Of a DNA stretch of 64,000 nucleotides, positions 1 to 64,000 are shown in pieces. A program made the position numbers and the translations under genes. The DNA is from Methylocystis sp. H62 (GTDB lineage: Bacteria > Pseudomonadota > Alphaproteobacteria > Rhizobiales > Beijerinckiaceae), in the NCBI RefSeq assembly GCF_015709515.1, contig NZ_JADNQZ010000057.1, positions 1 to 64,000 on the forward strand, read 5' to 3'. The notes beneath the pieces were generated by a model. It saw only the letters and a list, made by a program, of their open reading frames with translations. It ran no database searches and was not told the origin of the DNA. Within the stretch, counting starts at the first letter, position 1. Each line of letters opens with the position of its first letter.

Positions 1-438
1 CACGCCATTCATCAGAACGATTTCGTGGCTCCAATCGAACTGGTAAGCCTCGCCCGGCGCAAAGCTCAGCGGCACAAAGGCGCTCGTCGTCTCGCTGGCA
101 TGGTCTCGCGCCCAATTCCGCGCATAACGCCGCACCGCGTCATACCCGCCGTCATAGCCAAGCGCCCGCAACTCTTCGAACACACGGATCAACGTCAGCC
201 GCTCGCGCGCCGGCTTTGTTGCATTCTCCGCGAGCACTCGGTCGATCTCCGCCTTCCAGGCGCCGAGCTTGGGACGCGGCTGAATCTCCCGCTCGTAGGA
301 AAACGACGTCTCGCCTGATCGCAGAACCTTGCGAACCGTATTGCGCGATATCTTCAGATCACGGGCAATCTCCTTGATCGACTTGCCCTTCTGGAAATGC
401 TCCCGCCGAATCCGGCCAATCGTCTCCACAACAAGCAT
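1..438 (-). CDS. istA: IS21-family transposase IstA, N-terminal part (cut by window edge)
   Basis: The reverse strand reads open from an ATG at 438 to position 1 (146 codons) with no stop, so the gene runs out of the window. The translation begins MLVVETIGRIRREHFQKGKS and continues with a helix-turn-helix (KEIARDLKISRNTVRKVLR, about residues 21-39). After it comes the start of the DDE catalytic domain (FDWSHE, about residues 135-140), whose aspartate is the usual first catalytic residue of IstA. IstA performs strand cleavage and transfer for IS21 elements with the helper ATPase IstB, which would lie beyond the left edge. Terminal repeats lie just outside the start codon. Whether the element is intact cannot be judged. 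Confidence 0.85.
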   Translation of the reverse strand, partial: MLVVETIGRIRREHFQKGKSIKEIARDLKISRNTVRKVLRSGETSFSYEREIQPRPKLGAWKAEIDRVLAENATKPARERLTLIRVFEELRALGYDGGYDAVRRYARNWARDHASETTSAFVPLSFAPGEAYQFDWSHEIVLMNGV

Positions 439-490
439 CCCCCACCGCCCGCTCGATGCCAAAGCGGGCAGACCTGCAAACAGTTCAGAT

Positions 491-544
491 GGGGGTCAAT
501 TTTGGACGCCGATCCCCCGGCTTAGGGGGTCAAAATTGCACGCC
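491..544. repeat. IS21-type terminal repeats (element end near 540)
   Basis: Two 20-bp repeat units lie just outside istA at 491-510 and 525-544. On the reverse strand both read GGCGTnCAAnnTTGACCCCC, differing only in a few central bases. Multiple repeats at the ends and a 5'-TG terminus are typical of IS21-family elements. The outer end is placed at about 540 (reverse-strand TGCAATTTTGAC), but the exact base needs the other end of the element. Confidence 0.65.
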
Positions 545-629
545 TAAACACATCCGAACGCCAAGAGCGTCTAAGCGATAGTGGCTCTCTGCCCTCAAAT
601 GTTGATTTCAAACCGCACGAGAAAACGCA

Positions 630-1724
630 ATGAAGCGCCATCACGAGAACGAGCGAATGAAGCGCAACTATCTCGCCTTCTTGAAGGACGCGAAAGGGCG
701 CGACGAGGCGTCGATCGACGCGGTTGCGCAGTCGCTCGACGAGTTTGACGCATACAGTAGGTACCGCGATTTCCGCCGGTTCCACATTGAGCAAGCACGC
801 GGATACAAGGCTCGCCTTCTGGACGCAAAGAACGAACGCACCGGAAGGCCACTGGCTGCAGCGACTATCAAGAGCCGCCTTTCACATCTCAAGGCCTTCT
901 TCGAATGGCTCGCTCAAGAACCTGGATATAGGCGCTCTGTGAAGGCAGCCGACGCTGCATATTTCAATCCTGCTGAAAAGCTGGCGCGCGTCGCATCCGC
1001 TCGCAGGTTTAAACCGTTCCCCACCCTAGCGCAGGTCGAAATGGTCCTGCGTTCATTGCCGGCGGTCACCGAGATCGAAATGCGCGACAGGGCATTGATC
1101 GCTTTCACTATCCTGACTGGTGCCCGGGACGGGGCGATCGTGACGCTCCGCTTAAAGCATGTCGATGTTTCGGCCGCGCTCGTCCATCAGGACGGCCGAG
1201 ACGTGGACACGAAACTTTCCAAGTCATTCACAAGCTGGTTTTTCCCGCTCGACGAATTCATCGAAGGCATTGTCGTCGAATGGATTGCCTTCCTTCGGAA
1301 ACGGGGGTTCGGACCGTCGGACCCGATCTTTCCCAAGACGCGCGTTATCGCTGATCCGGAAAGCGGATTTCGAGTCGCGGGCCTCGACCGAGCGCCTTGG
1401 GCGAATGCCGGGCCGATGCGCGCGATTTTCAAGCGATCCTTCGAGGCCGTTAGTCTTCCGTACTTCCACCCGCACCTCTTTCGGAAAACGATCATGCAGG
1501 TTGCCTATGACCGCAAACTCGACCTGGAGGCATTGAAGGCCTGGTCACAGAATCTCGGACACGAAGACATCGTAACCACAGTTTCAAGCTACGGGACGAT
1601 TTCCCCGGAGCGGCAACGCGAATTGGTCCGCAACCGTTTGTCCGCTGCCGAGATCGGGGGCGACCTCAAGCGTCTTCTGCAATTGGCGTTGGCAAAGGTC
1701 GATGGACCGCCGCAATCCGCATAG
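630..1724 (+). CDS. Tyrosine recombinase / site-specific integrase
   Basis: A 364-residue protein with the full catalytic set of tyrosine recombinases: first arginine in [16 protein letters not shown] (R166), the HLFRKT box (H282, R285), second histidine in LGHEDIVTT (H311) and the nucleophile in SSYG (Y321). The N-terminal 100 residues look like a core-binding SAM-like domain. It would cut and rejoin DNA at short core sites through a phosphotyrosine intermediate. ATG 630 was kept; ATG 657 is also possible. It sits just inside the IS21 end and 62 bp before a serine recombinase, at the opposite side of the defence operon from the P4-type integrase. Its substrate site is unknown. It does not belong to the P4/DUF4102 type. 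Confidence 0.85.
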
Positions 1725-1750
1725 TAGCAGCTTGTATAAATTCTAAATGC

Positions 1751-1769
1751 TCGTATAATTCTTATACGA
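1751..1769. promoter_or_regulatory. Perfect palindrome upstream of serine recombinase
   Basis: Arms TCGTATAA and TTATACGA are separated by TTC, 17 bp before the recombinase start codon. A partial copy (TTGTATAAATTCT) lies at about 1733-1745. AT-rich inverted repeats in front of a serine recombinase are candidates for a res/crossover site or an autoregulatory operator; the sequence cannot separate the two. Confidence 0.45.
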
Positions 1770-1786
1770 TCATTTGGAACGCTCCT

Positions 1787-2479
1787 ATGAAATCGCTCGT
1801 GGCGTATATCCGGGTCAGCACGAACCAGCAGGGTCGGTCAGGGCTGGGCATTGAGGCACAACGGGACGCGCTCCTACGTTTCGCAGCTTCTGAACGGTTC
1901 GAAATCGTGTCCGAGTTCGTCGAAGTCGAGACCGGCAAGGGGGCAGATGCGCTCGACCGGCGCCCCGAACTTGCCGCCGCGCTCGCGAAGGCACGTACTC
2001 TGCGGTGCTCTGTGGTGGTCGCCAAACTCGACAGATTGTCGCGCGACGTGCACTTCATCTCCGGCCTAATGACGCATCGGATACCGTTCGTCGTCGCGGA
2101 ATTGGGACCTGATGTCGACTCGTTCGTCCTGCATCTTTATGCCGCGTTGGCGGAGAAAGAGCGCGCCCTGATCTCGTCCCGCACCAAGGCGGCCCTGGCC
2201 GCCGCAAAGTCACGTGGCACCAAACTCGGTAATCCGGAACTTGCGACCGCCCGTCGGGCCGCTGTTGCTTCAATCAAGGCGGACGCAGATCGCGCCGCCG
2301 CCAACGTGCTCCCGATTGTCGAGGAAATTCGCAGCTCCGGAGCGACCACGCTTCGTCAGATCGCGGACGCGATGAACGCACGCGGAATTCCGACCTCGCG
2401 CGGCGGAAAGTGGCACCCCATGACAGTTCGCAACGCATTGAACCGCGATGTTGCTTCGTCTCAGATTGGCCTACCATGA
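1787..2479 (+). CDS. Serine recombinase (resolvase family)
   Basis: A 230-residue protein starting [20 protein letters not shown]. Ser11 in YIRVST is the expected nucleophile. The resolvase signature continues with AKLDRLSRD and with [22 protein letters not shown], the long E helix. The C-terminal part ([20 protein letters not shown]) resembles the short DNA-binding tail of recombinases that act on linear or transposon sites. The family catalyses DNA cleavage through a 5'-phosphoserine. The upstream palindrome at 1751-1769 may be its site. It follows the tyrosine recombinase in the same direction and precedes the defence operon, so it likely belongs to the mobility module of the island. Confidence 0.88.
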
Positions 2480-2539
2480 CCTTGCGACACTGACCTGGAC
2501 GAATCGTGTTTTCAGAACTGAGCTTAACCGGAGCACAAA

Positions 2540-2668
2540 ATGGCCAATGGCGACGGGCCAGGCGAATCATACAAACACGATCGTAAGGCCGAACATCTGG
2601 CTCCAACGTCGCCAGGCGCGCAACGCGATCTGAAGACGAAGCGCACTGGCAGCGAAGCGAACAAATGA
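2540..2668 (+). CDS. Candidate 42-residue hydrophilic protein
   Basis: ATG at 2540 is preceded by CCGGAG, eight bases upstream, which is a reasonable ribosome binding site. The open frame gives a highly charged 42-residue peptide (MANGDGPGESYKHDRK..., ending KRTGSEANK). It has no signal peptide, membrane segment or motif that I recognise. It lies in the 240-bp gap between the serine recombinase and the DUF499 gene, same strand, ending 53 bp before the latter. It may be a real small gene, a remnant of a longer gene, or chance. Confidence 0.35.
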   Translation: MANGDGPGESYKHDRKAEHLAPTSPGAQRDLKTKRTGSEANK

Positions 2669-2721
2669 TTCTGCCGCTGCCACCAAGGCGAGTTTTCAAA
2701 AAGACATCAAGGGATTAACCG

Positions 2722-5700
2722 ATGAGTATTCCGACCATTTTTGATACCTGCCGCCCTCGTCAGGACGTCCTGGACGGCACGATTTCAGACAGCGACTTTG
2801 CAGCGAACCTTTCGCGCGTCCTGCGCGGCGACGCCACGGACGACTACAAGAAGCCGTCACAGTTCTTCGCCAACACCTATCCCACCGAGGGCCTCAAGGA
2901 ACTCCTGAAGAACGTCTGCAAACGTCTGTCCGGCAGTGGACAAGCGATTTCCGCGGTCTTCCGACTCGACACGTCCTTCGGCGGCGGCAAAACGCACGGC
3001 TTAATCGCGCTCGTGCACGCAGCCCGTGGCATGGTCGACGTCGCAAACGTAGCGGAATTCGTCGACCCTGTTCTCATTCCGAAAGGTCACGTTCGGATCG
3101 CCGCCTTTGACGGTGAAAACGCTGACGCTGCAAACGGCCGTCCGATGGGCGACGGAATCCGCGCCTTCACCCCCTGGGGCGAAATCGCCTACCAGCTCGC
3201 GGGCAAGGCCGGCTACGAGATCGTTCGGCGCTCGGACGAAGAAAAAATTGCGCCTGGCACCGATACGATTCGCGAGTTGTTCGGCTCCGACCCCATCCTG
3301 ATCGTGTTGGACGAGCTCGGCGAATACCTTCGCAAGGTCCAGCACATGGGCGGCCGTGACCAACTCACGGCCTTCATGAAGGCCCTGCTCACGGCGATCG
3401 AGTCCACGCCCAATGCCGCGGTCGTCTACACGCTTGCCGTCCGCCAGGACGGCAAAGGCATCGACGCCTTTGGCGAAGAAAACGAATTCATCTCAATTGC
3501 TATGCTTGAGCTTGAGAGCGTTTCGGGCCGCAAAGCGACCCATCTCAACCCGACAAAGGACGATGAGACCGCCAAGGTCATCAGGCGTCGCATCTTCGCG
3601 CACATCGACGATGCAGCGGCTGCGGTCGCTATCGAAGCCTACCGTTTGCTATGGGCCGACAATAAGAATGCCCTATCCGAGGCTGCACGCCGCACAAGCC
3701 TCGTCGAAGAATTCCGCGATACCTATCCGTTTCATCCCGACGTTCTCGAGACGCTGACGAGCAAGACCGCGACGCTCGGCAATTTCCAGCGCGTTCGCGG
3801 CATGTTGCGGATTCTCGCCAAGACCGTCCGTCACGTTTGGGCCAAGCCCCCAAAGGATGCCACAGCCATCCATCTCCACCACATCGACCCAGGTCAGGAA
3901 GACATACGGTCCGAATTCACCACTCGCCTTCAGCAATCGAACTACATTTCGGCGATCAAGGGCGATATCGCCACAATCGAGACCAAGCCCGCGCTCGCCC
4001 AGGAAATCGATGACAAGCATTACCGCGGCCTGCTGCCATACGCGACCTACGTCGCTCGGACGGCCTTTGTGCACACATTCGCATTCAATAACGATCTCAA
4101 GGGAATCGCGCCAGACCACCTTCGCGTCTCGATCCTGAGCCCGGCGGCCGACCTCAGCTTCATCGACGACGCGCGCCAGCGCTTCCGGCAAGATTCGGCC
4201 TATCTCGACGACCGGCCGAATGCGCCACTGCGCTTCAACGCCGAAGCCAACCTCACGCAGGTCATTTCGCGTGAGGAAAAGAACGTCGATCCGGAAACAT
4301 CCAGGATCGAGCTGCGCGACCGCATCAAGCAGATATTCGGCGGATCAATTTTCGATTTCGTACCGTTCGCTTCCGGCCCCTACGACGTTCCAGACGACAT
4401 CGGCGACGGCAAGCCGCGCCTAGTGCTGCTTTCGCACGACGCGATCGACGTCGGTCCGGACATTAAGGGGGTGCCTGACCTTGTTTCCAAGATTTACGAG
4501 CGCAAAGGCTCCGACGGCCAAGGCATTCGCTCGCTTCGCAACAACCTGGTTTTCGTACTCGCGGACGAACATCAGGTACCGAACATGAAGGCGAAAACGA
4601 CTCGCCGCCTGGCCCTCCGCGAGCTCAAACGCCCCGAGCGGCTTGCTGAACTAGCCGCTCACCAGCAGGAAGCAGTGCGTGTCGAGGAAGGACGAGCAGA
4701 ATCTGCCGTCGCCATCGCAATCCAGCATTGCTACCGACACGTCCTTTATCCATCCAAAATCGGCCTTGGCGACGGCTCGGTCCAGCTCGGGCATGCGGTC
4801 ATCGACCTGCAAAACGCGTCCGAAAAGCCTGGCGCAGGCCAACTACAGATCTTCCGCCAGCTACAGGAGCAGGGAAAGCTGCGCGACGCGTCCGACAATC
4901 CGGAATCGCCATCCTACATCCGCGATCGGACGCCCCTGAAGAAAGGCCAGATCAGTACGCGCGATCTGCGCGATGAATTCCGGAAGGATCCATCGCTCTC
5001 GATCCTGCTATCGGATGACGTCTTCCGAAAGCTCGTCCGAAAGGGCATCGAGGAGAACATTTACATCTATCAGCATGAAGGCTTGATCGCCGGTCAGGGC
5101 GATCCGATGCCGACCATCCAAATCGATGAACTCGGCAACCTGTTCACGATCGAATTCGCCAAGAACAAGGGGATCTGGCCGCGGCAGACAGCACAGCAGA
5201 CAACATTGGGGTCTGCACCGTCGACAAGCACTTCTGGTGCAGCCGTGGCCAAGGGCTTTTCCGAAGGATCCGGCGCAATTCTGACTGGAGACGCCGGCGG
5301 GCCTTCAACTCCGACCGCTACGGCGGCCGCTGGATCGCGCGTCTTCTCGGCCGAGGGCATCCTCAAAGAAGCCTTGGCTCAAGTTTTCGGCAAGGCCAGG
5401 TCGGCCGCGGTCGACAAGATCGACCGTGTCTCGATCAAGCTCTTCGAATTCGGCGATGCATTCAAACTCGTACCCGTCGTCGCCGGCGTCCAAGGCGCCA
5501 AGCGCAGCATCCAGATGGAAGGCGGCTACCAGACCGCTGAAGGCAGCACGATGGAGTTCAACTTCACCGGCTCGCCGAACGATGCGTCCGTCATGAAGAG
5601 CTACCTGGAACCGCAGTTCCGGGCGGCTGCCGAGACCGACCTGAAGACCCTCCTCGTCTTCGACTTCGAGCCTGCACTTCTGATGACCGCTGATGCGCCT

Positions 5701-5775
5701 GAAAAATTCATCGAAAAGCTCACGCGCTTTGCAAGCGCGGCGGCTCATGTCGAGGCGATCGCGGAGGTCAAGTAA
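2722..5775 (+). CDS. DUF499-family ATPase, putative anti-phage system component
   Basis: A 1017-residue P-loop ATPase. The Walker A box SFGGGKTH lies at residues 85-92 (K90) and Walker B ILIVLDELGE at about 192-201, with hydrophobic strands before both. The overall pattern matches the DUF499 family (COG1483), large predicted AAA+ ATPases usually found beside a DUF1156 DNA methylase (COG1743) in defence islands. A Gly/Ala/Ser/Thr-rich linker at about 830-880 joins the main body to a C-terminal domain. ATG 2722 follows AAGGG at a suitable distance. It is the first gene of the operon; its stop shares a base with the next possible ATG at 5775. Its role is presumably ATP-driven sensing or remodelling in anti-phage defence, which is inferred from neighbours, not from sequence. 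Confidence 0.85.
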   Translation: MSIPTIFDTCRPRQDVLDGTISDSDFAANLSRVLRGDATDDYKKPSQFFANTYPTEGLKELLKNVCKRLSGSGQAISAVFRLDTSFGGGKTHGLIALVHAARGMVDVANVAEFVDPVLIPKGHVRIAAFDGENADAANGRPMGDGIRAFTPWGEIAYQLAGKAGYEIVRRSDEEKIAPGTDTIRELFGSDPILIVLDELGEYLRKVQHMGGRDQLTAFMKALLTAIESTPNAAVVYTLAVRQDGKGIDAFGEENEFISIAMLELESVSGRKATHLNPTKDDETAKVIRRRIFAHIDDAAAAVAIEAYRLLWADNKNALSEAARRTSLVEEFRDTYPFHPDVLETLTSKTATLGNFQRVRGMLRILAKTVRHVWAKPPKDATAIHLHHIDPGQEDIRSEFTTRLQQSNYISAIKGDIATIETKPALAQEIDDKHYRGLLPYATYVARTAFVHTFAFNNDLKGIAPDHLRVSILSPAADLSFIDDARQRFRQDSAYLDDRPNAPLRFNAEANLTQVISREEKNVDPETSRIELRDRIKQIFGGSIFDFVPFASGPYDVPDDIGDGKPRLVLLSHDAIDVGPDIKGVPDLVSKIYERKGSDGQGIRSLRNNLVFVLADEHQVPNMKAKTTRRLALRELKRPERLAELAAHQQEAVRVEEGRAESAVAIAIQHCYRHVLYPSKIGLGDGSVQLGHAVIDLQNASEKPGAGQLQIFRQLQEQGKLRDASDNPESPSYIRDRTPLKKGQISTRDLRDEFRKDPSLSILLSDDVFRKLVRKGIEENIYIYQHEGLIAGQGDPMPTIQIDELGNLFTIEFAKNKGIWPRQTAQQTTLGSAPSTSTSGAAVAKGFSEGSGAILTGDAGGPSTPTATAAAGSRVFSAEGILKEALAQVFGKARSAAVDKIDRVSIKLFEFGDAFKLVPVVAGVQGAKRSIQMEGGYQTAEGSTMEFNFTGSPNDASVMKSYLEPQFRAAAETDLKTLLVFDFEPALLMTADAPEKFIEKLTRFASAAAHVEAIAEVK

Positions 5776-5804
5776 TGCGTGTTCTGCGTTTACAAGAGGA
5801 TTTC

Positions 5805-6257
5805 ATGGCAACGCCAAGAACCCTGCCCAAATATGAGCTTCGCGCGCGGCGCCATGGCCCCGGCGACACCGAACTCGAAATCTGGCAAATGCCGTCGGCA
5901 TCGACGCCCCAGATTTCGACGCCTCACCGCGTCGCCGGCCTACGCGGCCGGAATCTCGAGCTCGTCGAGAATCGCGTCCTCAAGCGCCTGAAGGCCGCCG
6001 GCATTCGGATCGACATACTGCCGATCGAAGGCATGGGCTCGTCGATTCCAGAGGAATCAGCCCTGCCCCTCGCGCTCCTGTTCCGCACTCTCGCGCCCAT
6101 GCGCAGCCGTGACGCCATGCGGCTCGTGTCCGAAGGCATTGACGAGATGAGCCGCGAAGAAGCCGCGTACTGGCTCGGCATGGCCGTCCATCGGCGTAAT
6201 CCGCGTCGCGTGCTCACCGCGCTTCGCGTCCTCTTGACGGATCCGAAACGCAAATGA
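5805..6257 (+). CDS. Small unidentified protein of the DUF499-DUF1156 operon
   Basis: A 150-residue protein starting MATPRTLPKYELRARRHGPG at ATG 5805, preceded by AAGAGG. An upstream ATG at 5775 would add ten residues (MRVLRLQEDF) and overlap the DUF499 stop by one base. The gene ends in ATGA, overlapping the methylase start by four bases, so translation is coupled. The protein is mixed alpha/beta by eye, with a beta-rich N-terminal half (YELRARRH, TELEIWQMP) and a helical C-terminal half (EEAAYWLGMAVHRRNPRRVLTALRVLL). No catalytic motif is visible. In related operons this slot often holds a DUF3780 protein, but I do not see a convincing match to that family. It could be an adaptor between ATPase and methylase. 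Confidence 0.75.
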   Translation: MATPRTLPKYELRARRHGPGDTELEIWQMPSASTPQISTPHRVAGLRGRNLELVENRVLKRLKAAGIRIDILPIEGMGSSIPEESALPLALLFRTLAPMRSRDAMRLVSEGIDEMSREEAAYWLGMAVHRRNPRRVLTALRVLLTDPKRK

Positions 6258-9181
6258 CCCAGGCATCAGATATATCCGACGTGCGCTTGATTGAGCGATG
6301 GATGCCAATCGCTGCGCTAGGCGAAGAAAGCTTGCGTGAGAGGCGGTCTCTGTCTGCCCTTCCGGCGGTTTACTACTTGCACACCTGGTGGGCTCGTCGC
6401 CCACTCGTCGCGTCGCGCGCAGCGATTCTCGCATCTCTGTTACCCACTAACGCAAACCGATCGTCTTTTATGCATTGTTTAGGTATCCACGGTGACCCCA
6501 TCGCCACTAAACGAGCAATTGACCGGGCGAAGCGGACTGGCGAGAATTTGGGCTCCAATCCATATGGTTACGATCGAGCGTTCAAGTATCAACCGACGGC
6601 CAAAGATCTAGCGTGGCTAAAACAATCCGCTCTTGGTTCCGTACTGCTGGACCCAACAGCTGGGGGCGGCAGCATTCCGTTCGAGGGGGTCCGACTCGGC
6701 CTGAATGTTTTCGCAAATGACCTCAATCCAGTTGCTGCGTTGATCGAAAAAGCGACTGTCGAATACCCATTTTTGTTCGGTTTGGAGGTGTTGTCAGAAT
6801 TTGACTCTTTATCGAAGCGCTTTCTTGAAATTGCAAATAAGCGCTTTGAGCATGTGTATCCGGCGGAAAAGCCGGACACGCAAGTGCTGGGGTATATTTG
6901 GAGCCGCACTGTCAAGTGCCCATACTGCGATGGCGTCGTCCCGCTTGCCCAAGCGTGGAAGCTCGCTGCCGATGGCACCGGGCTTCAAATATCCCCGATA
7001 TGTGGAACAGGACCTGGAGATTCTAAACGGAATTGCGAGTTTACGGTCGTCTCATCGGTCGCTGAGCAATCCCCCGCTACGATTGCCGACGGCGATGGCT
7101 TGTGCCCATTTCCAGACTGCAATCGTCCGATCGGCGGTGATCACATCAAGAAAGAGGCGCAATCGGGCCGTATGGGCGACAAGCTTGTGGCCATCGCATA
7201 TCGATTTCGTACCCGCTCCAAAGGCAAGAATGGAAGACCTAAGTGGGAGCGGGGGTATCGCGCCGCATCTGCAGTCGATGACAATCAGGCACACGTTCGA
7301 AATGTGCTTTCCGAACTTGCAGACGAGTGGACAGCTCTCGACATCATTCCCAACGAAGAAATTGGGGTTCCGTCAAATTACGATCGCGGCCATCGTCTCT
7401 ATGGGATGAAGGCGTGGCGGGATCTGTTCTCTCCTCGTCAGCTTCTTTGTCACGGATTAGGCGTTCAAATTTTTCGCGAGCTTCTTGGCGAGTATCAAGG
7501 CGGCTCAACCACGGATGTAGTGAGGGCGGCCTTCGTCTATCTGGCCATGAGCCTCGATAAACTTACCGTATATAACGCGAGATCTTCGTTTTGGGATGCA
7601 ACGACCGGCAGAATTCGGCAGGTCTTTTCAAATCACAATTATTCTATGACATGGACGTATGCAGAATTCGCTGGGGCGCGTACAGGCGCGGGGTTCGAGT
7701 GGGTGCTCGGCCAAACGCAGAGCGCCTTAAAAGAATTAATCTCCATCACCCAACATGATCCGGCTTCGTCTGATCTGTTCGCTTCACTCAAAACTCCGCC
7801 GGTCAAAACGGCATTAACGCTCAGCTGCGAGTCGGGTGAATCATTGGGACATATTCCTGACGGATCTATCGATATCGTGGTGATGGATCCACCCTATTAT
7901 GACAATGTAATGTATGCTGAACTTTCTGATTTTTTCTATGTCTGGCTCAAGAGAACAGCCGCGCTCGTCGTCCCCGAACTTTTCACAAGAAGCCTCACCG
8001 ACAAGGAGAGGGAGGCAGTTGCGAACCCCGCGAAATTTAATGATGGCAGCGGAGCCCGTTCGAAAGCCGGACGCGACTATCAAGATCGCATGCAACGCAT
8101 TTTTGAGGAATGTCGTCGCGTCCTAAGTGAAGGCGGAATTATGACCCTTATGTTTACTCATAAGGCAACGGGCGCTTGGGACGCTCTTACGAAAGGGCTG
8201 ATGGAAGCAGGTTTCACGATCACTGCGTCTTGGCCAATAAGCACCGAGGCGGAGTCTTCGCTCCACATCAGGAACAAAGCTGCTGCAAACTCGACAATTT
8301 TCCTGACCTGCAGGCCTCGTTTGAAGCAATCCTCCGACTTCGCGTATTGGGAAGATGTCGAACCGCTGCTGTCAAAAGCAGTTCGAACCAGAATTTCGGA
8401 ATTTCAAGAAGCTGGAGTCGCCGGCGTCGATCTCTACCTGGCAAGCTTTGGCCCTGCCCTTGAAGAATTTTCTAAGCATTGGCCTCTCAAGCGAGGTACA
8501 CCGCGGCCTGAACCGCTTGCGAAGCGTCGTCGTAAACAAGCTGAAATGTTCGAAGAACCATTCGACCCTTACGCCGTGACTCCAGAAGACGCGCTTGAAG
8601 CGGCGCGCCGCGAAGTCAAGACCTGGCGACTCAATCAATTGACGCACCTGCGAGGAAAAGAGGATCTCGACTCGGCCACGTCGTTTTACGTCTTGGCATG
8701 GGACGCGTTTAAAGCCCCAGTTTTTGCCTACGATGAAGGCCTTCGTTTGGCACGCGCGGTTGGCGCAGACTTGGATCAGTTGATCGGACGCATTTGTGAA
8801 AAGAAGGGCTCAGACATCAAACTTTGGGACAGCAAGACCCGTTCAGAAAAAGGGTCGCTTGGCGCAGGCGACGGGACTCGCGGCATGATCGATGCGCTTC
8901 AATACGCAGCGCATCGCGGCCGGACTCGCTCAATCGAAGCTGCGCGCGAGTTCATCAAAGACGCCGGAATGACTGATGATCCGGCATTTATGAACGCGCT
9001 CGAAGCAATCCTCGAAGTCTTGCCGCCGTCGAGCACGTTCACGCAAATTGAGCTCTCGGGCGACCTCAAGAATGCCAGCGATGACTTCGACGCGCTCGAA
9101 AAGCTTCGGCGCCTCGCATTCGCCGATCGTGTCGACGAACCGCAACAGCTTAAGCTGTGGCAGGAAGAGCCCGTCGCGTGA
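6254..9181 (+). CDS. DUF1156 adenine-specific DNA methyltransferase
   Basis: A 975-residue protein. The N-terminus (IERWMPIAALGEESLRER, then YYLHTWWARRPLVASRAAIL) is the DUF1156 domain. The SAM-binding motif I region is LDPTAGGGSIPFEG (about 132-145). A cysteine-rich zinc-ribbon-like insert begins KCPYCDG (C222, C225) and continues with ICGTGPG, RNCEF and LCPFPDC. The catalytic motif IV is MDPPYYDN (D545), of the N6-adenine methylase type, and the helicase-side tail follows. The family is COG1743. It probably marks self DNA, letting the partner helicase and ATPase act on unmodified phage DNA. Its start overlaps the upstream stop by four bases. By eye, roughly 6,300-8,500 is clearly lower in GC than the ATPase and helicase genes, suggesting a separate history. 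Confidence 0.9.
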   Translation: MTQASDISDVRLIERWMPIAALGEESLRERRSLSALPAVYYLHTWWARRPLVASRAAILASLLPTNANRSSFMHCLGIHGDPIATKRAIDRAKRTGENLGSNPYGYDRAFKYQPTAKDLAWLKQSALGSVLLDPTAGGGSIPFEGVRLGLNVFANDLNPVAALIEKATVEYPFLFGLEVLSEFDSLSKRFLEIANKRFEHVYPAEKPDTQVLGYIWSRTVKCPYCDGVVPLAQAWKLAADGTGLQISPICGTGPGDSKRNCEFTVVSSVAEQSPATIADGDGLCPFPDCNRPIGGDHIKKEAQSGRMGDKLVAIAYRFRTRSKGKNGRPKWERGYRAASAVDDNQAHVRNVLSELADEWTALDIIPNEEIGVPSNYDRGHRLYGMKAWRDLFSPRQLLCHGLGVQIFRELLGEYQGGSTTDVVRAAFVYLAMSLDKLTVYNARSSFWDATTGRIRQVFSNHNYSMTWTYAEFAGARTGAGFEWVLGQTQSALKELISITQHDPASSDLFASLKTPPVKTALTLSCESGESLGHIPDGSIDIVVMDPPYYDNVMYAELSDFFYVWLKRTAALVVPELFTRSLTDKEREAVANPAKFNDGSGARSKAGRDYQDRMQRIFEECRRVLSEGGIMTLMFTHKATGAWDALTKGLMEAGFTITASWPISTEAESSLHIRNKAAANSTIFLTCRPRLKQSSDFAYWEDVEPLLSKAVRTRISEFQEAGVAGVDLYLASFGPALEEFSKHWPLKRGTPRPEPLAKRRRKQAEMFEEPFDPYAVTPEDALEAARREVKTWRLNQLTHLRGKEDLDSATSFYVLAWDAFKAPVFAYDEGLRLARAVGADLDQLIGRICEKKGSDIKLWDSKTRSEKGSLGAGDGTRGMIDALQYAAHRGRTRSIEAAREFIKDAGMTDDPAFMNALEAILEVLPPSSTFTQIELSGDLKNASDDFDALEKLRRLAFADRVDEPQQLKLWQEEPVA

Positions 9182-12100
9182 GCCTGCTTCAGGATCATGT
9201 CTGGAAGCTGAAATACACGCTGGATGACGGCGACCTCATCCGGCTTTTCTATGTCCCTGCCCTGCGGTCCGCTCAACGCTACGACAGGATCACCGGCTAT
9301 TTTTCGGCGACGGCCCTCGCCTTGGCGGCCCGTGGCGTCGAAGGCCTCGTCCTCAACGACGGCAGGATGCGCCTGCTCGTCGGCTGCACTCTCGGCGCCG
9401 AAGAAATCGAGGCAGTCGAAAAAGGCGAAGCAATTCGCGCCGTGATCGAGCGTCAGATTCTGGCAACGCCAGACTTCTTCGCCGATCCCAAGAGCATCGA
9501 CGCACTTCAGCTGCTTGCCTGGATGATCGCTCGCGGCTACCTCGATCTGAAGGTCGCCATCCCCTGCGACCTCAATCGTCGGCCCGTCCGAAATGGCGCG
9601 ATCTTTCACGAGAAGACCGGAATCATCGAGGACAAGACCGGGGACAGGATCGCCTTCACCGGCAGCATCAATGAAACTGCCGCCGGCTGGATGACGAACT
9701 GGGAAAGCTTCAACTGCTTCACGTCCTGGAATGACGGTCCCCGCGTCGAGCAAGAAGAAGGCAGCTTCGCCAAACTCTGGGCGGACAAAGCCACCCGCGC
9801 GATGGTGTTCGATGTCCCGACGGCCGTCCGCGAAAAGCTTCTCGGGTTCCTGCCTGATCCAGACAAGACGCCGCTTCTTCTGCAACAAGCGGAAGGCAAT
9901 CATACTTTAACGCCGACAATCCTCCTGCCAAGCCTTGCCGATGAGGCGGAGGCTGGCAGAACGCCCATCGACGAGGAGCGGTCCGAACTCTGGCGTCGGA
10001 TTGCAAACGCTGCGCAAAGCCCCAACGGCGGCGAACGTGTCGGCGAAGCCACGTCGGCAGTCGTGCCATGGGCTCATCAGGTCCGCGCCTTTCAACGCCT
10101 CTATCAAAACTGGCCCCCGAAGCTGCTGATCGCTGACGAAGTCGGCCTCGGCAAGACGATCCAGGCAGGCCTGCTCCTAAGGCAGGCTTGGCTCGCGGAT
10201 CGTATAAAGCGCGCACTCGTCCTGGCGCCAAAATCCGTCTGCAAGCAGTGGCAGATCGAACTTCGCGAAAAATTCAATCTGAACTGGCCGATCTACGACG
10301 GCCACAAGCTGATCTGGTACCACTCGCCCGCGACCGATCACTGCACAATCAAGTTCGTTACTCGCGCCGATTGGCATCGCGAACCGTTCGTGATCATGTC
10401 GAGCCACCTGGCGCGGCGGCAGGACCGGCGCCCAGAGCTGTTGACCGACGCCGGGCCTTGGGGCCTCGTCGTGCTCGACGAAGCCCATCATGCCCGCCGG
10501 CGGGGCGCAGGCACGGCCCAAGAAAGCGGACCGAACGCGCTCCTGCGCCTGATGCGGGAACTTCGTCACCGCACCGAAGGGCTTGTCCTGCTAACTGCAA
10601 CGCCCCTTCAGGTTCACCCGGTCGAACTCTGGGATCTGCTCGACTTGCTCGGTTTACCCGCCGAATGGACGCCCTCGGCCTTCGAGCGCTTCTTCGTCGA
10701 GGTCCGAAAAGAAACCATAACGAACGAGTCGCTGGACTGGCTTGCGGGCTTGTTCCGCGCGACCGAGCGTGTCTATGGGCAAATCTCGCGCGAAGAAGCC
10801 GAAAAACGCAGTAAGCTCAGCCGCTTCCAAGCTAAACGCGTGCTCGACGGCCTTCGCGAGGATTCTTCTATTCCGCGCCGCCAGTTCACGCCCGAGCAAC
10901 GGCGGGGCGCGATCGCGCTGATCCGACGGACAACGCCAGTCAGGACGCTGATCTCGCGCCACACGCGCGAACTGCTGCGCAAAATGGTTCAAGCCGGCAA
11001 GATCGATGCGCGCATCGCGAACCGCCGGGTCGAAGACAAATTCATCCATCTGTCGCCCGAAGAAAGCGCCCTCTACACCAAGGTCGAGAATTATATCTCG
11101 CACGCCTATAACGCGGCTGCTCAGGAACAGCGAAACGCCGTGGGCTTCGTCATGACGATCTACAGACGTCGCCTCGCGTCCAGCTTCTTTGCGCTGCGTA
11201 ACACCCTCGAAAAGCGCAAATCGGGCGTCACCTCCGGTTCGTCGCCTGAGGATGAATTGCGCCTTGAGGAAGACGCCGCCGATCTCGGCGAGGCCGGCGA
11301 CGATATCGATACCGACGCGCTGTCCGAGGCGGAGCGCCAAGCGCTCAATGCCGAGGAAGTCGCGACCATCGACGATCTCGTCGCTGAAATCGGGACGCTG
11401 CCGACCGACACCAAGGCCATCCAGCTGGTCGGCGTCCTCGCCGAACTTCAGGCCGCTGGCTTCCCACAGGCTATGGTATTCACCCAGTTCACCGACACGA
11501 TGGACTATCTGCGCGACCATCTCGCCAAAACAACGGGGCGCTCCATCATGTGCTTCTCGGGTCGTGGCGGCGAAGTCCGGGGCAATGACGGCGCTTGGAA
11601 AACCATCACGCGCGAAGACGTGAAGCGCCGGTTCCGGGAAGGAAAAGCCGACATTCTCGTCTGCACTGACGCCGCCGCGGAAGGATTGAATTTTCAGTTC
11701 TGCGGTGCCCTAGTAAATTACGACATGCCTTGGAATCCAATGCGCGTTGAACAACGCATCGGGCGAATAGATCGCCTTGGTCAGCGGTTTACGGATATTC
11801 GGATCGTCAACCTTCACTATGCCGACACCGTCGAAGCCGACGTCTACATGGCGGCACGCAACCGCATTAAGCTGTTCGAGAGCGTCGTCGGCGGCCTGCA
11901 ACCAATTCTCGCCCGCCTGCCGACCCTCATTAAGGCCACCGTGCTGAGCGCAGGTACTGAGCCGGGCCGTACGGAAGGCGCCGTACGCGACATTAACGCT
12001 GCGATCGACGTCGGCCAGGCCGAAGGCATTAACCTCGACGACTTCGCCGACGCCGACCTTGAAATGCCTGTCCGCCCGGAGCCTGCAATCACGCTCGCGG

Positions 12101-12315
12101 ACCTCCGCGCCATCCTTGACCGTCCGATCTTGTTGCCGAAGGGAACCGACGCTGCGCGCTTGGACGCGAAGGATTACCGGTACGAAAACGGCATTCTGCC
12201 AAAACCGATCCGCGTCACAGTCGACCGCGATTTCTACGAAATGCACTCAGAAAGTGTAGAGTTCTGGACGCCTGGAAGCCCCGCGTTTCCTGACCTTTCT
12301 GCCTTCCGCGAGTGA
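9178..12315 (+). CDS. Phospholipase-D/SNF2-helicase fusion, putative anti-phage effector
   Basis: A 1045-residue fusion. The N-terminal part has one HKD-like phospholipase D motif, HEKTGIIED then GSINE (H144 to about residue 170), seen in nucleases and nucleic-acid-binding domains. Next is a full SNF2 motor: ADEVGLGKT (K326), VVLDEAHH (D434), LLTATPLQ, and the helicase C lobe with TDAAAEGLNFQF and QRIGRIDRLGQ (about 861-870). GTG 9178 overlaps the methylase stop (GTGA) and is the preferred start; an in-frame GTG at 9157 would add seven residues. The combination of PLD nuclease and SNF2 translocase beside DUF499 and DUF1156 is known from predicted anti-phage loci and resembles DISARM logic, where PLD and SNF2 proteins are separate. 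Confidence 0.88.
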   Translation: MSLLQDHVWKLKYTLDDGDLIRLFYVPALRSAQRYDRITGYFSATALALAARGVEGLVLNDGRMRLLVGCTLGAEEIEAVEKGEAIRAVIERQILATPDFFADPKSIDALQLLAWMIARGYLDLKVAIPCDLNRRPVRNGAIFHEKTGIIEDKTGDRIAFTGSINETAAGWMTNWESFNCFTSWNDGPRVEQEEGSFAKLWADKATRAMVFDVPTAVREKLLGFLPDPDKTPLLLQQAEGNHTLTPTILLPSLADEAEAGRTPIDEERSELWRRIANAAQSPNGGERVGEATSAVVPWAHQVRAFQRLYQNWPPKLLIADEVGLGKTIQAGLLLRQAWLADRIKRALVLAPKSVCKQWQIELREKFNLNWPIYDGHKLIWYHSPATDHCTIKFVTRADWHREPFVIMSSHLARRQDRRPELLTDAGPWGLVVLDEAHHARRRGAGTAQESGPNALLRLMRELRHRTEGLVLLTATPLQVHPVELWDLLDLLGLPAEWTPSAFERFFVEVRKETITNESLDWLAGLFRATERVYGQISREEAEKRSKLSRFQAKRVLDGLREDSSIPRRQFTPEQRRGAIALIRRTTPVRTLISRHTRELLRKMVQAGKIDARIANRRVEDKFIHLSPEESALYTKVENYISHAYNAAAQEQRNAVGFVMTIYRRRLASSFFALRNTLEKRKSGVTSGSSPEDELRLEEDAADLGEAGDDIDTDALSEAERQALNAEEVATIDDLVAEIGTLPTDTKAIQLVGVLAELQAAGFPQAMVFTQFTDTMDYLRDHLAKTTGRSIMCFSGRGGEVRGNDGAWKTITREDVKRRFREGKADILVCTDAAAEGLNFQFCGALVNYDMPWNPMRVEQRIGRIDRLGQRFTDIRIVNLHYADTVEADVYMAARNRIKLFESVVGGLQPILARLPTLIKATVLSAGTEPGRTEGAVRDINAAIDVGQAEGINLDDFADADLEMPVRPEPAITLADLRAILDRPILLPKGTDAARLDAKDYRYENGILPKPIRVTVDRDFYEMHSESVEFWTPGSPAFPDLSAFRE

Positions 12316-12428
12316 CCGCTGCACCTTGATGTTTTGAGGCAGAAACGCGCCGACACCTTTGTTGGCTAACCGGCTCGCGGACGAAGAGTTAGTTCACACC
12401 CCCTCACCGGGTTATTGGTATCGGCGTC

Positions 12429-13619
12429 TTATTGGTTCCGAATTTCATCGAGCAAGTTCGCCCAATGGTCCATCAAACGGATGCGCTCGTCCCAAAATTC
12501 AGCGCGCGCGTAGGCGCGACGAATGGAATTCCTTTCGACGTGCGCCAACTGCGCTTCAATAGCGTCGGCGTTCCATTTTCCGCTTTCATTCAGGATCGAA
12601 GAAGCTGCGGCTCTGAAGCCGTGCGCGGTCATTTCATCCTTGGAATACCCCAAGCGACGCAAAGCGGCATTGAGAGTATTTTCCGACAATGGACGTTTGG
12701 GATCGCGAGCACCGGGAAACACGAGCGTCCGATTGCCGCTGATCTTACGAACCTCACTCAACAAATCGAGCGTCTGCCGCGACAGCGGCACACGGTGCGG
12801 TCGCCGCATCTTCATTCTCTTGCCCGGAATCGTCCAGACCGATGCGACGAGGTCGAATTCCGTCCATTCGGCCATCCGCAGTTCGCCGGGGCGCGTGAAC
12901 GTGAGAGCCAGCAGCTGAAGCGCCATCCGGACCTCTGGGGCACCGGCATGGCCCTCTACGGCCCGCAGCAGCTCCCCTAACCCCTTCGGATCGATAATGG
13001 CAGCGCGGTGGGTGACTTGCGGCGTCGTCAGCGCTCCGCGCAATGCGCCCGTCGGATCGCCCTGCGCCCGACCAGTCGCGACTGCATAGCGAAACACTTC
13101 TCCGATGGTCGCCCGCATGCGGCGTGCGGTCTCCAGCCTCCCCCGGACCTCGACCTTGCGCAGAGTCGCTAGCACTTCCGGGGCGCAAATCTCTGCGATG
13201 GGACGGGGTCCAAGGTCCGGCAGCGCAAGGCCGATCAACCATTCGACCTTCGCCAGCGTGGCATCGGCCTTACCTTCGCGCCTTTTCTTATCCAGCAACT
13301 CTCGACTGATGGCCTCGAAGCTGTTGGCCTTCTGCGCTTCCGAGGCCAACTTTTCGGTCCGCTTGTTCTGGCTGGGATCGATCCCGTCGATCAAGAGTCG
13401 CTTGGCAGCGTCCCGCCGGTCTCGCGCGTCCTTCAAACCGATCGCAGCGTATGGGCCGATCGCGAGTTTTCGCTGCTTGCCCCCGAACCTGTAGGCGAGG
13501 TTCCAGAGCTTCGCCCCCGTCGGCTGCACCCAAAGCTGAAGACCGCCGCCATCAGATAGTTTGATCGTGCGACTCGGGTCCGGCTTCGCGCCCCGGATAG
13601 CGGTGTCAGACAGCGGCAT
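12429..13619 (-). CDS. P4-type integrase (DUF4102 family), tRNA-Leu associated
   Basis: A 396-residue tyrosine recombinase. The start was set at ATG 13619, because MPLSDTAIRGAKPD is the standard beginning of the DUF4102 arm-binding domain; the longer frame to 13688 adds an unlikely tail. Catalytic residues are R243 (FTRPGELRMAEW), H333 and R336 (AHGFRAAASS), H360 and Y370 (RRAYARAEFW). The conserved end DHWANLLDE matches P4/phage integrases that insert at tRNA 3' ends. The gene begins 165 bp downstream of tRNA-Leu(CAG) and points into the island, the standard arrangement. It converges on the helicase gene with a gap of 113 bp in which I see no other feature. It probably drove integration of the whole island. 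Confidence 0.93.
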   Translation of the reverse strand: MPLSDTAIRGAKPDPSRTIKLSDGGGLQLWVQPTGAKLWNLAYRFGGKQRKLAIGPYAAIGLKDARDRRDAAKRLLIDGIDPSQNKRTEKLASEAQKANSFEAISRELLDKKRREGKADATLAKVEWLIGLALPDLGPRPIAEICAPEVLATLRKVEVRGRLETARRMRATIGEVFRYAVATGRAQGDPTGALRGALTTPQVTHRAAIIDPKGLGELLRAVEGHAGAPEVRMALQLLALTFTRPGELRMAEWTEFDLVASVWTIPGKRMKMRRPHRVPLSRQTLDLLSEVRKISGNRTLVFPGARDPKRPLSENTLNAALRRLGYSKDEMTAHGFRAAASSILNESGKWNADAIEAQLAHVERNSIRRAYARAEFWDERIRLMDHWANLLDEIRNQ

Positions 13620-13748
13620 TTGTTGGCCTCGATGTTCGAGTAGACACTCGAAGCCAACATCAAGGCCAACAGGCAGGCCGGATGTCAACGGAGCTAACCG
13701 GATGCCTTCGGATCAAAACGCGTCGTAAGCACCTGTAATTTTAGGCCT

Positions 13749-13767
13749 TATCGGACATTATCGGATG
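13749..13767. repeat. Tandem TTATCGGA repeats between integrase and tRNA
   Basis: TTATCGGA occurs twice, separated by CA, between the integrase start and the tRNA 3' end. Short direct repeats in this place are candidates for integrase arm-type binding sites. This is inference from position only. Confidence 0.3.
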
Positions 13768-13783
13768 TGGATAAGTAAGGAAA

Positions 13784-13868
13784 TGGTGCCCAGGAGAGGA
13801 CTCGAACCTCCACGGCTTTCACCACTGGTACCTGAAACCAGCGCGTCTACCAATTCCGCCACCTGGGC
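13784..13868 (-). tRNA. tRNA-Leu (anticodon CAG)
   Basis: The reverse strand gives an 85-nt cloverleaf. The acceptor stem is GCCCAGG paired with CCTGGGC and an encoded CCA. The D arm is GGCGGAATTGGTAGACGC. The anticodon stem CTGGT/ACCAG encloses loop TTCAGGT, so the anticodon is CAG, read as leucine. The variable arm is long, as expected for tRNA-Leu, and the T arm is GGTTCGAGTCC. The 3' end faces the integrase, so this tRNA is the probable attachment site of the island, and it remains intact. Confidence 0.96.
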
Positions 13869-14052
13869 ATAGAGCGCGTCTCATAGGGGCAGCGGACGCC
13901 TCGTGTCAATGCGCGCTGTATGCAAAACCGCATGGCCGCCCAGGTCGCAGCGGCGCCCGCCTCGCGCATTTCCTTCGTCGTCAAATTTCGCTAGAGCCTT
14001 AGCGACCATTTTTCCGGCGGGAGCCGGCGCGGCGCAAGCGGAGCAAATCGCA

Positions 14053-15084
14053 ATGATCGGCGACAATAACCAGACCATTGGCGAAGGACGGGTGGTGACG
14101 GTGTTCGGCGGCTCCGGCTTTGTCGGCCGCTACGTCGTCCGGGCGCTGGCGCGCGACGGCTGGCGCGTGCGCGTCGCCTGCCGGCGGCCCGACCTCGCCT
14201 TCTTTCTTCAGCCGCTCGGCCGCGTCGGCCAGGTGATGGCGGTACAGGCCAATGTGCGCAGTCCGGAGTCGATTGCGGCGGCGCTGCGCGGCGCCTCGGC
14301 GGTGGTTAATCTTGTCGGCATCCTTGCTGAAACCGGCGCGCAGAAATTTGCGACCGTGCAGGCGGGCGGGGCGCGCGTGATCGCCGAGGCGGCGAAAGCC
14401 GCCGGCATCGGCAATGTCGTGCATATTTCCGCCATCGGCGCCGATCCGCAGTCGCGTTCGGCCTATGGGCGAAGCAAGGCGGAAGGCGAAGCCGCGGTGC
14501 TTGCGGCGGTTCCTTCCGCGGTCATTCTGCGCCCCTCAGTGATTTTCGGGCCGGAAGATGATTTCTTCAACCGCTTCGCCACCATGGCGCGCTACTTTCC
14601 GTTCGTGCCGATCGTCGGCGCCGAGACGAAATTCCAACCCGTCTATGTCGGCGACGTCGCCGACGCGGTGGCGATCGCGCTCGCCGGTCATGCCAAACAG
14701 GGCGTCGCTTATGAACTCGGCGGTCCGGAGGTCAAAAGCTTCGCGGAGATCGTCGACTATGTTCTGAAGGTCACGCAGCGCCAGCGCCGAATCCTGAAAC
14801 TCTCCTTCGGCGCCGGCAAGCTTATGGCCAGCGTGACGCAGTTGCTGACCAAACTTTCGCTCGGACTGTTTCCGACGCTTTTGCGCATGACGCGTGATCA
14901 GGTCGAACTGCTCAAGCACGACAATGTGGTCAGCGACGCGGCGAAGGCCGACGCGCGCACGCTTCAAGGTCTCGGAATCGCCGATCCGCAATCGATCGAG
15001 TCGATCGTGCCGACCTATCTCTATCGCTTCCGCAAGGTCGGGCAATATCAGACGCAGCGGCTGGGCGAATCCGCCTCGCGCTGA
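14053..15084 (+). CDS. NDUFA9-like NAD(P)-binding protein
   Basis: A 343-residue extended short-chain dehydrogenase fold. The nucleotide motif GGSGFVGRYVVRALA lies near residue 20. The family pattern continues with VNLVGIL, HISAIGAD and RSKAEGEAAVLA, and with LRPSVIFGPEDDFFNR. This matches the complex I NDUFA9 family, whose bacterial members often lack the catalytic Tyr-x3-Lys function and may serve in quinone metabolism or complex I assembly. ATG 14053, preceded by GGAGC, is chosen; the frame is open upstream to 13903 but that part looks non-coding. It is the first core gene to the right of tRNA-Leu. Confidence 0.88.
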   Translation: MIGDNNQTIGEGRVVTVFGGSGFVGRYVVRALARDGWRVRVACRRPDLAFFLQPLGRVGQVMAVQANVRSPESIAAALRGASAVVNLVGILAETGAQKFATVQAGGARVIAEAAKAAGIGNVVHISAIGADPQSRSAYGRSKAEGEAAVLAAVPSAVILRPSVIFGPEDDFFNRFATMARYFPFVPIVGAETKFQPVYVGDVADAVAIALAGHAKQGVAYELGGPEVKSFAEIVDYVLKVTQRQRRILKLSFGAGKLMASVTQLLTKLSLGLFPTLLRMTRDQVELLKHDNVVSDAAKADARTLQGLGIADPQSIESIVPTYLYRFRKVGQYQTQRLGESASR

Positions 15085-15100
15085 CCGCGTCGCTTCCGCG

Positions 15101-15805
15101 CTAGCGCCGGCGGTCGGACGGCGCCGTTTCTCCACGCGGGCTTGGCGGCAGCATCCGATGGATGCGGGTCATGAAGGCGACGGCAAAGAGCGGCGTCAGC
15201 ACGTTCAATCCCGGCGTCGCGACGAAGACGGCGATAAACAGTCCGGCGACGAAGAGCCATGGCGCATGGCGACGGCGCAACTCTTCCGACTCTTGCAGCG
15301 AGCGAAAGCGCGTCGCGGCGAAGAGAAAATACTCGCGCCCGAAAAGATAGGCGTTGGCGAGGAGGAAGGCTGCGGCGTTTATTCCCGGCACGAAGAGCAG
15401 CAGCAGCGCGAAAAAATTGACGATCGCCGAAATCCCAGCAAAGCGCAGGCCCATGAGAATCGCCTGGGTCGCCGGAATGGCGCGACCGTGTTGTCCCGGC
15501 GGATAGAGGTCCGCTTCGACGTGATCGGCGAGATCGTCGAGGAATAGTCCCGACACCAGCACGGAGACGGGGGCGATGAGAAACGCCATCAGGAAGAACA
15601 ATCCGGCGCCCGTCGCATAGGTCAAAGCCGTCCGCAGCCAGGGATGCTCGACCATCACGAAGGACATGGCGAGCTTGTCGAGACCCACCCAGGCGAGCGC
15701 CAGCAACAGGAACGTCATGCCGAGACTCTTGAGCAGCACCGCGCGGAACGGCGGCGTCACGATCTGGCGCAGCGCCGCCAAGGCGGCCTCGAACATTTCG
15801 GTCAT
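15101..15805 (-). CDS. EI24/CysZ-like integral membrane protein
   Basis: A 234-residue membrane protein of the EI24 family (Pfam name; E. coli relative CysZ, a sulfate permease). It has four to six hydrophobic segments, including LLKSLGMTFLLLALAWVGL, GAGLFFLMAFLIAPVSVLVS, AIVNFFALLLLFVPGI and FVAGLFIAVFVATPGL. The charged loop with YLFGREYFLF is typical of the family. ATG 15805 is used because AGGTGA lies ten bases upstream; TTG 15814 is also open. Whether it moves sulfate cannot be told. It converges on the NDUFA9-like gene with a 16-bp gap, so the two are separate units. Confidence 0.78.
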   Translation of the reverse strand: MTEMFEAALAALRQIVTPPFRAVLLKSLGMTFLLLALAWVGLDKLAMSFVMVEHPWLRTALTYATGAGLFFLMAFLIAPVSVLVSGLFLDDLADHVEADLYPPGQHGRAIPATQAILMGLRFAGISAIVNFFALLLLFVPGINAAAFLLANAYLFGREYFLFAATRFRSLQESEELRRRHAPWLFVAGLFIAVFVATPGLNVLTPLFAVAFMTRIHRMLPPSPRGETAPSDRRR

Positions 15806-15931
15806 GCGAGTCAATCACCTGCATCAATCGTGGCGCGTCGCGCCGCCGAGCGGAGAGCGCGTTACGGCCGCCATCCAGATGGCGTTTCGCAGCGCGCGAC
15901 GCAAGAGCCGGGCGCGGTCGGAGGCCTGTCG

Positions 15932-16519
15932 CTATGTGCTGAGATGCGCGCCGAGATTTTCGAGGCCTTTCTCGAACTGATCGCCGATCATCTTGTCGCG
16001 GCTGACGAAGATGTTCATAGCCCTGCTCGCGAGGCTGGCGTTGCCGGACATGCTCCAAACGACATGAGTCTTATGCGCCGCGGAATCGCCGCCCAAACCC
16101 AGAGCGCGCGCGAGCCATCGACCTTTCGTCAGTTCGCCGTCAGGTGCGAGAAAAAAGGTCACGTCATTGGCGGCCGCAAAGGGCTTGCGCATATCGAGTC
16201 TGAGGTCGACGCGCTCGGTCGGTCGACTGTCGACGATGGTCATGCGCCCTGCGCCGACACTCTTGTCGCCGGACCATTCGAAGGCGGCGCCGGGGCCCGC
16301 TGCGGGTCCCTCATATTGAATTTCAGCGTTTGGATCGAGTTTCGCCCAGGGTGACCAAGACTGCCAATTGCGCAGATTGTTGATCGCGGCAAAAACCTGT
16401 CGCGGCGGCGCATTGATGACCGCCTCGCGCCGCACCACGAAACTATTCGGCTGGAGGTAAACGGCCAGTGCGAGCAAACCGGCGCCGTAGAGCAAGACGA
16501 TGAGCAACAAGCCAGTCAT
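15932..16519 (-). CDS. SRPBCC-family membrane-anchored protein
   Basis: A 195-residue protein whose first 22 residues form a hydrophobic anchor (MTGLLLIVLLYGAGLLALAV). The rest is an SRPBCC (START/Bet v1-like) domain, with the diagnostic RREAVINAPPRQVFAAINN, WQSWSPWAKLDP and HVVWSMSG elements. These domains bind small hydrophobic ligands; no ligand can be named here. ATG 16519 is chosen because GGAGGG sits five to six bases upstream. The longer open frame reaching 16585 overlaps the phosphopantetheinyl transferase gene and is unlikely. The spacing to that gene (55 bp) allows co-transcription. Confidence 0.8.
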   Translation of the reverse strand: MTGLLLIVLLYGAGLLALAVYLQPNSFVVRREAVINAPPRQVFAAINNLRNWQSWSPWAKLDPNAEIQYEGPAAGPGAAFEWSGDKSVGAGRMTIVDSRPTERVDLRLDMRKPFAAANDVTFFLAPDGELTKGRWLARALGLGGDSAAHKTHVVWSMSGNASLASRAMNIFVSRDKMIGDQFEKGLENLGAHLST

Positions 16520-16574
16520 AAAACCCTCCAATGCATGCGCCCGGAGAACCCGCGAAACAACTAGCGCGCCGGGC

Positions 16575-17264
16575 TCAGGCTTCAAATGAATCGGCAGCCT
16601 GGATCAGCGCGGCCGCGTGCTTTTCCATGAGACGGAAATTGATCTCGCCGCGCGCCGCAGCAGCGATGAAGAAACCCGCGCGCCGCCACTGGGCGACGCC
16701 GTAGCTCTCGCTGGAATCGCTGCTAACGGCGAGCGGCGACAGCTTGACGACAAAGCTGTCGAGCCCGCCCGCCAGGCCGCGCCCGTCGGCCTTCAGGACG
16801 GCCTCCTTGAGGGTCCAGATCGCAAAGAAAACTTCGCTTTGCGACTGTGGATCGGATTGGGCGCGCACGATCGCCGCCTCTTCGGGCGCAAAGAAGCGCT
16901 CCGCCACCCTCAGGGCGTCCCGTGGCTTGAGAAACGATTCGACGTCGACGCCGATGTCGCGACCTGACGCGATCGCCACGGCGGCCATGCCCCGCGTATG
17001 CGACAGGCTGACGTCAACGCCGGCGTGCGGCGACAGCAGGAACGGCTTGCCGTGCGGCGTCACGCCGAATCGCCACGCGGCGGGCGCAATCCCTTTCGCG
17101 CGCTCGGAAAGGCTTGCGCGCAACAGCGCATGCGCGGCGACATAGGCGCGGCGATCGGAGTCGAAAGCGAAACGCGCCGCCCGTGCTGTTTCGGCTTCGT
17201 CGAGAAGCGCAGCGAGCTTCGGCCATTCGTCGTCGGCGATCTTCGCGACGTCGATGAAGAACAC
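16575..17264 (-). CDS. 4'-phosphopantetheinyl transferase (Sfp type)
   Basis: A 229-residue protein that would transfer phosphopantetheine from coenzyme A to a carrier-protein serine. Family motifs are all present: VSLSHTRGMAAVAI, the Mg-binding RDIGVDVESF, and WTLKEAVLKADGRGL. The length and pseudo-duplicated layout match Sfp-type enzymes rather than the short AcpS type. The start is a GTG at 17264 (VFFIDVAK), with no strong ribosome binding site visible. No polyketide or peptide synthetase lies in this window, so the carrier substrate is encoded elsewhere. The gene lies 38 bp after the ferredoxin reductase gene on the same strand. Confidence 0.9.
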   Translation of the reverse strand: MFFIDVAKIADDEWPKLAALLDEAETARAARFAFDSDRRAYVAAHALLRASLSERAKGIAPAAWRFGVTPHGKPFLLSPHAGVDVSLSHTRGMAAVAIASGRDIGVDVESFLKPRDALRVAERFFAPEEAAIVRAQSDPQSQSEVFFAIWTLKEAVLKADGRGLAGGLDSFVVKLSPLAVSSDSSESYGVAQWRRAGFFIAAAARGEINFRLMEKHAAALIQAADSFEA

Positions 17265-17302
17265 GTCGACGACGGCCGCGGACGTCTCAGCGTCAGCCGA
17301 CG

Positions 17303-18373
<1,071 letters not shown>

Positions 18374-18541
18374 TCAAACGCGGAAGATCGAAGACGCCGT
18401 TCGCGTCGCGTGGGCGTCGCCGGCCGGCGCTGCGGGCGCGTCTTGCGCGGCGGCCGGCTTCAAATTTCGCCCTTACGGTTCGTCTATCGCATTTGTCGAG
18501 AGATTCAAACCCGCTGGGGCGCCGTCTGGAAAAATTGCGCG

Positions 18542-18931
18542 TCAGCCCTGCTGGGCGGGGGTCGTTAAGACCAGCCCGTCGAGTTCCGGCCTTACGGTGA
18601 TCTGGCAGCACAGCCGCGAGTTCGGTTTCACGTCAAAGGCGAAGTCGAGCATATCCTCCTCCATCTGCGACGCCTTGCCGGTTTTTTCGGCCCATTTTTC
18701 ATCGACATAGACGTGACAGGTGGCGCAAGCGCAGGCGCCGCCGCATTCCGCGGCGATCTCCGGAATGTCGTTGCGCCGGGCTGTCTCCATCACCGTCGAA
18801 CCGACCTCGCCCTCGACGGATCGGGCTTGACCCTGGGAATCGACGAAGGTGATCTTGACCTTTGTCGGCGCGCCGCCCCCCGGTTCCGCGCCATAGCGGG
18901 TCGCCGCATCCTCAAAGCTCATCTTCGCCAT
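18542..18931 (-). CDS. Adrenodoxin-type [2Fe-2S] ferredoxin
   Basis: A 129-residue protein. The cluster ligands are visible in AAECGGACACATCHVYV (Cys-x5-Cys-x2-Cys) with the fourth cysteine in NSRLCCQI, the vertebrate/adrenodoxin spacing. The N-terminal VKITFVDSQGQARSVEGEVG is the usual first beta strands. Such proteins carry single electrons to P450s, Rieske oxygenases or cluster assembly. ATG 18931 (MAKMSFEDA) is preferred to 18955. The C-terminus ends LTTPAQQG. The adjacent FNR gene suggests a working NADPH-to-ferredoxin pair. Confidence 0.92.
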   Translation of the reverse strand: MAKMSFEDAATRYGAEPGGGAPTKVKITFVDSQGQARSVEGEVGSTVMETARRNDIPEIAAECGGACACATCHVYVDEKWAEKTGKASQMEEDMLDFAFDVKPNSRLCCQITVRPELDGLVLTTPAQQG

Positions 18932-19169
18932 GACGCCTGTCTCTTCCTCATGCATGCTCGACTTTCGCGGCGCTCCCGACTGTGCTTGAAGCAGGGAAAG
19001 CCACGGCCGCTATTTCTTCCGCGCGTCGCGCGGTTGCGCCGCCAGCGCTGCCCAAATTGTCGCCGTTCAGTTAGCACCCGTCCGTTTGCGGCGCTAGCCC
19101 CTCCCGACGCGCGCGACCCTAGGCCACATTCGATGCAATTCAGCGGCAAACGCCGAAAGAGACGCGCAG

Positions 19170-19976
19170 ATGACGGACATCGCTTTAAGCTTCCGGAACG
19201 CCGATGGCGCGCTGCGGTCTGAGTTGACCGGCTGTCTCGATTTCATGAACGAAACGCCTTTTTTCAAGCGCTACAAGCAGGAGACTTGGGACGCGCTGCA
19301 AATATCGGGAAACAGTAAGATATTGGATGTGGCCTGCGGCGTCGGCTTCGACGTCATCGGACTTGCGCGGCGCTTCCCGCGCGCCGACGTCTTCGGGCTC
19401 GATTCGGCGCATGGCTTTCTCGGCCTGGCGCGAGAACGGGCGCGGGGGCTTCCCAACGCGCTTTTCGTCGGCGGCGACTCCCGCGGCCTCCCCTTCGGCG
19501 ATCGCGTGTTCGATGGCGTTCGAATCGATCGCTCCTTGCAGCACATCAGCGCCCCCATCGAGGCGCTGCGCGAAATGGTCCGGGTGACGTGCAAGGGCGG
19601 CAGAATCGTCGTCGCCGAGCCCGATTGGGGAACATATTTCGTCTACAACGGGAAACTCGAAACCGGGGCGAAGATGGCGGGACTATGGGAGAAGTCTTTC
19701 GCCAATCCATACATCGGCCGAGAAATCGGCGTTCTGCTCCAAAAGTGCGGCGTCGCAAACATCGGCTGCAAGGCGCATGCGCTGGTCGTCAGAAGTCTCG
19801 ACGCGGCGGAGATCATCTTCGACCTCACGCGCGTGACGGAGAATTGCGTGTCCGCGGGCGTCTTGACGCGAGACGAGGCGGAAGACTGGTCGAGCGCGTC
19901 TAAAGCGGCGTCCCAAAGCGGCGCGTTTCTCGCCTGCCTGAACATCATGCTGTGGGAAGGTTCGATCCCGGACTGA
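19170..19976 (+). CDS. Class I SAM-dependent methyltransferase
   Basis: A 268-residue protein. SAM motif I is ILDVACGVGFDVIGLA (about residues 51-66), motif II contains DVFGLDSA, and the post-motif region has GRIVVAEPDWGTYFV. The fold resembles UbiE/Methyltransf_11 enzymes that act on small molecules. The substrate cannot be inferred. It is alone on the + strand between genes of the opposite direction and converges with the Mla lipoprotein gene. Confidence 0.85.
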   Translation: MTDIALSFRNADGALRSELTGCLDFMNETPFFKRYKQETWDALQISGNSKILDVACGVGFDVIGLARRFPRADVFGLDSAHGFLGLARERARGLPNALFVGGDSRGLPFGDRVFDGVRIDRSLQHISAPIEALREMVRVTCKGGRIVVAEPDWGTYFVYNGKLETGAKMAGLWEKSFANPYIGREIGVLLQKCGVANIGCKAHALVVRSLDAAEIIFDLTRVTENCVSAGVLTRDEAEDWSSASKAASQSGAFLACLNIMLWEGSIPD

Positions 19977-19999
19977 GCGGTTGCGCCCCGCCAGCGTTG

Positions 20000-20596
20000 C
20001 TATAACCGGGCGCGCGTCCATTGACCGATGCGCAGCGCGATACGCGCCGCGGCGTCGCTGAGCGCCCGCGCCGCTGGCGAGCCGGTATGTTCCGGCGCCG
20101 GCGCCTCTTCGACAAAGATCCGCGCCGCCTTCGCCCGGCCGCCGCCCGAGTCGACGAGCTGGACGGAAACTTCAATGACGGCGAGATTGCGGGCGAGGTC
20201 GATCTCGAATCGCCGCACGTCCGTCTGCAGTTTTGTTTGCGCGCCAAAATTGGAAGAGGCTGAAAGACCGCACTGCTGCAGCGCTTCAATCAAGCGGCGC
20301 TGAAAAAGACGCGGCATTGGATCCGACCACTGCACGCCGGGAAGAATCGCCACGCTGTCATCGCCGGCGCGAACCACGATGCGATCTGACGAGGTCGGCG
20401 CGAGGGCGGCTGGTTCAGGCACGAAGACCGCGGGGCCGCTGCGCAAAGCGACGCTTCGCAAAGCGCCCGTCTCGGTCGTCAGATCGAACGTCTCGCGCGT
20501 CGCCTGGGCGCAGGCCGACACGAGAAACGCGACCGACACGACCACCGCCGCCTGCGCGACCTTGCGTTGCGTCGAAGCGGACGCCTTCAGTTTCAT
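20000..20596 (-). CDS. ABC-type transport auxiliary lipoprotein (Mla operon)
   Basis: A 198-residue predicted lipoprotein. The signal segment VAQAAVVVSVAFLVSAC ends in lipobox VSAC. The body (PGVQWSDPMPRLFQRRLIEALQ and FEIDLARNLAVIEVSVQLVD) matches the ABC-type transport auxiliary lipoprotein family (PqiC-like, DUF330/LptE-like fold). These proteins act with MCE transporters at the inner face of the outer membrane. ATG 20596 is chosen; the frame is open to 20665, and ATG 20614 is also possible. It is the last gene of the mlaE-mlaF-mlaD operon. Confidence 0.82.
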   Translation of the reverse strand: MKLKASASTQRKVAQAAVVVSVAFLVSACAQATRETFDLTTETGALRSVALRSGPAVFVPEPAALAPTSSDRIVVRAGDDSVAILPGVQWSDPMPRLFQRRLIEALQQCGLSASSNFGAQTKLQTDVRRFEIDLARNLAVIEVSVQLVDSGGGRAKAARIFVEEAPAPEHTGSPAARALSDAAARIALRIGQWTRARL

Positions 20597-20692
20597 GCCG
20601 ACCCGTCGCCCCATTTCGCCCGCGCGCCCCGTCGAGCGCGTCGTTCTTCTAACCGATCCGCGCATTGGCTCAAAGCCACGCTTTGGATTGAT

Positions 20693-21595
20693 TTAACGCC
20701 CTTGATACTCCGGCACGGACTGGGACGGTCCGAAGATGAATTGTGATGGGTTTTTCTCAACCGAACGCAGCGTGCGATCGAATGTGTCGACGGCCTTGCG
20801 CCCATCCACAGCGAGCTGTCCATATTCGCGCAGCCCCGTCGCGGCGAAACGATTGATGCGTTCCGAGGCCCCGGCGATATTGCCGGCGATCGCCTTGAGC
20901 TGCTTGGGGTCAATCGCCTTGATCGTCTTTTCGCCGGCCGCAAGCAGCTGATCGAGCCGCGCCGCCGCCGGTTTAAGCGATCGTGCGACGTCCGTCGCGT
21001 CGTGGATGAAAGTCGTGATCGAAGCGGAGTTGTCCGCGAAAGTCTTGCTGACCGTTGCAGCGTTGGTGAGCGTCGCGGTGATGGCCGGACCGTTGTCGTC
21101 GATGAGCTTGTCGAGTTTCGCGAGGACGTCGGCGGCCTTTTTCGACAGGCTCTGAACATTGACGAGCAAATTTTGAATTTCGGAGCGCTCGGCCTGAATT
21201 TGGGGATACTTCTGGCCGACTTGCGCCGTCAGAGGCGGCGCGCCGGGGGTGCCGCCGACCAGCAGGACGTCGGAAACGCCCGTAAAGCCCCGCGTCTCAA
21301 GACGCGCGCGGGTATCGGTCTTGACCGGCGTTCTGCTGTCGATCCTGACGAGCACGTCGACCTTGCTCGGATCCTGTTCGGAAATCCCAAGATGCGTGAC
21401 CTCGCCGACCTTCACGCCGTTGAACAGCACCGAGGACCCGCGGCTCAGCCCTGAAACCTCGGTGAAGACAATCTGGAATGTATCCTGCCGGCCAAGCTGG
21501 CTCGGTCCGGAAAACCAGTAGACGAAAAGAAAGGCGGCGAAGGCGACCGCCAGCGTGAAGGCGCCGATCAGGGCGTAGTTGGCGCGGGTTTCCAT
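20693..21595 (-). CDS. mlaD: MlaD-family MCE substrate-binding protein
   Basis: A 300-residue protein anchored by one N-terminal helix (YALIGAFTLAVAFAAFLFVYW). It is followed by the MCE/MlaD beta-barrel domain (VSGLSRGSSVLFNGVKVGEV, VLVRIDSRTPVKTDTRA, TGVSDVLLVGG) and a long helical tail rich in Ala, Ser and Thr (residues 140-270). MCE proteins form hexameric rings carrying phospholipid across the periplasm. The start codon overlaps or abuts the stop of the ATPase gene at 21595, so the genes are coupled. It is longer than E. coli MlaD (about 180 residues), as is common for alphaproteobacterial homologues. Confidence 0.9.
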   Translation of the reverse strand: METRANYALIGAFTLAVAFAAFLFVYWFSGPSQLGRQDTFQIVFTEVSGLSRGSSVLFNGVKVGEVTHLGISEQDPSKVDVLVRIDSRTPVKTDTRARLETRGFTGVSDVLLVGGTPGAPPLTAQVGQKYPQIQAERSEIQNLLVNVQSLSKKAADVLAKLDKLIDDNGPAITATLTNAATVSKTFADNSASITTFIHDATDVARSLKPAAARLDQLLAAGEKTIKAIDPKQLKAIAGNIAGASERINRFAATGLREYGQLAVDGRKAVDTFDRTLRSVEKNPSQFIFGPSQSVPEYQGR

Positions 21596-22425
21596 TATTC
21601 GTCCTTCTGCTCAACGGGCGCCGCAGTCAGTCTGCCGCCACGCACGCCGTGGAAATAGGCCTTCAGCCACGGGTGGTCGGATGCGAGCAAGGTTTCCAGC
21701 GGCCCTGCGGCGATGACCCGACCTTCAGCGAGCGCCGCCACCCTGTCGCAAATCGAATACAGGCTGTCGAGATCGTGCGTCACCATAAACACGGTCAGCC
21801 CGAGGGTCTGCTGCAGCGTGCCGATCAGCGCGTCGAATTCGGCGGCGCTGATCGGATCGAGTCCCGATGTCGGTTCGTCCAGGAACACAAGCTCGGGATC
21901 AAGCGCCAAGGCGCGCGCCAGGGCCGCGCGCTTCACCATGCCGCCCGACAATTCTGACGGAAATTTGTCCGCGGCGTCGGGACTGAGGCCAACAAGCTCG
22001 AGCTTCAGCATGGCCAGCTCGTCCATCAGTCGCTGAGAGAGGTCGCGCATTTCGCGCATCGGCATCTGAATATTCTGCTTCACCGTGAGGCCCGAAAACA
22101 GCGCGCCGTTCTGAAACAGCACGCCCCAACGCTGTTCCAGCGCACGCCGCTCAAGCGGCGCGAGCGCGTCGCGATCTTGCCCAAAAACCCGAATGGAGCC
22201 GCCTCGCGTCGGCGTGAGTCCGAGAATCGCGCGGGTGAGCACCGATTTTCCCTGCCCAGATCCCCCGACGAAGCCGAGCACCTCGCCGCGGTAGACGTCA
22301 AGGCTGAGCCCTTTCATGATGGTTTTGTCGCCGAAGCCGACCACGAGATCGCGCACGCTGATGATGACGTCGCGATTCGGACGCGGTTGAGCGGCGTCGT
22401 TGGCGTGAGCCGAGGCGTTGGTCAT
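21595..22425 (-). CDS. mlaF: MlaF-family ABC transporter ATPase
   Basis: A 276-residue ABC ATPase. Walker A is GGSGQGKSVLTRAI, the signature is LSGGMVKRAALARALALDP, and Walker B is LVFLDEPTSGLDP. The variant signature LSGGM is typical of MlaF-type ATPases. It powers phospholipid movement by the MlaE permease. ATG 22425 (MTNASAHAND) is chosen; the frame is open upstream to 22695, but that part is inside mlaE. It starts nine bases after the mlaE stop and its end touches mlaD, consistent with one mRNA. Confidence 0.93.
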   Translation of the reverse strand: MTNASAHANDAAQPRPNRDVIISVRDLVVGFGDKTIMKGLSLDVYRGEVLGFVGGSGQGKSVLTRAILGLTPTRGGSIRVFGQDRDALAPLERRALEQRWGVLFQNGALFSGLTVKQNIQMPMREMRDLSQRLMDELAMLKLELVGLSPDAADKFPSELSGGMVKRAALARALALDPELVFLDEPTSGLDPISAAEFDALIGTLQQTLGLTVFMVTHDLDSLYSICDRVAALAEGRVIAAGPLETLLASDHPWLKAYFHGVRGGRLTAAPVEQKDE

Positions 22426-22433
22426 CGCCGCGC

Positions 22434-23582
22434 TCAATAGTCGATCGCCGCAAAAAATACGGCGAACACCCCATCCATCACAATGACCATGAAGATTGAT
22501 TTGACGACCGAGGACGTGACCTGCCGGCCGAGCGATTCGGCGGAGCCCTGCGTCGCGAGCCCGTCCATCGACGCGATGAGGCCGATCACCAGCGCCATGA
22601 AGGGCGCCTTGATGATGCCGACAAGAAACGTGTGCAGCGCGATCGCTTCTTTGAGCAATGATGCGAACGCCGCGGGGCTGATCCCCCCATACCACCAGGC
22701 CACGAGCATGCCGCCAAAGAGCGCCGCCATATCGGCGAGGAAGGTCAAAATCGGCAGGGAAATCACCAGACCGAGCACGCGCGGCGCGATCAGCACCTCG
22801 AAGGGCGAAAGTCCCATCACCAGCAGCGCGTCGACCTCCTCGCGCATTTTCATCGAGCCGAGTTCGGCGGTGATCGCCGAGCCTGAACGGCCGGCGATCA
22901 TGATCGAGGTGAGCAGCACGCCGAGTTCGCGCAAGACAAGAATGCCGATCAGGCTGACCGTGTAGCTGGACGCGCCGAACTTGAGCAATTGAAAGATGCC
23001 CTGTTGGGCGACGATGCCGCCGACCAGAATGTTGATCAACACGATGATCGGGACGCTGCGAAAGCCGACCAGCTCGATTTGCGCGACGAGCGAAGTCAGC
23101 CTGAACCGCCGCGGATTGGCGGCCACATAGATCATCGAGGAGACGAATTCGCCGAGAAAGCCGACGCCGCGGTAAAATTCGCGAAGCGCGTCCACGATGG
23201 ATTCGCCAAAATCCGCGAGCAGAACGAAGATGACATTGAACCGCGGCCGCGAGGGCGCAGCGAAGTCGCGGTAACGCGTTTCTTCGAGCAGGGTCGAATA
23301 TTCAGGCCGCACGTCTTTGAGCGTGACAGCGACGTCGCGGCGCGCCAGATCATGCCGCGCGCGATTGATCAGCCAGGCGCCGGCGGTGTCGAGTTGCGAG
23401 ACTTGCGAAAGATCGATCGAGACCATCCGGTCGAGGCGGGCCTCCTCGACAATTCGACGGCCCTCCTCCTCCAGGCGCTGAGAGGCGAAGAGCGTCCAGT
23501 CGCCCGAAAGCGCAAGGCGCACGCCCTCCGCCGCGGATTGGCGCGCGACTTTGGGCGGACGCTGCATCGCCGCGACGGTCAT
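22434..23582 (-). CDS. mlaE: MlaE-family permease with N-terminal STAS-like domain
   Basis: A 382-residue protein. Residues about 20-110 resemble a STAS domain (ALSGDWTLFASQRLEEEG, SIDLSQVSQLDTAGAWLI), which in E. coli is a separate protein, MlaB. The permease follows, with the diagnostic IMIAGRSGSAITAELGSMKM and EEVDALLVMGLSPFEVLIAP, and about five membrane segments. The fusion of MlaB-like and MlaE-like parts is common outside gammaproteobacteria. First gene of the lipid-asymmetry operon. It is divergent from the epimerase gene, so the promoter is expected in 23583-23812. Confidence 0.92.
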   Translation of the reverse strand: MTVAAMQRPPKVARQSAAEGVRLALSGDWTLFASQRLEEEGRRIVEEARLDRMVSIDLSQVSQLDTAGAWLINRARHDLARRDVAVTLKDVRPEYSTLLEETRYRDFAAPSRPRFNVIFVLLADFGESIVDALREFYRGVGFLGEFVSSMIYVAANPRRFRLTSLVAQIELVGFRSVPIIVLINILVGGIVAQQGIFQLLKFGASSYTVSLIGILVLRELGVLLTSIMIAGRSGSAITAELGSMKMREEVDALLVMGLSPFEVLIAPRVLGLVISLPILTFLADMAALFGGMLVAWWYGGISPAAFASLLKEAIALHTFLVGIIKAPFMALVIGLIASMDGLATQGSAESLGRQVTSSVVKSIFMVIVMDGVFAVFFAAIDY

Positions 23583-23812
23583 CGGGCTTCGCTCCGCGCT
23601 GGAGTCAGTGATCGGCTCATTGATGGCGTCATCCTATCCGACGATTGTGGCGCGCCGCTGACGCGGGCCGGCGCGCCACCGCTTGTAAAGCCGCCTCTTC
23701 CAAAGCAGCCTCTTGCAAAAACGTCATAACTTCGTGAATTGACGTCAGCAAGCGCGTCGGCGCACATCGCCGCGCCCACCACAGACGCGCGACGCGGGCG
23801 CCGGAGAGAGCT

Positions 23813-24796
23813 TTGAAGCGAAAATTGTCTGTCGCCATAGAGACTTACCCGATCGCCGGCAGCTTTGTGATTTCGCGGGGCGCCAAGACCGAAGCCGTGG
23901 TCGTGACCGCGACCTTGGTTCAAGGCGGCAGCGTCGGTCGGGGCGAATGCGTTCCCTACGCCCGCTATGGCGAAAGCGCCGAAAGCGTTGTCGCCACAAT
24001 TGAAGGCGCGCGCGAGGCTCTCGAAGCCGGCGCCGATCGCGACGCTCTGCAACGCCTGCTGCCGGCGGGGGCGGCGCGCAATGCGCTCGATTGCGCCCTC
24101 TGGGACCTTGAAGCCAAGCTTTCGGGCGTTCCCGCCCATGTCGCGGCAGGTTTCAAGACGCTCTCGCCGCTTGTGACGGCCTTCACGATCTCGCTCGGCG
24201 CGCCCGATCAGATGCGCGCCGCGGCGGAGAGGGCGGCCGACCGGCCGCTCTTGAAGATCAAGCTCGCCGGCGAGGGCGACGAGGCGCGCCTCGCCGCGGT
24301 GCGCGCGGGCGCCCCCAACTCAGCCCTCATCGTCGACGCCAATGAAGCATGGGCGGCGGAAACCCTTCCCCGCCAGCTCGCCGCCTGCGCCGATTACGGC
24401 GTCTCGCTCGTTGAACAGCCTCTGCCAGCGGGTCGGGACGCCATCCTCGCGACCATGTCCCGCCCGGTGCCGATCTGCGCCGACGAAAGCGTGCACGACC
24501 GCGCCTCGCTCGCGCCGCTCAAGGGCCGCTACGACGCAATCAACGTCAAGCTCGACAAGACCGGCGGCCTGACCGAAGCGCTGGCGCTGGCGCGCGCGGC
24601 GCGGGAGATGGGCTTTTCGGTCATGGCGGGCTGCATGGTGGGAACGTCGCTCGCCATGGCGCCGGCTGTCCTGGTGGGGCAGATCGCCTCCTTCGTCGAC
24701 CTCGACGGGCCTCTGCTTCTGGCCCGCGACCGCGCTCCTGGGCTGTGCTATGAGGGATCGACTCTCATGCCGCCGGCGCCGGAGCTCTGGGGATAG
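23813..24796 (+). CDS. Enolase-superfamily epimerase (dipeptide epimerase / DgcA type)
   Basis: A 327-residue enzyme of the mandelate racemase/muconate lactonizing subgroup. The catalytic KxK is in LLKIKLAG. Metal ligands are in LIVDANEAW, VEQPLPAG and CADES. The second base lysine is in NVKLDKTGGL. The sequence best resembles L-Ala-D/L-Glu epimerases and the N-acetyl-D-glutamate racemase DgcA. The start is a TTG at 23813 preceded by GGAGAGAG. No DgcN-like (DUF1611) partner lies beside it, so a peptidoglycan-recycling epimerase is equally likely. Confidence 0.85.
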   Translation: MKRKLSVAIETYPIAGSFVISRGAKTEAVVVTATLVQGGSVGRGECVPYARYGESAESVVATIEGAREALEAGADRDALQRLLPAGAARNALDCALWDLEAKLSGVPAHVAAGFKTLSPLVTAFTISLGAPDQMRAAAERAADRPLLKIKLAGEGDEARLAAVRAGAPNSALIVDANEAWAAETLPRQLAACADYGVSLVEQPLPAGRDAILATMSRPVPICADESVHDRASLAPLKGRYDAINVKLDKTGGLTEALALARAAREMGFSVMAGCMVGTSLAMAPAVLVGQIASFVDLDGPLLLARDRAPGLCYEGSTLMPPAPELWG

Positions 24797-24960
24797 CCCG
24801 CGAGGCTGCCCTCTGGACTTATTGACCGGTAGCTAAGTCGTAAACTAAGTTTTAACGGATGGGGATGGGGTTCCCCCGATAACCGCCGAAAGGCTGATGA
24901 CTCCTGCGAACTCGCCGCCGCGCTCTTAGATCGCTGGCGCAGGGTAGGAGTGTCCTATTA

Positions 24961-26616
24961 GTGAGAGAACCCGCAGCCCGTCGTGCGCCTTGCCGCCTTC
25001 GCCCTTGCCGCCTTCGCCCTGGCCGCGTGAGCGTCGCCGCCTGGGGCATCGGCGTGATTCGGCTCGGGACCCCACGTCGATGGCTGTGCTGCGGACCCCC
25101 TATCGCGCTTTTTCTCGCCGGCTGCGCGCCCACGACGCCGGTGGAGCGCGCCCAATTTCTCGGCGCGCCGGCCATGGAGCGCACGCTGGCCAGATCCGGG
25201 CTGAAAGCCGCCGCTGGCGAAACGGCTTGGCCCCGCGAGGAATGGTGGCGCGCTTTCCGCAGCGCGGAGCTTGACGGCGTCATCGACAAGGCGTTGCACG
25301 ACAATCAAAGCCTCAAGAAAGCGGAAGACACTCTCCGCGGCGCGGACGCCATCGTACAGGTCGCCGGCGCGAGGCTGCTGCCGGAAGTCCAGGCGACCTT
25401 CGGGATGCGGCAATCCCGCAATCCGCAGCATGGCGTCGTAGCCTCCTACAATCCGGCGCAGGGCGGATTGCAGAAGACCATGGCCTTCATCAATCCGCTT
25501 GCGCTGACCTGGGAGCTGGATTTCTGGCAGAAAAACCGGGCTCTGCTCGACTCGGCGATCGGCGAGTCGGCGGCGCAAGAGGCCGAACTGGAGCAGGCGC
25601 GCCTGCTGCTGACCGCCTCGGTCGCGCGCGCCTATCTGCGCGGCTACGCCGCGGCGCGCCAGCTCGAGGTCGCCAGAGCGTTGACGCGTCTGCGCCGCGA
25701 TTTGGTTGCGCTTGCTGAAACCCGCTATCGCACCGGACTCGACTCCTTGGACGGGGTGCAGATCGCCCGCGCCGAATACGAAAACGCCGTCCGGCGCGAA
25801 GCGGCCGCGCAGGCGCTGGTGACGCTGCAGAAGGATGCGCTCGCTCGGCTGATGGGCGAAGGGCCCGACGCCGCGCGCGACCTTTACGCCGGCCGGAACG
25901 CGCCTGCGCCGGCGTCGCCGCCGCTGCCACGAAGCCTGCCGCTTGAACTGCTCGCGCACCGCCCCGATCTCGCCGCCGCGCTGCGCCGCGCCGAGGCGGC
26001 GGCGGCCCGGGTTCACGTCGCCAAAACGATGTTTCTTCCCTCGATCGACCTTGCGATCGCCGGCGGCTTCGAAGGCTCGGTGACCTCGACGAAGATCAGC
26101 AAACTCGCGGGCTATCTCTTCACGCCCTCGGCGATCGGCTACGCGATCTCGCCCGGACTGCGCCTGCCCCTTTTTCAGGGCGGCCGCCTCAGCGGCAATC
26201 TGGAGTTTCAGCGCGCCGATTATGATCAGGCGGTCGACTCATATAATGAGACGCTGCTGCAAGCGGCGCAGCAGGTCGCCGACGCCATCGCCAATCTCAA
26301 GCGCGCGCGCGCCGAATATGAGGCGCAAAGCCGGTACCTGCGCGCGGCGCGCGTGCAATATGACCTCGCGCAGTCGCGGCTGCGCGACGGCATGAAGGAT
26401 CGCCGCGAAACCGTCGCCGAGCGTGTTGATCTTCTCGAGTCCGGCTTCGCGCAGCGCGCGCTTGAAGGCGACAGGCTGATCGCCGCCGTCGACTTGTATC
26501 AGGCGCTGGGCGGCGGCTATGCCGATGGTCCGCCGCCGGCCGCGCCGAAGCCGGCGCCCGAAACCGACCCTTTGACGCCGGCCGTCGAGACGATCCAGTC
26601 GCTTGGCGGCGGCTGA
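24961..26616 (+). CDS. Outer-membrane efflux lipoprotein, NodT family
   Basis: A protein of up to 551 residues of the OEP/TolC type. The lipobox FLAGC lies after a hydrophobic stretch (PPIALFLAGC, about residues 47-56). Two OEP repeats follow (DNQSLKKAEDTLRGADAI and HRPDLAAALRRAEAAAARVH). The GTG at 24961 is the longest start; the region before the lipobox is unusually long and arginine-rich, so translation may begin later, for example at GTG 25027. It forms the outer-membrane channel of a tripartite efflux pump. The adaptor gene lies 39 bp downstream, but no inner-membrane pump follows. Confidence 0.87.
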   Translation: MREPAARRAPCRLRPCRLRPGRVSVAAWGIGVIRLGTPRRWLCCGPPIALFLAGCAPTTPVERAQFLGAPAMERTLARSGLKAAAGETAWPREEWWRAFRSAELDGVIDKALHDNQSLKKAEDTLRGADAIVQVAGARLLPEVQATFGMRQSRNPQHGVVASYNPAQGGLQKTMAFINPLALTWELDFWQKNRALLDSAIGESAAQEAELEQARLLLTASVARAYLRGYAAARQLEVARALTRLRRDLVALAETRYRTGLDSLDGVQIARAEYENAVRREAAAQALVTLQKDALARLMGEGPDAARDLYAGRNAPAPASPPLPRSLPLELLAHRPDLAAALRRAEAAAARVHVAKTMFLPSIDLAIAGGFEGSVTSTKISKLAGYLFTPSAIGYAISPGLRLPLFQGGRLSGNLEFQRADYDQAVDSYNETLLQAAQQVADAIANLKRARAEYEAQSRYLRAARVQYDLAQSRLRDGMKDRRETVAERVDLLESGFAQRALEGDRLIAAVDLYQALGGGYADGPPPAAPKPAPETDPLTPAVETIQSLGGG

Positions 26617-26655
26617 ACGCGCCACGCCTTAACAGAAGAACGCGAACCCCCATCG

Positions 26656-27846
26656 ATGGCGCTGTCCCGCAAAAGCATCCGCTCCCGCAGAGAATTTTTG
26701 CTCAAGATCGTCATTGCGGCGGTTGTTGTCGGCGCGCTGGTCGCGTTCTCACGATGGTTTTTTTACGACCGCGACTGGGTGACGACGGATAACGCCTTCA
26801 TCACCGGCAACATCATCCCGGTGCAGGCGGACGCGACGGGAGTCGTGGCCGCCGTGCTCGCTGAAGAAACGCAGCTCGTCAAGAAAGGCGACGTGCTCGT
26901 TCGCCTCGACGGCCAACGCGCAAGAGCGGCGCTCGCGCAGGCGGAGGCCGAACTCGGCCGCGCGGTTCGCGCCGTCGGCGCGCTTTACGCGCAGCGCCGC
27001 CAGATCTGCCAGAAGGTCATTTCCCGCGCCGCGCTTCGCGACAGAACGCGCCATGATCTCGCAAGATACCGCGAAGCGACGCTGAGCGGCGCCGCGTCGC
27101 GACAGGTGCTGCAGAATACCGAGGACCAGCTCGCCGCGCTGGAAGCCGATCTGCGAGAAGCGCAGGCGGAATATCAGTCGGTCGAGGCGCGCGTCGTCGG
27201 CGTGACGCGGATGAACCATCCCGACATCGAGGCCGCCAAGGCGCGATACAATGACGCTTACGTCGAGTTCGTGCGCCAGAACATCCGGGCGCCGGCGACC
27301 GGCTATGTCGCCAAACGCAGCGTTCAGGTCGGCAAGCGGGTGCGCCCCGGCGACGCCATTCTCAATATCGTGCCGCTCGACCATCTCTGGGTCGAAGCGA
27401 ATTTGTGGGAAAACAGGATGGCTCGGGTTCGTCCCGGGCAGGCGGCGATCATCAAGGTCGATCTCTACGGATCTGAACAGATCTACCATGGAGAAGTAGC
27501 GGGACTTGTTCCGGGCTCCGGCGCCGTCTTCGCGGCTCTGCCCCCCGATAACGCGACCGGCAACTTCATCCGCATCGTTCAGCGCATTCCGGTGCGCATC
27601 GCCCTGCGGGCGGACGAACTCGAGAAACAGCCCTTGCGTCCCGGCCTGTCGACCGTCGCCTCGATCAATGTGTCCGGACCGCTGCAATCGCCCAATCACT
27701 CGATCGTCAAGACGACGACGAATGAATATCTGACCGACGTCTATGACAAGGATCTCGCAGATGCGAAGACGCGCGCCGACAAGATCGTGAAGGATAACGC
27801 CATGGGCGCGGCGCAGGACGGCGCCGCCTGCACAGCCGCCGAATAG
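26656..27846 (+). CDS. EmrA/HlyD-family periplasmic adaptor
   Basis: A 396-residue membrane-fusion protein. An N-terminal helix (IVIAAVVVGALVAFSRWFF) is followed by the EmrA pattern WVTTDNAFITGNIIPVQA, a lipoyl-like half (VLAEETQLVKKGDVLVRLDG), a long coiled-coil hairpin (about 85-180) and the returning lipoyl half IRAPATGYVAKRSVQVGKRV. EmrA-type adaptors work with MFS pumps of the EmrB class. None is adjacent: the nearest MFS gene (31412) is of the sugar-porter type and separated by two other genes. The upstream NodT lipoprotein is the likely outer partner. Confidence 0.9.
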   Translation: MALSRKSIRSRREFLLKIVIAAVVVGALVAFSRWFFYDRDWVTTDNAFITGNIIPVQADATGVVAAVLAEETQLVKKGDVLVRLDGQRARAALAQAEAELGRAVRAVGALYAQRRQICQKVISRAALRDRTRHDLARYREATLSGAASRQVLQNTEDQLAALEADLREAQAEYQSVEARVVGVTRMNHPDIEAAKARYNDAYVEFVRQNIRAPATGYVAKRSVQVGKRVRPGDAILNIVPLDHLWVEANLWENRMARVRPGQAAIIKVDLYGSEQIYHGEVAGLVPGSGAVFAALPPDNATGNFIRIVQRIPVRIALRADELEKQPLRPGLSTVASINVSGPLQSPNHSIVKTTTNEYLTDVYDKDLADAKTRADKIVKDNAMGAAQDGAACTAAE

Positions 27847-27897
27847 ACTGTGCACGGTTAATTTCGACTCGCGCTTGCCTTTTTGAGCGAATCTATT

Positions 27898-27917
27898 GGC
27901 GTGACTCGGATCACGCC
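27898..27917. promoter_or_regulatory. Candidate CRP-family operator
   Basis: The inverted repeat GGCGTGA-N6-TCACGCC has the core GTGA-N6-TCAC of CRP-family regulators. It lies 50 bp before the H+-ATPase start codon, in the 120-bp gap after the adaptor gene. It could also act as a simple hairpin. The regulator is unknown. Confidence 0.4.
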
Positions 27918-27966
27918 GTAAGATTCGGTTCGGATATTTTTTGGCTATGTGATGGGGAGAGCAAGC

Positions 27967-30528
27967 ATGCCGGACGTCAGCGCGAAACCGCCGGCCGGCC
28001 AATCTTCGCCAGCGCTTTCCCTCGATCCGGCCCAGGTCAAAATCTCGCAGCGGCTTGAGACGCTGAAGACGACAGAGAGCGGTCTCACCGCCGCCGAAGC
28101 GGCGCGGCGGCTCGCGGAATACGGCCCAAACGCGCTAGAGGATAAGACCGAAAGCAAGTGGCGCCGTCTGCTCAACTATTTCTGGGGGCCGCTGCCGTTT
28201 CTCATCGAAGCCGCCGCGGTCATTTCCGCCGTGCGGCGGGACTGGCCGGATTTCGGCGTCGTCGCCGGTCTTCTCCTCTATAACGCCGTGGTCGGATTCT
28301 GGCAGGACAACAAGGCGGCGAATGCGCTCGCGGCCTTGAAGAAAAACCTCGCGCCCCGCGCGCGCGCGCTGCGCGACGGCGCCTGGATCACGATTCCCGC
28401 CGCCGAACTGACGCCGGGCGATATTGTCAGCGTCGCCGCCGGCCAAATCATCCCCGCCGATCTCCTGCTCATCGAAGGCGATTATTTGAGCTGCGATCAG
28501 GCGGCGCTCACCGGCGAATCGCTGCCCGTCTCCAAGAAAATCGGCGACGACGCCTATGCGGGCGCAATCGCCAAACAAGGCGCCATGACTGGCGTGGTTA
28601 CGGCGACGGGCGGCCGCACCTTCTTCGGGCGCACCGCGAAGCTGGTCGGCGCCGCCGGCGCCGTTTCGCATTCGCAGCGCGCGGTGACGGAGGTCGGCGA
28701 TTTTCTCCTCGTGCTCGCATTTTTTCTGGCGCTGATCCTCGTCGGCGCGCAGCTCTATCGGGAAGTCATCGCGCCGGACGATTGGAGCTGGGATCGCGTC
28801 GGCGCCATCGCCCAATATGTGCTGGTGCTGCTGATCGCATCGATTCCGGTCGCGCTGCCGGCGGTCATGTCGGTGACGATGGCGATCGGCGCCTATACGC
28901 TCTCCCTGCAAAAGGCCATTGTTTCGCGCCTGAACGCGATCGAGGAGCTTGCCGGAGTCGACGTGCTGTGCAGCGACAAAACCGGCACGCTGACGATGAA
29001 CAAGCTCACGGTGCAAAGCGCCATTTCCTATGGCGCGTTCAAGAGCGACGACGTGTTGCTCTTCGCTGCGCTGGCGACGCAAAAAAGCAGCGAAGACGCG
29101 ATCGACCTTGCCGTGATGGCGGCGCTGCCGGCGCATGATGCGCTCGACAGTTTCAAGCAGAAGGCCTTCACGCCGTTCGATCCCGTCAGCAAACGCACCA
29201 TCTCGACAGTCGCGGACGGCTCTGGCGGCGTTCGCCATTACGCCAAGGGCGCGCCGCAGGCGATATCCGCGCTGGTGCGGCCCGACTCGCAGACGTTGCA
29301 GCGCTATCAGAACGAGGTGGCTGCGCTCGCGGTCAAAGGCCAACGCGCGCTGGGCGTCGCCATGTCGGAAGATGGCGCGCGGTGGCAACTGGTCGGATTG
29401 ATCTCGCTGATGGACCCGCCGCGCGCCGACGCCAAGACGACAATCGCCGAGGCGCGCGGGCTCGGCCTGGAAGTCAAGATGGTGACCGGCGATGACGTCG
29501 CCATCGGCGATGAGATCGCCGCGCAGCTCGGCATGGGTTCGCATCTTCTCGTCGCGAGCGATGTCTTCAAAGGGAACGTCACGGCCGGCGCTCTGCCGCG
29601 CAGCGTCGTCGACGCGGTCGAGCGGGCCGATGGATTCGGCAGAGTGTTCCCGGAACACAAATATGAGATCGTCAAGGCGCTTCAGTCGGTCGGCCATATC
29701 GTCGCGATGACCGGCGACGGCGTGAATGACGCGCCTGCGCTTAAACAAGCCGATTGCGGCATCGCCGTCAGCGGCGCGACCGATGCGGCGCGAAGCGCCG
29801 CCGCATTGATCCTCACGGCGCCCGGGCTTTCGACCATCGTCAATGCGATCCGCGTGTCGCGTCAGATCTTCCAGCGCATCGAGAGCTACATTTACTACCG
29901 GATCGCCATGACGCTCGACATCATGATCGTCGTCGTCGCGTCGATTGTGTTTTTCGATTTTCAACCGCTCACCGCCATCATGATCGTCGCGCTCGCGCTC
30001 CTCGACGACATCCCGATCATGACGATCGCCTACGACAATGTCCCCGTCGCGCCGCAGCCGGTGAGATGGGACATGCATCGCATCTTCATTTTCGCTTCGC
30101 TGATGGGACTGATCGCGGTCGCCGAGACCTTCGGGTTTCTGCTGATCGGCATGCGCTGGATTCTCGACGATTCGCTGCAGACGATGATCCCGATCGATCC
30201 CGGCCAGCTTCAGACTCTGCTGTTTCTGCAGCTTGCTGTCGGCGGCCATCTGCTGCTGTTCAGCGTGCGCACCAAAAACGCGATTTTTGCGCCGCCCTAT
30301 CCCAGCGCTAGACTCTTCTGGGCGATCGCGGCGACGCAGGTCGTCGCCGTGTTGCTCTGCCTTTACGGAGTCGGCGTCGACGCCGTTCCCGGCGCGGCGA
30401 TCGTCGGCGTATGGCTTTACTGCCTGCTCTGGGTCGTCGTGGCCGAGGGTGTGAAGTTTATCTACTGGCGTCTGGCTGGGCGGCGCGACAAGCACCTGAC
30501 CGCTCGCCGCGTCGCTCTCGCGGGTTGA
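27967..30528 (+). CDS. Plasma-membrane proton-efflux P-type ATPase
   Basis: An 853-residue P3A-type ATPase. The cation-transporter N-terminal domain (TTESGLTAAEAARRLAEYG) is followed by the actuator motif ALTGESLPVSK, the phosphorylation site CSDKTGTLTMNK (D337) and the hinge VAMTGDGVNDAPALKQADC. There are about ten membrane helices. The sequence is of the fungal/plant Pma1 H+-pump group, which also occurs in bacteria and archaea. ATG 27967 (MPDVSAKP) is preceded by GGGGAGAG, so it is chosen over GTG 27949. It would extrude protons at the cost of ATP. A PPK2 gene follows within 32 bp. Confidence 0.9.
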   Translation: MPDVSAKPPAGQSSPALSLDPAQVKISQRLETLKTTESGLTAAEAARRLAEYGPNALEDKTESKWRRLLNYFWGPLPFLIEAAAVISAVRRDWPDFGVVAGLLLYNAVVGFWQDNKAANALAALKKNLAPRARALRDGAWITIPAAELTPGDIVSVAAGQIIPADLLLIEGDYLSCDQAALTGESLPVSKKIGDDAYAGAIAKQGAMTGVVTATGGRTFFGRTAKLVGAAGAVSHSQRAVTEVGDFLLVLAFFLALILVGAQLYREVIAPDDWSWDRVGAIAQYVLVLLIASIPVALPAVMSVTMAIGAYTLSLQKAIVSRLNAIEELAGVDVLCSDKTGTLTMNKLTVQSAISYGAFKSDDVLLFAALATQKSSEDAIDLAVMAALPAHDALDSFKQKAFTPFDPVSKRTISTVADGSGGVRHYAKGAPQAISALVRPDSQTLQRYQNEVAALAVKGQRALGVAMSEDGARWQLVGLISLMDPPRADAKTTIAEARGLGLEVKMVTGDDVAIGDEIAAQLGMGSHLLVASDVFKGNVTAGALPRSVVDAVERADGFGRVFPEHKYEIVKALQSVGHIVAMTGDGVNDAPALKQADCGIAVSGATDAARSAAALILTAPGLSTIVNAIRVSRQIFQRIESYIYYRIAMTLDIMIVVVASIVFFDFQPLTAIMIVALALLDDIPIMTIAYDNVPVAPQPVRWDMHRIFIFASLMGLIAVAETFGFLLIGMRWILDDSLQTMIPIDPGQLQTLLFLQLAVGGHLLLFSVRTKNAIFAPPYPSARLFWAIAATQVVAVLLCLYGVGVDAVPGAAIVGVWLYCLLWVVVAEGVKFIYWRLAGRRDKHLTARRVALAG

Positions 30529-30560
30529 CCGGCAGCGACAGGTCGAAGGAGGCGGAGCAC

Positions 30561-31415
30561 ATGAAATTCGTCAAAAAGTTCCGCGTCGAGCCCGGTTCGC
30601 ACGTCGATCTCGGATCGATCGATCCAGGTTTTCATGGCGCCTATGAAAATGACGCCGAAGCCGCGCAAGAGTTGCAGCGCAATCTCACGCGCATCACCGA
30701 GCTGCAGCGTAAACTCTACGCGGACCGCACGCATTCTCTGCTGATCGTTTTGCAGGGCATCGACAGCGCCGGCAAGGACGGCGCCTGCTGGCATGTCATC
30801 AGCGCCATGGACCCGCAGGGCGTGCAGGTGACCGGGTTCAAGCAGCCGACTCCCGAAGAACAGGCGCACGACTTTCTGTGGCGCGTCCATCCGCATGCGC
30901 CGCAGCGCGGCTACGTTTCGATCTTCAATCGCTCGCATTACGAAGACGTGCTCGTCGTGCGGGTGCATAAGCTCGCGCCAAAAGAGGTGTGGAAGCCGCG
31001 CTATGATTTCATCAATGAATGGGAGAAGCTCCTCGCCGTCGAGAACAAGACGACCATTCTGAAATTCTTTCTCTACATTTCCAAAGAAGAACAGCTCAAG
31101 CGTTTCAAGGCGCGGCTTGACGATCCCGCGCACCAGTGGAAGATCAGCGCCAGCGACTACTCCGAGCGCGAAAAATGGGACGACTACATCAAGGCCTTCG
31201 AGGCGGCCTTGTCGCGCTGCTCGACCGAACATGCGCCCTGGTTCGTCATCCCGGCAAACCACAAATGGTTTCGCAATCTCGCGGTTTCCAGCATCATCGC
31301 CGATACGCTCGAAGATCTTAACCTGAAGCTGCCTAAGCCCTCCGTCGACATCGAGCAGATTCGCAAGCTTTACGATCAAGCAAAGAGCGAAGAGGAAAGG
31401 AGCAAAGGCCGGTGA
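30561..31415 (+). CDS. ppk2: Polyphosphate kinase 2 family protein
   Basis: A 284-residue protein starting MKFVKKFRVEPGSHVDLG, with AAGGAGG twelve bases upstream. Walker A is LQGIDSAGKDGACWHVI (about residues 63-79), the lid region is RVHPHAPQRGYVSIFNRSHYEDVLVVRVH, and the conserved C-terminal piece is WFVIPANHKWFRNLAVSSII. PPK2 enzymes use polyphosphate to phosphorylate nucleoside mono- or diphosphates. Single-domain length fits class I or III. The stop overlaps the next start by four bases. Placed after an ATP-driven proton pump, it could supply ATP from polyphosphate under stress, which is a reasonable guess only. Confidence 0.92.
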   Translation: MKFVKKFRVEPGSHVDLGSIDPGFHGAYENDAEAAQELQRNLTRITELQRKLYADRTHSLLIVLQGIDSAGKDGACWHVISAMDPQGVQVTGFKQPTPEEQAHDFLWRVHPHAPQRGYVSIFNRSHYEDVLVVRVHKLAPKEVWKPRYDFINEWEKLLAVENKTTILKFFLYISKEEQLKRFKARLDDPAHQWKISASDYSEREKWDDYIKAFEAALSRCSTEHAPWFVIPANHKWFRNLAVSSIIADTLEDLNLKLPKPSVDIEQIRKLYDQAKSEEERSKGR

Positions 31416-32839
31416 CGGCCTCGCCGGTAAACGCCGCCTCGATCTTTTCCGCGCTCGACGAAGCGCCGATGACATGGCGTCATTACGCCTATTGGCTCGC
31501 GGCGAGCGGCGGCGCATTTCTGGACGGCTTCTCCGTGTCGGGACTGGGCGTCGCGCTGCCGCTGCTCAAGCGCGACTTTCCGATCAGTCCGCTTTTCGTC
31601 GGCCTGATTGGATCGGCGCTGGTGCTCGGCGCGGTCGCGGGGTCCGCTCTCGGCGGCATCGGCGCGGACAGATTCGGCCGCAAGCGCGTCTTCATCGCGG
31701 ACATGGCGATCATCGCCCTCGCGTGCTTCATCGGCGCAGTCGCGCCGAACGCGCGCTTCATCCTGCTCTCGCAGTTCCTGCTTGGCGTTGGCGTCGGCAT
31801 CGATTTTCCGACGAGCGGCGCCTATGTGTCGGAACTCATGCCGCGCGCGACGCGCAGCAGAATGACCGTCGCGACGATCGCCCTGCAATCGGTCGGCATG
31901 GCTGCGGCGGCTCTCGCCGGCCTCGCTTTCTTGAAGCTGCGGCCGTCAACAGAAGACTGGCGGTTGCTGTTCGGCGCCAGCGGCGTGATCGCGCTCCTTT
32001 TCCTGGCCGCGCGCCTATGGGCGCCGGAAAGCGTGCGCTGGCTGGTCTCGAAGGGACGTATCGGCGAAGCGACGGCGCTGCTCAAGACATTATCGATCGA
32101 GTTCGGCGAGACGCCTGTGAACCTTGGCGCCGAAGCGGTCGCCCTTGCGGCGTCGAAGCGGGCGTCCGCGTCCAAGGCGCAGGACGTCGGCTATTCAATG
32201 CTGTTCAGCAAAGCCTATCGCGCCCGCACGATGCTCGTCGCCTTGCCGTGGATGCTGATGGACGTCGCGACCTATGGCGTCGGCCTGTTCACGCCCGTCA
32301 TCCTTGGCGCCATGCATCTTGGCGCGGCCGACGCCGGCTCGATCGCCGCCGATTTCGCCGACGCGGAAGGCAGCGCCGTTGTCGACGCTTTTCTCATCAT
32401 CGGCTTTGTGGCGAGTCTCTGGGCCGTTCCGCGCTTTGGCCGGATCACCATGCAGGTCGCGGGATTTAGCGGCATGGGGCTCGGCATGCTGCTGTTGCTC
32501 TTCGCCGCGATGTCGGACAATGGCGCGAATGCGCATCTCGCCTTCGTCATCGGCGGCTTCATGCTGTTCAATTTCGCGATGAACGCCGGACCCAACGCGA
32601 CGACCTTCACCCTCGCGCCGACGCTGTTCCCGACGGCTATTCGCGCCTCTGCCAGCGGCTTCGCGGCGGCGAGCGCCAAGGTCGGCGCCACTTTCGGCAC
32701 GTTCGTGGTGCCGCAACTGCAGGCCGGCTGGGGACTCACGGGCGTCGTCGCCCTCATGGTCGCCGTCAGCGTCGCGGGGCTGGTGACGACGGCCGGCCTG
32801 GCGCATGCGGTCAATGAGGAGGGCGCGCTCGAGGAATAG
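31412..32839 (+). CDS. MFS transporter, sugar-porter-like
   Basis: A 475-residue transporter with twelve predicted helices. The conserved loop motif GADRFGRKRVFIAD and the post-helix-6 motif PESVRWLVSKGR are both of the sugar porter/metabolite:H+ symporter family. The GTG start at 31412 overlaps the PPK2 stop (GTGA); ATG 31469 (MTWRHYAYW) is the other candidate. It is in one transcription unit with the proton ATPase and PPK2. A proton-coupled carrier beside a proton pump would be energetically matched; the substrate is not evident. Confidence 0.85.
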   Translation: MTASPVNAASIFSALDEAPMTWRHYAYWLAASGGAFLDGFSVSGLGVALPLLKRDFPISPLFVGLIGSALVLGAVAGSALGGIGADRFGRKRVFIADMAIIALACFIGAVAPNARFILLSQFLLGVGVGIDFPTSGAYVSELMPRATRSRMTVATIALQSVGMAAAALAGLAFLKLRPSTEDWRLLFGASGVIALLFLAARLWAPESVRWLVSKGRIGEATALLKTLSIEFGETPVNLGAEAVALAASKRASASKAQDVGYSMLFSKAYRARTMLVALPWMLMDVATYGVGLFTPVILGAMHLGAADAGSIAADFADAEGSAVVDAFLIIGFVASLWAVPRFGRITMQVAGFSGMGLGMLLLLFAAMSDNGANAHLAFVIGGFMLFNFAMNAGPNATTFTLAPTLFPTAIRASASGFAAASAKVGATFGTFVVPQLQAGWGLTGVVALMVAVSVAGLVTTAGLAHAVNEEGALEE

Positions 32840-32848
32840 CCGCACCCG

Positions 32849-32965
32849 CTATTGCAGATGCGCGACGAGCGTCCAGGCGCCGAGAAAAACGATCATGACG
32901 AGGCAAAGCGCCGAAAGCACGATGAGGATCGCCTTATTGGCGACGCGCTGATCGTCCCTTCGCAT
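32849..32965 (-). CDS. Small one-helix membrane protein at end of cytochrome oxidase operon
   Basis: A 38-residue reading frame starts at ATG 32965 with GGGGAG eight bases upstream and ends at 32849. It has a charged N-terminus (MRRDDQRVANK) and one membrane helix (ILIVLSALCLVMIVFLGAW). It follows the subunit IV gene by 63 bp on the same strand, so it probably belongs to the oxidase operon, as do other tiny oxidase-associated peptides. No homologue can be named. It is convergent with the MFS gene, nine bases away. Confidence 0.65.
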   Translation of the reverse strand: MRRDDQRVANKAILIVLSALCLVMIVFLGAWTLVAHLQ

Positions 32966-33028
32966 TCGCGATTCTCCCCACGGCCCGAGATCGGCGCGAT
33001 TCATTCAGGCGGAGCGGGCAAGCCTGCG

Positions 33029-33409
33029 TCACGCGCCGAAAAAGATCACGCGCAGATAGTTGGTGTAGTCGCCTTCCCACGCCATCATCGCCATGAGAAC
33101 CAGCACCGCCAGCGGCGGGAGCAGAATGGCGACGACCAGCGCCAGCCGCTCCCACGCCATGTGCATGAAGACGGCGACGATGAGCCCCGCCTTCAGCAGC
33201 ATGAACAGGACGATCAGGGACCATCGCAAATAGCCCTGAAAGTCGAAATAATCGACGAGATAGGAGCAGGCGCTCAGAAAGAAGAGCAGCCCCCACACCA
33301 GAAGATAGAGCTTGATTGGATGCTGCTGGCCATGCGCCTGCGCCGCGGGCTGCGCCGCTTGCGCGACAGGCGCATGGCTGTGCGTCGTATTTTCCGTCGT
33401 CGCCGTCAT
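33029..33409 (-). CDS. Cytochrome c oxidase subunit IV family protein
   Basis: A 126-residue protein with an Ala/Gln/His-rich N-terminus (residues 1-32) and three membrane helices: LYLLVWGLLFFLSACSYLV, WSLIVLFMLLKAGLIVAVF and LALVVAILLPPLAVLVLMAM. The MHMAWERLALV segment is typical of bacterial COX4/CyoD-like subunits. ATG 33409 (MTATTENTTH) is used; the frame is open to 33487 but overlaps the subunit III gene. It stabilises the oxidase and is not catalytic. It lies 20 bp after the second subunit III gene in the operon. Confidence 0.85.
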   Translation of the reverse strand: MTATTENTTHSHAPVAQAAQPAAQAHGQQHPIKLYLLVWGLLFFLSACSYLVDYFDFQGYLRWSLIVLFMLLKAGLIVAVFMHMAWERLALVVAILLPPLAVLVLMAMMAWEGDYTNYLRVIFFGA

Positions 33410-33429
33410 CAGTTCCCCCGTCGGAGACG

Positions 33430-34158
33430 TCACCACAGATAGAAGAATGCGAAGATGAAGACCCATACGAGATCCACGAAGTGCCAATATAGGCCCATGA
33501 TCTCGACGATCTCGTATCGGCCCTTGCGGCTCGTGAAGAAACCGCGCCGTCCCACGTCATAATCGCCGCGCCAGACGGCGCGCGCGACGATGAGCAGGAA
33601 AATCACGCCGATCGACACGTGGAAGCCGTGAAAGCCGGTGATCATGAAGAAGCTCGAGCCGAACTGCGCCGCGCCGAAGGGATTGCCCCATGGCCGCACG
33701 CCTTCGTGAATGAGCTTGGTCCATTCGAAGGCCTGCATGCCGACGAAGGCGGCGCCAAAGAACGCCGTCACCAGCATCAAAATTGCAGCCTTCCTGCGCT
33801 CGCGCGCATAGGCGAAGTTGACGGCCATCGCCATGGTGCCCGAGCTCGTGATGAGATCGAACGTCATGATGGCGATGAGGATGAGCGGAATTTTCTTGCC
33901 GCCGATCTCGAGAGCGAAGATTTCGCTCGGGTGCGGCCATTCCACCGTCGTGGACATGCGCACCGTCATGTAGGAAATCAGAAAGCAGCTGAAGACGAAG
34001 GTGTCGCTGACGAGGAAGATCCACATCATCGCCTTGCCCCAGGACGCGCTCTTGAAGGAGCGCTGATCCGAGGACCAGTCAGAGACCATGCCGAGCAGGC
34101 TGCTCCGCAGTGTCGTCTCAGTCGTTACATGCTCAGTCGTGACAGGCTCCGCCGTCAT
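33430..34158 (-). CDS. Cytochrome c oxidase subunit III (CoxP-like)
   Basis: A 242-residue subunit III. Seven helices are predicted. Family motifs include WIFLVSDTFVFSCFLISYM, FEWTKLIHEGVRPWGNPFG, FFMITGFHGFHVSIGVIFL and the C-terminal EIMGLYWHFVDLVWVFIFAF with the conserved WHFVD. This copy is complete and better conserved than the neighbouring subunit III paralogue. In Bradyrhizobium coxMNOP both subunit III-like genes occur side by side in the same way. It lies 12 bp from its upstream paralogue. Confidence 0.92.
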   Translation of the reverse strand: MTAEPVTTEHVTTETTLRSSLLGMVSDWSSDQRSFKSASWGKAMMWIFLVSDTFVFSCFLISYMTVRMSTTVEWPHPSEIFALEIGGKKIPLILIAIMTFDLITSSGTMAMAVNFAYARERRKAAILMLVTAFFGAAFVGMQAFEWTKLIHEGVRPWGNPFGAAQFGSSFFMITGFHGFHVSIGVIFLLIVARAVWRGDYDVGRRGFFTSRKGRYEIVEIMGLYWHFVDLVWVFIFAFFYLW

Positions 34159-34170
34159 AGCGCGTTCCCT

Positions 34171-34881
34171 TTACGAAAGCAGACGCCGGCAGATGGCGCC
34201 GAACCCATCGGCCCAGCCGATCAGCATGGCGAACATCAGCAACCAGACGAACAGCAGAAAATGCCAGTAGATGGCGCAGAGTTCGACGCTCGTCGTCAGC
34301 GCCTTGGTGACTCGCACGGCGCCGCGAACCTTGTCGGTGGTTCGCGCAAGAGCCACCAGACCGCCGATGAGGTGCAACGCATGCACGCCCGTCAGCAGAT
34401 AGAAGAACGCGTTGGCGGCGTTGCTCGAGGCGAAGAATCGCAACTCGAGAAGCTCGCGCCACGCCCAGATCTGGCCGATCAGGAAAAGCGCCGCGGTTAC
34501 GGCTCCGACAAGCAGCGCCGTCTTGACCCGCTCGGCGTTGGCGCGCCGAGCGGCGACGACCGCGAGCTGCAACGCGACGCTGCTGGCGGCCAGAAGAAAA
34601 GTGTTGACCCAGAGCACGCCGGGGATCGGCGGCATCTGCCAGTCGGGCGCGTCGCCGCGCATGAAAAAGGCGGCGGCGAGCAGAGAGAACAGACAGCCGG
34701 CGACGGCGAGAAAGACCGCGAGCCCCACTCTCCCGGCTGTCGGCGGCTCGGCGCCGCCGGCGCGACGATAATGCGCAACTTCGCCTTCCTCGAGCCAGGG
34801 AGACTCCATCACTCCCTGGCGCACCAACCACATGATGGCGACGGTGGCGATAAAGACGAAGAAGAGCCCCATGACGCTCAT
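34171..34881 (-). CDS. Cytochrome c oxidase subunit III-like protein (CoxO-like)
   Basis: A 236-residue membrane protein, a divergent subunit III. Matching features are AFFYLLTGVHALHLIGGLVA and the final CAIYWHFLLFVWLLMFAML with the WHF motif. The N-terminus carries an extra charged stretch (VAHYRRAGGAEPPTAGRVGL, about residues 36-55). Its start overlaps the subunit I stop by four bases. Having two subunit III genes after subunits II and I is the coxMNOP-type layout and suggests an alternative aa3 oxidase rather than the main housekeeping one. Confidence 0.85.
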   Translation of the reverse strand: MSVMGLFFVFIATVAIMWLVRQGVMESPWLEEGEVAHYRRAGGAEPPTAGRVGLAVFLAVAGCLFSLLAAAFFMRGDAPDWQMPPIPGVLWVNTFLLAASSVALQLAVVAARRANAERVKTALLVGAVTAALFLIGQIWAWRELLELRFFASSNAANAFFYLLTGVHALHLIGGLVALARTTDKVRGAVRVTKALTTSVELCAIYWHFLLFVWLLMFAMLIGWADGFGAICRRLLS

Positions 34882-36644
34882 GGCGAATGCTCTCCTCTCA
34901 CCGGCGGCGCGTTCTGCGGCAGATAATCCTCCGGCGCGCCGGGCACGCTATAGGCGTACGGCCAGCGATAAACCACTGGAAGATGTTTACCCCAATTGCC
35001 GTGGCCGGGCGGCGTCTCCGGAGTCTGCCATTCGAGCGAAGCGGCGCGCCAGGGATTGCCGCCGGCGGGGGCGCCGTACTTCAGGCTCTTGAACAGATTG
35101 TAGAAGAAGATCGACTGCGCGAAGCCGACCGCCAAGGCGATCACCGTGATGACAATGTTGAGCGTGGCGGCCGACGCGGGAACGAAGGCGGTTTCGCCCA
35201 TCTCGTAAAAGCGCCGCGGCATCCCGAGCACGCCCAGATAGTGCATCGGAAAGAAGATCGCATAGGCGCCAAGGAAGGTGATCCAGAAGTGAATCTTGCC
35301 AAGCCGCTCGTCCATCATGCGGCCGGTGATCTTCGGATACCAATGATAGATGGCGCCGAAGATGACGAGCACCGGCGCGATGCCCATCACCATGTGGAAA
35401 TGGGCGACGACGAACAGCGTCGCCGACAGCGGCACGTCGACGATGACATTGCCGAGGTAAAGGCCGGTGATGCCGCCGTTGACGAAGGTGACGAGGAACC
35501 CCAGCGCGAACAGCATCGGCGTCGTGAAATGGATGTCGGCGTGCCAGAGGGTCAGCACCCAATTATAGACCTTCAGCGCCGTCGGCACCGCGATCGCGAG
35601 CGTCGTCACCGCGAAGAAGAACCCGAACCACGGGTCCATGCCGCTGATATACATATGGTGGCCCCAGACCACCATGCTGAGCACGCCGATGGCGATGATG
35701 GCCCAGACCATCATCCTGTAGCCGAAGATGTTCTTGCGCGCATGCACGCTGATCAGATCGGAAACGATGCCGAAGGCCGGCAGCGCGACGATATAGACTT
35801 CGGGATGGCCGAAGAACCAGAACAGGTGCTGGAACAGGATCGGGCTGCCGCCGACATAGTCCTTGCGTTCGCCGAGTTCGACGAGCGACGGCATGAAGAA
35901 GCTCGTGCCGAGCGTGCGGTCGAGGAGCAGCATGAGGCAGGCGACGAAGAGGCCGGGAAAGGCGAGAAGCGCCATGACGGCGGCGGAGAAGATCCCCCAA
36001 ACCGTCAGCGGCATGCGCATCAACGTCATGCCTCGGGTGCGCGCCTGCAGCACCGTCACCACGTAATTCAATCCGCCCATCGTGAAGCCGACGATGAAGA
36101 GGATCAACGAGACGAGCATCAGGATGATGCCGTATTCGTGGCCCGGCGTGCCCGTCAGAATCGATTGCGGCGGATAAAGCGTCCAGCCGGCGCCGGTCGG
36201 ACCCCCCGGGAAGAAATAGCTCGAGACGAGAACCAGGGTCGCGATCAGATAGACCCAGTAGCTGAGCATGTTGACGTAAGGGAACACCATGTCCCTCGCG
36301 CCGACCATCAGCGGAATGAGATAATTGCCGAAGCCGCCGAGAAAGATGGCGGTGAGCATATACACGACCATGATCATGCCATGCATGGTCACGGACTGGT
36401 AATAGACATTGGCGTCAATGAACGGGATCGCTCCTGGAAAGGCGAGCTGCAGGCGAATCACCCATGACAGCACCAGCGCCAAAATGCCGACGGCGATGGC
36501 CGTGCCGGCGTATTGAATGGCAATGACCTTGGCGTCCTGGCTGAACACATATTTCGTGATCCAGCTGTGCGCGTGATAGAGGTCGACGTCCGGCACCTCC
36601 GCCGGCGGCGGCGCGACATTCTGGGGTACGCTGGCGTCGGTCAT
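34878..36644 (-). CDS. ctaD: Cytochrome c oxidase subunit I
   Basis: A 588-residue heme-copper oxidase subunit. The haem a ligand His is in SVTMHGMIMVVYML. The CuB/active-site HPEVYIVALPAFGIVSDL gives the His-Tyr crosslink pair. WGHHMYISGMDPW provides two more CuB histidines. HFHMVMGIAPVL holds the haem a3 and haem a ligands. Twelve or more helices are visible. The enzyme reduces oxygen to water and pumps protons in the inner membrane. ATG 36644 (MTDASVPQNVAP) has GGAGGATCG upstream. It is the coxN equivalent of the coxMNOP layout. Confidence 0.97.
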   Translation of the reverse strand: MTDASVPQNVAPPPAEVPDVDLYHAHSWITKYVFSQDAKVIAIQYAGTAIAVGILALVLSWVIRLQLAFPGAIPFIDANVYYQSVTMHGMIMVVYMLTAIFLGGFGNYLIPLMVGARDMVFPYVNMLSYWVYLIATLVLVSSYFFPGGPTGAGWTLYPPQSILTGTPGHEYGIILMLVSLILFIVGFTMGGLNYVVTVLQARTRGMTLMRMPLTVWGIFSAAVMALLAFPGLFVACLMLLLDRTLGTSFFMPSLVELGERKDYVGGSPILFQHLFWFFGHPEVYIVALPAFGIVSDLISVHARKNIFGYRMMVWAIIAIGVLSMVVWGHHMYISGMDPWFGFFFAVTTLAIAVPTALKVYNWVLTLWHADIHFTTPMLFALGFLVTFVNGGITGLYLGNVIVDVPLSATLFVVAHFHMVMGIAPVLVIFGAIYHWYPKITGRMMDERLGKIHFWITFLGAYAIFFPMHYLGVLGMPRRFYEMGETAFVPASAATLNIVITVIALAVGFAQSIFFYNLFKSLKYGAPAGGNPWRAASLEWQTPETPPGHGNWGKHLPVVYRWPYAYSVPGAPEDYLPQNAPPVRGEHSP

Positions 36645-36759
36645 GGAACGATCCTCCCTTCGCCCCTGTCGCGCTTCCGGCGATTGATCGAGCCCCGTCG
36701 CAGCGGCGCTCTGTCAGCGGCGATGAATGTCAAAGCGGCGCGACTCGCATCATTGAGCG

Positions 36760-37587
36760 TCATTGAGCAGAGGCCCGCTTGTCTCGGCTCGCGTCGCTCT
36801 TGCGCGACTGCTCGAACGTCTGCTGCGCCGTGCGCCAGGTCTCGAAGTCGGCCTCCGACTCTATGACCATCTTGCCGCGCATCTGCGGATGCCCCGTGCC
36901 GCAATAGGCGGCGCAGAGTATCTCATATTCGCCGATCTTGGTCGGCGTGAACCAAAAATATGTGACGACGCCCGGCACGAGGTCCATCTTCGCCCTGATC
37001 TCGGGGACATAGAAGTCATGTAGGACGTCGATCGAGCGCAGCAGGACCTTGACCGGCTTGCCGATCGGCAGATGCAGTTCGCTGCTGGCGATCAGCAGAT
37101 CATCCTGCCCCTTCGGATCGGCCGGGCTCAGACCCATGGAATTGGTGGTGTCGATGTAGCGCACATCGCTCGAGCCGAGCTGGTTGTCGGCGCCCGGCAG
37201 GCGGAAACTCCAGCTCCACTGAACGCCCACCGCTTCGATCACCATCGCGTCCTTAGGCACGGTGATGAACTGGCCCCAGACGAGCAGGCCGGGCGCGAGG
37301 AGAACGATGACGGCGATCGTCGTGACGATGCCTAGCCAGGCTTCGAGCTTCTGATTCTCCGGCTCATAGGCGGCGCGCCGGCCCGGCACATGGCGAAAGC
37401 GATAGAGGCAATACGCCATGAACAGGATCACGGCGACGAATCCGGCCCCGGTCACCAGGAAGGTCAGCGCCATCGTGTCGTCGATGAAGCCCCAGTTCGA
37501 CGCGATCGGCGTCGCCCGCCAGGGGCTCAATACGTGAAACAGGATCGAACCCGCGACGACCAGGACCATAGCGATGGCGATAAACAT
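36760..37587 (-). CDS. ctaC: Cytochrome c oxidase subunit II
   Basis: A 275-residue subunit with two N-terminal helices and a periplasmic cupredoxin domain. The CuA site is complete: VLHDFYVPE (histidine) and CAAYCGTGHPQMRG (two Cys, Glu-position residue, His, Met). There is no CxxCH, so it lacks a fused cytochrome c domain and takes electrons from a separate cytochrome c. It is the first gene of the operon, 115 bp before subunit I. The N-terminal segment MFIAIAMVLVVAGSILFHVL works as membrane anchor or signal. Confidence 0.96.
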   Translation of the reverse strand: MFIAIAMVLVVAGSILFHVLSPWRATPIASNWGFIDDTMALTFLVTGAGFVAVILFMAYCLYRFRHVPGRRAAYEPENQKLEAWLGIVTTIAVIVLLAPGLLVWGQFITVPKDAMVIEAVGVQWSWSFRLPGADNQLGSSDVRYIDTTNSMGLSPADPKGQDDLLIASSELHLPIGKPVKVLLRSIDVLHDFYVPEIRAKMDLVPGVVTYFWFTPTKIGEYEILCAAYCGTGHPQMRGKMVIESEADFETWRTAQQTFEQSRKSDASRDKRASAQ

Positions 37588-37636
37588 GCGTGCTTTGACC
37601 TCGCCGATGGTTGTCGATGGAGATGGCCCGGCGGCC

Positions 37637-37666
37637 TATATAGACTGGCTATTTGCCGCGCGTCAA
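37637..37666 (-). promoter_or_regulatory. Candidate sigma70 promoter of the cytochrome oxidase operon
   Basis: On the reverse strand TTGACG (37666-37661) and TATATA (37642-37637) are separated by 18 bases, about 50 bp before the subunit II start codon. The match to the consensus is good for a GC-rich genome. Direction and position fit the operon. Confidence 0.5.
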
Positions 37667-37766
37667 AGTGACGCTGCCGTTGTGCGCGCGACTCGGCGAA
37701 TCTCCCCGGAAAAGACGAGGGCGGAAGCGCGACGCACGCACAATTCGCGCGTGAGGCCGCGGCCGT

Positions 37767-37800
37767 AAAAAAACCCGCGGGGACAGCGTCCCACGCGGGT
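37767..37800 (-). terminator. Rho-independent terminator of the ialB-like gene
   Basis: On the reverse strand, stem ACCCGCGTGGGAC pairs with GTCCCCGCGGGT around a GCT loop and runs directly into seven T residues. It begins 26 bp after the stop of the IalB-family gene. Confidence 0.85.
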
Positions 37801-37825
37801 CCTACGCTCGGGGTTCTTACAACCC

Positions 37826-38536
37826 TTACTTCTTGGAAGCGGCCGGCGCGGGCGACGTGGCTGCGCCCTTCTGGGCCTCGAGCTTCTTGCGCTCGTCCTC
37901 GGCTTTCTTCTGCAGCTCTTCCTGCAGCTTCTTTTGCTGCTCTTCGAGGACCTTCGGGTCGACGGCCGGGCCGTCGAAGGCTTTGCCGAAATTGGCGAGC
38001 GGCAGATAGAAGGTGACTTCGCCGTTCGCCTGATTCTTAACGACCACCGTCATCTTTTCGGCCTTCTTCATGCCGTCGACGACCGTCTTCTTGACCTTCG
38101 CCTCGGCGAAGCAGCCATTCGGGAAGCAGATTTCGAACGCGCCGCTTTCCGGCGCTCCCTTATCGATCGAAAAGCGGAAGCCGGGTTTCAGCATGAGGCC
38201 CGGCGGCAGCAGCAGGCGGATGATCTTTTGATCGTCGCCCTTGGGATCGTAGATCGCCAGCGCGAGCAGCGGCTGAGGCGCCTCGCCCTCCTTCGCCGAC
38301 ACGCCGAAGTCGCGCGTCGTGTAGCACATTTCCTTTTTGGTCTGGGGATCAGTGCCGCAAACCTTGGTCCAGTCCGGCTGGACAGCGACGAGCTCGGCGG
38401 CAATCGGCCCCTGAGGCTGCTGCTGCTGCTGCGCTGCGCCGGCCGCCGGCGCCTGCTGAGCCAATGCGCCGCCGCCGACGAACAGCAACGCTCCCGCAAG
38501 GGCGATCGCGCAAGAACGCGAGATATGGGTCGACAT
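37826..38536 (-). CDS. IalB-family secreted protein
   Basis: A 236-residue protein with a Sec signal peptide (CAIALAGALLFVGGGALAQQ). The mature part has the IalB family layout: WTKVCGTDPQ, KEMCYTTRDFGV, FEICFPNGCFAEAKV with paired cysteines, and VTFYLPLANFGKAFDGPAVD. The C-terminal 60 residues are a Lys/Glu/Gln-rich coiled coil (EEQQKKLQEELQKKAEDER) not present in the founding Bartonella protein. The family name comes from invasion-associated locus B, but it is widespread in non-pathogenic alphaproteobacteria with unknown function. ATG 38536 is chosen; the frame opens further to 38695. Confidence 0.88.
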   Translation of the reverse strand: MSTHISRSCAIALAGALLFVGGGALAQQAPAAGAAQQQQQPQGPIAAELVAVQPDWTKVCGTDPQTKKEMCYTTRDFGVSAKEGEAPQPLLALAIYDPKGDDQKIIRLLLPPGLMLKPGFRFSIDKGAPESGAFEICFPNGCFAEAKVKKTVVDGMKKAEKMTVVVKNQANGEVTFYLPLANFGKAFDGPAVDPKVLEEQQKKLQEELQKKAEDERKKLEAQKGAATSPAPAASKK

Positions 38537-38847
38537 CGGAAGTTCCTTTCGATTGTCCTGCTGGCCGGCGCTCTCCGGCTCCGGATAGTTTCGAGATCGC
38601 GTCATAACGGGAGCCGCCTTCGCGCCACAGCGCCATGGAACTTGTACCAGCCCGTGTTCCAGCGCGATCGCGAGACGCCGACGAGGCGACGGCACCGCTC
38701 TTACATGGTCGCGGCAGTAAATTCCAGCCGGACGGAGCGCTCAATGCTTGGCGTGGGCGCTTTTTGCCCACACCTATCGCAAAAAAATGGCCGAAAACTT
38801 AAGCGCGACTCGCTTCTTGCGACGGGACGTTGGATTATGGTCCGCCC

Positions 38848-40734
38848 ATGAAGATTCGCCCGATCTCTGCAAGACGCCCCGCCAGCCGCGGCGGTGAACA
38901 GCGAACGCGGGGGCGCCGCTCGCTCAGCTTCGCCCTCTCGCTCCTTATCTCCGCGCCCGCTTCGGGCGCGGCCCCTACCCCTCGAGCGGTCGAAGCGCCC
39001 TGCCCGACGCATGGGATCGCCATGCACGGCGCGCCGGCTTTACCGAGCGATTTCCATCACTTCCCTTACGCCGAGCCGGAAGCGAAGAAGGGCGGCAAAC
39101 TTCGCGTCGGCCTCGCCGGCACCTTCGACAGCCTCAACCCGTTCAATCTCAAGTCGGGAACCGCCGCGCAGGGGCTTGTCGGGAATGTTTTCCAAGGCCT
39201 GATGGCCCGCTCGCAGGACGAGCCCTTCACCCTCTACGGCCTGATCGCGCGCTCGATCGACATTGATCGGGCGCGTTCGCAGGTGACTTTCCACCTCGAC
39301 CCGCGCGCGCGCTTTTCCGACGGCAAGCCGATCACCGCCGAAGACGTGCTGTTCTCGTTCGATCTCTTAAAGACCAAGGGCCGGCCGCAGCAGCGCATCG
39401 CCTATGGGCTGGTCAAATCGATCGACGCGCCCGACGCGCATACCGTCCATTATGACCTCTCAGGCGTCGGCGACCGGGAGCTGCCGCTCATTCTCGCGAT
39501 CATGCCGGTGCTGCCCAAACACGCGACCGACGTCGAGCGCTTTTCCGATGCGACGCTCGCCAAGCCCGTCGGCTCGGGCCCCTATGTGATCGCAGACGCG
39601 CAAGTCGGCGCGCGCCTGTTGCTGCGCCGCAATGAGGACTATTGGGGCGCCGACCTGCCGAGCCAGCGCGGATTCTACAATTTCGACGAGATCGACCTTC
39701 AATATTTCCGTGACGGCAATTCGCTCTTTGAAGCCTTCAAGGCGGGCCTGCTCGACTATCGCGACGAAACCAGCACGACGCGATGGGCGAGCGGCTACGA
39801 CTTCCCGGCGCTCACCGAAGGGCGCGTGGTGAAGGAGACGCTGAAAAACGAAAATCCCAAAGGCATGGAGGGGTTCGTCTTCAATACGCGGCGTCCCCTG
39901 TTCAAGGACATCCGCCTGCGCGAAGCGCTCGGCATGATGTTCGACTTCGAATGGGTCAACGCGAATCTCTACGCCGGCCTCTACACCCGCACGAAAAGCT
40001 TCTTCGACGAATCCGAATTGTCCTCCTCCGGCCGCCCGGCGTCCCCCGGGGAGCGCGCCTTGCTGGCCCCGTTTCCGGACGCCGTGCGCGAAGACATTCT
40101 GGATGGCCGCTGGCGACCGCCGGTCAACGACGGGTCAGGCCGCGACCGCGAGATGGCGAAGCGCGCGCTCGATCTGCTCGAGAGCGCCGGCTACCGCATC
40201 GAAAACGGCGTTTTGCGCAAGGACGGCGAGCCTGTCGCCTTCGAGATCATGGTCAAGGACCGCAATCAGGAGCGGCTTGCGCTCAACTATGCCGGCTCGC
40301 TGCAGCGCATAGGAGTCGACGCCCGCGTGCGCCTCGTCGACGAGGTGCAATATCAGCGTCGCCGCCAGAAGTTCGATTTCGACATGATGCTCGGCCAATG
40401 GATCGCCTCGGCGTCGCCGGGCAATGAGCAGCGCATGCGCTGGGGGTCTGCGAGCGCGAACCAGGAAGCCTCCTTCAACCTCGCCGGCGCCGCGTCGCCG
40501 GCGATCGACGCCCTCATCGCCGCCCTGCTGGCCGCGACAAGCCACGAAGACTTCGTCACGGCCGTTCGCGCGTACGACCGCGTGCTACTTTCCGGCTTCT
40601 ACGTCGTGCCGCTGTATCATGCGTCCGACCAATGGCTCGCGCATTCGACCGACATTGCGCGCCCGGCGCGATTGCCGCGCTATGCCTCGCCGTTGTTCAG
40701 TCCGACGCTCGAAAGCTGGTGGAGACAGCGCTGA
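38848..40734 (+). CDS. ABC peptide transporter substrate-binding protein (family 5)
   Basis: A 628-residue periplasmic binding protein. The N-terminal 45 residues include an arginine-rich segment and a hydrophobic signal (LSFALSLLISAPASGAA). Family-5 features are FDSLNPFNLKSGTA, VTFHLDPRARFSDGKPITAEDVLFSFDLL and GSGPYVIADAQVG. It resembles YejA-type oligopeptide binders. ATG 38848 is used; the longer frame from 38830 starts with TTG. The permease and ATPase genes are not next to it, so it depends on a transporter encoded elsewhere. Confidence 0.87.
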   Translation: MKIRPISARRPASRGGEQRTRGRRSLSFALSLLISAPASGAAPTPRAVEAPCPTHGIAMHGAPALPSDFHHFPYAEPEAKKGGKLRVGLAGTFDSLNPFNLKSGTAAQGLVGNVFQGLMARSQDEPFTLYGLIARSIDIDRARSQVTFHLDPRARFSDGKPITAEDVLFSFDLLKTKGRPQQRIAYGLVKSIDAPDAHTVHYDLSGVGDRELPLILAIMPVLPKHATDVERFSDATLAKPVGSGPYVIADAQVGARLLLRRNEDYWGADLPSQRGFYNFDEIDLQYFRDGNSLFEAFKAGLLDYRDETSTTRWASGYDFPALTEGRVVKETLKNENPKGMEGFVFNTRRPLFKDIRLREALGMMFDFEWVNANLYAGLYTRTKSFFDESELSSSGRPASPGERALLAPFPDAVREDILDGRWRPPVNDGSGRDREMAKRALDLLESAGYRIENGVLRKDGEPVAFEIMVKDRNQERLALNYAGSLQRIGVDARVRLVDEVQYQRRRQKFDFDMMLGQWIASASPGNEQRMRWGSASANQEASFNLAGAASPAIDALIAALLAATSHEDFVTAVRAYDRVLLSGFYVVPLYHASDQWLAHSTDIARPARLPRYASPLFSPTLESWWRQR

Positions 40735-40854
40735 GCATCGAGGCAGACATGCGCCGGCGCACGCCTTCGGCGCGTCTGGCGCGCTAGACGTCATGGGCGC
40801 TGAGGGCGCGCCTTCGCGGGAAGGTTCTACCCCTGCGTATGAAAAGGAGCGCCC

Positions 40855-41904
40855 GTGTCTCTGTCGCTCGATAAGCTTCTCTCAACGCGCCTGTCGCGGA
40901 GGGTTCATTCCATGGGTTTCGCACTTTTTGTCGTCGGCGCCGCCGCCATCGGCCTCTTGATCATCGACCGATCCTTCAACCTCGGCCTGCCGATCGGCCT
41001 CTTCCAAAATCCGCTGTTCTGGTTCGCCTATGTCGCGCTGCTGGCGCTGTCGACGATGGTGCGCTTCGTGCGCCAGCAGACCGTGCTCGTCATCGAGCGG
41101 CTGGGCCGCTACAACCGATCGCTGACCGCGGGCGTCAATTTCGTCTGGCCGATCGTCGAGCGCGTCGCCTACACTTTCGATCTGCGCGAACAGGTGATCG
41201 ACGTGCCGGAGCAGGACGCGATCACCAAGGACAACGCCACCGTCACCATCGACGGCGTTCTCTATTACAAGATCGTCAACGCCAAGGACGCCGCCTATGG
41301 CGCGCAGGACATCCGCCGCGCCATCATCAATCTGGCGCAGACCTCGATGCGCTCGGCCATCGGCTCGATGGAGCTCGACAAGACCTTCGAGAACCGAAGC
41401 GAGATCAATGAGCGGGTGGTGCGCGCCGTCTCCGACGCCGCCCAGCTCTGGGGCGCGCATGTCACGCGCTATGAGATCAAGGACATCGCCATGCCCGAAT
41501 CGCTGCGCCAGTCGATGGAGCGGCAGATGAAGGCCGAGCGCGACAAGCGGGCGACGGTGCTCGAATCGGAAGGCGTGAAACAGTCCGAGATCAACCGCGC
41601 CGAAGGCGAGAAACAGGCGGCGATTTTGCGCGCTGAAGGCCAGGCGAAGGCGATCGAGCTGGTGCGCACGCAAATCACCCAGGTCGGCGGCGATCAGGCG
41701 GTTCAGCTCGAAGTCGCCAAGAGCGCCATCGAGCAATATGGCCGCCTCGCCAAGGCCGGCAATTCGCTGGTGCTGATGGGCGACGGCGCCGACCCCGCCG
41801 GCTGGATCGCCAAGGCGATGGCGGTGCTCAAGGCCGTCAACGCCGGCCCTGCGTCCAGCGAGGCGCAGCAGCGCCGCGCCCAGCCCTGGCGGGAAGCGGA
41901 ATAA
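40855..41904 (+). CDS. SPFH/stomatin-like membrane protein (QmcA type)
   Basis: A 349-residue protein with an N-terminal helix (FALFVVGAAAIGLLIIDRSF) and a second hydrophobic stretch near residue 58. The SPFH domain is typical: QTVLVIERLGRYNRSLTAGVNFVWP, FDLREQVIDVPEQDAITKDN, and KDIAMPESLRQSMERQMKAERDKRA. The coiled-coil tail ends in a basic segment. GTG 40855, with AAGGAG six bases upstream, is preferred; ATG 40912 is the next in-frame start. The adjacent NfeD gene confirms the class: SPFH and NfeD proteins act as a pair in membrane quality control. Confidence 0.92.
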   Translation: MSLSLDKLLSTRLSRRVHSMGFALFVVGAAAIGLLIIDRSFNLGLPIGLFQNPLFWFAYVALLALSTMVRFVRQQTVLVIERLGRYNRSLTAGVNFVWPIVERVAYTFDLREQVIDVPEQDAITKDNATVTIDGVLYYKIVNAKDAAYGAQDIRRAIINLAQTSMRSAIGSMELDKTFENRSEINERVVRAVSDAAQLWGAHVTRYEIKDIAMPESLRQSMERQMKAERDKRATVLESEGVKQSEINRAEGEKQAAILRAEGQAKAIELVRTQITQVGGDQAVQLEVAKSAIEQYGRLAKAGNSLVLMGDGADPAGWIAKAMAVLKAVNAGPASSEAQQRRAQPWREAE

Positions 41905-41906
41905 AG

Positions 41907-42371
41907 ATGGAGACCGCCTTTCTCTACGATCCCGCCAATGCGAGCCTGATCGCCGGCCTGATCCTGCTCGGCCTCGACATCGTCGTGATCGGCCTGTCGC
42001 CGGTGATGTTCGTCGCGGTGGGCGCGCTGCTGACCAGCGCGGTTCTCTATGCGACGGGCTGGCGACCATCGCTCGTCGAAACCGCGGCGATCGTCGCCGG
42101 CGCCGGCCTGCTGATCGCCATCGTCGGCAGAAAGCCGCTGCAGCGGTTTCAAAACGCCGACATCGAAGAAGATAAGAGCAGCGATCTGATCGGGCGCGAA
42201 GTGACGACGACGCATGAGGTGACGAAGAGGCATGGCGTCGTGTTCTGGTCCGGCGTCGAATGGCAGGCGCGGCTTGCGCAAGACTCGCTTGTCGAAAGCC
42301 TTGCGCCCGGCGCCAGGGCGCGGGTGGTGGCTGTCGAGAATTTGGCGCTGGTGCTCGCGCCGCTCTTTTGA
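41907..42371 (+). CDS. NfeD-family membrane protein
   Basis: A 154-residue protein. It has two or three helices (ANASLIAGLILLGLDIVVIG, LSPVMFVAVGALLTSAVLY, AAIVAGAGLLIAIVG) followed by a soluble OB-fold beta barrel: LIGREVTTTHEVTKRHGVVF and ARVVAVENLALVLAPLF. This is the short NfeD1b form, without a protease domain. It starts two bases after the SPFH stop, so the two are co-translated. It lies at the left edge of the accessory patch that extends to mutL. Confidence 0.9.
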   Translation: METAFLYDPANASLIAGLILLGLDIVVIGLSPVMFVAVGALLTSAVLYATGWRPSLVETAAIVAGAGLLIAIVGRKPLQRFQNADIEEDKSSDLIGREVTTTHEVTKRHGVVFWSGVEWQARLAQDSLVESLAPGARARVVAVENLALVLAPLF

Positions 42372-42413
42372 AGTTGCTGGTGGAACAGTAGTCGCCATTT
42401 TTTGCGAAATGGC

Positions 42414-42445
42414 TTGGCACACGGGACGCGGCTTTATGCTATATT
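42414..42445 (+). promoter_or_regulatory. Candidate promoter of structured leader RNA
   Basis: TTGGCA at 42414-42419 and an AT-rich TATGCTATATTT at 42435-42446 form a plausible -35/-10 pair just after nfeD. The exact -10 hexamer and spacing cannot be fixed by eye. Confidence 0.4.
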
Positions 42446-42451
42446 TTTGGT

Positions 42452-42501
42452 AGAGGTGCGATTCGCGCCTCTGACCCAAACCCGCCGACAGGTGGGTTTT
42501 T
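42452..42501 (+). ncRNA. Short two-hairpin leader RNA ending in an intrinsic terminator
   Basis: Hairpin one pairs AGAGGTGCG (42452-42460) with CGCGCCTCT (42464-42472) around ATT. Hairpin two pairs AACCCGCC (42479-42486) with GGTGGGTT (42491-42498) around GACA and continues into five T residues (42497-42501), the form of a rho-independent terminator. No reading frame lies inside. If transcription starts near 42450, the product is a 50-nt RNA ending before the downstream small gene. Confidence 0.5.
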
Positions 42502-42527
42502 ATTGGCCCCATACACGAGACCACCAA

Positions 42528-42552
42528 CCCGCAATGTCGCACGACATGCGGG
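42528..42552 (+). promoter_or_regulatory. Hairpin enclosing the start codon of a small membrane protein
   Basis: CCCGCA-A-TGTCG (42528-42539) pairs with CGACATGCGGG (42542-42552), leaving one bulged A. The bulged A begins the ATG at 42534-42536, so the start codon lies within an 11-bp stem. A second ATG lies in the other arm (42546-42548). Confidence 0.5.
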
Positions 42553-42719
42553 ACTGGCTTGGCTTCGCGTTCACGACGGCCTCCTTTTTCATCGCTCTCT
42601 ATCAGCTCTGGAACAGTAAGAGCCGTCGCCGGCAATGCCGGCGCGTTCGCTTTCGCTCGTTCGAAGGCTGGGGGATGAAGTGGAGTTCCTACGATGAACG
42701 CGACGACCGCCAGTCCTGA
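42534..42719 (+). CDS. Small single-helix membrane protein (hypothetical)
   Basis: A 61-residue frame starting MSHDMRDWLGF. It has one hydrophobic segment (WLGFAFTTASFFIALYQLW, about residues 8-26) followed by a strongly basic stretch (SKSRRRQCRRVRFR). An in-frame second start (MRDWLGF) lies 12 bases later. The upstream region is a small terminated RNA and a hairpin over the start codon. The layout recalls small toxic membrane peptides under RNA control, but I recognise no family. Codon use is not strongly biased. It lies between nfeD and a serine recombinase. Confidence 0.45.
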   Translation: MSHDMRDWLGFAFTTASFFIALYQLWNSKSRRRQCRRVRFRSFEGWGMKWSSYDERDDRQS

Positions 42720-42810
42720 GCCTCGCCCCTCGCCCTGACGCGGTGAGACCCTGAGATTTTGGGCACGAGCGAGGATGATTTTGCACGTCTCCATGCGTGC
42801 ACAAGTCCAT

Positions 42811-42880
42811 ACTTTTGCAACCACCGTCGCGCCTTTGAAGATCAGGCCTTTGCGAGGTGCAAAAGTTTGTTGCAAAAGTT
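42811..42880. repeat. Inverted and direct repeats upstream of serine recombinase (candidate res site)
   Basis: TGCAAAAGTT occurs twice in direct orientation (42858-42867 and 42871-42880), and its inverse ACTTTTGCA lies at 42811-42819. All are within 95 bp before the recombinase ATG at 42904. This spacing fits resolvase or invertase binding subsites. Confidence 0.45.
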
Positions 42881-42903
42881 GAGGGCTTCCCTACCATTCC
42901 GGC

Positions 42904-43455
42904 ATGCCCATTTTCGCCTATGCTCGCGTCTCAATTGACGGCCAGAGCGTTGACGCTCAGGTGAAGGCGTTACGCGCTGCCGGAGCCGAGAGGGTTTTCA
43001 AGGAGACCAGCAGCGGCGCATCGAGCGACCGCGCCCAGCTACGCCGAGCGCTCGGCGCCTTGAGCAAGGGCGACGTGTTGCTTGTGACGCGCCTCGATAG
43101 GCTCGCCAGATCGACGCGCGACCTACTCAACATACTTGACACTATCGGGAAGGCGGGAGCCGGATTCCGCTCGCTCGCCGACGTATGGGCGGACACGACA
43201 ACCCCACACGGGCGACTTATGCTCACCGTATTGACCGGCCTTGCCGAGTTCGAGCGCGAGTTAATCCGCGCCCGCACCAGCGAAGGCCGCAGCCGCGCCA
43301 AGGCCCGAGGCGTTCACATGGGGCGACCTCCCAAGCTGACCCGCCATCAGCGCGAGGAGGCTTTGTGCGAGCTTGCCAAAGGCGAGGTGACGCAAGCCGA
43401 ACTCGCGCAGCGGTTCAATGTTTCGCGAAGCACGATTTCAAGGCTGGGGATATGA
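42904..43455 (+). CDS. Serine recombinase (resolvase/invertase, Hin/Tn3 type)
   Basis: A 183-residue protein with the nucleophile in YARVSIDGQS (Ser10), the motif TRLDRLARSTRDLL, and the interface GRLMLTVLTGLAEFERELIRART. The C-terminal helix-turn-helix is RHQREEALCELAKGEVTQAELAQRF then VSRSTISRL. The length is that of Tn3 resolvases and Gin/Hin invertases. The repeated TGCAAAAGTT boxes upstream are a candidate binding region. Its stop overlaps the next start (ATGA), coupling it to a protein with a HEPN-like motif, which is unusual for a simple resolvase. Confidence 0.92.
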   Translation: MPIFAYARVSIDGQSVDAQVKALRAAGAERVFKETSSGASSDRAQLRRALGALSKGDVLLVTRLDRLARSTRDLLNILDTIGKAGAGFRSLADVWADTTTPHGRLMLTVLTGLAEFERELIRARTSEGRSRAKARGVHMGRPPKLTRHQREEALCELAKGEVTQAELAQRFNVSRSTISRLGI

Positions 43456-43973
43456 CTGTTACAAAGAAAAAGGCAGAGCAGCATAAAGACACGTATGCGA
43501 TAGTCGGCGAATTAGTGATGACTGCCACGGGTATCGACTGGCAGTTAAATCGAGTGCTTATTGAGGTTTTGGATATAGGAGGAGCTTTAATGGTGGAGCC
43601 AGTCGTCGCCACCATAGACACACGTCTAAAAATTGAGATTATAAAAGAAAGAGCAAAGCATATTTCAGCAACAGATTGGAAAAGCAATGTTGGCAATTAC
43701 TGTAACAAAGTTGAAAATGTATTCAAGTATAGAAACATAGTCTGTCATACCCCTGCGGTTCTTAAGAATGATTCGTGGACGTTTAAGCCAGTAGCGGCGG
43801 CAAAGCTCCTCAAGAAAATCGACATTGCCAAAAAGGACGTTGGTCATGTTTCGGTCGGTGAACTTGTTTCGGCAATAACTGCCGGTCGCGAGGCCTTAGG
43901 AGCAGGCGAAATTTTGCTTGAGAATTTCAGGCGATTAAACGCAGAGAAGCAGCGACGAACGGCGCCGAGGTGA
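43452..43973 (+). CDS. Hypothetical protein with HEPN-like RNxxxH motif
   Basis: A 173-residue protein starting MTVTKKKAEQHKDTYAIVGE at ATG 43452, which overlaps the recombinase stop by four bases. It is mostly helical by eye. Residues 94-99 read RNIVCH, the R-N-x3-H catalytic motif of HEPN ribonucleases, in the right place after several helices (KIEIIKERAKHISA, NKVENVFKY). The gene is much richer in A and T than the core genome, a sign of recent transfer. HEPN proteins are frequent toxins and defence effectors; no MNT-type nucleotidyltransferase partner is present. The function is therefore a hypothesis. Confidence 0.6.
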   Translation: MTVTKKKAEQHKDTYAIVGELVMTATGIDWQLNRVLIEVLDIGGALMVEPVVATIDTRLKIEIIKERAKHISATDWKSNVGNYCNKVENVFKYRNIVCHTPAVLKNDSWTFKPVAAAKLLKKIDIAKKDVGHVSVGELVSAITAGREALGAGEILLENFRRLNAEKQRRTAPR

Positions 43974-44011
43974 TTAAGATATTGCCCTGCAAAAGGTAAA
44001 ACCTTTCGCAA

Positions 44012-44341
44012 TCAAATTATCGCCTCAAGACCCCGCGCCTTCACGAGCGAAAGCAGCTTGAGCGAGGGGCCGCTTGGCTTCTTTTCGCCACGCTCCCATT
44101 CGCTCACCAGTTTCGGCTTTACGTTCAACACGCGGGCGAACACGCCTTGGCTCACGCCTTCGCGCTCGCGCAGCGCCAGGATCTGCTTGCCCGTCAGCGG
44201 CTCAATCGTGGTGAGACACGCCGCATCAAATTCGCGCATCGTCTTGGCGTCGATGAGGCCAATGCGATGCAGGCCGCTTGCGGTTTCGTGCGCCGCTTCC
44301 GCGATCGTGCTGCGAAATTTCTTCTTCGCCTTAGTCGTCAT
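44012..44341 (-). CDS. XRE-family antitoxin
   Basis: A 109-residue protein. The helix-turn-helix region is LTGKQILALREREGVSQGVFARVLNVKPKLVSEWERGEKKP (about residues 48-88). It ends with LKLLSLVKARGLEAII. The N-terminal AAHETASGLHRIGLIDAKTM is usual in HigA/NadS-like antitoxins. ATG 44341 (MTTKAKKKFR) is chosen; the frame extends upstream inside the toxin gene. It overlaps the toxin gene by 11 bases. It should neutralise the toxin and repress the operon at the palindrome at 44732-44750. Confidence 0.87.
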   Translation of the reverse strand: MTTKAKKKFRSTIAEAAHETASGLHRIGLIDAKTMREFDAACLTTIEPLTGKQILALREREGVSQGVFARVLNVKPKLVSEWERGEKKPSGPSLKLLSLVKARGLEAII

Positions 44342-44705
44342 GTTCCACCTCGATGAGTTCGCCTTCTTCGATCGCCCTTTCAATCTCCACTGCGCGCATT
44401 GGCAGGAATTGCCGCGCCAGCTTTTTCAATATCTCCAAATCATCCGCGTCGATATTGTCCCGCTCGTTCTTGGCGAAGCCGTAGAGAAAAATGCTTCGCT
44501 CCTTCACGCGGTAGGCGATGATGGTGCGGAATCCGCCGGACCTGCCCCCGCCATCCCGCGCAACCCGTTGCTTGATAAGGTTGCCGCCAAGCGTGGCGTC
44601 AATGCCGCCCTTCTCCGCGCGGCTGATCGCTTCGCGCAGCCGCGCATCCCCAACCTTTTCCTTTCGTGCAAACCGTGCAAACCACTTGGTTTTGAAAATC
44701 TGCAA
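44331..44705 (-). CDS. RelE/HigB-like toxin
   Basis: A 124-residue protein with the family pattern FKTKWFARFARKEKV, GGFRTIIAYRVKERSIFLYGFAKNERDNI and LEILKKLARQFL. This is the RelE-type mRNA interferase group that pairs with XRE antitoxins in toxin-first order. The start is TTG 44705 (MQIFKTKW) preceded by AGGAGCG; an ATG at 44732 would add nine residues and overlap the operator. The order toxin then antitoxin and the 11-bp overlap are typical of higBA-like operons. Confidence 0.85.
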   Translation of the reverse strand: MQIFKTKWFARFARKEKVGDARLREAISRAEKGGIDATLGGNLIKQRVARDGGGRSGGFRTIIAYRVKERSIFLYGFAKNERDNIDADDLEILKKLARQFLPMRAVEIERAIEEGELIEVEHDD

Positions 44706-44731
44706 ATCCGCTCCTAGCAATGGCGTTAACA

Positions 44732-44750
44732 TATACCCCTAAGGGGTATA
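44732..44750. promoter_or_regulatory. Perfect 19-bp palindrome, probable toxin-antitoxin operator
   Basis: TATACCCCT and AGGGGTATA are separated by one A. It lies directly upstream of the toxin start (TTG 44705) and within a TATA-rich region. Autoregulatory operators of XRE-antitoxin operons often have this form. Confidence 0.6.
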
Positions 44751-44776
44751 GTTTCAAGAGGCATGTTTTGGGCATC

Positions 44777-44833
44777 CCCGCGCCAAAAGCGCGGGCGGGC
44801 TGTGGTGAACCGGATCCGCCGCCCTTGCGGCGG
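44777..44833. repeat. Two GC-rich hairpins between toxin operon and mutL
   Basis: CCCGCGC-CAAAA-GCGCGGG (44777-44795) and CCGCCGC-CCTT-GCGGCGG (44816-44833) have 7-bp perfect arms. Neither has a T tract. They may be transcriptional boundary elements between the accessory patch and the core gene mutL; the 186-bp gap contains no reading frame I support. Confidence 0.35.
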
Positions 44834-44935
44834 CTTCGATCCCCGACGCGCTCACCGCGCCTGAGCCGTTCATGGCGATTGTTCCGCCAAAGCCGCTATA
44901 ATCCACAAAGCCCTAGCCTCTGAGCTGATTCACCC

Positions 44936-46714
44936 ATGCCTGTTCGCCGTCTCGATCCCCTTCTCGTCGATCGCATCGCCGCCGGCGAAGTGGTCGAGCG
45001 TCCGGCGTCCGCCGTCAAGGAGCTGGTTGAGAACGCGCTCGACGCCGGCGCGACGCGCATCGACGTCGCGATCGCGCAAGGCGGCAAAAGCCTCATCCGC
45101 GTCATCGACGACGGCAGCGGGATGGACGCGCGCGACCTGGCGCTCGCCATCGAGCGCCATGCGACGTCCAAAATTCCCGACGGCGATCTGACCAGCATCG
45201 CGACGCTCGGCTTTCGCGGCGAGGCGTTGCCGTCGATCGCGGCGGTGGCGGACCTGACGATCGAAACCCGGGCGATGGGCGCCCCGCACGGCTGTTCCAT
45301 CCGGGTCGACGCGGGCGAGAAGCGCCCACTGTCCGCCTCGAACTGGCCGCACGGGACCAAGATCGAAGCGCGCGCACTGTTCGCTGCGACGCCGGCGCGG
45401 CTCAAGTTCCTCAAGACCGAGCGCACCGAAACCGCGGCGATCGTCGATGTCGTCAAGCGACTCGCCATGGCCCATCCGCAGGCGCGCTTCTCGCTGTCCA
45501 CCGACAGCGGCGCGCTCTTCGATTATGCCGCCTGCGGCGACGATTCCGCGCGGCGCATCTTCCAGATCCTTGGCGAAGACTTCGCCGCCAACGCGTTTCG
45601 GCTTGAAGCGGAACGCGAAGGCGTGAACCTCTCGGGCCTTGCCGGCCTGCCGACCTACAGTCGCGGCAACGCCCAGATGCAATATGTCTATGTCAATGGA
45701 CGGCCGGTGCGCGACAAGCTTTTCGCAGGGGCCATTCGCGCCGCCTATCTCGATTTTCTAAGCCACGACCGCCATCCCGTCGTCGCGCTGTTCATCGATT
45801 GCGATCCGCGCAGCGTCGACGTCAATGTGCATCCGGCAAAGGCGGAGGTGCGCTTCGCCGATCCAGGGCTGGTGCGCGGCCTCGTCGTCGGCGCGTTGAA
45901 GCAGGCGCTGGCCGAGAAGAGCCATCGCAGCGCCGATACAAACACGCGCGCGGCGATCGACGTTCTGGCGCGCGGCAATGGCGCGCCATATCGCGCGCCG
46001 CCGCCGGCGAACTGGAGCCTACCGCGCTCGCCTTACGCGCCCGCCGGCTTCGAAGAGCAGCCGCAAGCCGCTTTCGACGCCGGCGCGCCGATGGCCGATT
46101 CGCGCGCGCATGAGACGCCTGCGCAGGAGCCGCAGTCGCCGCTCGGCGCGGCGCGCGCGCAGCTGCACGAAACCTACATCATCGCGCAGACGCAGGACGG
46201 TCTCGTCATCGTCGACCAGCACGCCGCGCATGAGCGCATCGTCTATGAGAAGCTCAAACGCCAGCGCGAGGCGGCCGGCGTCGCGCGACAGATGCTGCTG
46301 ATCCCCGCCGTCGTCGACCTCGACGAGGCGCGCATGAATGCGCTTGCGCCGGCGCTGGACGAACTCGCGGCGCTTGGCCTGGCGCTCGAACTCTTCGGCC
46401 CAGGCGCCGTGCTGGTGCGCGAGACCCCGGCGCTGCTCGGCGAGGTCGACTGCAAGCGGCTTGTCGAGGACATCGCCGACATCCTGGCGGAGGAAGGCGA
46501 CGCGCGCGGGCTTTCGCGCCGGCTCGATCACGTGCTCGCCACCTGCGCCTGCCATCATTCGGTGCGGGCCGGCAGGCGGCTTTCGGCGCCCGAGATGAAT
46601 GCGCTGCTGCGCGAGATGGAGACGACGCCGGGGGCAGGCCAATGCAATCACGGCCGGCCCACCTATATTGAGCTGAAGCTCGCGGACATCGAAAAGCTCT
46701 TCGGGCGCAGGTGA
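44936..46714 (+). CDS. mutL: DNA mismatch repair protein MutL
   Basis: A 592-residue MutL. The N-terminal GHKL ATPase has AGEVVERPASAVKELVENAL, IDDGSGMDARDL and LGFRGEALPSIA. The linker (about 330-400) is Pro/Ala-rich. The C-terminal endonuclease motif is DQHAAHERIVYE, matching DQHAx2Ex4E, with ACHHSVRAG and CNHGRPTYI forming the metal site. Presence of the endonuclease motif means the organism needs no MutH for strand incision. It is the first core gene after the accessory patch. Confidence 0.97.
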   Translation: MPVRRLDPLLVDRIAAGEVVERPASAVKELVENALDAGATRIDVAIAQGGKSLIRVIDDGSGMDARDLALAIERHATSKIPDGDLTSIATLGFRGEALPSIAAVADLTIETRAMGAPHGCSIRVDAGEKRPLSASNWPHGTKIEARALFAATPARLKFLKTERTETAAIVDVVKRLAMAHPQARFSLSTDSGALFDYAACGDDSARRIFQILGEDFAANAFRLEAEREGVNLSGLAGLPTYSRGNAQMQYVYVNGRPVRDKLFAGAIRAAYLDFLSHDRHPVVALFIDCDPRSVDVNVHPAKAEVRFADPGLVRGLVVGALKQALAEKSHRSADTNTRAAIDVLARGNGAPYRAPPPANWSLPRSPYAPAGFEEQPQAAFDAGAPMADSRAHETPAQEPQSPLGAARAQLHETYIIAQTQDGLVIVDQHAAHERIVYEKLKRQREAAGVARQMLLIPAVVDLDEARMNALAPALDELAALGLALELFGPGAVLVRETPALLGEVDCKRLVEDIADILAEEGDARGLSRRLDHVLATCACHHSVRAGRRLSAPEMNALLREMETTPGAGQCNHGRPTYIELKLADIEKLFGRR

Positions 46715-46788
46715 CACGACAGTTTTTCGTGGCTCTGTAACTTTTCCCAGGGCGCGAACGAATACGCATGAGACCGCAGGAGCCGATC

Positions 46789-47316
46789 GTGAACCGTCGT
46801 AACCTTCTCTCAGGCGCTGTTTTTTTCGCCTTCGCGCCGAAGGCGCATGCCGACGCCGAAATCATCGAGATTGAAACCTTCGACTCGAACGGCAAGAGCC
46901 TTGGCGTTTCGCGCCTGGAAAAAATCCTCAAGACCGACGCCGAATGGCGCGCGCAACTGTCGCCGCTCGCCTTCGAGGTCACGCGCAAGGACGGCACGGA
47001 GCGCGCCTTCACCGGGCCCAACTGGGATAATCACGCCGACGGAATTTACCGATGCGTCTGTTGCGATACGGCGCTGTTCGACTCAAAGACGAAATATGAC
47101 TCGGGCACGGGCTGGCCAAGCTTCTTTGCGCCGATTTCCAAGGCCAATGTTGTGGAAAGCGCCGACACGGCGTTCGGCATGAGACGCGTCGCTAACTCCT
47201 GCAAGCGCTGCGACGCGCATCTTGGCCACGTTTTCACCGACGGACCCAAGCCCACCGGGCTGCGCTACTGCATGAACGGCGTCGCGCTGCGTTTCATCGG
47301 GCGCGGACAAGCGTAA
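46789..47316 (+). CDS. msrB: Exported peptide-methionine (R)-S-oxide reductase
   Basis: A 175-residue MsrB. GTG 46789 ([23 protein letters not shown]) is chosen because AGGAG is seven bases upstream; ATG 46768 would add seven residues. The N-terminus has a twin-arginine start and a hydrophobic stretch ending in AHADA, so the enzyme is exported. Two zinc CxxC pairs are in [12 protein letters not shown] and [16 protein letters not shown]. The catalytic cysteine is in [13 protein letters not shown]. It repairs oxidised methionine in envelope proteins. An exported MsrA follows 11 bp downstream. Confidence 0.92.
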
Positions 47317-47327
47317 GGGATATCCCC

Positions 47328-48005
47328 ATGAGATTCACCGCCGCTGTTCTCGTCGCCGCGCTGATCATTTTCGCTCCCCTGCGCGGGGACGCCGCCGAAC
47401 GCGCAGTCGTTCTGCCCGCGCCCGCTTACGATCCGCCGGCGACGAGCGTCGGCGAACAGAAGCTCGTCGTCGCTGGCGGCTGCTTCTGGGGCGTGCAGGG
47501 CGTGTTTCAGCGCGTCAAAGGCGTCTCGCGCGCCGTGTCCGGCTATGCCGGCGGCGCCAAGGACATGGCGCGTTACGAAGCCGTCTCGCGCGGCGACACC
47601 GGTCACGCTGAATCGGTCGAAATCGCTTATGATCCGAAGACCGTCAGTCTTGGAGAACTGCTGCGCGTCTACTTCTCCGTCGCGCATGATCCGACGCAGC
47701 TTAATCGCCAGGGGCCTGATGCAGGCGCGCAATATCGTTCGGCGATTTTTGTGGCGAACGCCGATCAGGAAAAGGCTGCGCGCAATTATATTGCGCAGCT
47801 TTCGAAGGCAAAGGCGCTTTCAGCGCCCATCGTCACGACGCTCGAACCGCTGAAGGCCTTCTATCCGGCGGAGCCCTATCATCAGGATTATCTCGTACGC
47901 CATCCTGCGCAGCCTTACATCGTCTATAACGACTTGCCGAAAATCGACGATCTCAAGCGCCTTTTTCCGACGCTCTATCGCGAAAGTCCGGCGCTGACCA
48001 ACTGA
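47328..48005 (+). CDS. msrA: Exported peptide-methionine (S)-S-oxide reductase
   Basis: A 225-residue MsrA with a Sec signal peptide (FTAAVLVAALIIFAPLRGDA). The active site is VVAGGCFWGVQGVFQRVKGV, and the substrate pocket is TGHAESVEIAYDP. The remaining family features (FSVAHDPTQLNRQGPDAGAQ, FYPAEPYHQDYL) are intact. Together with MsrB it forms a periplasmic methionine-repair pair, encoded separately instead of fused. Confidence 0.94.
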   Translation: MRFTAAVLVAALIIFAPLRGDAAERAVVLPAPAYDPPATSVGEQKLVVAGGCFWGVQGVFQRVKGVSRAVSGYAGGAKDMARYEAVSRGDTGHAESVEIAYDPKTVSLGELLRVYFSVAHDPTQLNRQGPDAGAQYRSAIFVANADQEKAARNYIAQLSKAKALSAPIVTTLEPLKAFYPAEPYHQDYLVRHPAQPYIVYNDLPKIDDLKRLFPTLYRESPALTN

Positions 48006-48100
48006 TCCGCCAAAGACGCGAGCCCGAGTTGCGGCGGGCGCGCTCAGGCGGCCATGGGCTCGCGCTGCGCTCCGCTTACTCTACGAGCTATGATGCCGAG

Positions 48101-49342
48101 CTAATCAACACGTCCCTGATTCTGTAGGTCGGCGGCATCAGCCTCACGCTCGGTCTCATCGGCGAGCGGTTCCTGCGCGGCAAATTCTTTTGCTGACTGG
48201 TTCTGCGGCGCCGGCTCCACTTCAGCCTGCTCGGCGTCGCTCGACGATGCTTCGATTCGCTCCAGCGATAGAGCCTCCTCGTCGCACATGAGGCGCATCG
48301 CGGCGGCGATCGGATCTTCGGCTGTGGCCGCGCGCGCCGGGGCGAACGCGCGCAACGCCCCGCGCAAGGCTTCACCGGCGGCGTTGCGCTTGATGAAGTG
48401 CCGTTCAAACACGCGCATAACATGCGCCACGCCTTCCTGCGTGACGCTGCGCCTGTCTGGCGCGAAATAATCGGTCGGCGCATAGCCGCCGGCGACGATC
48501 TCATAAGAAGGAAAATAGGCGACCTGACCGAGCGTGCGCGAAAGCATATCGCACGCGACGCGTAGCGCCGATTTCGAATACATCGTGGAGATCAGCACAT
48601 GACGCGGCTCGGCGGTGGCGACAAGCGGCACGGGAGAGACGGTCAAAATGACTCGCGCGCCAGGATTGACGGCGCGCAGACGCGCGATGAAGGCGGTCAT
48701 GTCGGCGACGACGTCATCGACGCCAAGGTTGACGAATTCGTGTCGCGCGGGAGAGTAATCGCCGCCCGTGACGCCCGGGCAGAGCGGAAAAGCCGCGCCA
48801 TCCTCGCGCGAACGCCAGAACTCTGTCAGTCCTAGCGTGAACACGAAGACGTCGAGCGTCTCGAACGCTCGGCGCACGGCTTCGAAATGACGCTCGCGAT
48901 CATAGTCGAGTTCACGGATCGAGTTGAAGCCGCCGGGCTGAATTTGCGGCCGAAACGGGTCGACCACATGCGCGGCGCCTTCTGGCCAGTAGTTCTCCTT
49001 CGGTGTGAACCGCCCATAGGCGCGCTCGAAAAGCTGCAGCAGCTGGCGGCTCGTGTAGATATTGCCGTAGCGCGCCGTGTAGAGGCCGTAATTGAGGGCG
49101 TCGGCAGCCTGCTGACCGATGAAGCGATGCGGCGGCTCGGTGATGAGATAATTGCAGCCGCTCGACTTCAAGTAACGGCCGATATGTTGAGCGAAACAGC
49201 TCCCAGCGGTCGCGGTCTTTTCACGAAGGCCGAGCCGGAAAGGCGCCTCCACGACGGGATCGAGTTCGCCGGGCGCGACATCCGCGACCGCGCGGCGCCA
49301 CAGGGCGTAGTCGGGGCGTTTCGAATAGGGATGCGTCTTCAT
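48101..49342 (-). CDS. GSCFA-domain protein
   Basis: A 413-residue protein. The eponymous motif is TATAGSCFAQHIGRYLKSS (residues about 45-63). FVFTLGLTEFWRS and VILTVSPVPLVAT follow as in SGNH-like esterases of this family. The C-terminal 70 residues (from about residue 345) are Glu/Ala-rich and disordered by eye. GSCFA proteins are linked to surface polysaccharide loci and are probably acyl-group transferases or hydrolases. It overlaps the next SGNH-like gene by four bases (49339-49342). Confidence 0.87.
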   Translation of the reverse strand: MKTHPYSKRPDYALWRRAVADVAPGELDPVVEAPFRLGLREKTATAGSCFAQHIGRYLKSSGCNYLITEPPHRFIGQQAADALNYGLYTARYGNIYTSRQLLQLFERAYGRFTPKENYWPEGAAHVVDPFRPQIQPGGFNSIRELDYDRERHFEAVRRAFETLDVFVFTLGLTEFWRSREDGAAFPLCPGVTGGDYSPARHEFVNLGVDDVVADMTAFIARLRAVNPGARVILTVSPVPLVATAEPRHVLISTMYSKSALRVACDMLSRTLGQVAYFPSYEIVAGGYAPTDYFAPDRRSVTQEGVAHVMRVFERHFIKRNAAGEALRGALRAFAPARAATAEDPIAAAMRLMCDEEALSLERIEASSSDAEQAEVEPAPQNQSAKEFAAQEPLADETEREADAADLQNQGRVD

Positions 49343-50109
49343 TGCCGTCCATCACTCAGCCGCGGCTCGATCAGCTCTGCGGCGCTTTGGATCATGCGTC
49401 GGCCAAAGAGCGCGTTTGCGTGGGAGGCGTCGGCGCCCCAAACAACCTCCGCCAACACGCCCGATGGCGCGATGAACTCGGTCGGAACGGCCGCAAAAAG
49501 AATACCTGCGCGCGCGCAAACTTCACGATAAAGCGCAGTCTGCGTACGCCACATTTTATAGCGGAACGTCTCGCCCGACATTTTTTTTGGATCGAATGAT
49601 TTACGAAAAAACTCTTGCGGACATTCCAAAATGCGTGAATTTGGAAAGGGAGGCGGGGGCTCAAGGCAAACGATCGGCGCGGCCGTTTCGTTTCGTATCG
49701 CTTCGATGGTTGAAAGCGTTGGCGCCATTTTTTCCCGCAAAGTCTCGCGAATGGCGACTTCTGGCAGCACCTCGGCCCCCTGCTCGAGATCGAGCTCCGG
49801 CTCCGCGCCGAGAATAAAATCGAAGCGCTCTTTAGGCTGCGTCACCGAAAGAGCGATATGCTCATTGCCGCCGACCGACAATACGACGCCATCCGGCCGC
49901 TCCTCGTCGATGATTTGGCGAAGGCGGGCATTGAGGCGCGAAGCTGAGCCCTCCTCCGCTAAGGTCGGCGTTATCTCGGGATCATAGAGATAGAGGAATC
50001 GCGAAAGGAGCGGCGCGCCGCCAAGGCGAAAGCCCTCGTGCTGCAGCTCGTAACATCCTTTGGCGATCGCCACGATATGACTGTGCCCAAGCCCCAAAAT
50101 CTTGGTCAT
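49339..50109 (-). CDS. SGNH/GDSL hydrolase-like protein
   Basis: A 256-residue protein starting MTKILGLGHSHIVAIAKGC. The block I serine is in GHSH, the GxN block in VLSVGGNEHI and the Asp-x2-His end in WGADASHANALFG, so the SGNH catalytic set is recognisable. It is coupled with the GSCFA gene by a four-base overlap. Substrate unknown; the local setting suggests esters on a surface polymer. No signal peptide is apparent. Confidence 0.72.
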   Translation of the reverse strand: MTKILGLGHSHIVAIAKGCYELQHEGFRLGGAPLLSRFLYLYDPEITPTLAEEGSASRLNARLRQIIDEERPDGVVLSVGGNEHIALSVTQPKERFDFILGAEPELDLEQGAEVLPEVAIRETLREKMAPTLSTIEAIRNETAAPIVCLEPPPPFPNSRILECPQEFFRKSFDPKKMSGETFRYKMWRTQTALYREVCARAGILFAAVPTEFIAPSGVLAEVVWGADASHANALFGRRMIQSAAELIEPRLSDGRQ

Positions 50110-50112
50110 TCT

Positions 50113-50421
50113 TTAGCCCGATGACTCTTCACATGCGTCGCTGGCGCGCAGCTCGACGCCGAGCGGTTCGCCTGAATGAATCGGTCCGGAGATCTGGCGC
50201 GCGATTGAGACCACGACATAATGGCGCGCGCCCGTTTCGATGGCGCGCCCAATGATGTCGGCGCCGTCCGCGCCCATCGCAAAAGGGGCGCGAATGGCGA
50301 GCATTGAGCGACCCCTGTAGCCGTAGCGATAGAACGCCTCGACCACGATTGGCGCCTCGCCCGCGTGAGCGATCTCACCCTGACCAGATTGCATGGCGGT
50401 TTTCGAAACTCTCTTGATCAC
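50113..50421 (-). CDS. Hypothetical protein, 102 residues
   Basis: A 102-residue frame starting MIKRVSKTAMQSGQGE. It is three bases upstream of the SGNH-like gene and on the same strand, which supports its reality. Features are a hydrophobic strand (HYVVVSIARQISG) and repeated GA-rich helices. I recognise no family. It is likely part of the same operon as the GSCFA and SGNH-like genes. Confidence 0.55.
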   Translation of the reverse strand: MIKRVSKTAMQSGQGEIAHAGEAPIVVEAFYRYGYRGRSMLAIRAPFAMGADGADIIGRAIETGARHYVVVSIARQISGPIHSGEPLGVELRASDACEESSG

Positions 50422-50543
50422 ATCATCGCCCCTTCCTCGCCACGGAGCGCACCGATTGAAAAGCAGATCCCGTGTTTTCCTATACTGCCGCTTGTGCTAA
50501 CAATCCGGCGGAGGTGGCTATTGAGTATCATTTCGCCGTCTGC

Positions 50544-51698
50544 ATGAATAATCCCTTTAAGTCGACGGCGCTGCAAGAGACGCCGACGCCGCAAACCTTC
50601 GACGAAAAGGCCTATCTCGCCGTCAACCCCGACGTCGCCGAGGCCGTTCGCCTCGGCAAAATCGGCTCGGGCTGGCGGCATTTCAAAAAATTCGGCCATA
50701 TTGAGGGCCGCCGGCAGAAGGTCGCCGATGACGAGCCCGCGACGCCGGAGAATTTCGACGAGGCGCGCTATCTGGCCGCGAACCCGGACGTGCGACAGGC
50801 GATCGAACTCGGTCAGCTCGCCTCGGGCCGCGCGCATTTCGATCAGCTTGGTCGCGCCCAGGGACGGCGTCAGCTGCGTATGAGCGACATCCCTGCAATT
50901 CGCGCACGAAAGCTCAGCGCGGTGCGACCGCTGCTGCTCGACCCGGAAACGCCGTTGTCGGGTTCGGGCAAATTCGTGTTTTCGGATGAACCCTCGCTTC
51001 AGGCGCAAGACGCCGCCGAGGATATGCCGATCAGCGAGAACGGCTATGACGATGAAACAGTCGAACTGATCGAGCGCCACGCCGATGGCTTGATCCTTGA
51101 CGTCGGCGCGGGCTACCGTCCGGTCTATTATAGCAATGTCGTCAACTTCGAAATGATGGATTATGCAACGACAGATGTGGTCGGCCTGGCGCATCGGCTG
51201 CCCTTCAAGAATGACGCCTTCGACGGCGTCATCTCGATCGCGGTTTTGGAGCATGTGAAGGATCCGTTTCGCTGCGCCGCCGAAATCGCGCGCGTGCTCA
51301 AGCCGGGCGGATGGCTCAAATGCTGCGTGCCGTTTCTGCAGCCGCTGCACGGCTATCCGCATCACTATTTCAATATGACGCATGAGGGACTGCGCACGCT
51401 TTTCGAGGGGCATTTGACCATCGAACGGCAGGAGGTCACCAATCCGACGCACCCGATCTGGGCGATCGCCTGGCAGCTGCGCTCCTGGTCGCAAGGTCTT
51501 TCGCCGCGCGCGCGCAAAGAATTCTTGCGCACGCGCGTCGAAGATCTGATCGCCTATCCCGGCCCGCTGCTCGAAAAGCCATGGGCGCGGGAATTGCCTC
51601 GCGAAAAACTTTTCGAACTCGCCGCCGCGACGATCCTTTACGCGCGCAAGCCCGAGCCGGACTCCACGGCGAACTCCATCACGACGTCAGCGCCGTGA
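50544..51698 (+). CDS. SAM-dependent methyltransferase with N-terminal NPDV repeats
   Basis: A 384-residue protein. The N-terminus carries two tandem repeats of about 44 residues: FDEKAYLAVNPDVAEAVR then GWRHFKKFGHIEGRRQ, and FDEARYLAANPDVRQAIE then GRAHFDQLGRAQGRRQ. The methyltransferase domain follows: LILDVGAGYRPVYYSN (motif I), DVVGLAHRLPFKNDAFDGVI and RVLKPGGWLKCCVPF. The NPDV repeats are found in surface-polysaccharide and glycosyltransferase-linked proteins. ATG 50544 is chosen; GTG 50514 is an alternative. It overlaps the next start by four bases, so it is co-translated with an AlgX-like protein. Confidence 0.85.
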   Translation: MNNPFKSTALQETPTPQTFDEKAYLAVNPDVAEAVRLGKIGSGWRHFKKFGHIEGRRQKVADDEPATPENFDEARYLAANPDVRQAIELGQLASGRAHFDQLGRAQGRRQLRMSDIPAIRARKLSAVRPLLLDPETPLSGSGKFVFSDEPSLQAQDAAEDMPISENGYDDETVELIERHADGLILDVGAGYRPVYYSNVVNFEMMDYATTDVVGLAHRLPFKNDAFDGVISIAVLEHVKDPFRCAAEIARVLKPGGWLKCCVPFLQPLHGYPHHYFNMTHEGLRTLFEGHLTIERQEVTNPTHPIWAIAWQLRSWSQGLSPRARKEFLRTRVEDLIAYPGPLLEKPWARELPREKLFELAAATILYARKPEPDSTANSITTSAP

Positions 51699-52681
51699 CC
51701 GAACTCATCGTTCACGAAGGTCACGACGGATGGCTGTTCCTCACGGGCGGAACCAATTTCGTCACCACGCTCTATGAGCGCAACGGCGGCCATCTGCCGG
51801 ACGTCAACCTGCGCCGATGGCGGGACGCCATCATTGAACGAAAGCATCGTTGCGAAGGGCTCGGCGTCGCCTACGCCCATCTCGTCGCGCCGGAAAAGCT
51901 GACGATCTACGGGCATAAACAAGCGACGCCGCTCGTCAATGTCGACCTCGCGCCAGCGATCCGCCTGCAACAGCTCTTTGGCGGCGCTGCACGCGCGGCC
52001 GGATGGGTCGATCTCGTTTGGCCGATGCGCGAGCGGCGCGACGAGGTCGAACTCTACTGGCGCAGCGACACGCATTGGACGCCGGACGGTAGTCTGCTCG
52101 CCTATCGCCTCTTGTGCGAGGCGCTGCAGCTGACGCCGAATGCGGACCTCGCGAACCGGCCCTGCAACACGATTCATAAAATCATGGATCTCGGCGGCAA
52201 ATTCGATCCGCCGCGCTGGGAGCAGATTCGCGAAATCGATTGGATCGCGGACGCGCAACGCGTTTACGCCAATGCGGTCGTGCGCATCCTCGAAGATCCC
52301 ATTCACGGCGGCGACATCCATGTCGGCGCGCATGCGATCTACAGGAACGACGCGGCGCCCAATAACGTGCGGATTTTGCTTTTTGGCGATTCCTTCTCCG
52401 GCGTCGGACCCGACCGTCTGACGGCGCAGCTCGCCGAAACGGCGCGCGAACTCGTCTTTGTCTGGTCAGCCAATGTCGATTGGGGGCTCGTCAAGCGCCT
52501 GAAGCCCGATATCGTCATCACCGAAATCGCCGAGCGTTACATGGCGCTCGCGCCGAACGACCGCTTCAATCTGCGGCGCACAGAGCTTGCGCAACTGATC
52601 AAGGCGCGACGCCGGGAGGCCGCAGCCCGGTGGCGGCGCGTGCGGGCCAAATGGAGTCAACGGGCAAAGAATGGCGCATAG
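51695..52681 (+). CDS. AlgX/AlgJ-like SGNH protein (probable polymer O-acetylation)
   Basis: A 328-residue protein, GTG start at 51695 overlapping the methyltransferase stop (GTGA). Features of the AlgX/AlgJ (DHHW) family are DTHWTPDGSLLAYR and ILLFGDSFSGVG, the latter with the SGNH serine. The N-terminal EGHDGWLFLTGGTN resembles the start of AlgJ-like domains. No signal peptide is evident. Such proteins carry acetyl groups to exopolysaccharide. It is the third SGNH-type protein in a 4.6-kb stretch. The C-terminus is a basic helix (RRREAAARWRRVRAK). Confidence 0.75.
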   Translation: MTELIVHEGHDGWLFLTGGTNFVTTLYERNGGHLPDVNLRRWRDAIIERKHRCEGLGVAYAHLVAPEKLTIYGHKQATPLVNVDLAPAIRLQQLFGGAARAAGWVDLVWPMRERRDEVELYWRSDTHWTPDGSLLAYRLLCEALQLTPNADLANRPCNTIHKIMDLGGKFDPPRWEQIREIDWIADAQRVYANAVVRILEDPIHGGDIHVGAHAIYRNDAAPNNVRILLFGDSFSGVGPDRLTAQLAETARELVFVWSANVDWGLVKRLKPDIVITEIAERYMALAPNDRFNLRRTELAQLIKARRREAAARWRRVRAKWSQRAKNGA

Positions 52682-52983
52682 GCGTCGAGCGCTCGTTTCC
52701 AATCGACGGGGTCGCGGATCAGATCGGCCAGCGCCGCGCCGCGGCGCGTCAGGCGGCGAAACAGCCAGTCGCACTCGCGATAGACGCCGGGACCTTCGAT
52801 GAAATTCAGGCCGGCGAGCGTATCGAGCCCGGCGATGATCTCTGGCCGCGACCTGTGCAGGATCTGCGCGAGTTCGCCGACGGCGACGAAGATCGGCTCT
52901 GGCGGCGAGCGCTGGACATCCTCCAGCGCCAGCAGCAGCGCCCTTAGAGCTTCAAACTCGCCGCCGCTGAATTTTCGAGTCAT
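52657..52983 (-). CDS. Hypothetical protein, winged-helix-like
   Basis: A 108-residue frame starting MTRKFSGGEFEALRALLL. The pattern of helices (LRALLLALEDVQ, VGELAQILHRSRPEIIAGLDTLA) and the turn GLNFIEGPGVYREC suggest a small winged-helix fold. It overlaps the 3' end of the AlgX-like gene by 25 bp in the convergent direction. No family can be named. Confidence 0.5.
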   Translation of the reverse strand: MTRKFSGGEFEALRALLLALEDVQRSPPEPIFVAVGELAQILHRSRPEIIAGLDTLAGLNFIEGPGVYRECDWLFRRLTRRGAALADLIRDPVDWKRALDAYAPFFAR

Positions 52984-53540
52984 TCGTAAGGCCTGGCGTC
53001 AGCAAAGCGGTAACGATCCCCGCGCGTCATGACCTAGCGTTCCTCCACGCTCGACGATGGAAAAAACCGCATCGACCACTTCCCCTGTGACGAAGCGGAC
53101 TGGCGAGCTTGGGGCGTTTCGCCATCACGGCGCCCGGCAGCGTCTGGCCTATAAAATACGAAGGCGCGCCGCGCGCGGCAAGAACATCTGCAACGGGTGC
53201 GGACGTCTCGCCGCCCAGACGAAAATCAAAACAGCGGTATAAAGCGCTTCATCGTCTGCAATGACTGCCGTCGTCGAGAAGATCTAAGCGGTGGCCCGAC
53301 GTTTTGCAGTAGCTCTGATTTACAGAGCCGCTGCTTTTTGCAACCTCCGCTGTAAAGCACGTTTTAAGTTCTACGCTCATCTTCTGCGACGCTTGTTAAT
53401 TCAAAGCGAAGACCCAATCTCTCGGCTTCCCCCAGAACGAACAGATCAACGACGTGTCTGCCCGTCGGGCAGTGAATCTTGATCATGGACGTTTAGCTCC
53501 GGGCGATTGGGCGAAAAAGCGCCCGTAACGAGGAAATCGA
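52984..53540. other. 557-bp gap with a terminator and no convincing gene
   Basis: Short open frames occur, such as 53057-53242 (+), a basic 61-residue frame with a CNGC motif, and downstream fragments with CNDC (53254-53284) in another frame, but none has a ribosome binding site or known motif. A good terminator-like hairpin at 53306-53339 suggests that something is transcribed from the left. No repeat or mobile-element end was seen. Confidence 0.4.
53306..53339 (+). terminator. Rho-independent terminator without an assigned gene
   Basis: GCAGTAGCTCTG pairs with CAGAGCCGCTGC around ATTTA (one mismatch, one G-U) and is followed by TTTTT at 53335-53339. It lies 325 bp after the winged-helix gene start and has no known gene directly upstream on the + strand. 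Confidence 0.6.
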
Positions 53541-53825
53541 ATGCGAAAGATCGTCATCTTCACATGCTGCGCGTTCACCGCGATGTCGACGCTCGCGATC
53601 GCAAAGCCGCCGAGTGTCTCCGCCGTAAACGCGGTTCTTGCGCAGCGGACCGCCGCTGCGCGTAAAGCAGAAATCAATCGTCAGATCTCCAAGGCATGCA
53701 ATATCTCACTCTCGGAGTCCGATCTCAGCCGCGCGTCCGCCTTGGTTGAAACGCATCGAAAAAAAGGCGCCGCATGGATCGCCGCTCAAATCAACAATAG
53801 CGAACTGAGCTTCGTCTGCGGCTGA
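53541..53825 (+). CDS. Small secreted protein of unknown function
   Basis: A 94-residue protein with an N-terminal signal peptide (MRKIVIFTCCAFTAMSTLAIA). The mature part is alpha-helical and charged (AQRTAAARKAEINRQISKAC, ETHRKKGAAWIAAQINN), with one cysteine near the middle and one near the C-terminus. ATG 53541 follows AGGAAATCG. No family is recognised. It stands alone between the terminator at 53306 and tRNA-Ser. Confidence 0.6.
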   Translation: MRKIVIFTCCAFTAMSTLAIAKPPSVSAVNAVLAQRTAAARKAEINRQISKACNISLSESDLSRASALVETHRKKGAAWIAAQINNSELSFVCG

Positions 53826-53931
53826 GACAGCGGTAGGCGCACAAGACACGAGCGCGCGGCAGTTCTCGCGATTCTTTCGGAGCGGCCCGCGGATCGCTCG
53901 ACCCTTCGGCCGCGGTCTCCCGATGGATGTC

Positions 53932-54021
53932 TGGCGGAGAGGGAGGGATTTGAACCCCCGATACGGTTGCCCGTATGCCGCATTTCGAGTGCGGTGCTTT
54001 CAACCACTCAGCCACCTCTCC
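53932..54021 (-). tRNA. tRNA-Ser (anticodon CGA)
   Basis: The reverse strand gives a 90-nt class II tRNA with an encoded CCA. Acceptor stem GGAGAGG pairs with CCTCTCC. The D arm is GGCTGAGTGGTTGAAAGC. Anticodon stem CCGCA/TGCGG encloses loop CTCGAAA, anticodon CGA. The long variable arm (ATACGGGCAACCGTAT) and T arm (GGGTTCAAATCCC) fit serine. Confidence 0.96.
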
Positions 54022-54196
54022 GCGGCGCATACGTGGCGTGTCGCAGATAGCACGCGCTCGCCCGAGGGATCAAGCGAGCCGTTGACTGAAACGCATTTGC
54101 GCTTCCTTCGATGCCGGTCGTCGACCCGGTCCCGTTTTAATGCACGCCGTATATACTAATATTGACATAATTTCGCGTCACTGACACTGTGTGAAC

Positions 54197-54430
54197 ATGA
54201 GCTCCACGCGTATTTTCAAATCTGGCAATAGCCTGGCGGTTCGGCTGCCGCGCGGGATTGCGTTCGACGAGGGCGCTGAAGTTGTCGTGCGGCGCCAAGG
54301 CGGAAGTCTCGTGGTGACGCCGGCGCGGCTCGATATGGCCGAACTCGTCGCGCGGCTCAAAGCCGCCCCGTCACCTTCGATCGCGCGCCCCGAATTCAAG
54401 CCGCCCAAGCGGCTGTTCGACGCTCGCTAG
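54197..54430 (+). CDS. vapB: VapB-type antitoxin (AbrB/MazE fold)
   Basis: A 77-residue protein with SSTRIFKSGNSLAVRLPRG and AEVVVRRQGGSLVVTPARLD, the swapped-hairpin AbrB DNA-binding fold of VapB/MazE antitoxins. The C-terminal tail (PSIARPEFKPPKRLF) is the toxin-neutralising part. ATG 54197 is chosen over GTG 54191. The vapC gene starts five bases after its stop. Confidence 0.9.
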   Translation: MSSTRIFKSGNSLAVRLPRGIAFDEGAEVVVRRQGGSLVVTPARLDMAELVARLKAAPSPSIARPEFKPPKRLFDAR

Positions 54431-54434
54431 CGCA

Positions 54435-54824
54435 ATGGCGCGCTACCTCCTCGACACCAATATCGTCATCGCCGCGGCGCTTGGCCTTCCCGGCGTGCTC
54501 GATCGGCTCGCAGCGCTCGAGATCGGCGACGTGGCGCTCTCGTCGATCAGTCTCGCCGAGACGCTTGGTGCAGCCGCAGCCGAAAATAACGGACGGCTCG
54601 CGGAGAACATCGCGCTGCTCGCCGAAAATCTGGACGTGCTGCCCTTCGACCGCGGCGCCGCCGACGCTTACGGCGCGCTGCTGCGCAAACTGGACCCGAA
54701 ACGCCGCCGCACGCTGGATCGCATGATCGCCGCGCAGGCGCTCGATCTCAGCCTCACGCTGATCGCGGCGAACACTGAGGATTTCGATGATATCCCAGGC
54801 CTAAGGATCGAGAAATGGGCGTGA
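54435..54824 (+). CDS. vapC: VapC-type PIN-domain toxin
   Basis: A 129-residue PIN nuclease. The first acidic residue is in YLLDTNIVIAAAL (D7), the second in SLAETLGAAA, the third and fourth in RRTLDRMIAAQALDLSLTLIAANTEDFDDIPGL. The length and arrangement match VapC. It probably cleaves tRNA or rRNA when freed from VapB. The module lies 175 bp from tRNA-Ser(CGA). Confidence 0.92.
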   Translation: MARYLLDTNIVIAAALGLPGVLDRLAALEIGDVALSSISLAETLGAAAAENNGRLAENIALLAENLDVLPFDRGAADAYGALLRKLDPKRRRTLDRMIAAQALDLSLTLIAANTEDFDDIPGLRIEKWA

Positions 54825-54837
54825 GCGCAGCTATCCG

Positions 54838-55966
54838 CTACTCGACGTCCTCGATGCTCTCTGGCCCCCCGTATATGCGCTGGGCGAGAGAGGCCTGCAT
54901 GAAGTCGTCGAGTTCGCCGTCGAGAACGTCGGAGGGCGTCCCTGAGGTGAAGCCGGAGCGCAGATCCTTCACCAGCTGATAGGGCTGCAGCACATAGCTG
55001 CGGATCTGATGACCCCAGCCGATCTCGGTCCTTGAGGCCGCAGTCTTATTGGCCTCGGCTTCGCGCATTTCGAGTTCGCGTTCGTAGAGCCGCGCGCGCA
55101 GCATGTTCCAGGCGGTGGCGCGATTCTTGTGCTGCGAGCGTTCCGCCTGACAGGCGACGACGATGCCGGTGGGAATATGGGTGATGCGGATCGCCGAATC
55201 GGTCGTATTGACGTGCTGACCGCCCGCGCCTGAAGATCTATACGTGTCTATACGACAATCGGATTCATTGACGTTCACCTCGATCCGATCGTCGACCACC
55301 GGATAGACCCAGACCGAGGCGAAGCTGGTATGGCGGCGGGCGTTCGAGTCGAATGGCGAAATCCGCACCAGGCGATGCACGCCGGACTCGGTCTTCGCCC
55401 AGCCATGGGCGTTGTGTCCCTTGACGAGCAGCGTGCCGGACTTGATGCCGGCTTCTTCGCCCAGCGTCTCCTCGATCACCTCGACGTGGAATTTGTGGCG
55501 CTCGCCCCAGCGCGCATACATGCGAAACAGCATGCGCGCCCAATCCTGGCTTTCGGTGCCGCCGGCGCCGGAATGAACCTCGATATAGGTGTCATTGGCG
55601 TCGGCTTCGCCGGCGAACAGCGCCTCGGTCTGGCGGGCGCGCGCCTGCTTCAAGATGCTTTTGAGCGCGTCGACGCCCTCTTTTTCGGTCGCCGCGTCGC
55701 CCTCGGACTCGCCAAGCTCGACAAGCGTCAGCGCATCTTCGAGCTCGCGCTCGAGGCTCGAGAGCGCCCCCACCTGATCTTCGAGCTGGGTGCGCTCGCG
55801 CATCAGTTTTTGCGCGGCTTCGGGATCGTTCCAGAGCGCGGGGTCTTCCGCCCGGACGTTCAGTTCGGCGAGGCGCCGTTGCGAGGCGTCGACGTCAAAG
55901 ATGCCTCCTCAGCAGTCCGATGGACTGCTCGATGTCGGCTTTCAGCGCAAGCGGTTCGGCGCGCAT
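54838..55966 (-). CDS. prfB: Peptide chain release factor 2, with programmed +1 frameshift
   Basis: Translation begins at ATG 55966 (MRAEPLALKADIEQSIGL) and reaches an in-frame UGA at 55897-55895. A +1 shift at CTT TGA C joins it to the main frame (DVDASQRRLAEL), giving about 375 residues. RF2 features are the SPF motif (ISPFDSNARRHTSFA), which reads stop codons UAA/UGA, and SSGAGGQHVNTTDSAIRITH with the GGQ motif. The Shine-Dalgarno-like AGGAGG three to four bases before the shift site completes the classic E. coli type arrangement. RF2 abundance controls its own synthesis through this shift. The two frames differ by one base, so the total length is not a multiple of three. Confidence 0.95.
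55895..55909 (-). promoter_or_regulatory. prfB programmed frameshift site
   Basis: On the reverse strand: AGGAGG (55909-55904), spacer CAT, then CTT TGA C (55900-55894). The stop codon is read by RF2 itself; when RF2 is scarce the ribosome slips +1 on CTT. The stimulatory Shine-Dalgarno spacing of three bases is standard. Confidence 0.93.
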
Positions 55967-56062
55967 GGATTTCCCGGGTTCTAGCGGAGGGCTTCGCCCC
56001 ATTCGGCGCGGAAACTAGGCGGCGCGCGCGCGCCTGTAAACCCGCAACTCACGACGCCAATA

Positions 56063-57166
56063 TCAAAAACTCCGATCCGCCGGCCGGTCGTCGCGACGCT
56101 CCGGCGCGGCCGGCCTGTGGTCCTCGCTCTCCGGCGCGCCGGCGAGTCCCCAGCGACGCATCAGGAAAAGCGCCGTCGCCGAGGCCAGGACGCAGAGAAT
56201 CGTCGCGTAAAGCGTGCCGTTGTCGTCCTCCGCGAACAGCAGATTCTTGGTGTTCATGCCGAAATAGCCGGTGACGAAGGTCGCCGGCAGCAGCAGCATC
56301 GTCGTCAAGGTCAACACGTAGAGCCGGTCATTGGTTTCCAAGCTCAGAAGCGCGTTGAGTTCGTCTTGCAGCAGACGGGCGCGCTCCTGAAGGCTCGTCA
56401 CGTCCTGTGTCAGCGCGCCGGCGTGTTGAACGAGCCTTGCCGCGGCGTCGCGCAGATCATTGTCCCGTTGTTCGTCGGCCTCCTCCTCGATCGTTTCGAG
56501 GCGCGCCACCGTCGACGACAGGCCGCTGATCTGGCGCGCCAATCGCACCGCGTCGCGCCGCGCGGCGCTGAGCGCCGGCCGCGCCTGGCGGCCGCGCTGA
56601 TCGATGATGCGATCCTCGACGCGATCGAACGCCGCGCCGAGTTCGGCGGCCTTTCGCGCCAGCCCGTCGATCAGCGCATCCGTCAGCAGTTCGAACAGGT
56701 GGATCGGCGAGGTCAGGCGGGCGCCGCGATTAATGGCGATGTGCGTCGCCTCGACGCTGTCCATCGGCAGCCGTCGCGCGCTGATGAAAAAGCTTGCGCC
56801 CGCTGCGAAGCGGACATAGTCGGTGCGCGAGGTCGGTCCACCGAGGTCGCGCTCGTAATCGAGCAAAGCTCCGCTGACGATTCCTTCCGAATATTCCAGA
56901 TGCTGGTGGTCTATGGGATCGCAGAGCGAGTCGCGCGCGTCTTCGGAAAGCGCCGGGATTCGCGCCAGCAACGGGCGCGAGCGCACGTCGGCGAGATCCA
57001 TGTGCAGCCACAAGAATCCCTCGCGCGGCGCCCCGAGGTTTGCGAAATCTTCGGCCGTTCCGGGCTCGGCCTCGCCCGCGTGGTTGAACCGCACGAACCA
57101 AAGACATCCCGGAATGTCGGCGCGCGGCGCTTGTGCGAGAAGGTCTATGCTCATGGCGGCGCTCAT
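56063..57166 (-). CDS. CorA-family metal transporter (ZntB type)
   Basis: A 367-residue transporter. A long cytosolic helical domain leads to two C-terminal helices (LTLTTMLLLPATFVTGYFGM and TILCVLASATALFLMR) with the pore motif GYFGMNTKNL. The gene's N-terminal domain (GFLWLHMDLADVRSRPLLARI) is nearer to ZntB than to CorA, so it may move Zn2+ rather than Mg2+. ATG 57166 (MSAAMSIDLL) is chosen; ATG 57154 is also possible and the frame extends to 57226, overlapping the decarboxylase gene. Confidence 0.87.
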   Translation of the reverse strand: MSAAMSIDLLAQAPRADIPGCLWFVRFNHAGEAEPGTAEDFANLGAPREGFLWLHMDLADVRSRPLLARIPALSEDARDSLCDPIDHQHLEYSEGIVSGALLDYERDLGGPTSRTDYVRFAAGASFFISARRLPMDSVEATHIAINRGARLTSPIHLFELLTDALIDGLARKAAELGAAFDRVEDRIIDQRGRQARPALSAARRDAVRLARQISGLSSTVARLETIEEEADEQRDNDLRDAAARLVQHAGALTQDVTSLQERARLLQDELNALLSLETNDRLYVLTLTTMLLLPATFVTGYFGMNTKNLLFAEDDNGTLYATILCVLASATALFLMRRWGLAGAPESEDHRPAAPERRDDRPADRSF

Positions 57167-57222
57167 GGGAAGGCGCAAAGAAAGAACAGGTCGATTGATA
57201 ACAGCCTCACGACGCTTGTGGG

Positions 57223-58719
57223 TCAATCCTCGGAAAGCCGGGTCTTGCCCGGTCCATGCGGTTCGATCAGCGCGCCGAAATCATGCGGCTCCTTGCGGGC
57301 GCGCCTAAGCGCCGCGTCGAGAAACTCGGCGAAGGCGTCGATGTCGCGCGCTTCGGTCCGGTGGTTGATGATCGCCGCGCGGATCGCCGGAACCCCATCG
57401 AGGATGGTCAGCGACGGCGCCGCCTCGCCGCGCTCATGCAACTCCATGACGATTTCGCGCGCCAGCGAACCGTCCTCATCGTCCTTGACGCCGAAGCAGA
57501 CGATGTTGAGCGTCACCGGCGCACGCAGCGCGAAGGCGTCCGATTGCGCAATCCACGCCTCGAGCCGCTTCGCCATGCGGCAGGTCTGCTCGATACATTG
57601 GCCCAAACGCCTGGCGCCGAAGGTTTCGATGGTGAACCAGGTCTTGAGCGCGCGGAAGCTGCGCGACAGGTCGGGGCCGAGATCGCAAGGCCAGGTGTCG
57701 CCCGCCGCGAGGCCGCGCGGGGCGCGCGACAAATAGGCGGCGTTGGCCGCGAAGGCGCGCTTATGGGCCACCTTGTCGCGCACCAGGAAGAAGCCAGCGT
57801 CATAGGGGACGTGCAGCCATTTATGGAAGTCGAAGGCGACGCTGTCGGCGCGCTCCAGTCCCTTGACCAACGGCTTGAGCGCCGGCGAAAGCGCCGCCAG
57901 CGCGCCGAACGCCCCGTCGACATGGAACCACAAATCCTCGGTGTGCGCGACGTCGGCGAGCCGGTCGAGCGGATCGATCGCGCCGGTGTCGACCGTGCCC
58001 GCCGTGCCGACGATCAGAAACGGCCTGAAGCCCGCCGCGCGGTCGGCGGCGATGGCGCGGCGAAGATCGCGCACTTTCATTGCGCGCCGCTCGTCCGAAG
58101 GAATGAGCCGCAGATGCCGCGCGCCGAGACCCGCAAGCTCCATCGCCTGGCGCACGCAATTATGCGCTTCGCGCGACGCATAGGCGATGAGCTGGCCCGG
58201 AAGCGCGCAGAGCCCGTTCAGCCGAACGTCCTTGTCGCCATAGGCCTGGTCGCGCGCGACCAGCAGGCACAGGAAGTTGGCGATCGAGGTTCCGGTGACG
58301 AAAATGCCGCTCGCGTCCGGCGGAAAGCCGAAAGCCTGCGCCATCCAGGCGGCGATTTGGCGCTCGACATCGATGGCGATGTGATTGCGACCGCCGCAGT
58401 TCGAATTCATGCCGGCGGCGAGCATTTCGGCGATCATGCCGGCCGGCGTGCCCGCCCCCTGGGCCCAGCCCATGAACATCGGATGGGTGTTGCCGGTCGC
58501 GAACGGCATGATGTAGCGGTCGAAATCCTCGAGCACGGCGGAGAGGTCGCGGCCCTCTTGCGGAAGATCGCGTTTGAAGCGCGCCCGCGCCTCTTCGCTT
58601 GGCTCAGTCCAGACGGGGCGCTCGCGGAGATCGCGCAGATGGTCGAGCATCATGTCGAGCGCCCGATGGCTCTCGGCGCGAAATTCGTCCCAGTTTTCAG
58701 GGTCGAGATTAACCGGCAT
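57223..58719 (-). CDS. PLP-dependent decarboxylase (group II, aromatic amino acid type)
   Basis: A 498-residue enzyme. The PLP lysine is in VAFDFHKWLHVPYDAGFFLV. Other family elements are RNHIAIDVERQIAAWM, FVTGTSIANFLCLLVAR and VGTAGTVDTGAIDPLDRLAD. It resembles aromatic-L-amino-acid/tryptophan decarboxylases. ATG 58719 (MPVNLDPENWDEFR) is chosen; the frame is open to 58794. The product would be an amine from an aromatic amino acid; the true substrate is unproven. Confidence 0.9.
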   Translation of the reverse strand: MPVNLDPENWDEFRAESHRALDMMLDHLRDLRERPVWTEPSEEARARFKRDLPQEGRDLSAVLEDFDRYIMPFATGNTHPMFMGWAQGAGTPAGMIAEMLAAGMNSNCGGRNHIAIDVERQIAAWMAQAFGFPPDASGIFVTGTSIANFLCLLVARDQAYGDKDVRLNGLCALPGQLIAYASREAHNCVRQAMELAGLGARHLRLIPSDERRAMKVRDLRRAIAADRAAGFRPFLIVGTAGTVDTGAIDPLDRLADVAHTEDLWFHVDGAFGALAALSPALKPLVKGLERADSVAFDFHKWLHVPYDAGFFLVRDKVAHKRAFAANAAYLSRAPRGLAAGDTWPCDLGPDLSRSFRALKTWFTIETFGARRLGQCIEQTCRMAKRLEAWIAQSDAFALRAPVTLNIVCFGVKDDEDGSLAREIVMELHERGEAAPSLTILDGVPAIRAAIINHRTEARDIDAFAEFLDAALRRARKEPHDFGALIEPHGPGKTRLSED

Positions 58720-58837
58720 GTCTAGAGCCTCGCGCGCCGGCGGCTCGGTGGAGGCGCAACCACGGTTGCGAAAGATCGCGCGAAGGCGTTTCACCCTTCT
58801 GCAAATAGCCGGGTTTCACTGCCCGGCGCAACCTCGC

Positions 58838-59545
58838 TTATTTTCCGATGCTTACGGCCACAGAGCCGACATGTTCGACCTCGCCCTCGACGACGTCGCC
58901 GGGAAGGAGCGGTCCAACGCCCGAGGGCGTGCCGGTGAAGATGAGATCGCCGGGCGCAAGCGCGACATTTCGCGACAGCGCCGCGATGATTTCCGGGACG
59001 CTCCAGATCAGATCGCCGAGGTCGCCCGATTGTCGCAGCACGCCATTGACCAAGAGCGCGATGCGCCCCCGCGTCGGATGGCCGATGGCGGCGACGGGGC
59101 TGATCGCGCCGATCGGCGCGGAATGGTCGAAGCCTTTCGACATGTCCCACGGACGCCCGGCGCTCCGCGCCGCCGCTTGCAGGTCACGCCGGGTCAGATC
59201 GACGCCGGCGGCATAGCCAAAGATGCAGTCGAGCGCCCGCTCGGCGGGAATATCTGCCCCTCCCTTGCCGAGCGCCGCGACCAGCTCGATCTCGTGGTGA
59301 AGATCATGCGTCAGCGTCGGATAGGGAATCGTCGCGCCGCTCTCGACCACCGCGTCGGCGGGCTTGGAGAAGAACACCGGCGGCCCGCCGTCCCCGCCCT
59401 TGGCGGGGTCCTTCCCCATTTCACGGGCGTGCGCGGCATAGTTCAGCGCGATGCAGAAGATCCGCCGCACGGGAAATCGCCGCGCGTCTTGGGCGATGGC
59501 GACGCTTGGGCAGGGCGGCGGCGGGAAGATAAATTCAGCGGACAT
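58838..59545 (-). CDS. Fumarylacetoacetate hydrolase-family protein
   Basis: A 235-residue protein. The metal-binding pattern is THDLHHEIELVAALG, with AAGVDLTRRDLQAAARSAG and IFTGTPSGVGPLLPGDVV. This is the FAH-like fold used by hydrolases, isomerases and decarboxylases of catabolic pathways, e.g. fumarylpyruvate hydrolase. No pathway neighbours identify the substrate. It begins 27 bp after the hslO stop and could be co-transcribed. Confidence 0.87.
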   Translation of the reverse strand: MSAEFIFPPPPCPSVAIAQDARRFPVRRIFCIALNYAAHAREMGKDPAKGGDGGPPVFFSKPADAVVESGATIPYPTLTHDLHHEIELVAALGKGGADIPAERALDCIFGYAAGVDLTRRDLQAAARSAGRPWDMSKGFDHSAPIGAISPVAAIGHPTRGRIALLVNGVLRQSGDLGDLIWSVPEIIAALSRNVALAPGDLIFTGTPSGVGPLLPGDVVEGEVEHVGSVAVSIGK

Positions 59546-59572
59546 TCTATTGGCTTCGCGCTTGGCGGCGGA

Positions 59573-60544
59573 TCAGTCGAAATCGGCGGGATCGAAGCTG
59601 CGCAGCGTGCCGCAGAATTCGCAGGTGACGCCGATGCGGCCGTCGTCGCCAATCATATCGCTGCGCTCTTGCGGCGAGAAGCTCTTCAAGAGCTTGTCGA
59701 TGCGCTCGTTCGAACAGCGGCAGAATTCCTCGATCGCGCGTTCGGTGAAAACCTTGACGCCGCGCTCATGGAAAAGGCGATAGAGCAGGCGCTCGCTCGA
59801 CAGCGCCGGATCGACAAGTTCGTGGTCTTCGAGAGTGGCGGCGAGCGACTGGCCTTCGGTCCAATGGTCGCTGTCGTCCTCGGAAGGCTCCTCCGCCCCG
59901 TCCGGCGCGTCGCCAGGCGGAAGATCGCGCGCGCGCGCCCCGCCGGGCGGCAAATATTGCAGCAGCAGTCCGCCGGCGCGCCAGCTGGCGCCCTGGGGCG
60001 TGACGATTTCGGCGACGGCGAGTCTGACAAAAGACGGGATCTGCTCCGACTGCCGGAAATAGATATGCGCGGCCTCGGCGAGACTTTCGCCCTCCAGCGG
60101 CACGACGCCCTGGTAGCGCGCGGCGTCTTCCTCGCGTTCGATGGTGAGCGCCAGATGACCGCGTCCAAACAGCGCCGCTGGCGAGGGGCCGCCTATTTGG
60201 GCGACGCGCTCAGCGTCGAAACGGGCGAAGCCGCGCAGCTTCCCCGGCGCGTCATAGTCGACGACAAGCATATCGACGGGACCGTCGCTGCGCGTCTGCA
60301 ATTGAAAGCGTCCGTGCGATTCCAAAATCGAGCCGAGCAGCGCGGCGAGCGCCACCGCTTCGCCGAGCAGGCGCGCGACCTGCGGCGGATAGGCGTAATG
60401 GCCCAGGATGGAATCGACCGTGGGGCCGAGACGCACGACGCGGCCGCGCAGGTCGAGCGCTTCGACCGCGAAGGGCAGCACCCGGTCATCCTCGGAATGC
60501 AGCGCGACTGGCCGGCTCGGCGCCGAGCCCCCTCCTTGCGGCAT
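59573..60544 (-). CDS. hslO: Redox-regulated chaperone Hsp33
   Basis: A 323-residue Hsp33. The C-terminal redox switch is CRCSNERIDKLLKS (Cys-x-Cys) followed by TCEFCGTLRSF (Cys-x2-Cys), the four zinc-binding cysteines. The N-terminal body (LGHYAYPPQVARLLGEAVAL, FARFDAERVAQIGG) fits. A poorly conserved acidic insert (EEPSEDDSDHWTEGQ) lies near residue 220. ATG 60544 overlaps the argF stop by one base (TGATG). It holds unfolded proteins under oxidative stress. Confidence 0.93.
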   Translation of the reverse strand: MPQGGGSAPSRPVALHSEDDRVLPFAVEALDLRGRVVRLGPTVDSILGHYAYPPQVARLLGEAVALAALLGSILESHGRFQLQTRSDGPVDMLVVDYDAPGKLRGFARFDAERVAQIGGPSPAALFGRGHLALTIEREEDAARYQGVVPLEGESLAEAAHIYFRQSEQIPSFVRLAVAEIVTPQGASWRAGGLLLQYLPPGGARARDLPPGDAPDGAEEPSEDDSDHWTEGQSLAATLEDHELVDPALSSERLLYRLFHERGVKVFTERAIEEFCRCSNERIDKLLKSFSPQERSDMIGDDGRIGVTCEFCGTLRSFDPADFD

Positions 60545-61488
60545 CAGAACTGCCCCGGCGCGAGACACCAGCACAGCACGCCTTTTTGGGCGTGAAGGCG
60601 GTTCTCGGCTTCGTCGAAGACCACCGACTGCGGTCCGTCGATCACTTCCGCGGTGACTTCCTCGCCGCGATGCGCCGGCAGACAATGCATGAAGACGGCA
60701 TTTTTCGCGGCCGCGCGCATCAGTTTCGAGTCGACCTGATAGGGCGCGAGCGCGGCGCGGCGCTGGTCCTCGTCCGCGTCGCCCATCGACACCCAGCAGT
60801 CCGTGATGACGGCGTCGGCGCCGTCCACCGCCTCATAGGCGTCGCGCGTCAGATTCATCTTCGCGCCATTGGCTTTCGCCCAGCTGACCAGATCCTCCGA
60901 GGGCGCAAAGTCCGCCGGCGTCGCCACATTGATCGTGAAGCCCAGGCGGCCGGCGGCATGCACCCAGCTTGCAAGCACATTATTGGCGTCGCCGCTCCAG
61001 GCCACCGTGCGCCCTTCAATCGGACCGAGATGCTCCTCGAAGGTCAGCACGTCCGCCATCACCTGGCAGGGATGCGACTGTTTGGTGAGCCCATTGATGA
61101 CCGGCAGATTGCCGTAGCGCGCCAGCTCCATGAGATCGGGATGCGACAGAATGCGCACCATGATCGCGTCGAGAAAGCGCGCGAGCACGCGCGCCGTGTC
61201 GGCGATGGTTTCGCCGCGGCCAAGCTGCATTTCGGCGCCGGTCAGCATGATCGTCTCGCCGCCGAGTTCGCGCATCGCGATGTCGAAGGAGACGCGCGTG
61301 CGGGTCGAGGGCTTGTCGAACACCATGCCGAGATATTTGCCGACGAGCGGTCGTTCGGCCGCCTCGACGCCTTTGACCCGGCGCGCCTTGAGCGACTTGG
61401 CGAGATTAAGAATGCGGCGCAGCTCTTCGCCGGAGTGATCGGAAAGATCGAGGAAGCTGCGCGGCCGCGTCAGCGAATGGGCGGTCAT
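60544..61488 (-). CDS. argF: Ornithine carbamoyltransferase
   Basis: A 314-residue enzyme. The carbamoyl-phosphate site is [19 protein letters not shown], the ornithine site [14 protein letters not shown], and the catalytic [15 protein letters not shown]. It makes citrulline from ornithine and carbamoyl phosphate. ATG 61488 is chosen and shares one base with the argD stop (TGATG); GTG 61491 is an alternative. It is the second gene of argD-argF-hslO. Confidence 0.96.
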
Positions 61489-62684
61489 CACGCAGCTCCG
61501 AGCTTTTCAACGGGCGCGGCGAGCCGGGCGCATGCGGCGAAAAGGCGCGCCGCCGCCGCCGCGACGTCGCTCTCGTCAATGATGAGCGGCGGCAAAAGGC
61601 GCACGACATTGTCGCCGGCAAGCACCGTCAACAGGCCTTCGGCGCGAGCAGCGGCGGCGAAGTCGCCATTCGGAATCCGCGTCTTGAGGCCGAACATCAG
61701 CCCTTCGCCGCGGATTTCTTCGATGAGCGACGGAAAGCGGTCCTCGAGCTCCGCCAGCCGCTGGCGCAACAGCGCGCCAAGCCGCGCGACGCGCGCCATG
61801 AAGCCTTCCTCGAGCACGACGTCGAGAACGGCGCCGCCCACCGACGTCGCCAGCGGATTGCCGCCGAAGGTGGAGCCGTGTGCGCCCAGCGTCATGCCTT
61901 TGGCGGCCTCGCGCGTCGCGAGGCAAGCGCCGAGCGGAAATCCGCCGCCCAGTCCTTTGGCGAGCGCGACGATGTCGGGCGTGACGCCGGCATGTTCGCA
62001 GGCGAGGAACTTGCCGGTCCGGCCGACGCCGCATTGGACTTCATCCAACACCAGCAGCAGCCCGCGCGCGTCGCAAAGCTCCCGCAGCCGCGCCAGAAAC
62101 GACGGCGAAAAGACGCGCAGCCCGCCTTCTCCCTGAATCGGTTCGAGCAGGACGCCCGCTGTTTCTTGCGTGATCGCCGCCTCGACGGCGTCAAAATCGC
62201 CGAAAGGGACCTGATCGAAGCCCTCGACGGGCGGCCCGAACCCATCAAGATATTTCGCGTTGCCGCCCGCGGCGATCGTCGCGAGCGTGCGGCCATGGAA
62301 GGCGCCTTCGAACGTGATCAGCCGATAGCGTTCGGGCTGTCCGTTGACCGCATGGAATTTGCGCGCCGTCTTGATCGCGCACTCCACCGCTTCAGCGCCG
62401 GAATTGGTGAAAAAGACCAGATCGGCGAATGTGGCGTCGCAGAGCCGCGCCGCGAGCCGCTCGGCCTGCGGGATGCGAAAGAGATTGGAGACATGCCACG
62501 GCTCTTCCGCCGCGCGCTTCAAAGTCTCGACGAGATGCGGATGATTGTGGCCCAGCGACAGCACGGCGACGCCCGCGCTAAAATCGAGATAGCGGTCGCC
62601 GTTTTCCGCAATCAGCCACGCGCCTTCGCCATGTTTGAATGCGAGATCGGCGCGCGGATAGGTCGGATAAAGCGCTGACGTCAA
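61488..62684 (-). CDS. argD: Acetylornithine aminotransferase
   Basis: A 398-residue class III aminotransferase with [37 protein letters not shown] (PLP lysine in AKGL) and [13 protein letters not shown]. It makes acetylornithine in arginine synthesis and may also act in lysine synthesis. The start is TTG 62684 ([15 protein letters not shown]) preceded by AGGG. It leads the operon argD-argF-hslO. Confidence 0.95.
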
Positions 62685-62730
62685 AAGCCCTGCTCCATGC
62701 TCCCGTCGCTGGCTCCGGCCAGAGGAGGCT

Positions 62731-62763
62731 TAAAAAAACAAAGCGCCGCCCGTTTAGGGCGGC
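62731..62763 (-). terminator. Rho-independent terminator upstream of argD
   Basis: On the reverse strand GCCGCCC pairs with GGGCGGC around TAAAC and is followed by GCTTTGTTTTTTT. It lies upstream of argD on the argD strand, so it ends either a short upstream transcript or works as an attenuator of the arginine operon. Confidence 0.65.
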
Positions 62764-62778
62764 AGTTCAGACGGGATT

Positions 62779-62937
62779 TTATGCGCGCCGCCCGACGCGG
62801 TCAAATCCATGGCGCGGTTCGATATTGGCGTCAAAGCGGATCGACGCGGCCGCCGCAAGGGTGAGTCCTGCGGGCAACAGTCTCGCCGAAAGCCTGTTGA
62901 GAACGCCAGCGCGCGCTTGCCAGCGCGACTCGCGCAT
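62779..62937 (-). CDS. Candidate 52-residue protein upstream of argD
   Basis: A frame from ATG 62937 to TAA 62779 gives a 52-residue, arginine-rich peptide (MRESRWQARAGVLNR..., with an Ala/Leu-rich middle LPAGLTLAAAASIRF). It ends 16 bp before a strong terminator-like hairpin, which favours a real short gene or RNA. There is no clear ribosome binding site and no recognisable motif; chance cannot be excluded. Confidence 0.3.
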   Translation of the reverse strand: MRESRWQARAGVLNRLSARLLPAGLTLAAAASIRFDANIEPRHGFDRVGRRA

Positions 62938-63099
62938 GATTCAAAGTAAACAGAAAGTTTCTAGTCAGCGCCCGCGTCGTTCGTTTGGGCGTGTTCTCTC
63001 GAGTGTTGATGCGCATCACATCGCCGCAGGGCTTCAGACCTGCGCAGCGGTCGGAAGAAAATCCGATCCGCGCTCGACCCGAAAGAATGGAGAAGCCTA

Positions 63100-63618
63100 A
63101 TGTCATGGACCGACGAACGCGTCGAACTGCTCCGCAAGCTTTGGACCGATGGTCTCAGCGCCAGCCAAGTGGCGGCGGAACTTGGACCGGGCATCACCCG
63201 CAACGCTGTGATCGGAAAGATCCATCGTCTTGGACTCGCCGAACGCGCCAAGACGGCGAGCGCGCAGCGGCCCCGCGTCGCCAAGGCTCCGCGCCCGACG
63301 CACCCGCGCATGAACGGCGTCTCCTCGCATGGCAATCTGGCGCTCGCTTTCGCGCCGCATGCGCTGGCGGCGCCGCGGCGCGCGCCTGAAGAAGAAGTCG
63401 TGATCCCGATCTCGGAGCGCGTCACGCTCATGGAGCTCCGCGAATCCATGTGCCGCTGGCCGATGGGCGACCCCACGTCGGCGGAGTTCCGCTTCTGCGG
63501 CGGCAAGTCGACGGTCGGCGGCGGCCCCTATTGCGCCTATCACGCGCGCGTCGCCTATCAGCCCGCGCAAGATCGCCGCCGCGCGCGCGATCAGTTCAGG
63601 GCGCAGCGTTACGCGTAA
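63100..63618 (+). CDS. gcrA: GcrA cell-cycle regulator
   Basis: A 172-residue protein starting MSWTDERVELLRKLWTDGLS, the signature beginning of GcrA. The helix-turn-helix is SASQVAAELGPGITRNAVIGKIHRLGL. The C-terminal sigma-interacting part has ESMCRWPMGDP, EFRFCGGKSTVGGG and YCAYHARVAYQP. GcrA works with sigma70 and CcrM adenine methylation in alphaproteobacteria. This makes methylation state relevant to host regulation, a possible point of contact with the island methylase. Confidence 0.95.
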   Translation: MSWTDERVELLRKLWTDGLSASQVAAELGPGITRNAVIGKIHRLGLAERAKTASAQRPRVAKAPRPTHPRMNGVSSHGNLALAFAPHALAAPRRAPEEEVVIPISERVTLMELRESMCRWPMGDPTSAEFRFCGGKSTVGGGPYCAYHARVAYQPAQDRRRARDQFRAQRYA

Positions 63619-63624
63619 ACCGCA

Positions 63625-63647
63625 TCGGACACGTCATTCGTGTCCGA
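63625..63647. terminator. Bidirectional hairpin between gcrA and phoB
   Basis: TCGGACACG and CGTGTCCGA are 9-bp perfect arms around TCATT. It covers the phoB stop codon (63634-63636) in its loop and lies seven bases after the gcrA stop. There is no long T tract, but a two-way barrier between these convergent genes is likely. Confidence 0.5.
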
Positions 63648-64000
63648 ACGTTTCATCGAAAGAATAGCCCGCGCCGCGCACCGTGCGGATCGGATCCTTC
63701 TCGCGGCCGCGGATCAGCGCCTTGCGGAGCCGTCCGACATGGACGTCGACCGTGCGCTCGTCGATCTCCGCCGACATGCCCCAAACGCTGTCGAGCAGCT
63801 GCGCCCGCGTGAACACGCGTCCGGGCTTCTCCATAAAATATTCGAGCAGCCGGAATTCGGTCGGACCGAGGTGGATTTCACGGCCGGATCGCCGCACGCG
63901 ACGGGTGTCGCGATCGAGATCGATATCGCCGAGAGTCAGCCGTGAGGCGACGCGCTCGGGCCGCGCCCGGCGCAGCAGCGCGCGCACCCGCGCCATCAGC
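63634..64000 (-). CDS. phoB: Phosphate regulon response regulator PhoB, C-terminal part
   Basis: The gene is cut by the right window edge. The visible part begins with LMARVRALLRRARPERVAS, the end of the receiver domain and linker. It then gives the OmpR-type winged-helix domain: IDLDRDTRRVRRSGREIHLG, FRLLEYFMEKPGRVFTRAQL, ERTVDVHVGRLRKAL and IRTVRGAGYSF. This closely matches PhoB of alphaproteobacteria. Its partners phoU and pstB should lie to the right. Confidence 0.92.
   Translation of the reverse strand, partial: LMARVRALLRRARPERVASRLTLGDIDLDRDTRRVRRSGREIHLGPTEFRLLEYFMEKPGRVFTRAQLLDSVWGMSAEIDERTVDVHVGRLRKALIRGREKDPIRTVRGAGYSFDETFGHE

Follow-up and report, generated by a model that had tools for sequence, protein, structure and literature searches.

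Operons centred on a DUF499 ATPase have been defined as BREX-related (BR) systems in a survey that counted them in 3592 taxa, equating Type 1 with Hma and giving Type 2 the gene order DUF499-DUF3780-DUF1156-PLD helicase (PMC12839542). In the available text of that survey, homologous operons are described as restriction-modification-like defence, antiphage activity is cited for the Type 1 helicase, and the choice of target by BR systems is given as an inference, without a test. The Hma system was reported in PMC8565338, where HmaB is called an m5C methylase. An archaeal operon described in 2020 combines DUF499 with a COG1743 methylase and with an SNF2 helicase that carries a fused nuclease, PD-(D/E)XK or PLDc (PMC7641849), and the name Gao_RL (restriction-like system) appears in a list in PMC12278908. 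NCBIfam models NF042962-4 label Type 2 proteins 'anti-phage-associated'. Gao_RL is probably the DUF3780 form, named differently.

The operon described here lies on the + strand of the window, the whole 64,000-nucleotide stretch of Methylocystis sp. H62 DNA that was analysed, in open reading frames at 2722-5775, 5775-6257, 6254-9181 and 9157-12315. Genes 1 and 2 overlap by 1 nt (TAATG) and genes 2 and 3 by 4 nt (ATGA). The last frame is open from the GTG at 9157 onward, and the helicase probably starts at the GTG at 9178, in a GTGA overlap with the methylase gene; the helicase start likewise overlaps by 4 nt in the relatives L004 and L005. The operon is intact and real, with four genes in touching frames, as the first-pass annotation of this DNA had read it.

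The first product (2722..5775, +, 1017 aa) is a DUF499 AAA+ ATPase (PF04465, E 1.7e-38, 132.5 bits against a cut-off of 23; HmaC, 329 bits; PADLOC DUF499, 136 bits) with Walker A GGGKT (K90) and Walker B D197. The second (5775..6257, +, 160 aa) is a DUF7680 protein (PF24728, E 4.8e-44; AF2 model pLDDT 85.6), which we call the slot protein. The third (6254..9181, +, 975 aa) is a DUF1156 DNA methyltransferase of N6 type (PF06634, E 3.7e-13, 49.8 bits against a cut-off of 24; HmaB, 234 bits; an N6_N4_Mtase match at 23.0 bits is below the curated cut-off of 26.7). Its DUF1156 region is N-terminal, motif I (DPTAGGG) lies at 133, Cys pairs at 222 and 284 and DPPY at 545, and a recognition insert sits between motif I and DPPY. 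The fourth (9178..12315, +) is a PLD (HKD) nuclease fused to an SNF2-type helicase, recognized by its HKD and helicase motifs and by matches to SNF2-rel_dom (E 1.9e-17, 63.7 bits), Helicase_C (E 1.9e-19, 70.4 bits) and PLDc_2 (E 7.5e-5, 23.0 bits, below the curated cut-off of 27). Pfam searches thus assign the DUF499 and DUF1156 domains that had been proposed from the letters alone, and the PLD-SNF2 fusion and the residues named at K90, D197 and DPPY 545 hold as well; the small protein is present, but as a DUF7680 member it is not 'unidentified'.

The catalytic residues are conserved. Among relatives of at least 800 aa, the Walker A K is kept in 80/80, the Walker B D and E in 83/83 and D-P-P-Y in 71/71, and the HKD H, K and D with the GSxN G, S and N are invariant in 55/55 helicases of the DUF7680 lineage. 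With dS near saturation, dN/dS for the ATPase, DUF7680 and helicase is 0.10, 0.07 and 0.06 between the window and L015, and 0.07, 0.15 and 0.16 between the window and L004; the methylase is saturated against both. A genome scan confirmed 209 DUF7680 relatives, of which 80 were kept, and DUF7680 lies directly 3' of DUF499 in bacteria and haloarchaea. In the gene-neighbourhood survey that the first-pass annotation had proposed, 97 loci have a slot protein; DUF499 and the slot gene are at most 100 bp apart in 85 of the 92 measurable ones, and the full set of four was detected in 64 of the 97. The association is far more than chance, and DUF7680 is a recurrent core gene of the operon. A single DUF7680 match outside the operon occurs in genome G065 (44/141 positions), with no core gene found in the 11 kb read there.

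Judged by sequence, the operon is of the already known DUF499-centred BREX-related kind, and its gene order and PLD-helicase place it closest to Type 2. This supplies the nearest published name, which the first-pass annotation could not give; the lineage with DUF7680 in the DUF3780 slot is not named in the literature searched. No paper naming the DUF7680 family was found, and the term has no occurrence in the available text of PMC12839542. Both operon forms have a DUF499 ATPase, a DUF1156 methylase and an N-terminal HKD/PLD domain on the SNF2 helicase, in a common gene order; in each the slot is filled by a small protein, and the predicted order of elements is alike in the two. They differ in that the slot holds DUF7680 in the window and a stand-alone DUF3780 in Type 2; PF12635 (DUF3780) has no match in the host genome. 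Against the Type 2 NCBIfam models the three core proteins of the window score 210, 209 and 356 bits, where the cut-offs are 1200, 1000 and 1100. Such scores are far too low for detection, and the slot protein is annotated 'hypothetical protein' (in 10/10 plasmid records); the lineage is therefore easily missed.

DUF7680 and DUF3780 are probably remote relatives, a view that rests on their predicted structures. The AF2 models share the element order bbbabaaaa, and secondary-structure agreement on the profile alignment is 0.81, against at most 0.58 for 114 shifts. Sequence evidence alone is weak. With near relatives only, hhalign found nothing (probability 0.5%); with a more diverse set it aligned 134 columns collinearly (score 24.3, P 0.0066, probability only 5.8%). 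One of 300 column shuffles, scoring 24.7, came up to this value, the reversed profile scored 17.0, and of 57 pieces taken from the other three proteins not one did so (best 19.6 against DUF7680 and 20.7 against DUF3780). Swapping query and target lowered the real score to 19.8, below the control best of 20.7, and with the window as master it was 21.0 (P 0.019). At E <= 0.001 Foldseek matches DUF7680 to nothing in PDB or BFVD and DUF3780 to nothing in PDB, so neither fold suggests a function. These two families of unknown function may unite in one fold.

Relatives exchange the head of the methylase (about codons 20-600) as one block. Compared in 300-base DNA windows, three pairs are 84-100% identical in the rest of the operon and 48-82% in the head: 0.89-0.99 outside and 0.52-0.70 inside the head for L005/L018 (0.85 at the head edge), 0.84-0.98 and 0.48-0.67 for L020/L022, and 0.90-1.00 and 0.60-0.82 for the haloarchaeal L106/L096. 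The identity of the ATPase, slot protein and helicase does not drop alongside the head in any of these pairs. The block covers codons ~20-540 in L005/L018 and ~20-620 in L020/L022 and contains the DUF1156 region, the catalytic core and the recognition insert. Projected onto the window from the fine DNA profiles of these two pairs it corresponds to 6311..8053 (+), with ends that vary from pair to pair and are not the window's own. Fifty pairs have methylase C halves at least 0.85 identical; the head is below 0.60 in 24, between in 23 and at least 0.85 in 3, the pairs being drawn from 71 methylases, not independent, and many from one alphaproteobacterial group. The signal is weaker for the window itself: its methylase is 0.50 identical to that of L015 in the head and 0.78 in the C half (protein), and exchange is here indistinguishable from divergence because synonymous differences are high throughout the operon (pS 0.67-0.81 across the four genes). 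L005/L021 are likewise saturated in both methylase halves (pS 0.76 and 0.71), and the synonymous comparison of head and C half shows no exchange in L047/L060. Hma and DUF3780 pairs give less clear-cut mosaics, the Hma pair L123/L124 having only two short dips. The helicase also has stretches of lower identity and ATPase residues ~801-900 are hypervariable among relatives; both might add specificity.

Because the head is exchanged while the rest of the operon is nearly unchanged, these data suggest that specificity, in marking as in attack, is set by the methylase alone, on a chassis without specificity of its own. PglX of BREX contributes to recognition of the motif, both in defence and in host methylation (PMC11341690). 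We consider it fairly likely that the operon is a restriction-modification-like anti-phage BR system with DUF7680 in the place of DUF3780 and the methylase head as its sole specificity plug-in. The methylase would recognize a short DNA site and methylate adenine in host DNA as the self mark. At an unmethylated site the methylase, the DUF499 ATPase and DUF7680 would form a surveillance complex that loads the SNF2 motor, and the PLD domain would cut or block the foreign DNA. The chassis would comprise the C-terminal half of the methylase, the ATPase, DUF7680 and the helicase, and one exchange of the head would change the marked and the attacked site together. The modify-and-attack logic of the first-pass annotation is retained in this form, and anti-phage activity is presumed by analogy with the relatives. 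The broader proposition, that a BR lineage with DUF7680 in several bacterial phyla and haloarchaea sets mark and attack by a head exchanged whole, and that DUF7680 and DUF3780 form one chassis superfamily with a fold lacking a solved Foldseek relative, we hold to be evenly balanced. If true, a system could switch target in one recombination without self-damage. Natural pairs with one chassis and different heads allow a direct test of whether methylation motif and restricted sites both go with the head.

The low identity of the head could instead reflect only fast evolution of a target-recognition domain, a kind of domain that diverges fast (PMC12839542), and no donor head was found (in no pair does the identity of the head exceed that of the C half by more than 0.06). 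Synonymous sites argue against this: pS in codons 61-580 is 0.81 in L020/L022 and 0.77 in L018/L005 and only 0.32 in the C half of both pairs, so the head was replaced and not changed by amino-acid selection alone. The drop begins near codon 20, stops near codon 540 or 620 and spans the catalytic core as well as the insert. Furthermore, one head is ~99% common to two ATPase backbones that differ by 16-33%: the ATPase of L005 matches L018 at 0.89-0.97, its methylase and most of its helicase are common with L004 at 0.93-1.00, and the L004 ATPase is only 0.67-0.84 identical. Fast evolution without block exchange is accordingly rather improbable. Greater weight, though still short of our preference, goes to a plain divergent Type 2 in which DUF7680 is DUF3780 under another Pfam name and divergence alone separates them. 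Gene order, PLD-helicase and predicted element order agree with it. Trees were calculated from proteins of at least 800 aa, with L001-L003, L014 and L133 set aside as duplicates or fragments; one set of reduced trees keeps no more than 21 named loci of the main DUF7680 group and another no more than 14, and rooted trees omit unclassified DUF499 loci as well as rows that are nearly identical. In the helicase tree DUF7680 and DUF3780 systems come together (support 100, starred), with both alternatives rejected by the AU test (p 0.024 and 0.025). The rooted ATPase tree also joins them (78, not starred) and does not hold the DUF7680 rows together. On the other side, the methylase and helicase trees place DUF7680 operons in a group of their own, distinct from Hma and from DUF3780 systems and with very long branches between the DUF7680 and DUF3780 systems, and 83 DUF7680 rows stand apart from 5 DUF3780-type rows in the unrooted ATPase tree (97, starred). 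The PADLOC Type 2 models for ATPase, methylase and helicase give 1421-1502 bits with a DUF3780 operon and 136-246 with the window, and sequence similarity of the slot proteins is marginal in the diverse set and absent in the close one. Rooting with Type 3 BREX leaves the order of the three lineages unsettled in the ATPase and methylase trees.

The operon has a mobile setting, which also speaks for the preferred defence reading. A tyrosine integrase of the Arm-DNA-bind_3 (P4-like) type (12429..13688, -; Arm-DNA-bind_3, Phage_int_M and Phage_integrase) adjoins a tRNA-Leu(CAG) gene (13784..13868, -; ARAGORN) whose 3' end at 13784-13800 is a putative right attachment repeat, and the operon lies beside both. 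Of the first 16 kb of the window, only the part from 13783 onward has a match in G547, a genome of the same genus. The 17-bp repeat recurs near the end of contig C56, a left end that is only putative because the DNA beyond it does not match a 19-kb stretch of a relative. Upstream are a XerC-like tyrosine recombinase (630..1724, +; Phage_integrase E 1.8e-8, TIGR02224 below cut-off) and a serine recombinase of the resolvase family (1787..2479, +; Resolvase E 1.6e-24). Together with related operons on plasmids elsewhere, the integrase at a tRNA gene would fit an operon that is not, or not only, antiviral, guarding its island or plasmid against other mobile DNA or acting as an addictive maintenance system; with a methylase paired to an attacking helicase-nuclease, loss of the operon could be lethal to the cell. 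Such roles are compatible with phage defence and do not exclude it, and antiphage activity has been reported for systems homologous in their core genes (PMC12839542); we regard this explanation as unlikely. Kinship with DISARM, to which the first-pass annotation had likened the scheme, is extremely improbable. The helicase cross-matches DrmD at up to 216 bits in PADLOC and 270 bits in NCBIfam, where the cut-off is 610; the ATPase is DUF499, and a scan of seven proteins from the operon and its surroundings found no DUF1998 or DrmA/DrmB type. DISARM membership was rejected on these grounds, though the two may be alike in logic.

The anti-phage BR reading that we prefer can be set beside the other described systems. 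Hma shares a homologous DUF499 ATPase and DUF1156 methylase, and in PADLOC the window's own two proteins match HmaC and HmaB best. The Hma order, however, is helicase-methylase-ATPase rather than ATPase-DUF7680-methylase-helicase. Type 1 helicases are marked by a C-terminal REase and no PLD, and the one Hma helicase scanned (L099) lacks PLD and carries a C-terminal NOV_C domain. Type 1 membership was rejected on gene order and helicase architecture; loci sorted as Hma have no DUF7680 or DUF3780 match, by construction of the sorting. Type 3 BREX (BrxC, PglXI, BrxHII, PglZ) matches the core proteins distantly (BrxC 19, PglXI 61 and BrxHII 179 bits), and membership was rejected since PglZ (PF08665) has no match in the 59 contigs of the host genome. 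The archaeal operon of PMC7641849 has the same three core families, with a PLDc-fused helicase, and the passages that describe it mention neither DUF7680 nor a fourth core gene; the operons of that study may include haloarchaeal members of the DUF7680 lineage. The block exchange itself has parallels among restriction-modification systems. Type I systems change specificity by exchanging HsdS and Type III systems by exchange of the Mod target-recognition region. In both, as proposed here, a recognition module is exchanged on a constant chassis; the block exchanged here differs in that it includes the catalytic methylase core together with the insert.

The operon in the window consists of four genes on the + strand whose frames all touch. 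Pfam assigns their products to a DUF499 ATPase (2722-5775), a DUF7680 protein of 160 residues (5775-6257; PF24728, E 4.8e-44), a DUF1156 methylase (6254-9181) and a PLD-SNF2 helicase, the ORF of which runs from 9157, with a likely GTG start at 9178, to 12315. These assignments bear out the four-gene operon with DUF499, DUF1156, PLD and SNF2 domains proposed in the first-pass annotation, which had left the small protein without a family. The residues singled out there, K90, D197 and DPPY at 545, are correct and nearly invariant in relatives. The PLD match of the helicase scores 23.0 bits, below the Pfam cut-off of 27; the HKD motif residues H, K and D, together with G, S and N from GSxN, are kept in 55 of 55 helicases of the DUF7680 lineage. 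No cargo gene lies between the core genes. The operon is real, intact and conserved, and its kind is already known; its role in defence is predicted.

The kind in question is that of the DUF499-centred BREX-related (BR) systems, defined in PMC12839542. Type 1 is Hma, a name that comes from PMC8565338, Type 2 combines an HKD-helicase with DUF3780, and Type 3 has PglZ and iSTAND. Earlier notices concern HEPN-DUF499 (PMC3710099) and archaeal operons in which the helicase optionally carries PLDc (PMC7641849).

Relatives of the operon differ most in one part of the methylase. When ten close relatives are compared with the window, mean methylase identity stays at 0.32-0.53 across residues 101-550 and rises to 0.62-0.86 beyond them. 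Low identity is also seen at ATPase residues 801-900 (0.35-0.42) and in parts of the helicase, where it falls as far as 0.47. Between the loci L020 and L022, identity is 0.974 for the ATPase, 0.994 for DUF7680 and 0.971 for the helicase, and for the methylase it is 0.94 over the first 50 residues, 0.32-0.70 over residues 51-550 and 0.86-1.00 after that. Their DNA identity is 0.48-0.67 inside a block of codons ~20-620 and 0.84-0.98 outside it. In the pair L005/L018, operons of Aminobacter and Pelagibacterium respectively, the block covers codons ~20-540, with 0.52-0.70 inside, 0.89-0.99 outside and 0.85 at the edge; in two haloarchaeal plasmids (L106/L096) the values are 0.60-0.82 inside and 0.90-1.00 outside. 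Synonymous differences (pS) over codons 61-580 are 0.81 for L020/L022 and 0.77 for L018/L005, against 0.32 in the C half. The same lean is seen in L019/L020 (0.82 and 0.36), L004/L023 (0.80 and 0.54) and L024/L025 (0.83 and 0.60); pS is saturated in both methylase parts of L005/L021, and synonymous differences reveal no exchange of the head, as we call the block, in L047/L060. The loci L004 and L005 are 0.93-1.00 identical in DNA across the methylase and most of the helicase and only 0.67-0.84 in their ATPases, and the L005 ATPase matches that of L018 at 0.89-0.97.

Among 71 methylases, C-half identity reaches 0.85 or more in 50 pairs, which are not independent; their heads are below 0.60 in 24 pairs, 0.60-0.85 in 23 and at least 0.85 in 3. 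For 42 of the 71, head and C half point to different nearest relatives. The head pattern appears repeatedly, in alphaproteobacteria as well as in haloarchaea. Hma and DUF3780 pairs also contain mosaics that are less clean (the Hma pair L123/L124 has two short dips only), and head exchange may therefore be a general property of BR systems. The window and its nearest relative, L015, are 0.50 identical in the head and 0.78 in the C half. Because synonymous differences are high in all four genes, it is by analogy with the other pairs that the window's own methylase has likely undergone head exchange.

The exchanged block spans the DUF1156 region, motif I, the cysteine pairs and DPPY; the catalytic core therefore travels with the recognition insert. 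The ATPase, DUF7680 and the helicase are unlikely to read the target site themselves, because they hardly differ between operons with different heads. In the simplest model the methylase would be the specificity factor for both marking and attack, and its constant C half would serve as its docking surface. As specificity factor it would resemble PglX, which has that role in BREX (PMC11341690). The DUF499 protein has a hypervariable stretch of its own at 5122-5421 (residues about 801-900), which stays alike in L020/L022 (0.94 and 0.92) although their heads differ.

The gap between DUF7680 and the methylase exceeds 1 kb in 40 of the 80 loci where it is measurable, and that between methylase and helicase in 14 of 65. 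Nine gap ORFs, from six loci in the former gap (L026, L028, L031, L037, L071 and L072) and three in the latter (L025, L091 and L093), were scanned and yielded OLD-like AAA_15, PIN, macro, DarT, DUF932, GmrSD_N, metallo-beta-lactamase fold, Schlafen AlbA_2 and a TPR/AAA_16 protein. Judged by these domains, the inside of the operon looks as though it served to house backup effectors.

A tblastn search of plasmids with DUF7680 returned 27 records. The order DUF499-DUF7680-DUF1156-helicase holds in the ten that were read, and the small slot gene follows DUF499 directly or within a few bases in eight of them; one additional gene intervenes in L007 and 8.6 kb in L012. Toxin-antitoxin-like genes lie between core genes in four of the ten, the cyanobacterial L006, L007, L008 and L012. 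Scanning genomes confirmed 209 relatives; the 80 that were kept include members of several proteobacterial classes and of Acidobacteriota, Cyanobacteriota, Verrucomicrobiota and Planctomycetota. In 92 of 97 slot-protein loci the spacing between DUF499 and the slot gene is measurable, and it is at most 100 bp in 85, at most 1 kb in 5 and greater in 2. All four genes were found in 64 of the 97, and many of the rest, not checked singly, reach a contig or locus end. The DUF7680 form is rare in whole-genome samples, with a PF24728 match in 3 of 385 genomes of the class, the window's included. One of these three matches is short: it is DUF7680-like (33.7 bits, 44 positions) and lies at G065:C26:14164-14295 (L003, L134), and the 11 kb read there yielded no DUF499, methylase or helicase. 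On IMG/VR contigs, putatively of viral origin, DUF3780 occurs on 16 (L137-L152) and DUF7680 on 2 (L153-L154), and L153 carries the entire four-gene operon.

In the window, recombinase genes (630-1724 and 1787-2479) and an integrase gene (12429-13688) flank the operon, and the integrase gene adjoins tRNA-Leu(CAG). Within the first 16 kb, a 19-kb stretch of G547, a genome of the same genus, is similar only from 13783 rightwards, where the tRNA gene has its 3' end; DUF499 has no match in G547. The contig starts inside an IS21-like element, assigned from its ORFs, that is found at the end of another contig, C56. Its first 552 bases (1-552) are identical to the C56 end (L164:9589-10140), which suggests that these contigs lie next to each other. 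C56 carries, 4.2 kb before its end, a 17-bp copy of the tRNA end. If the contigs adjoin, the island measures about 17.4 kb; its left end is putative because the DNA beyond it has no match to the G547 stretch.

All trees were quick and have long branches. The unrooted ATPase tree (109 rows), which carries a warning of long branches that meet, has a branch (97*) that sets 83 DUF7680-slot rows apart from 21 Hma and 5 DUF3780-type rows. Five loci initially classed as unknown encode divergent versions of DUF7680 (HMM E 6e-23 to 2e-13; three of the five checked with Pfam). In reduced-set trees the DUF7680 group has support of 97* for the methylase (29 rows) and 82 for the helicase (27 rows), and of 92 and 78 with a Type-3 BREX outgroup. 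The rooted ATPase tree does not hold the DUF7680 rows together, and a single clade is not rejected (AU p 0.32). The helicases of DUF7680 and DUF3780 systems have a common ancestor in their tree (100*), both alternatives being rejected (p 0.024 and 0.025).

The AF2 models of DUF7680 (51 sequences, pLDDT 85.6) and of a DUF3780 protein (15 sequences, pLDDT 79.7) follow one and the same element order: three strands, a helix, a strand and four helices. When the predicted elements are mapped onto the sequence-profile alignment, their agreement is 0.81, and the best of 114 shifts gives 0.58. The sequence signal by itself is weak; it was absent in the first comparison and is below a decoy in one direction. 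Foldseek returned nothing from the PDB at E <= 0.001 for either protein. The models make it probable that DUF7680 and DUF3780 are remote homologues; PMC12839542 suggests a reader role for DUF3780.

We did not find a description of the DUF7680 lineage. The term occurs 0 times in the text of PMC12839542, the counts of which may include DUF7680 operons under one of its types, and no naming paper was found in the literature searched, where subscription papers were mostly missing. On the Stutzerimonas plasmid L101 (L101:4765-8722), a DUF3780-type operon adjoins a Pycsar system and a cytosine methylase. As a yardstick, this operon scores 1502, 1451 and 1421 bits with the PADLOC Type-2 models for ATPase, methylase and helicase; the window scores 136, 145 and 246 bits, and its three proteins fall far below all three NCBIfam cut-offs. 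Its added interest lies in the exchangeable methylase head among the window's relatives and the probable common fold of DUF7680 and DUF3780. The window has the gene order and the helicase of Type 2 but carries DUF7680 where Type 2 has DUF3780, and its DUF7680 form is best understood as another, second lineage beside Type 2.
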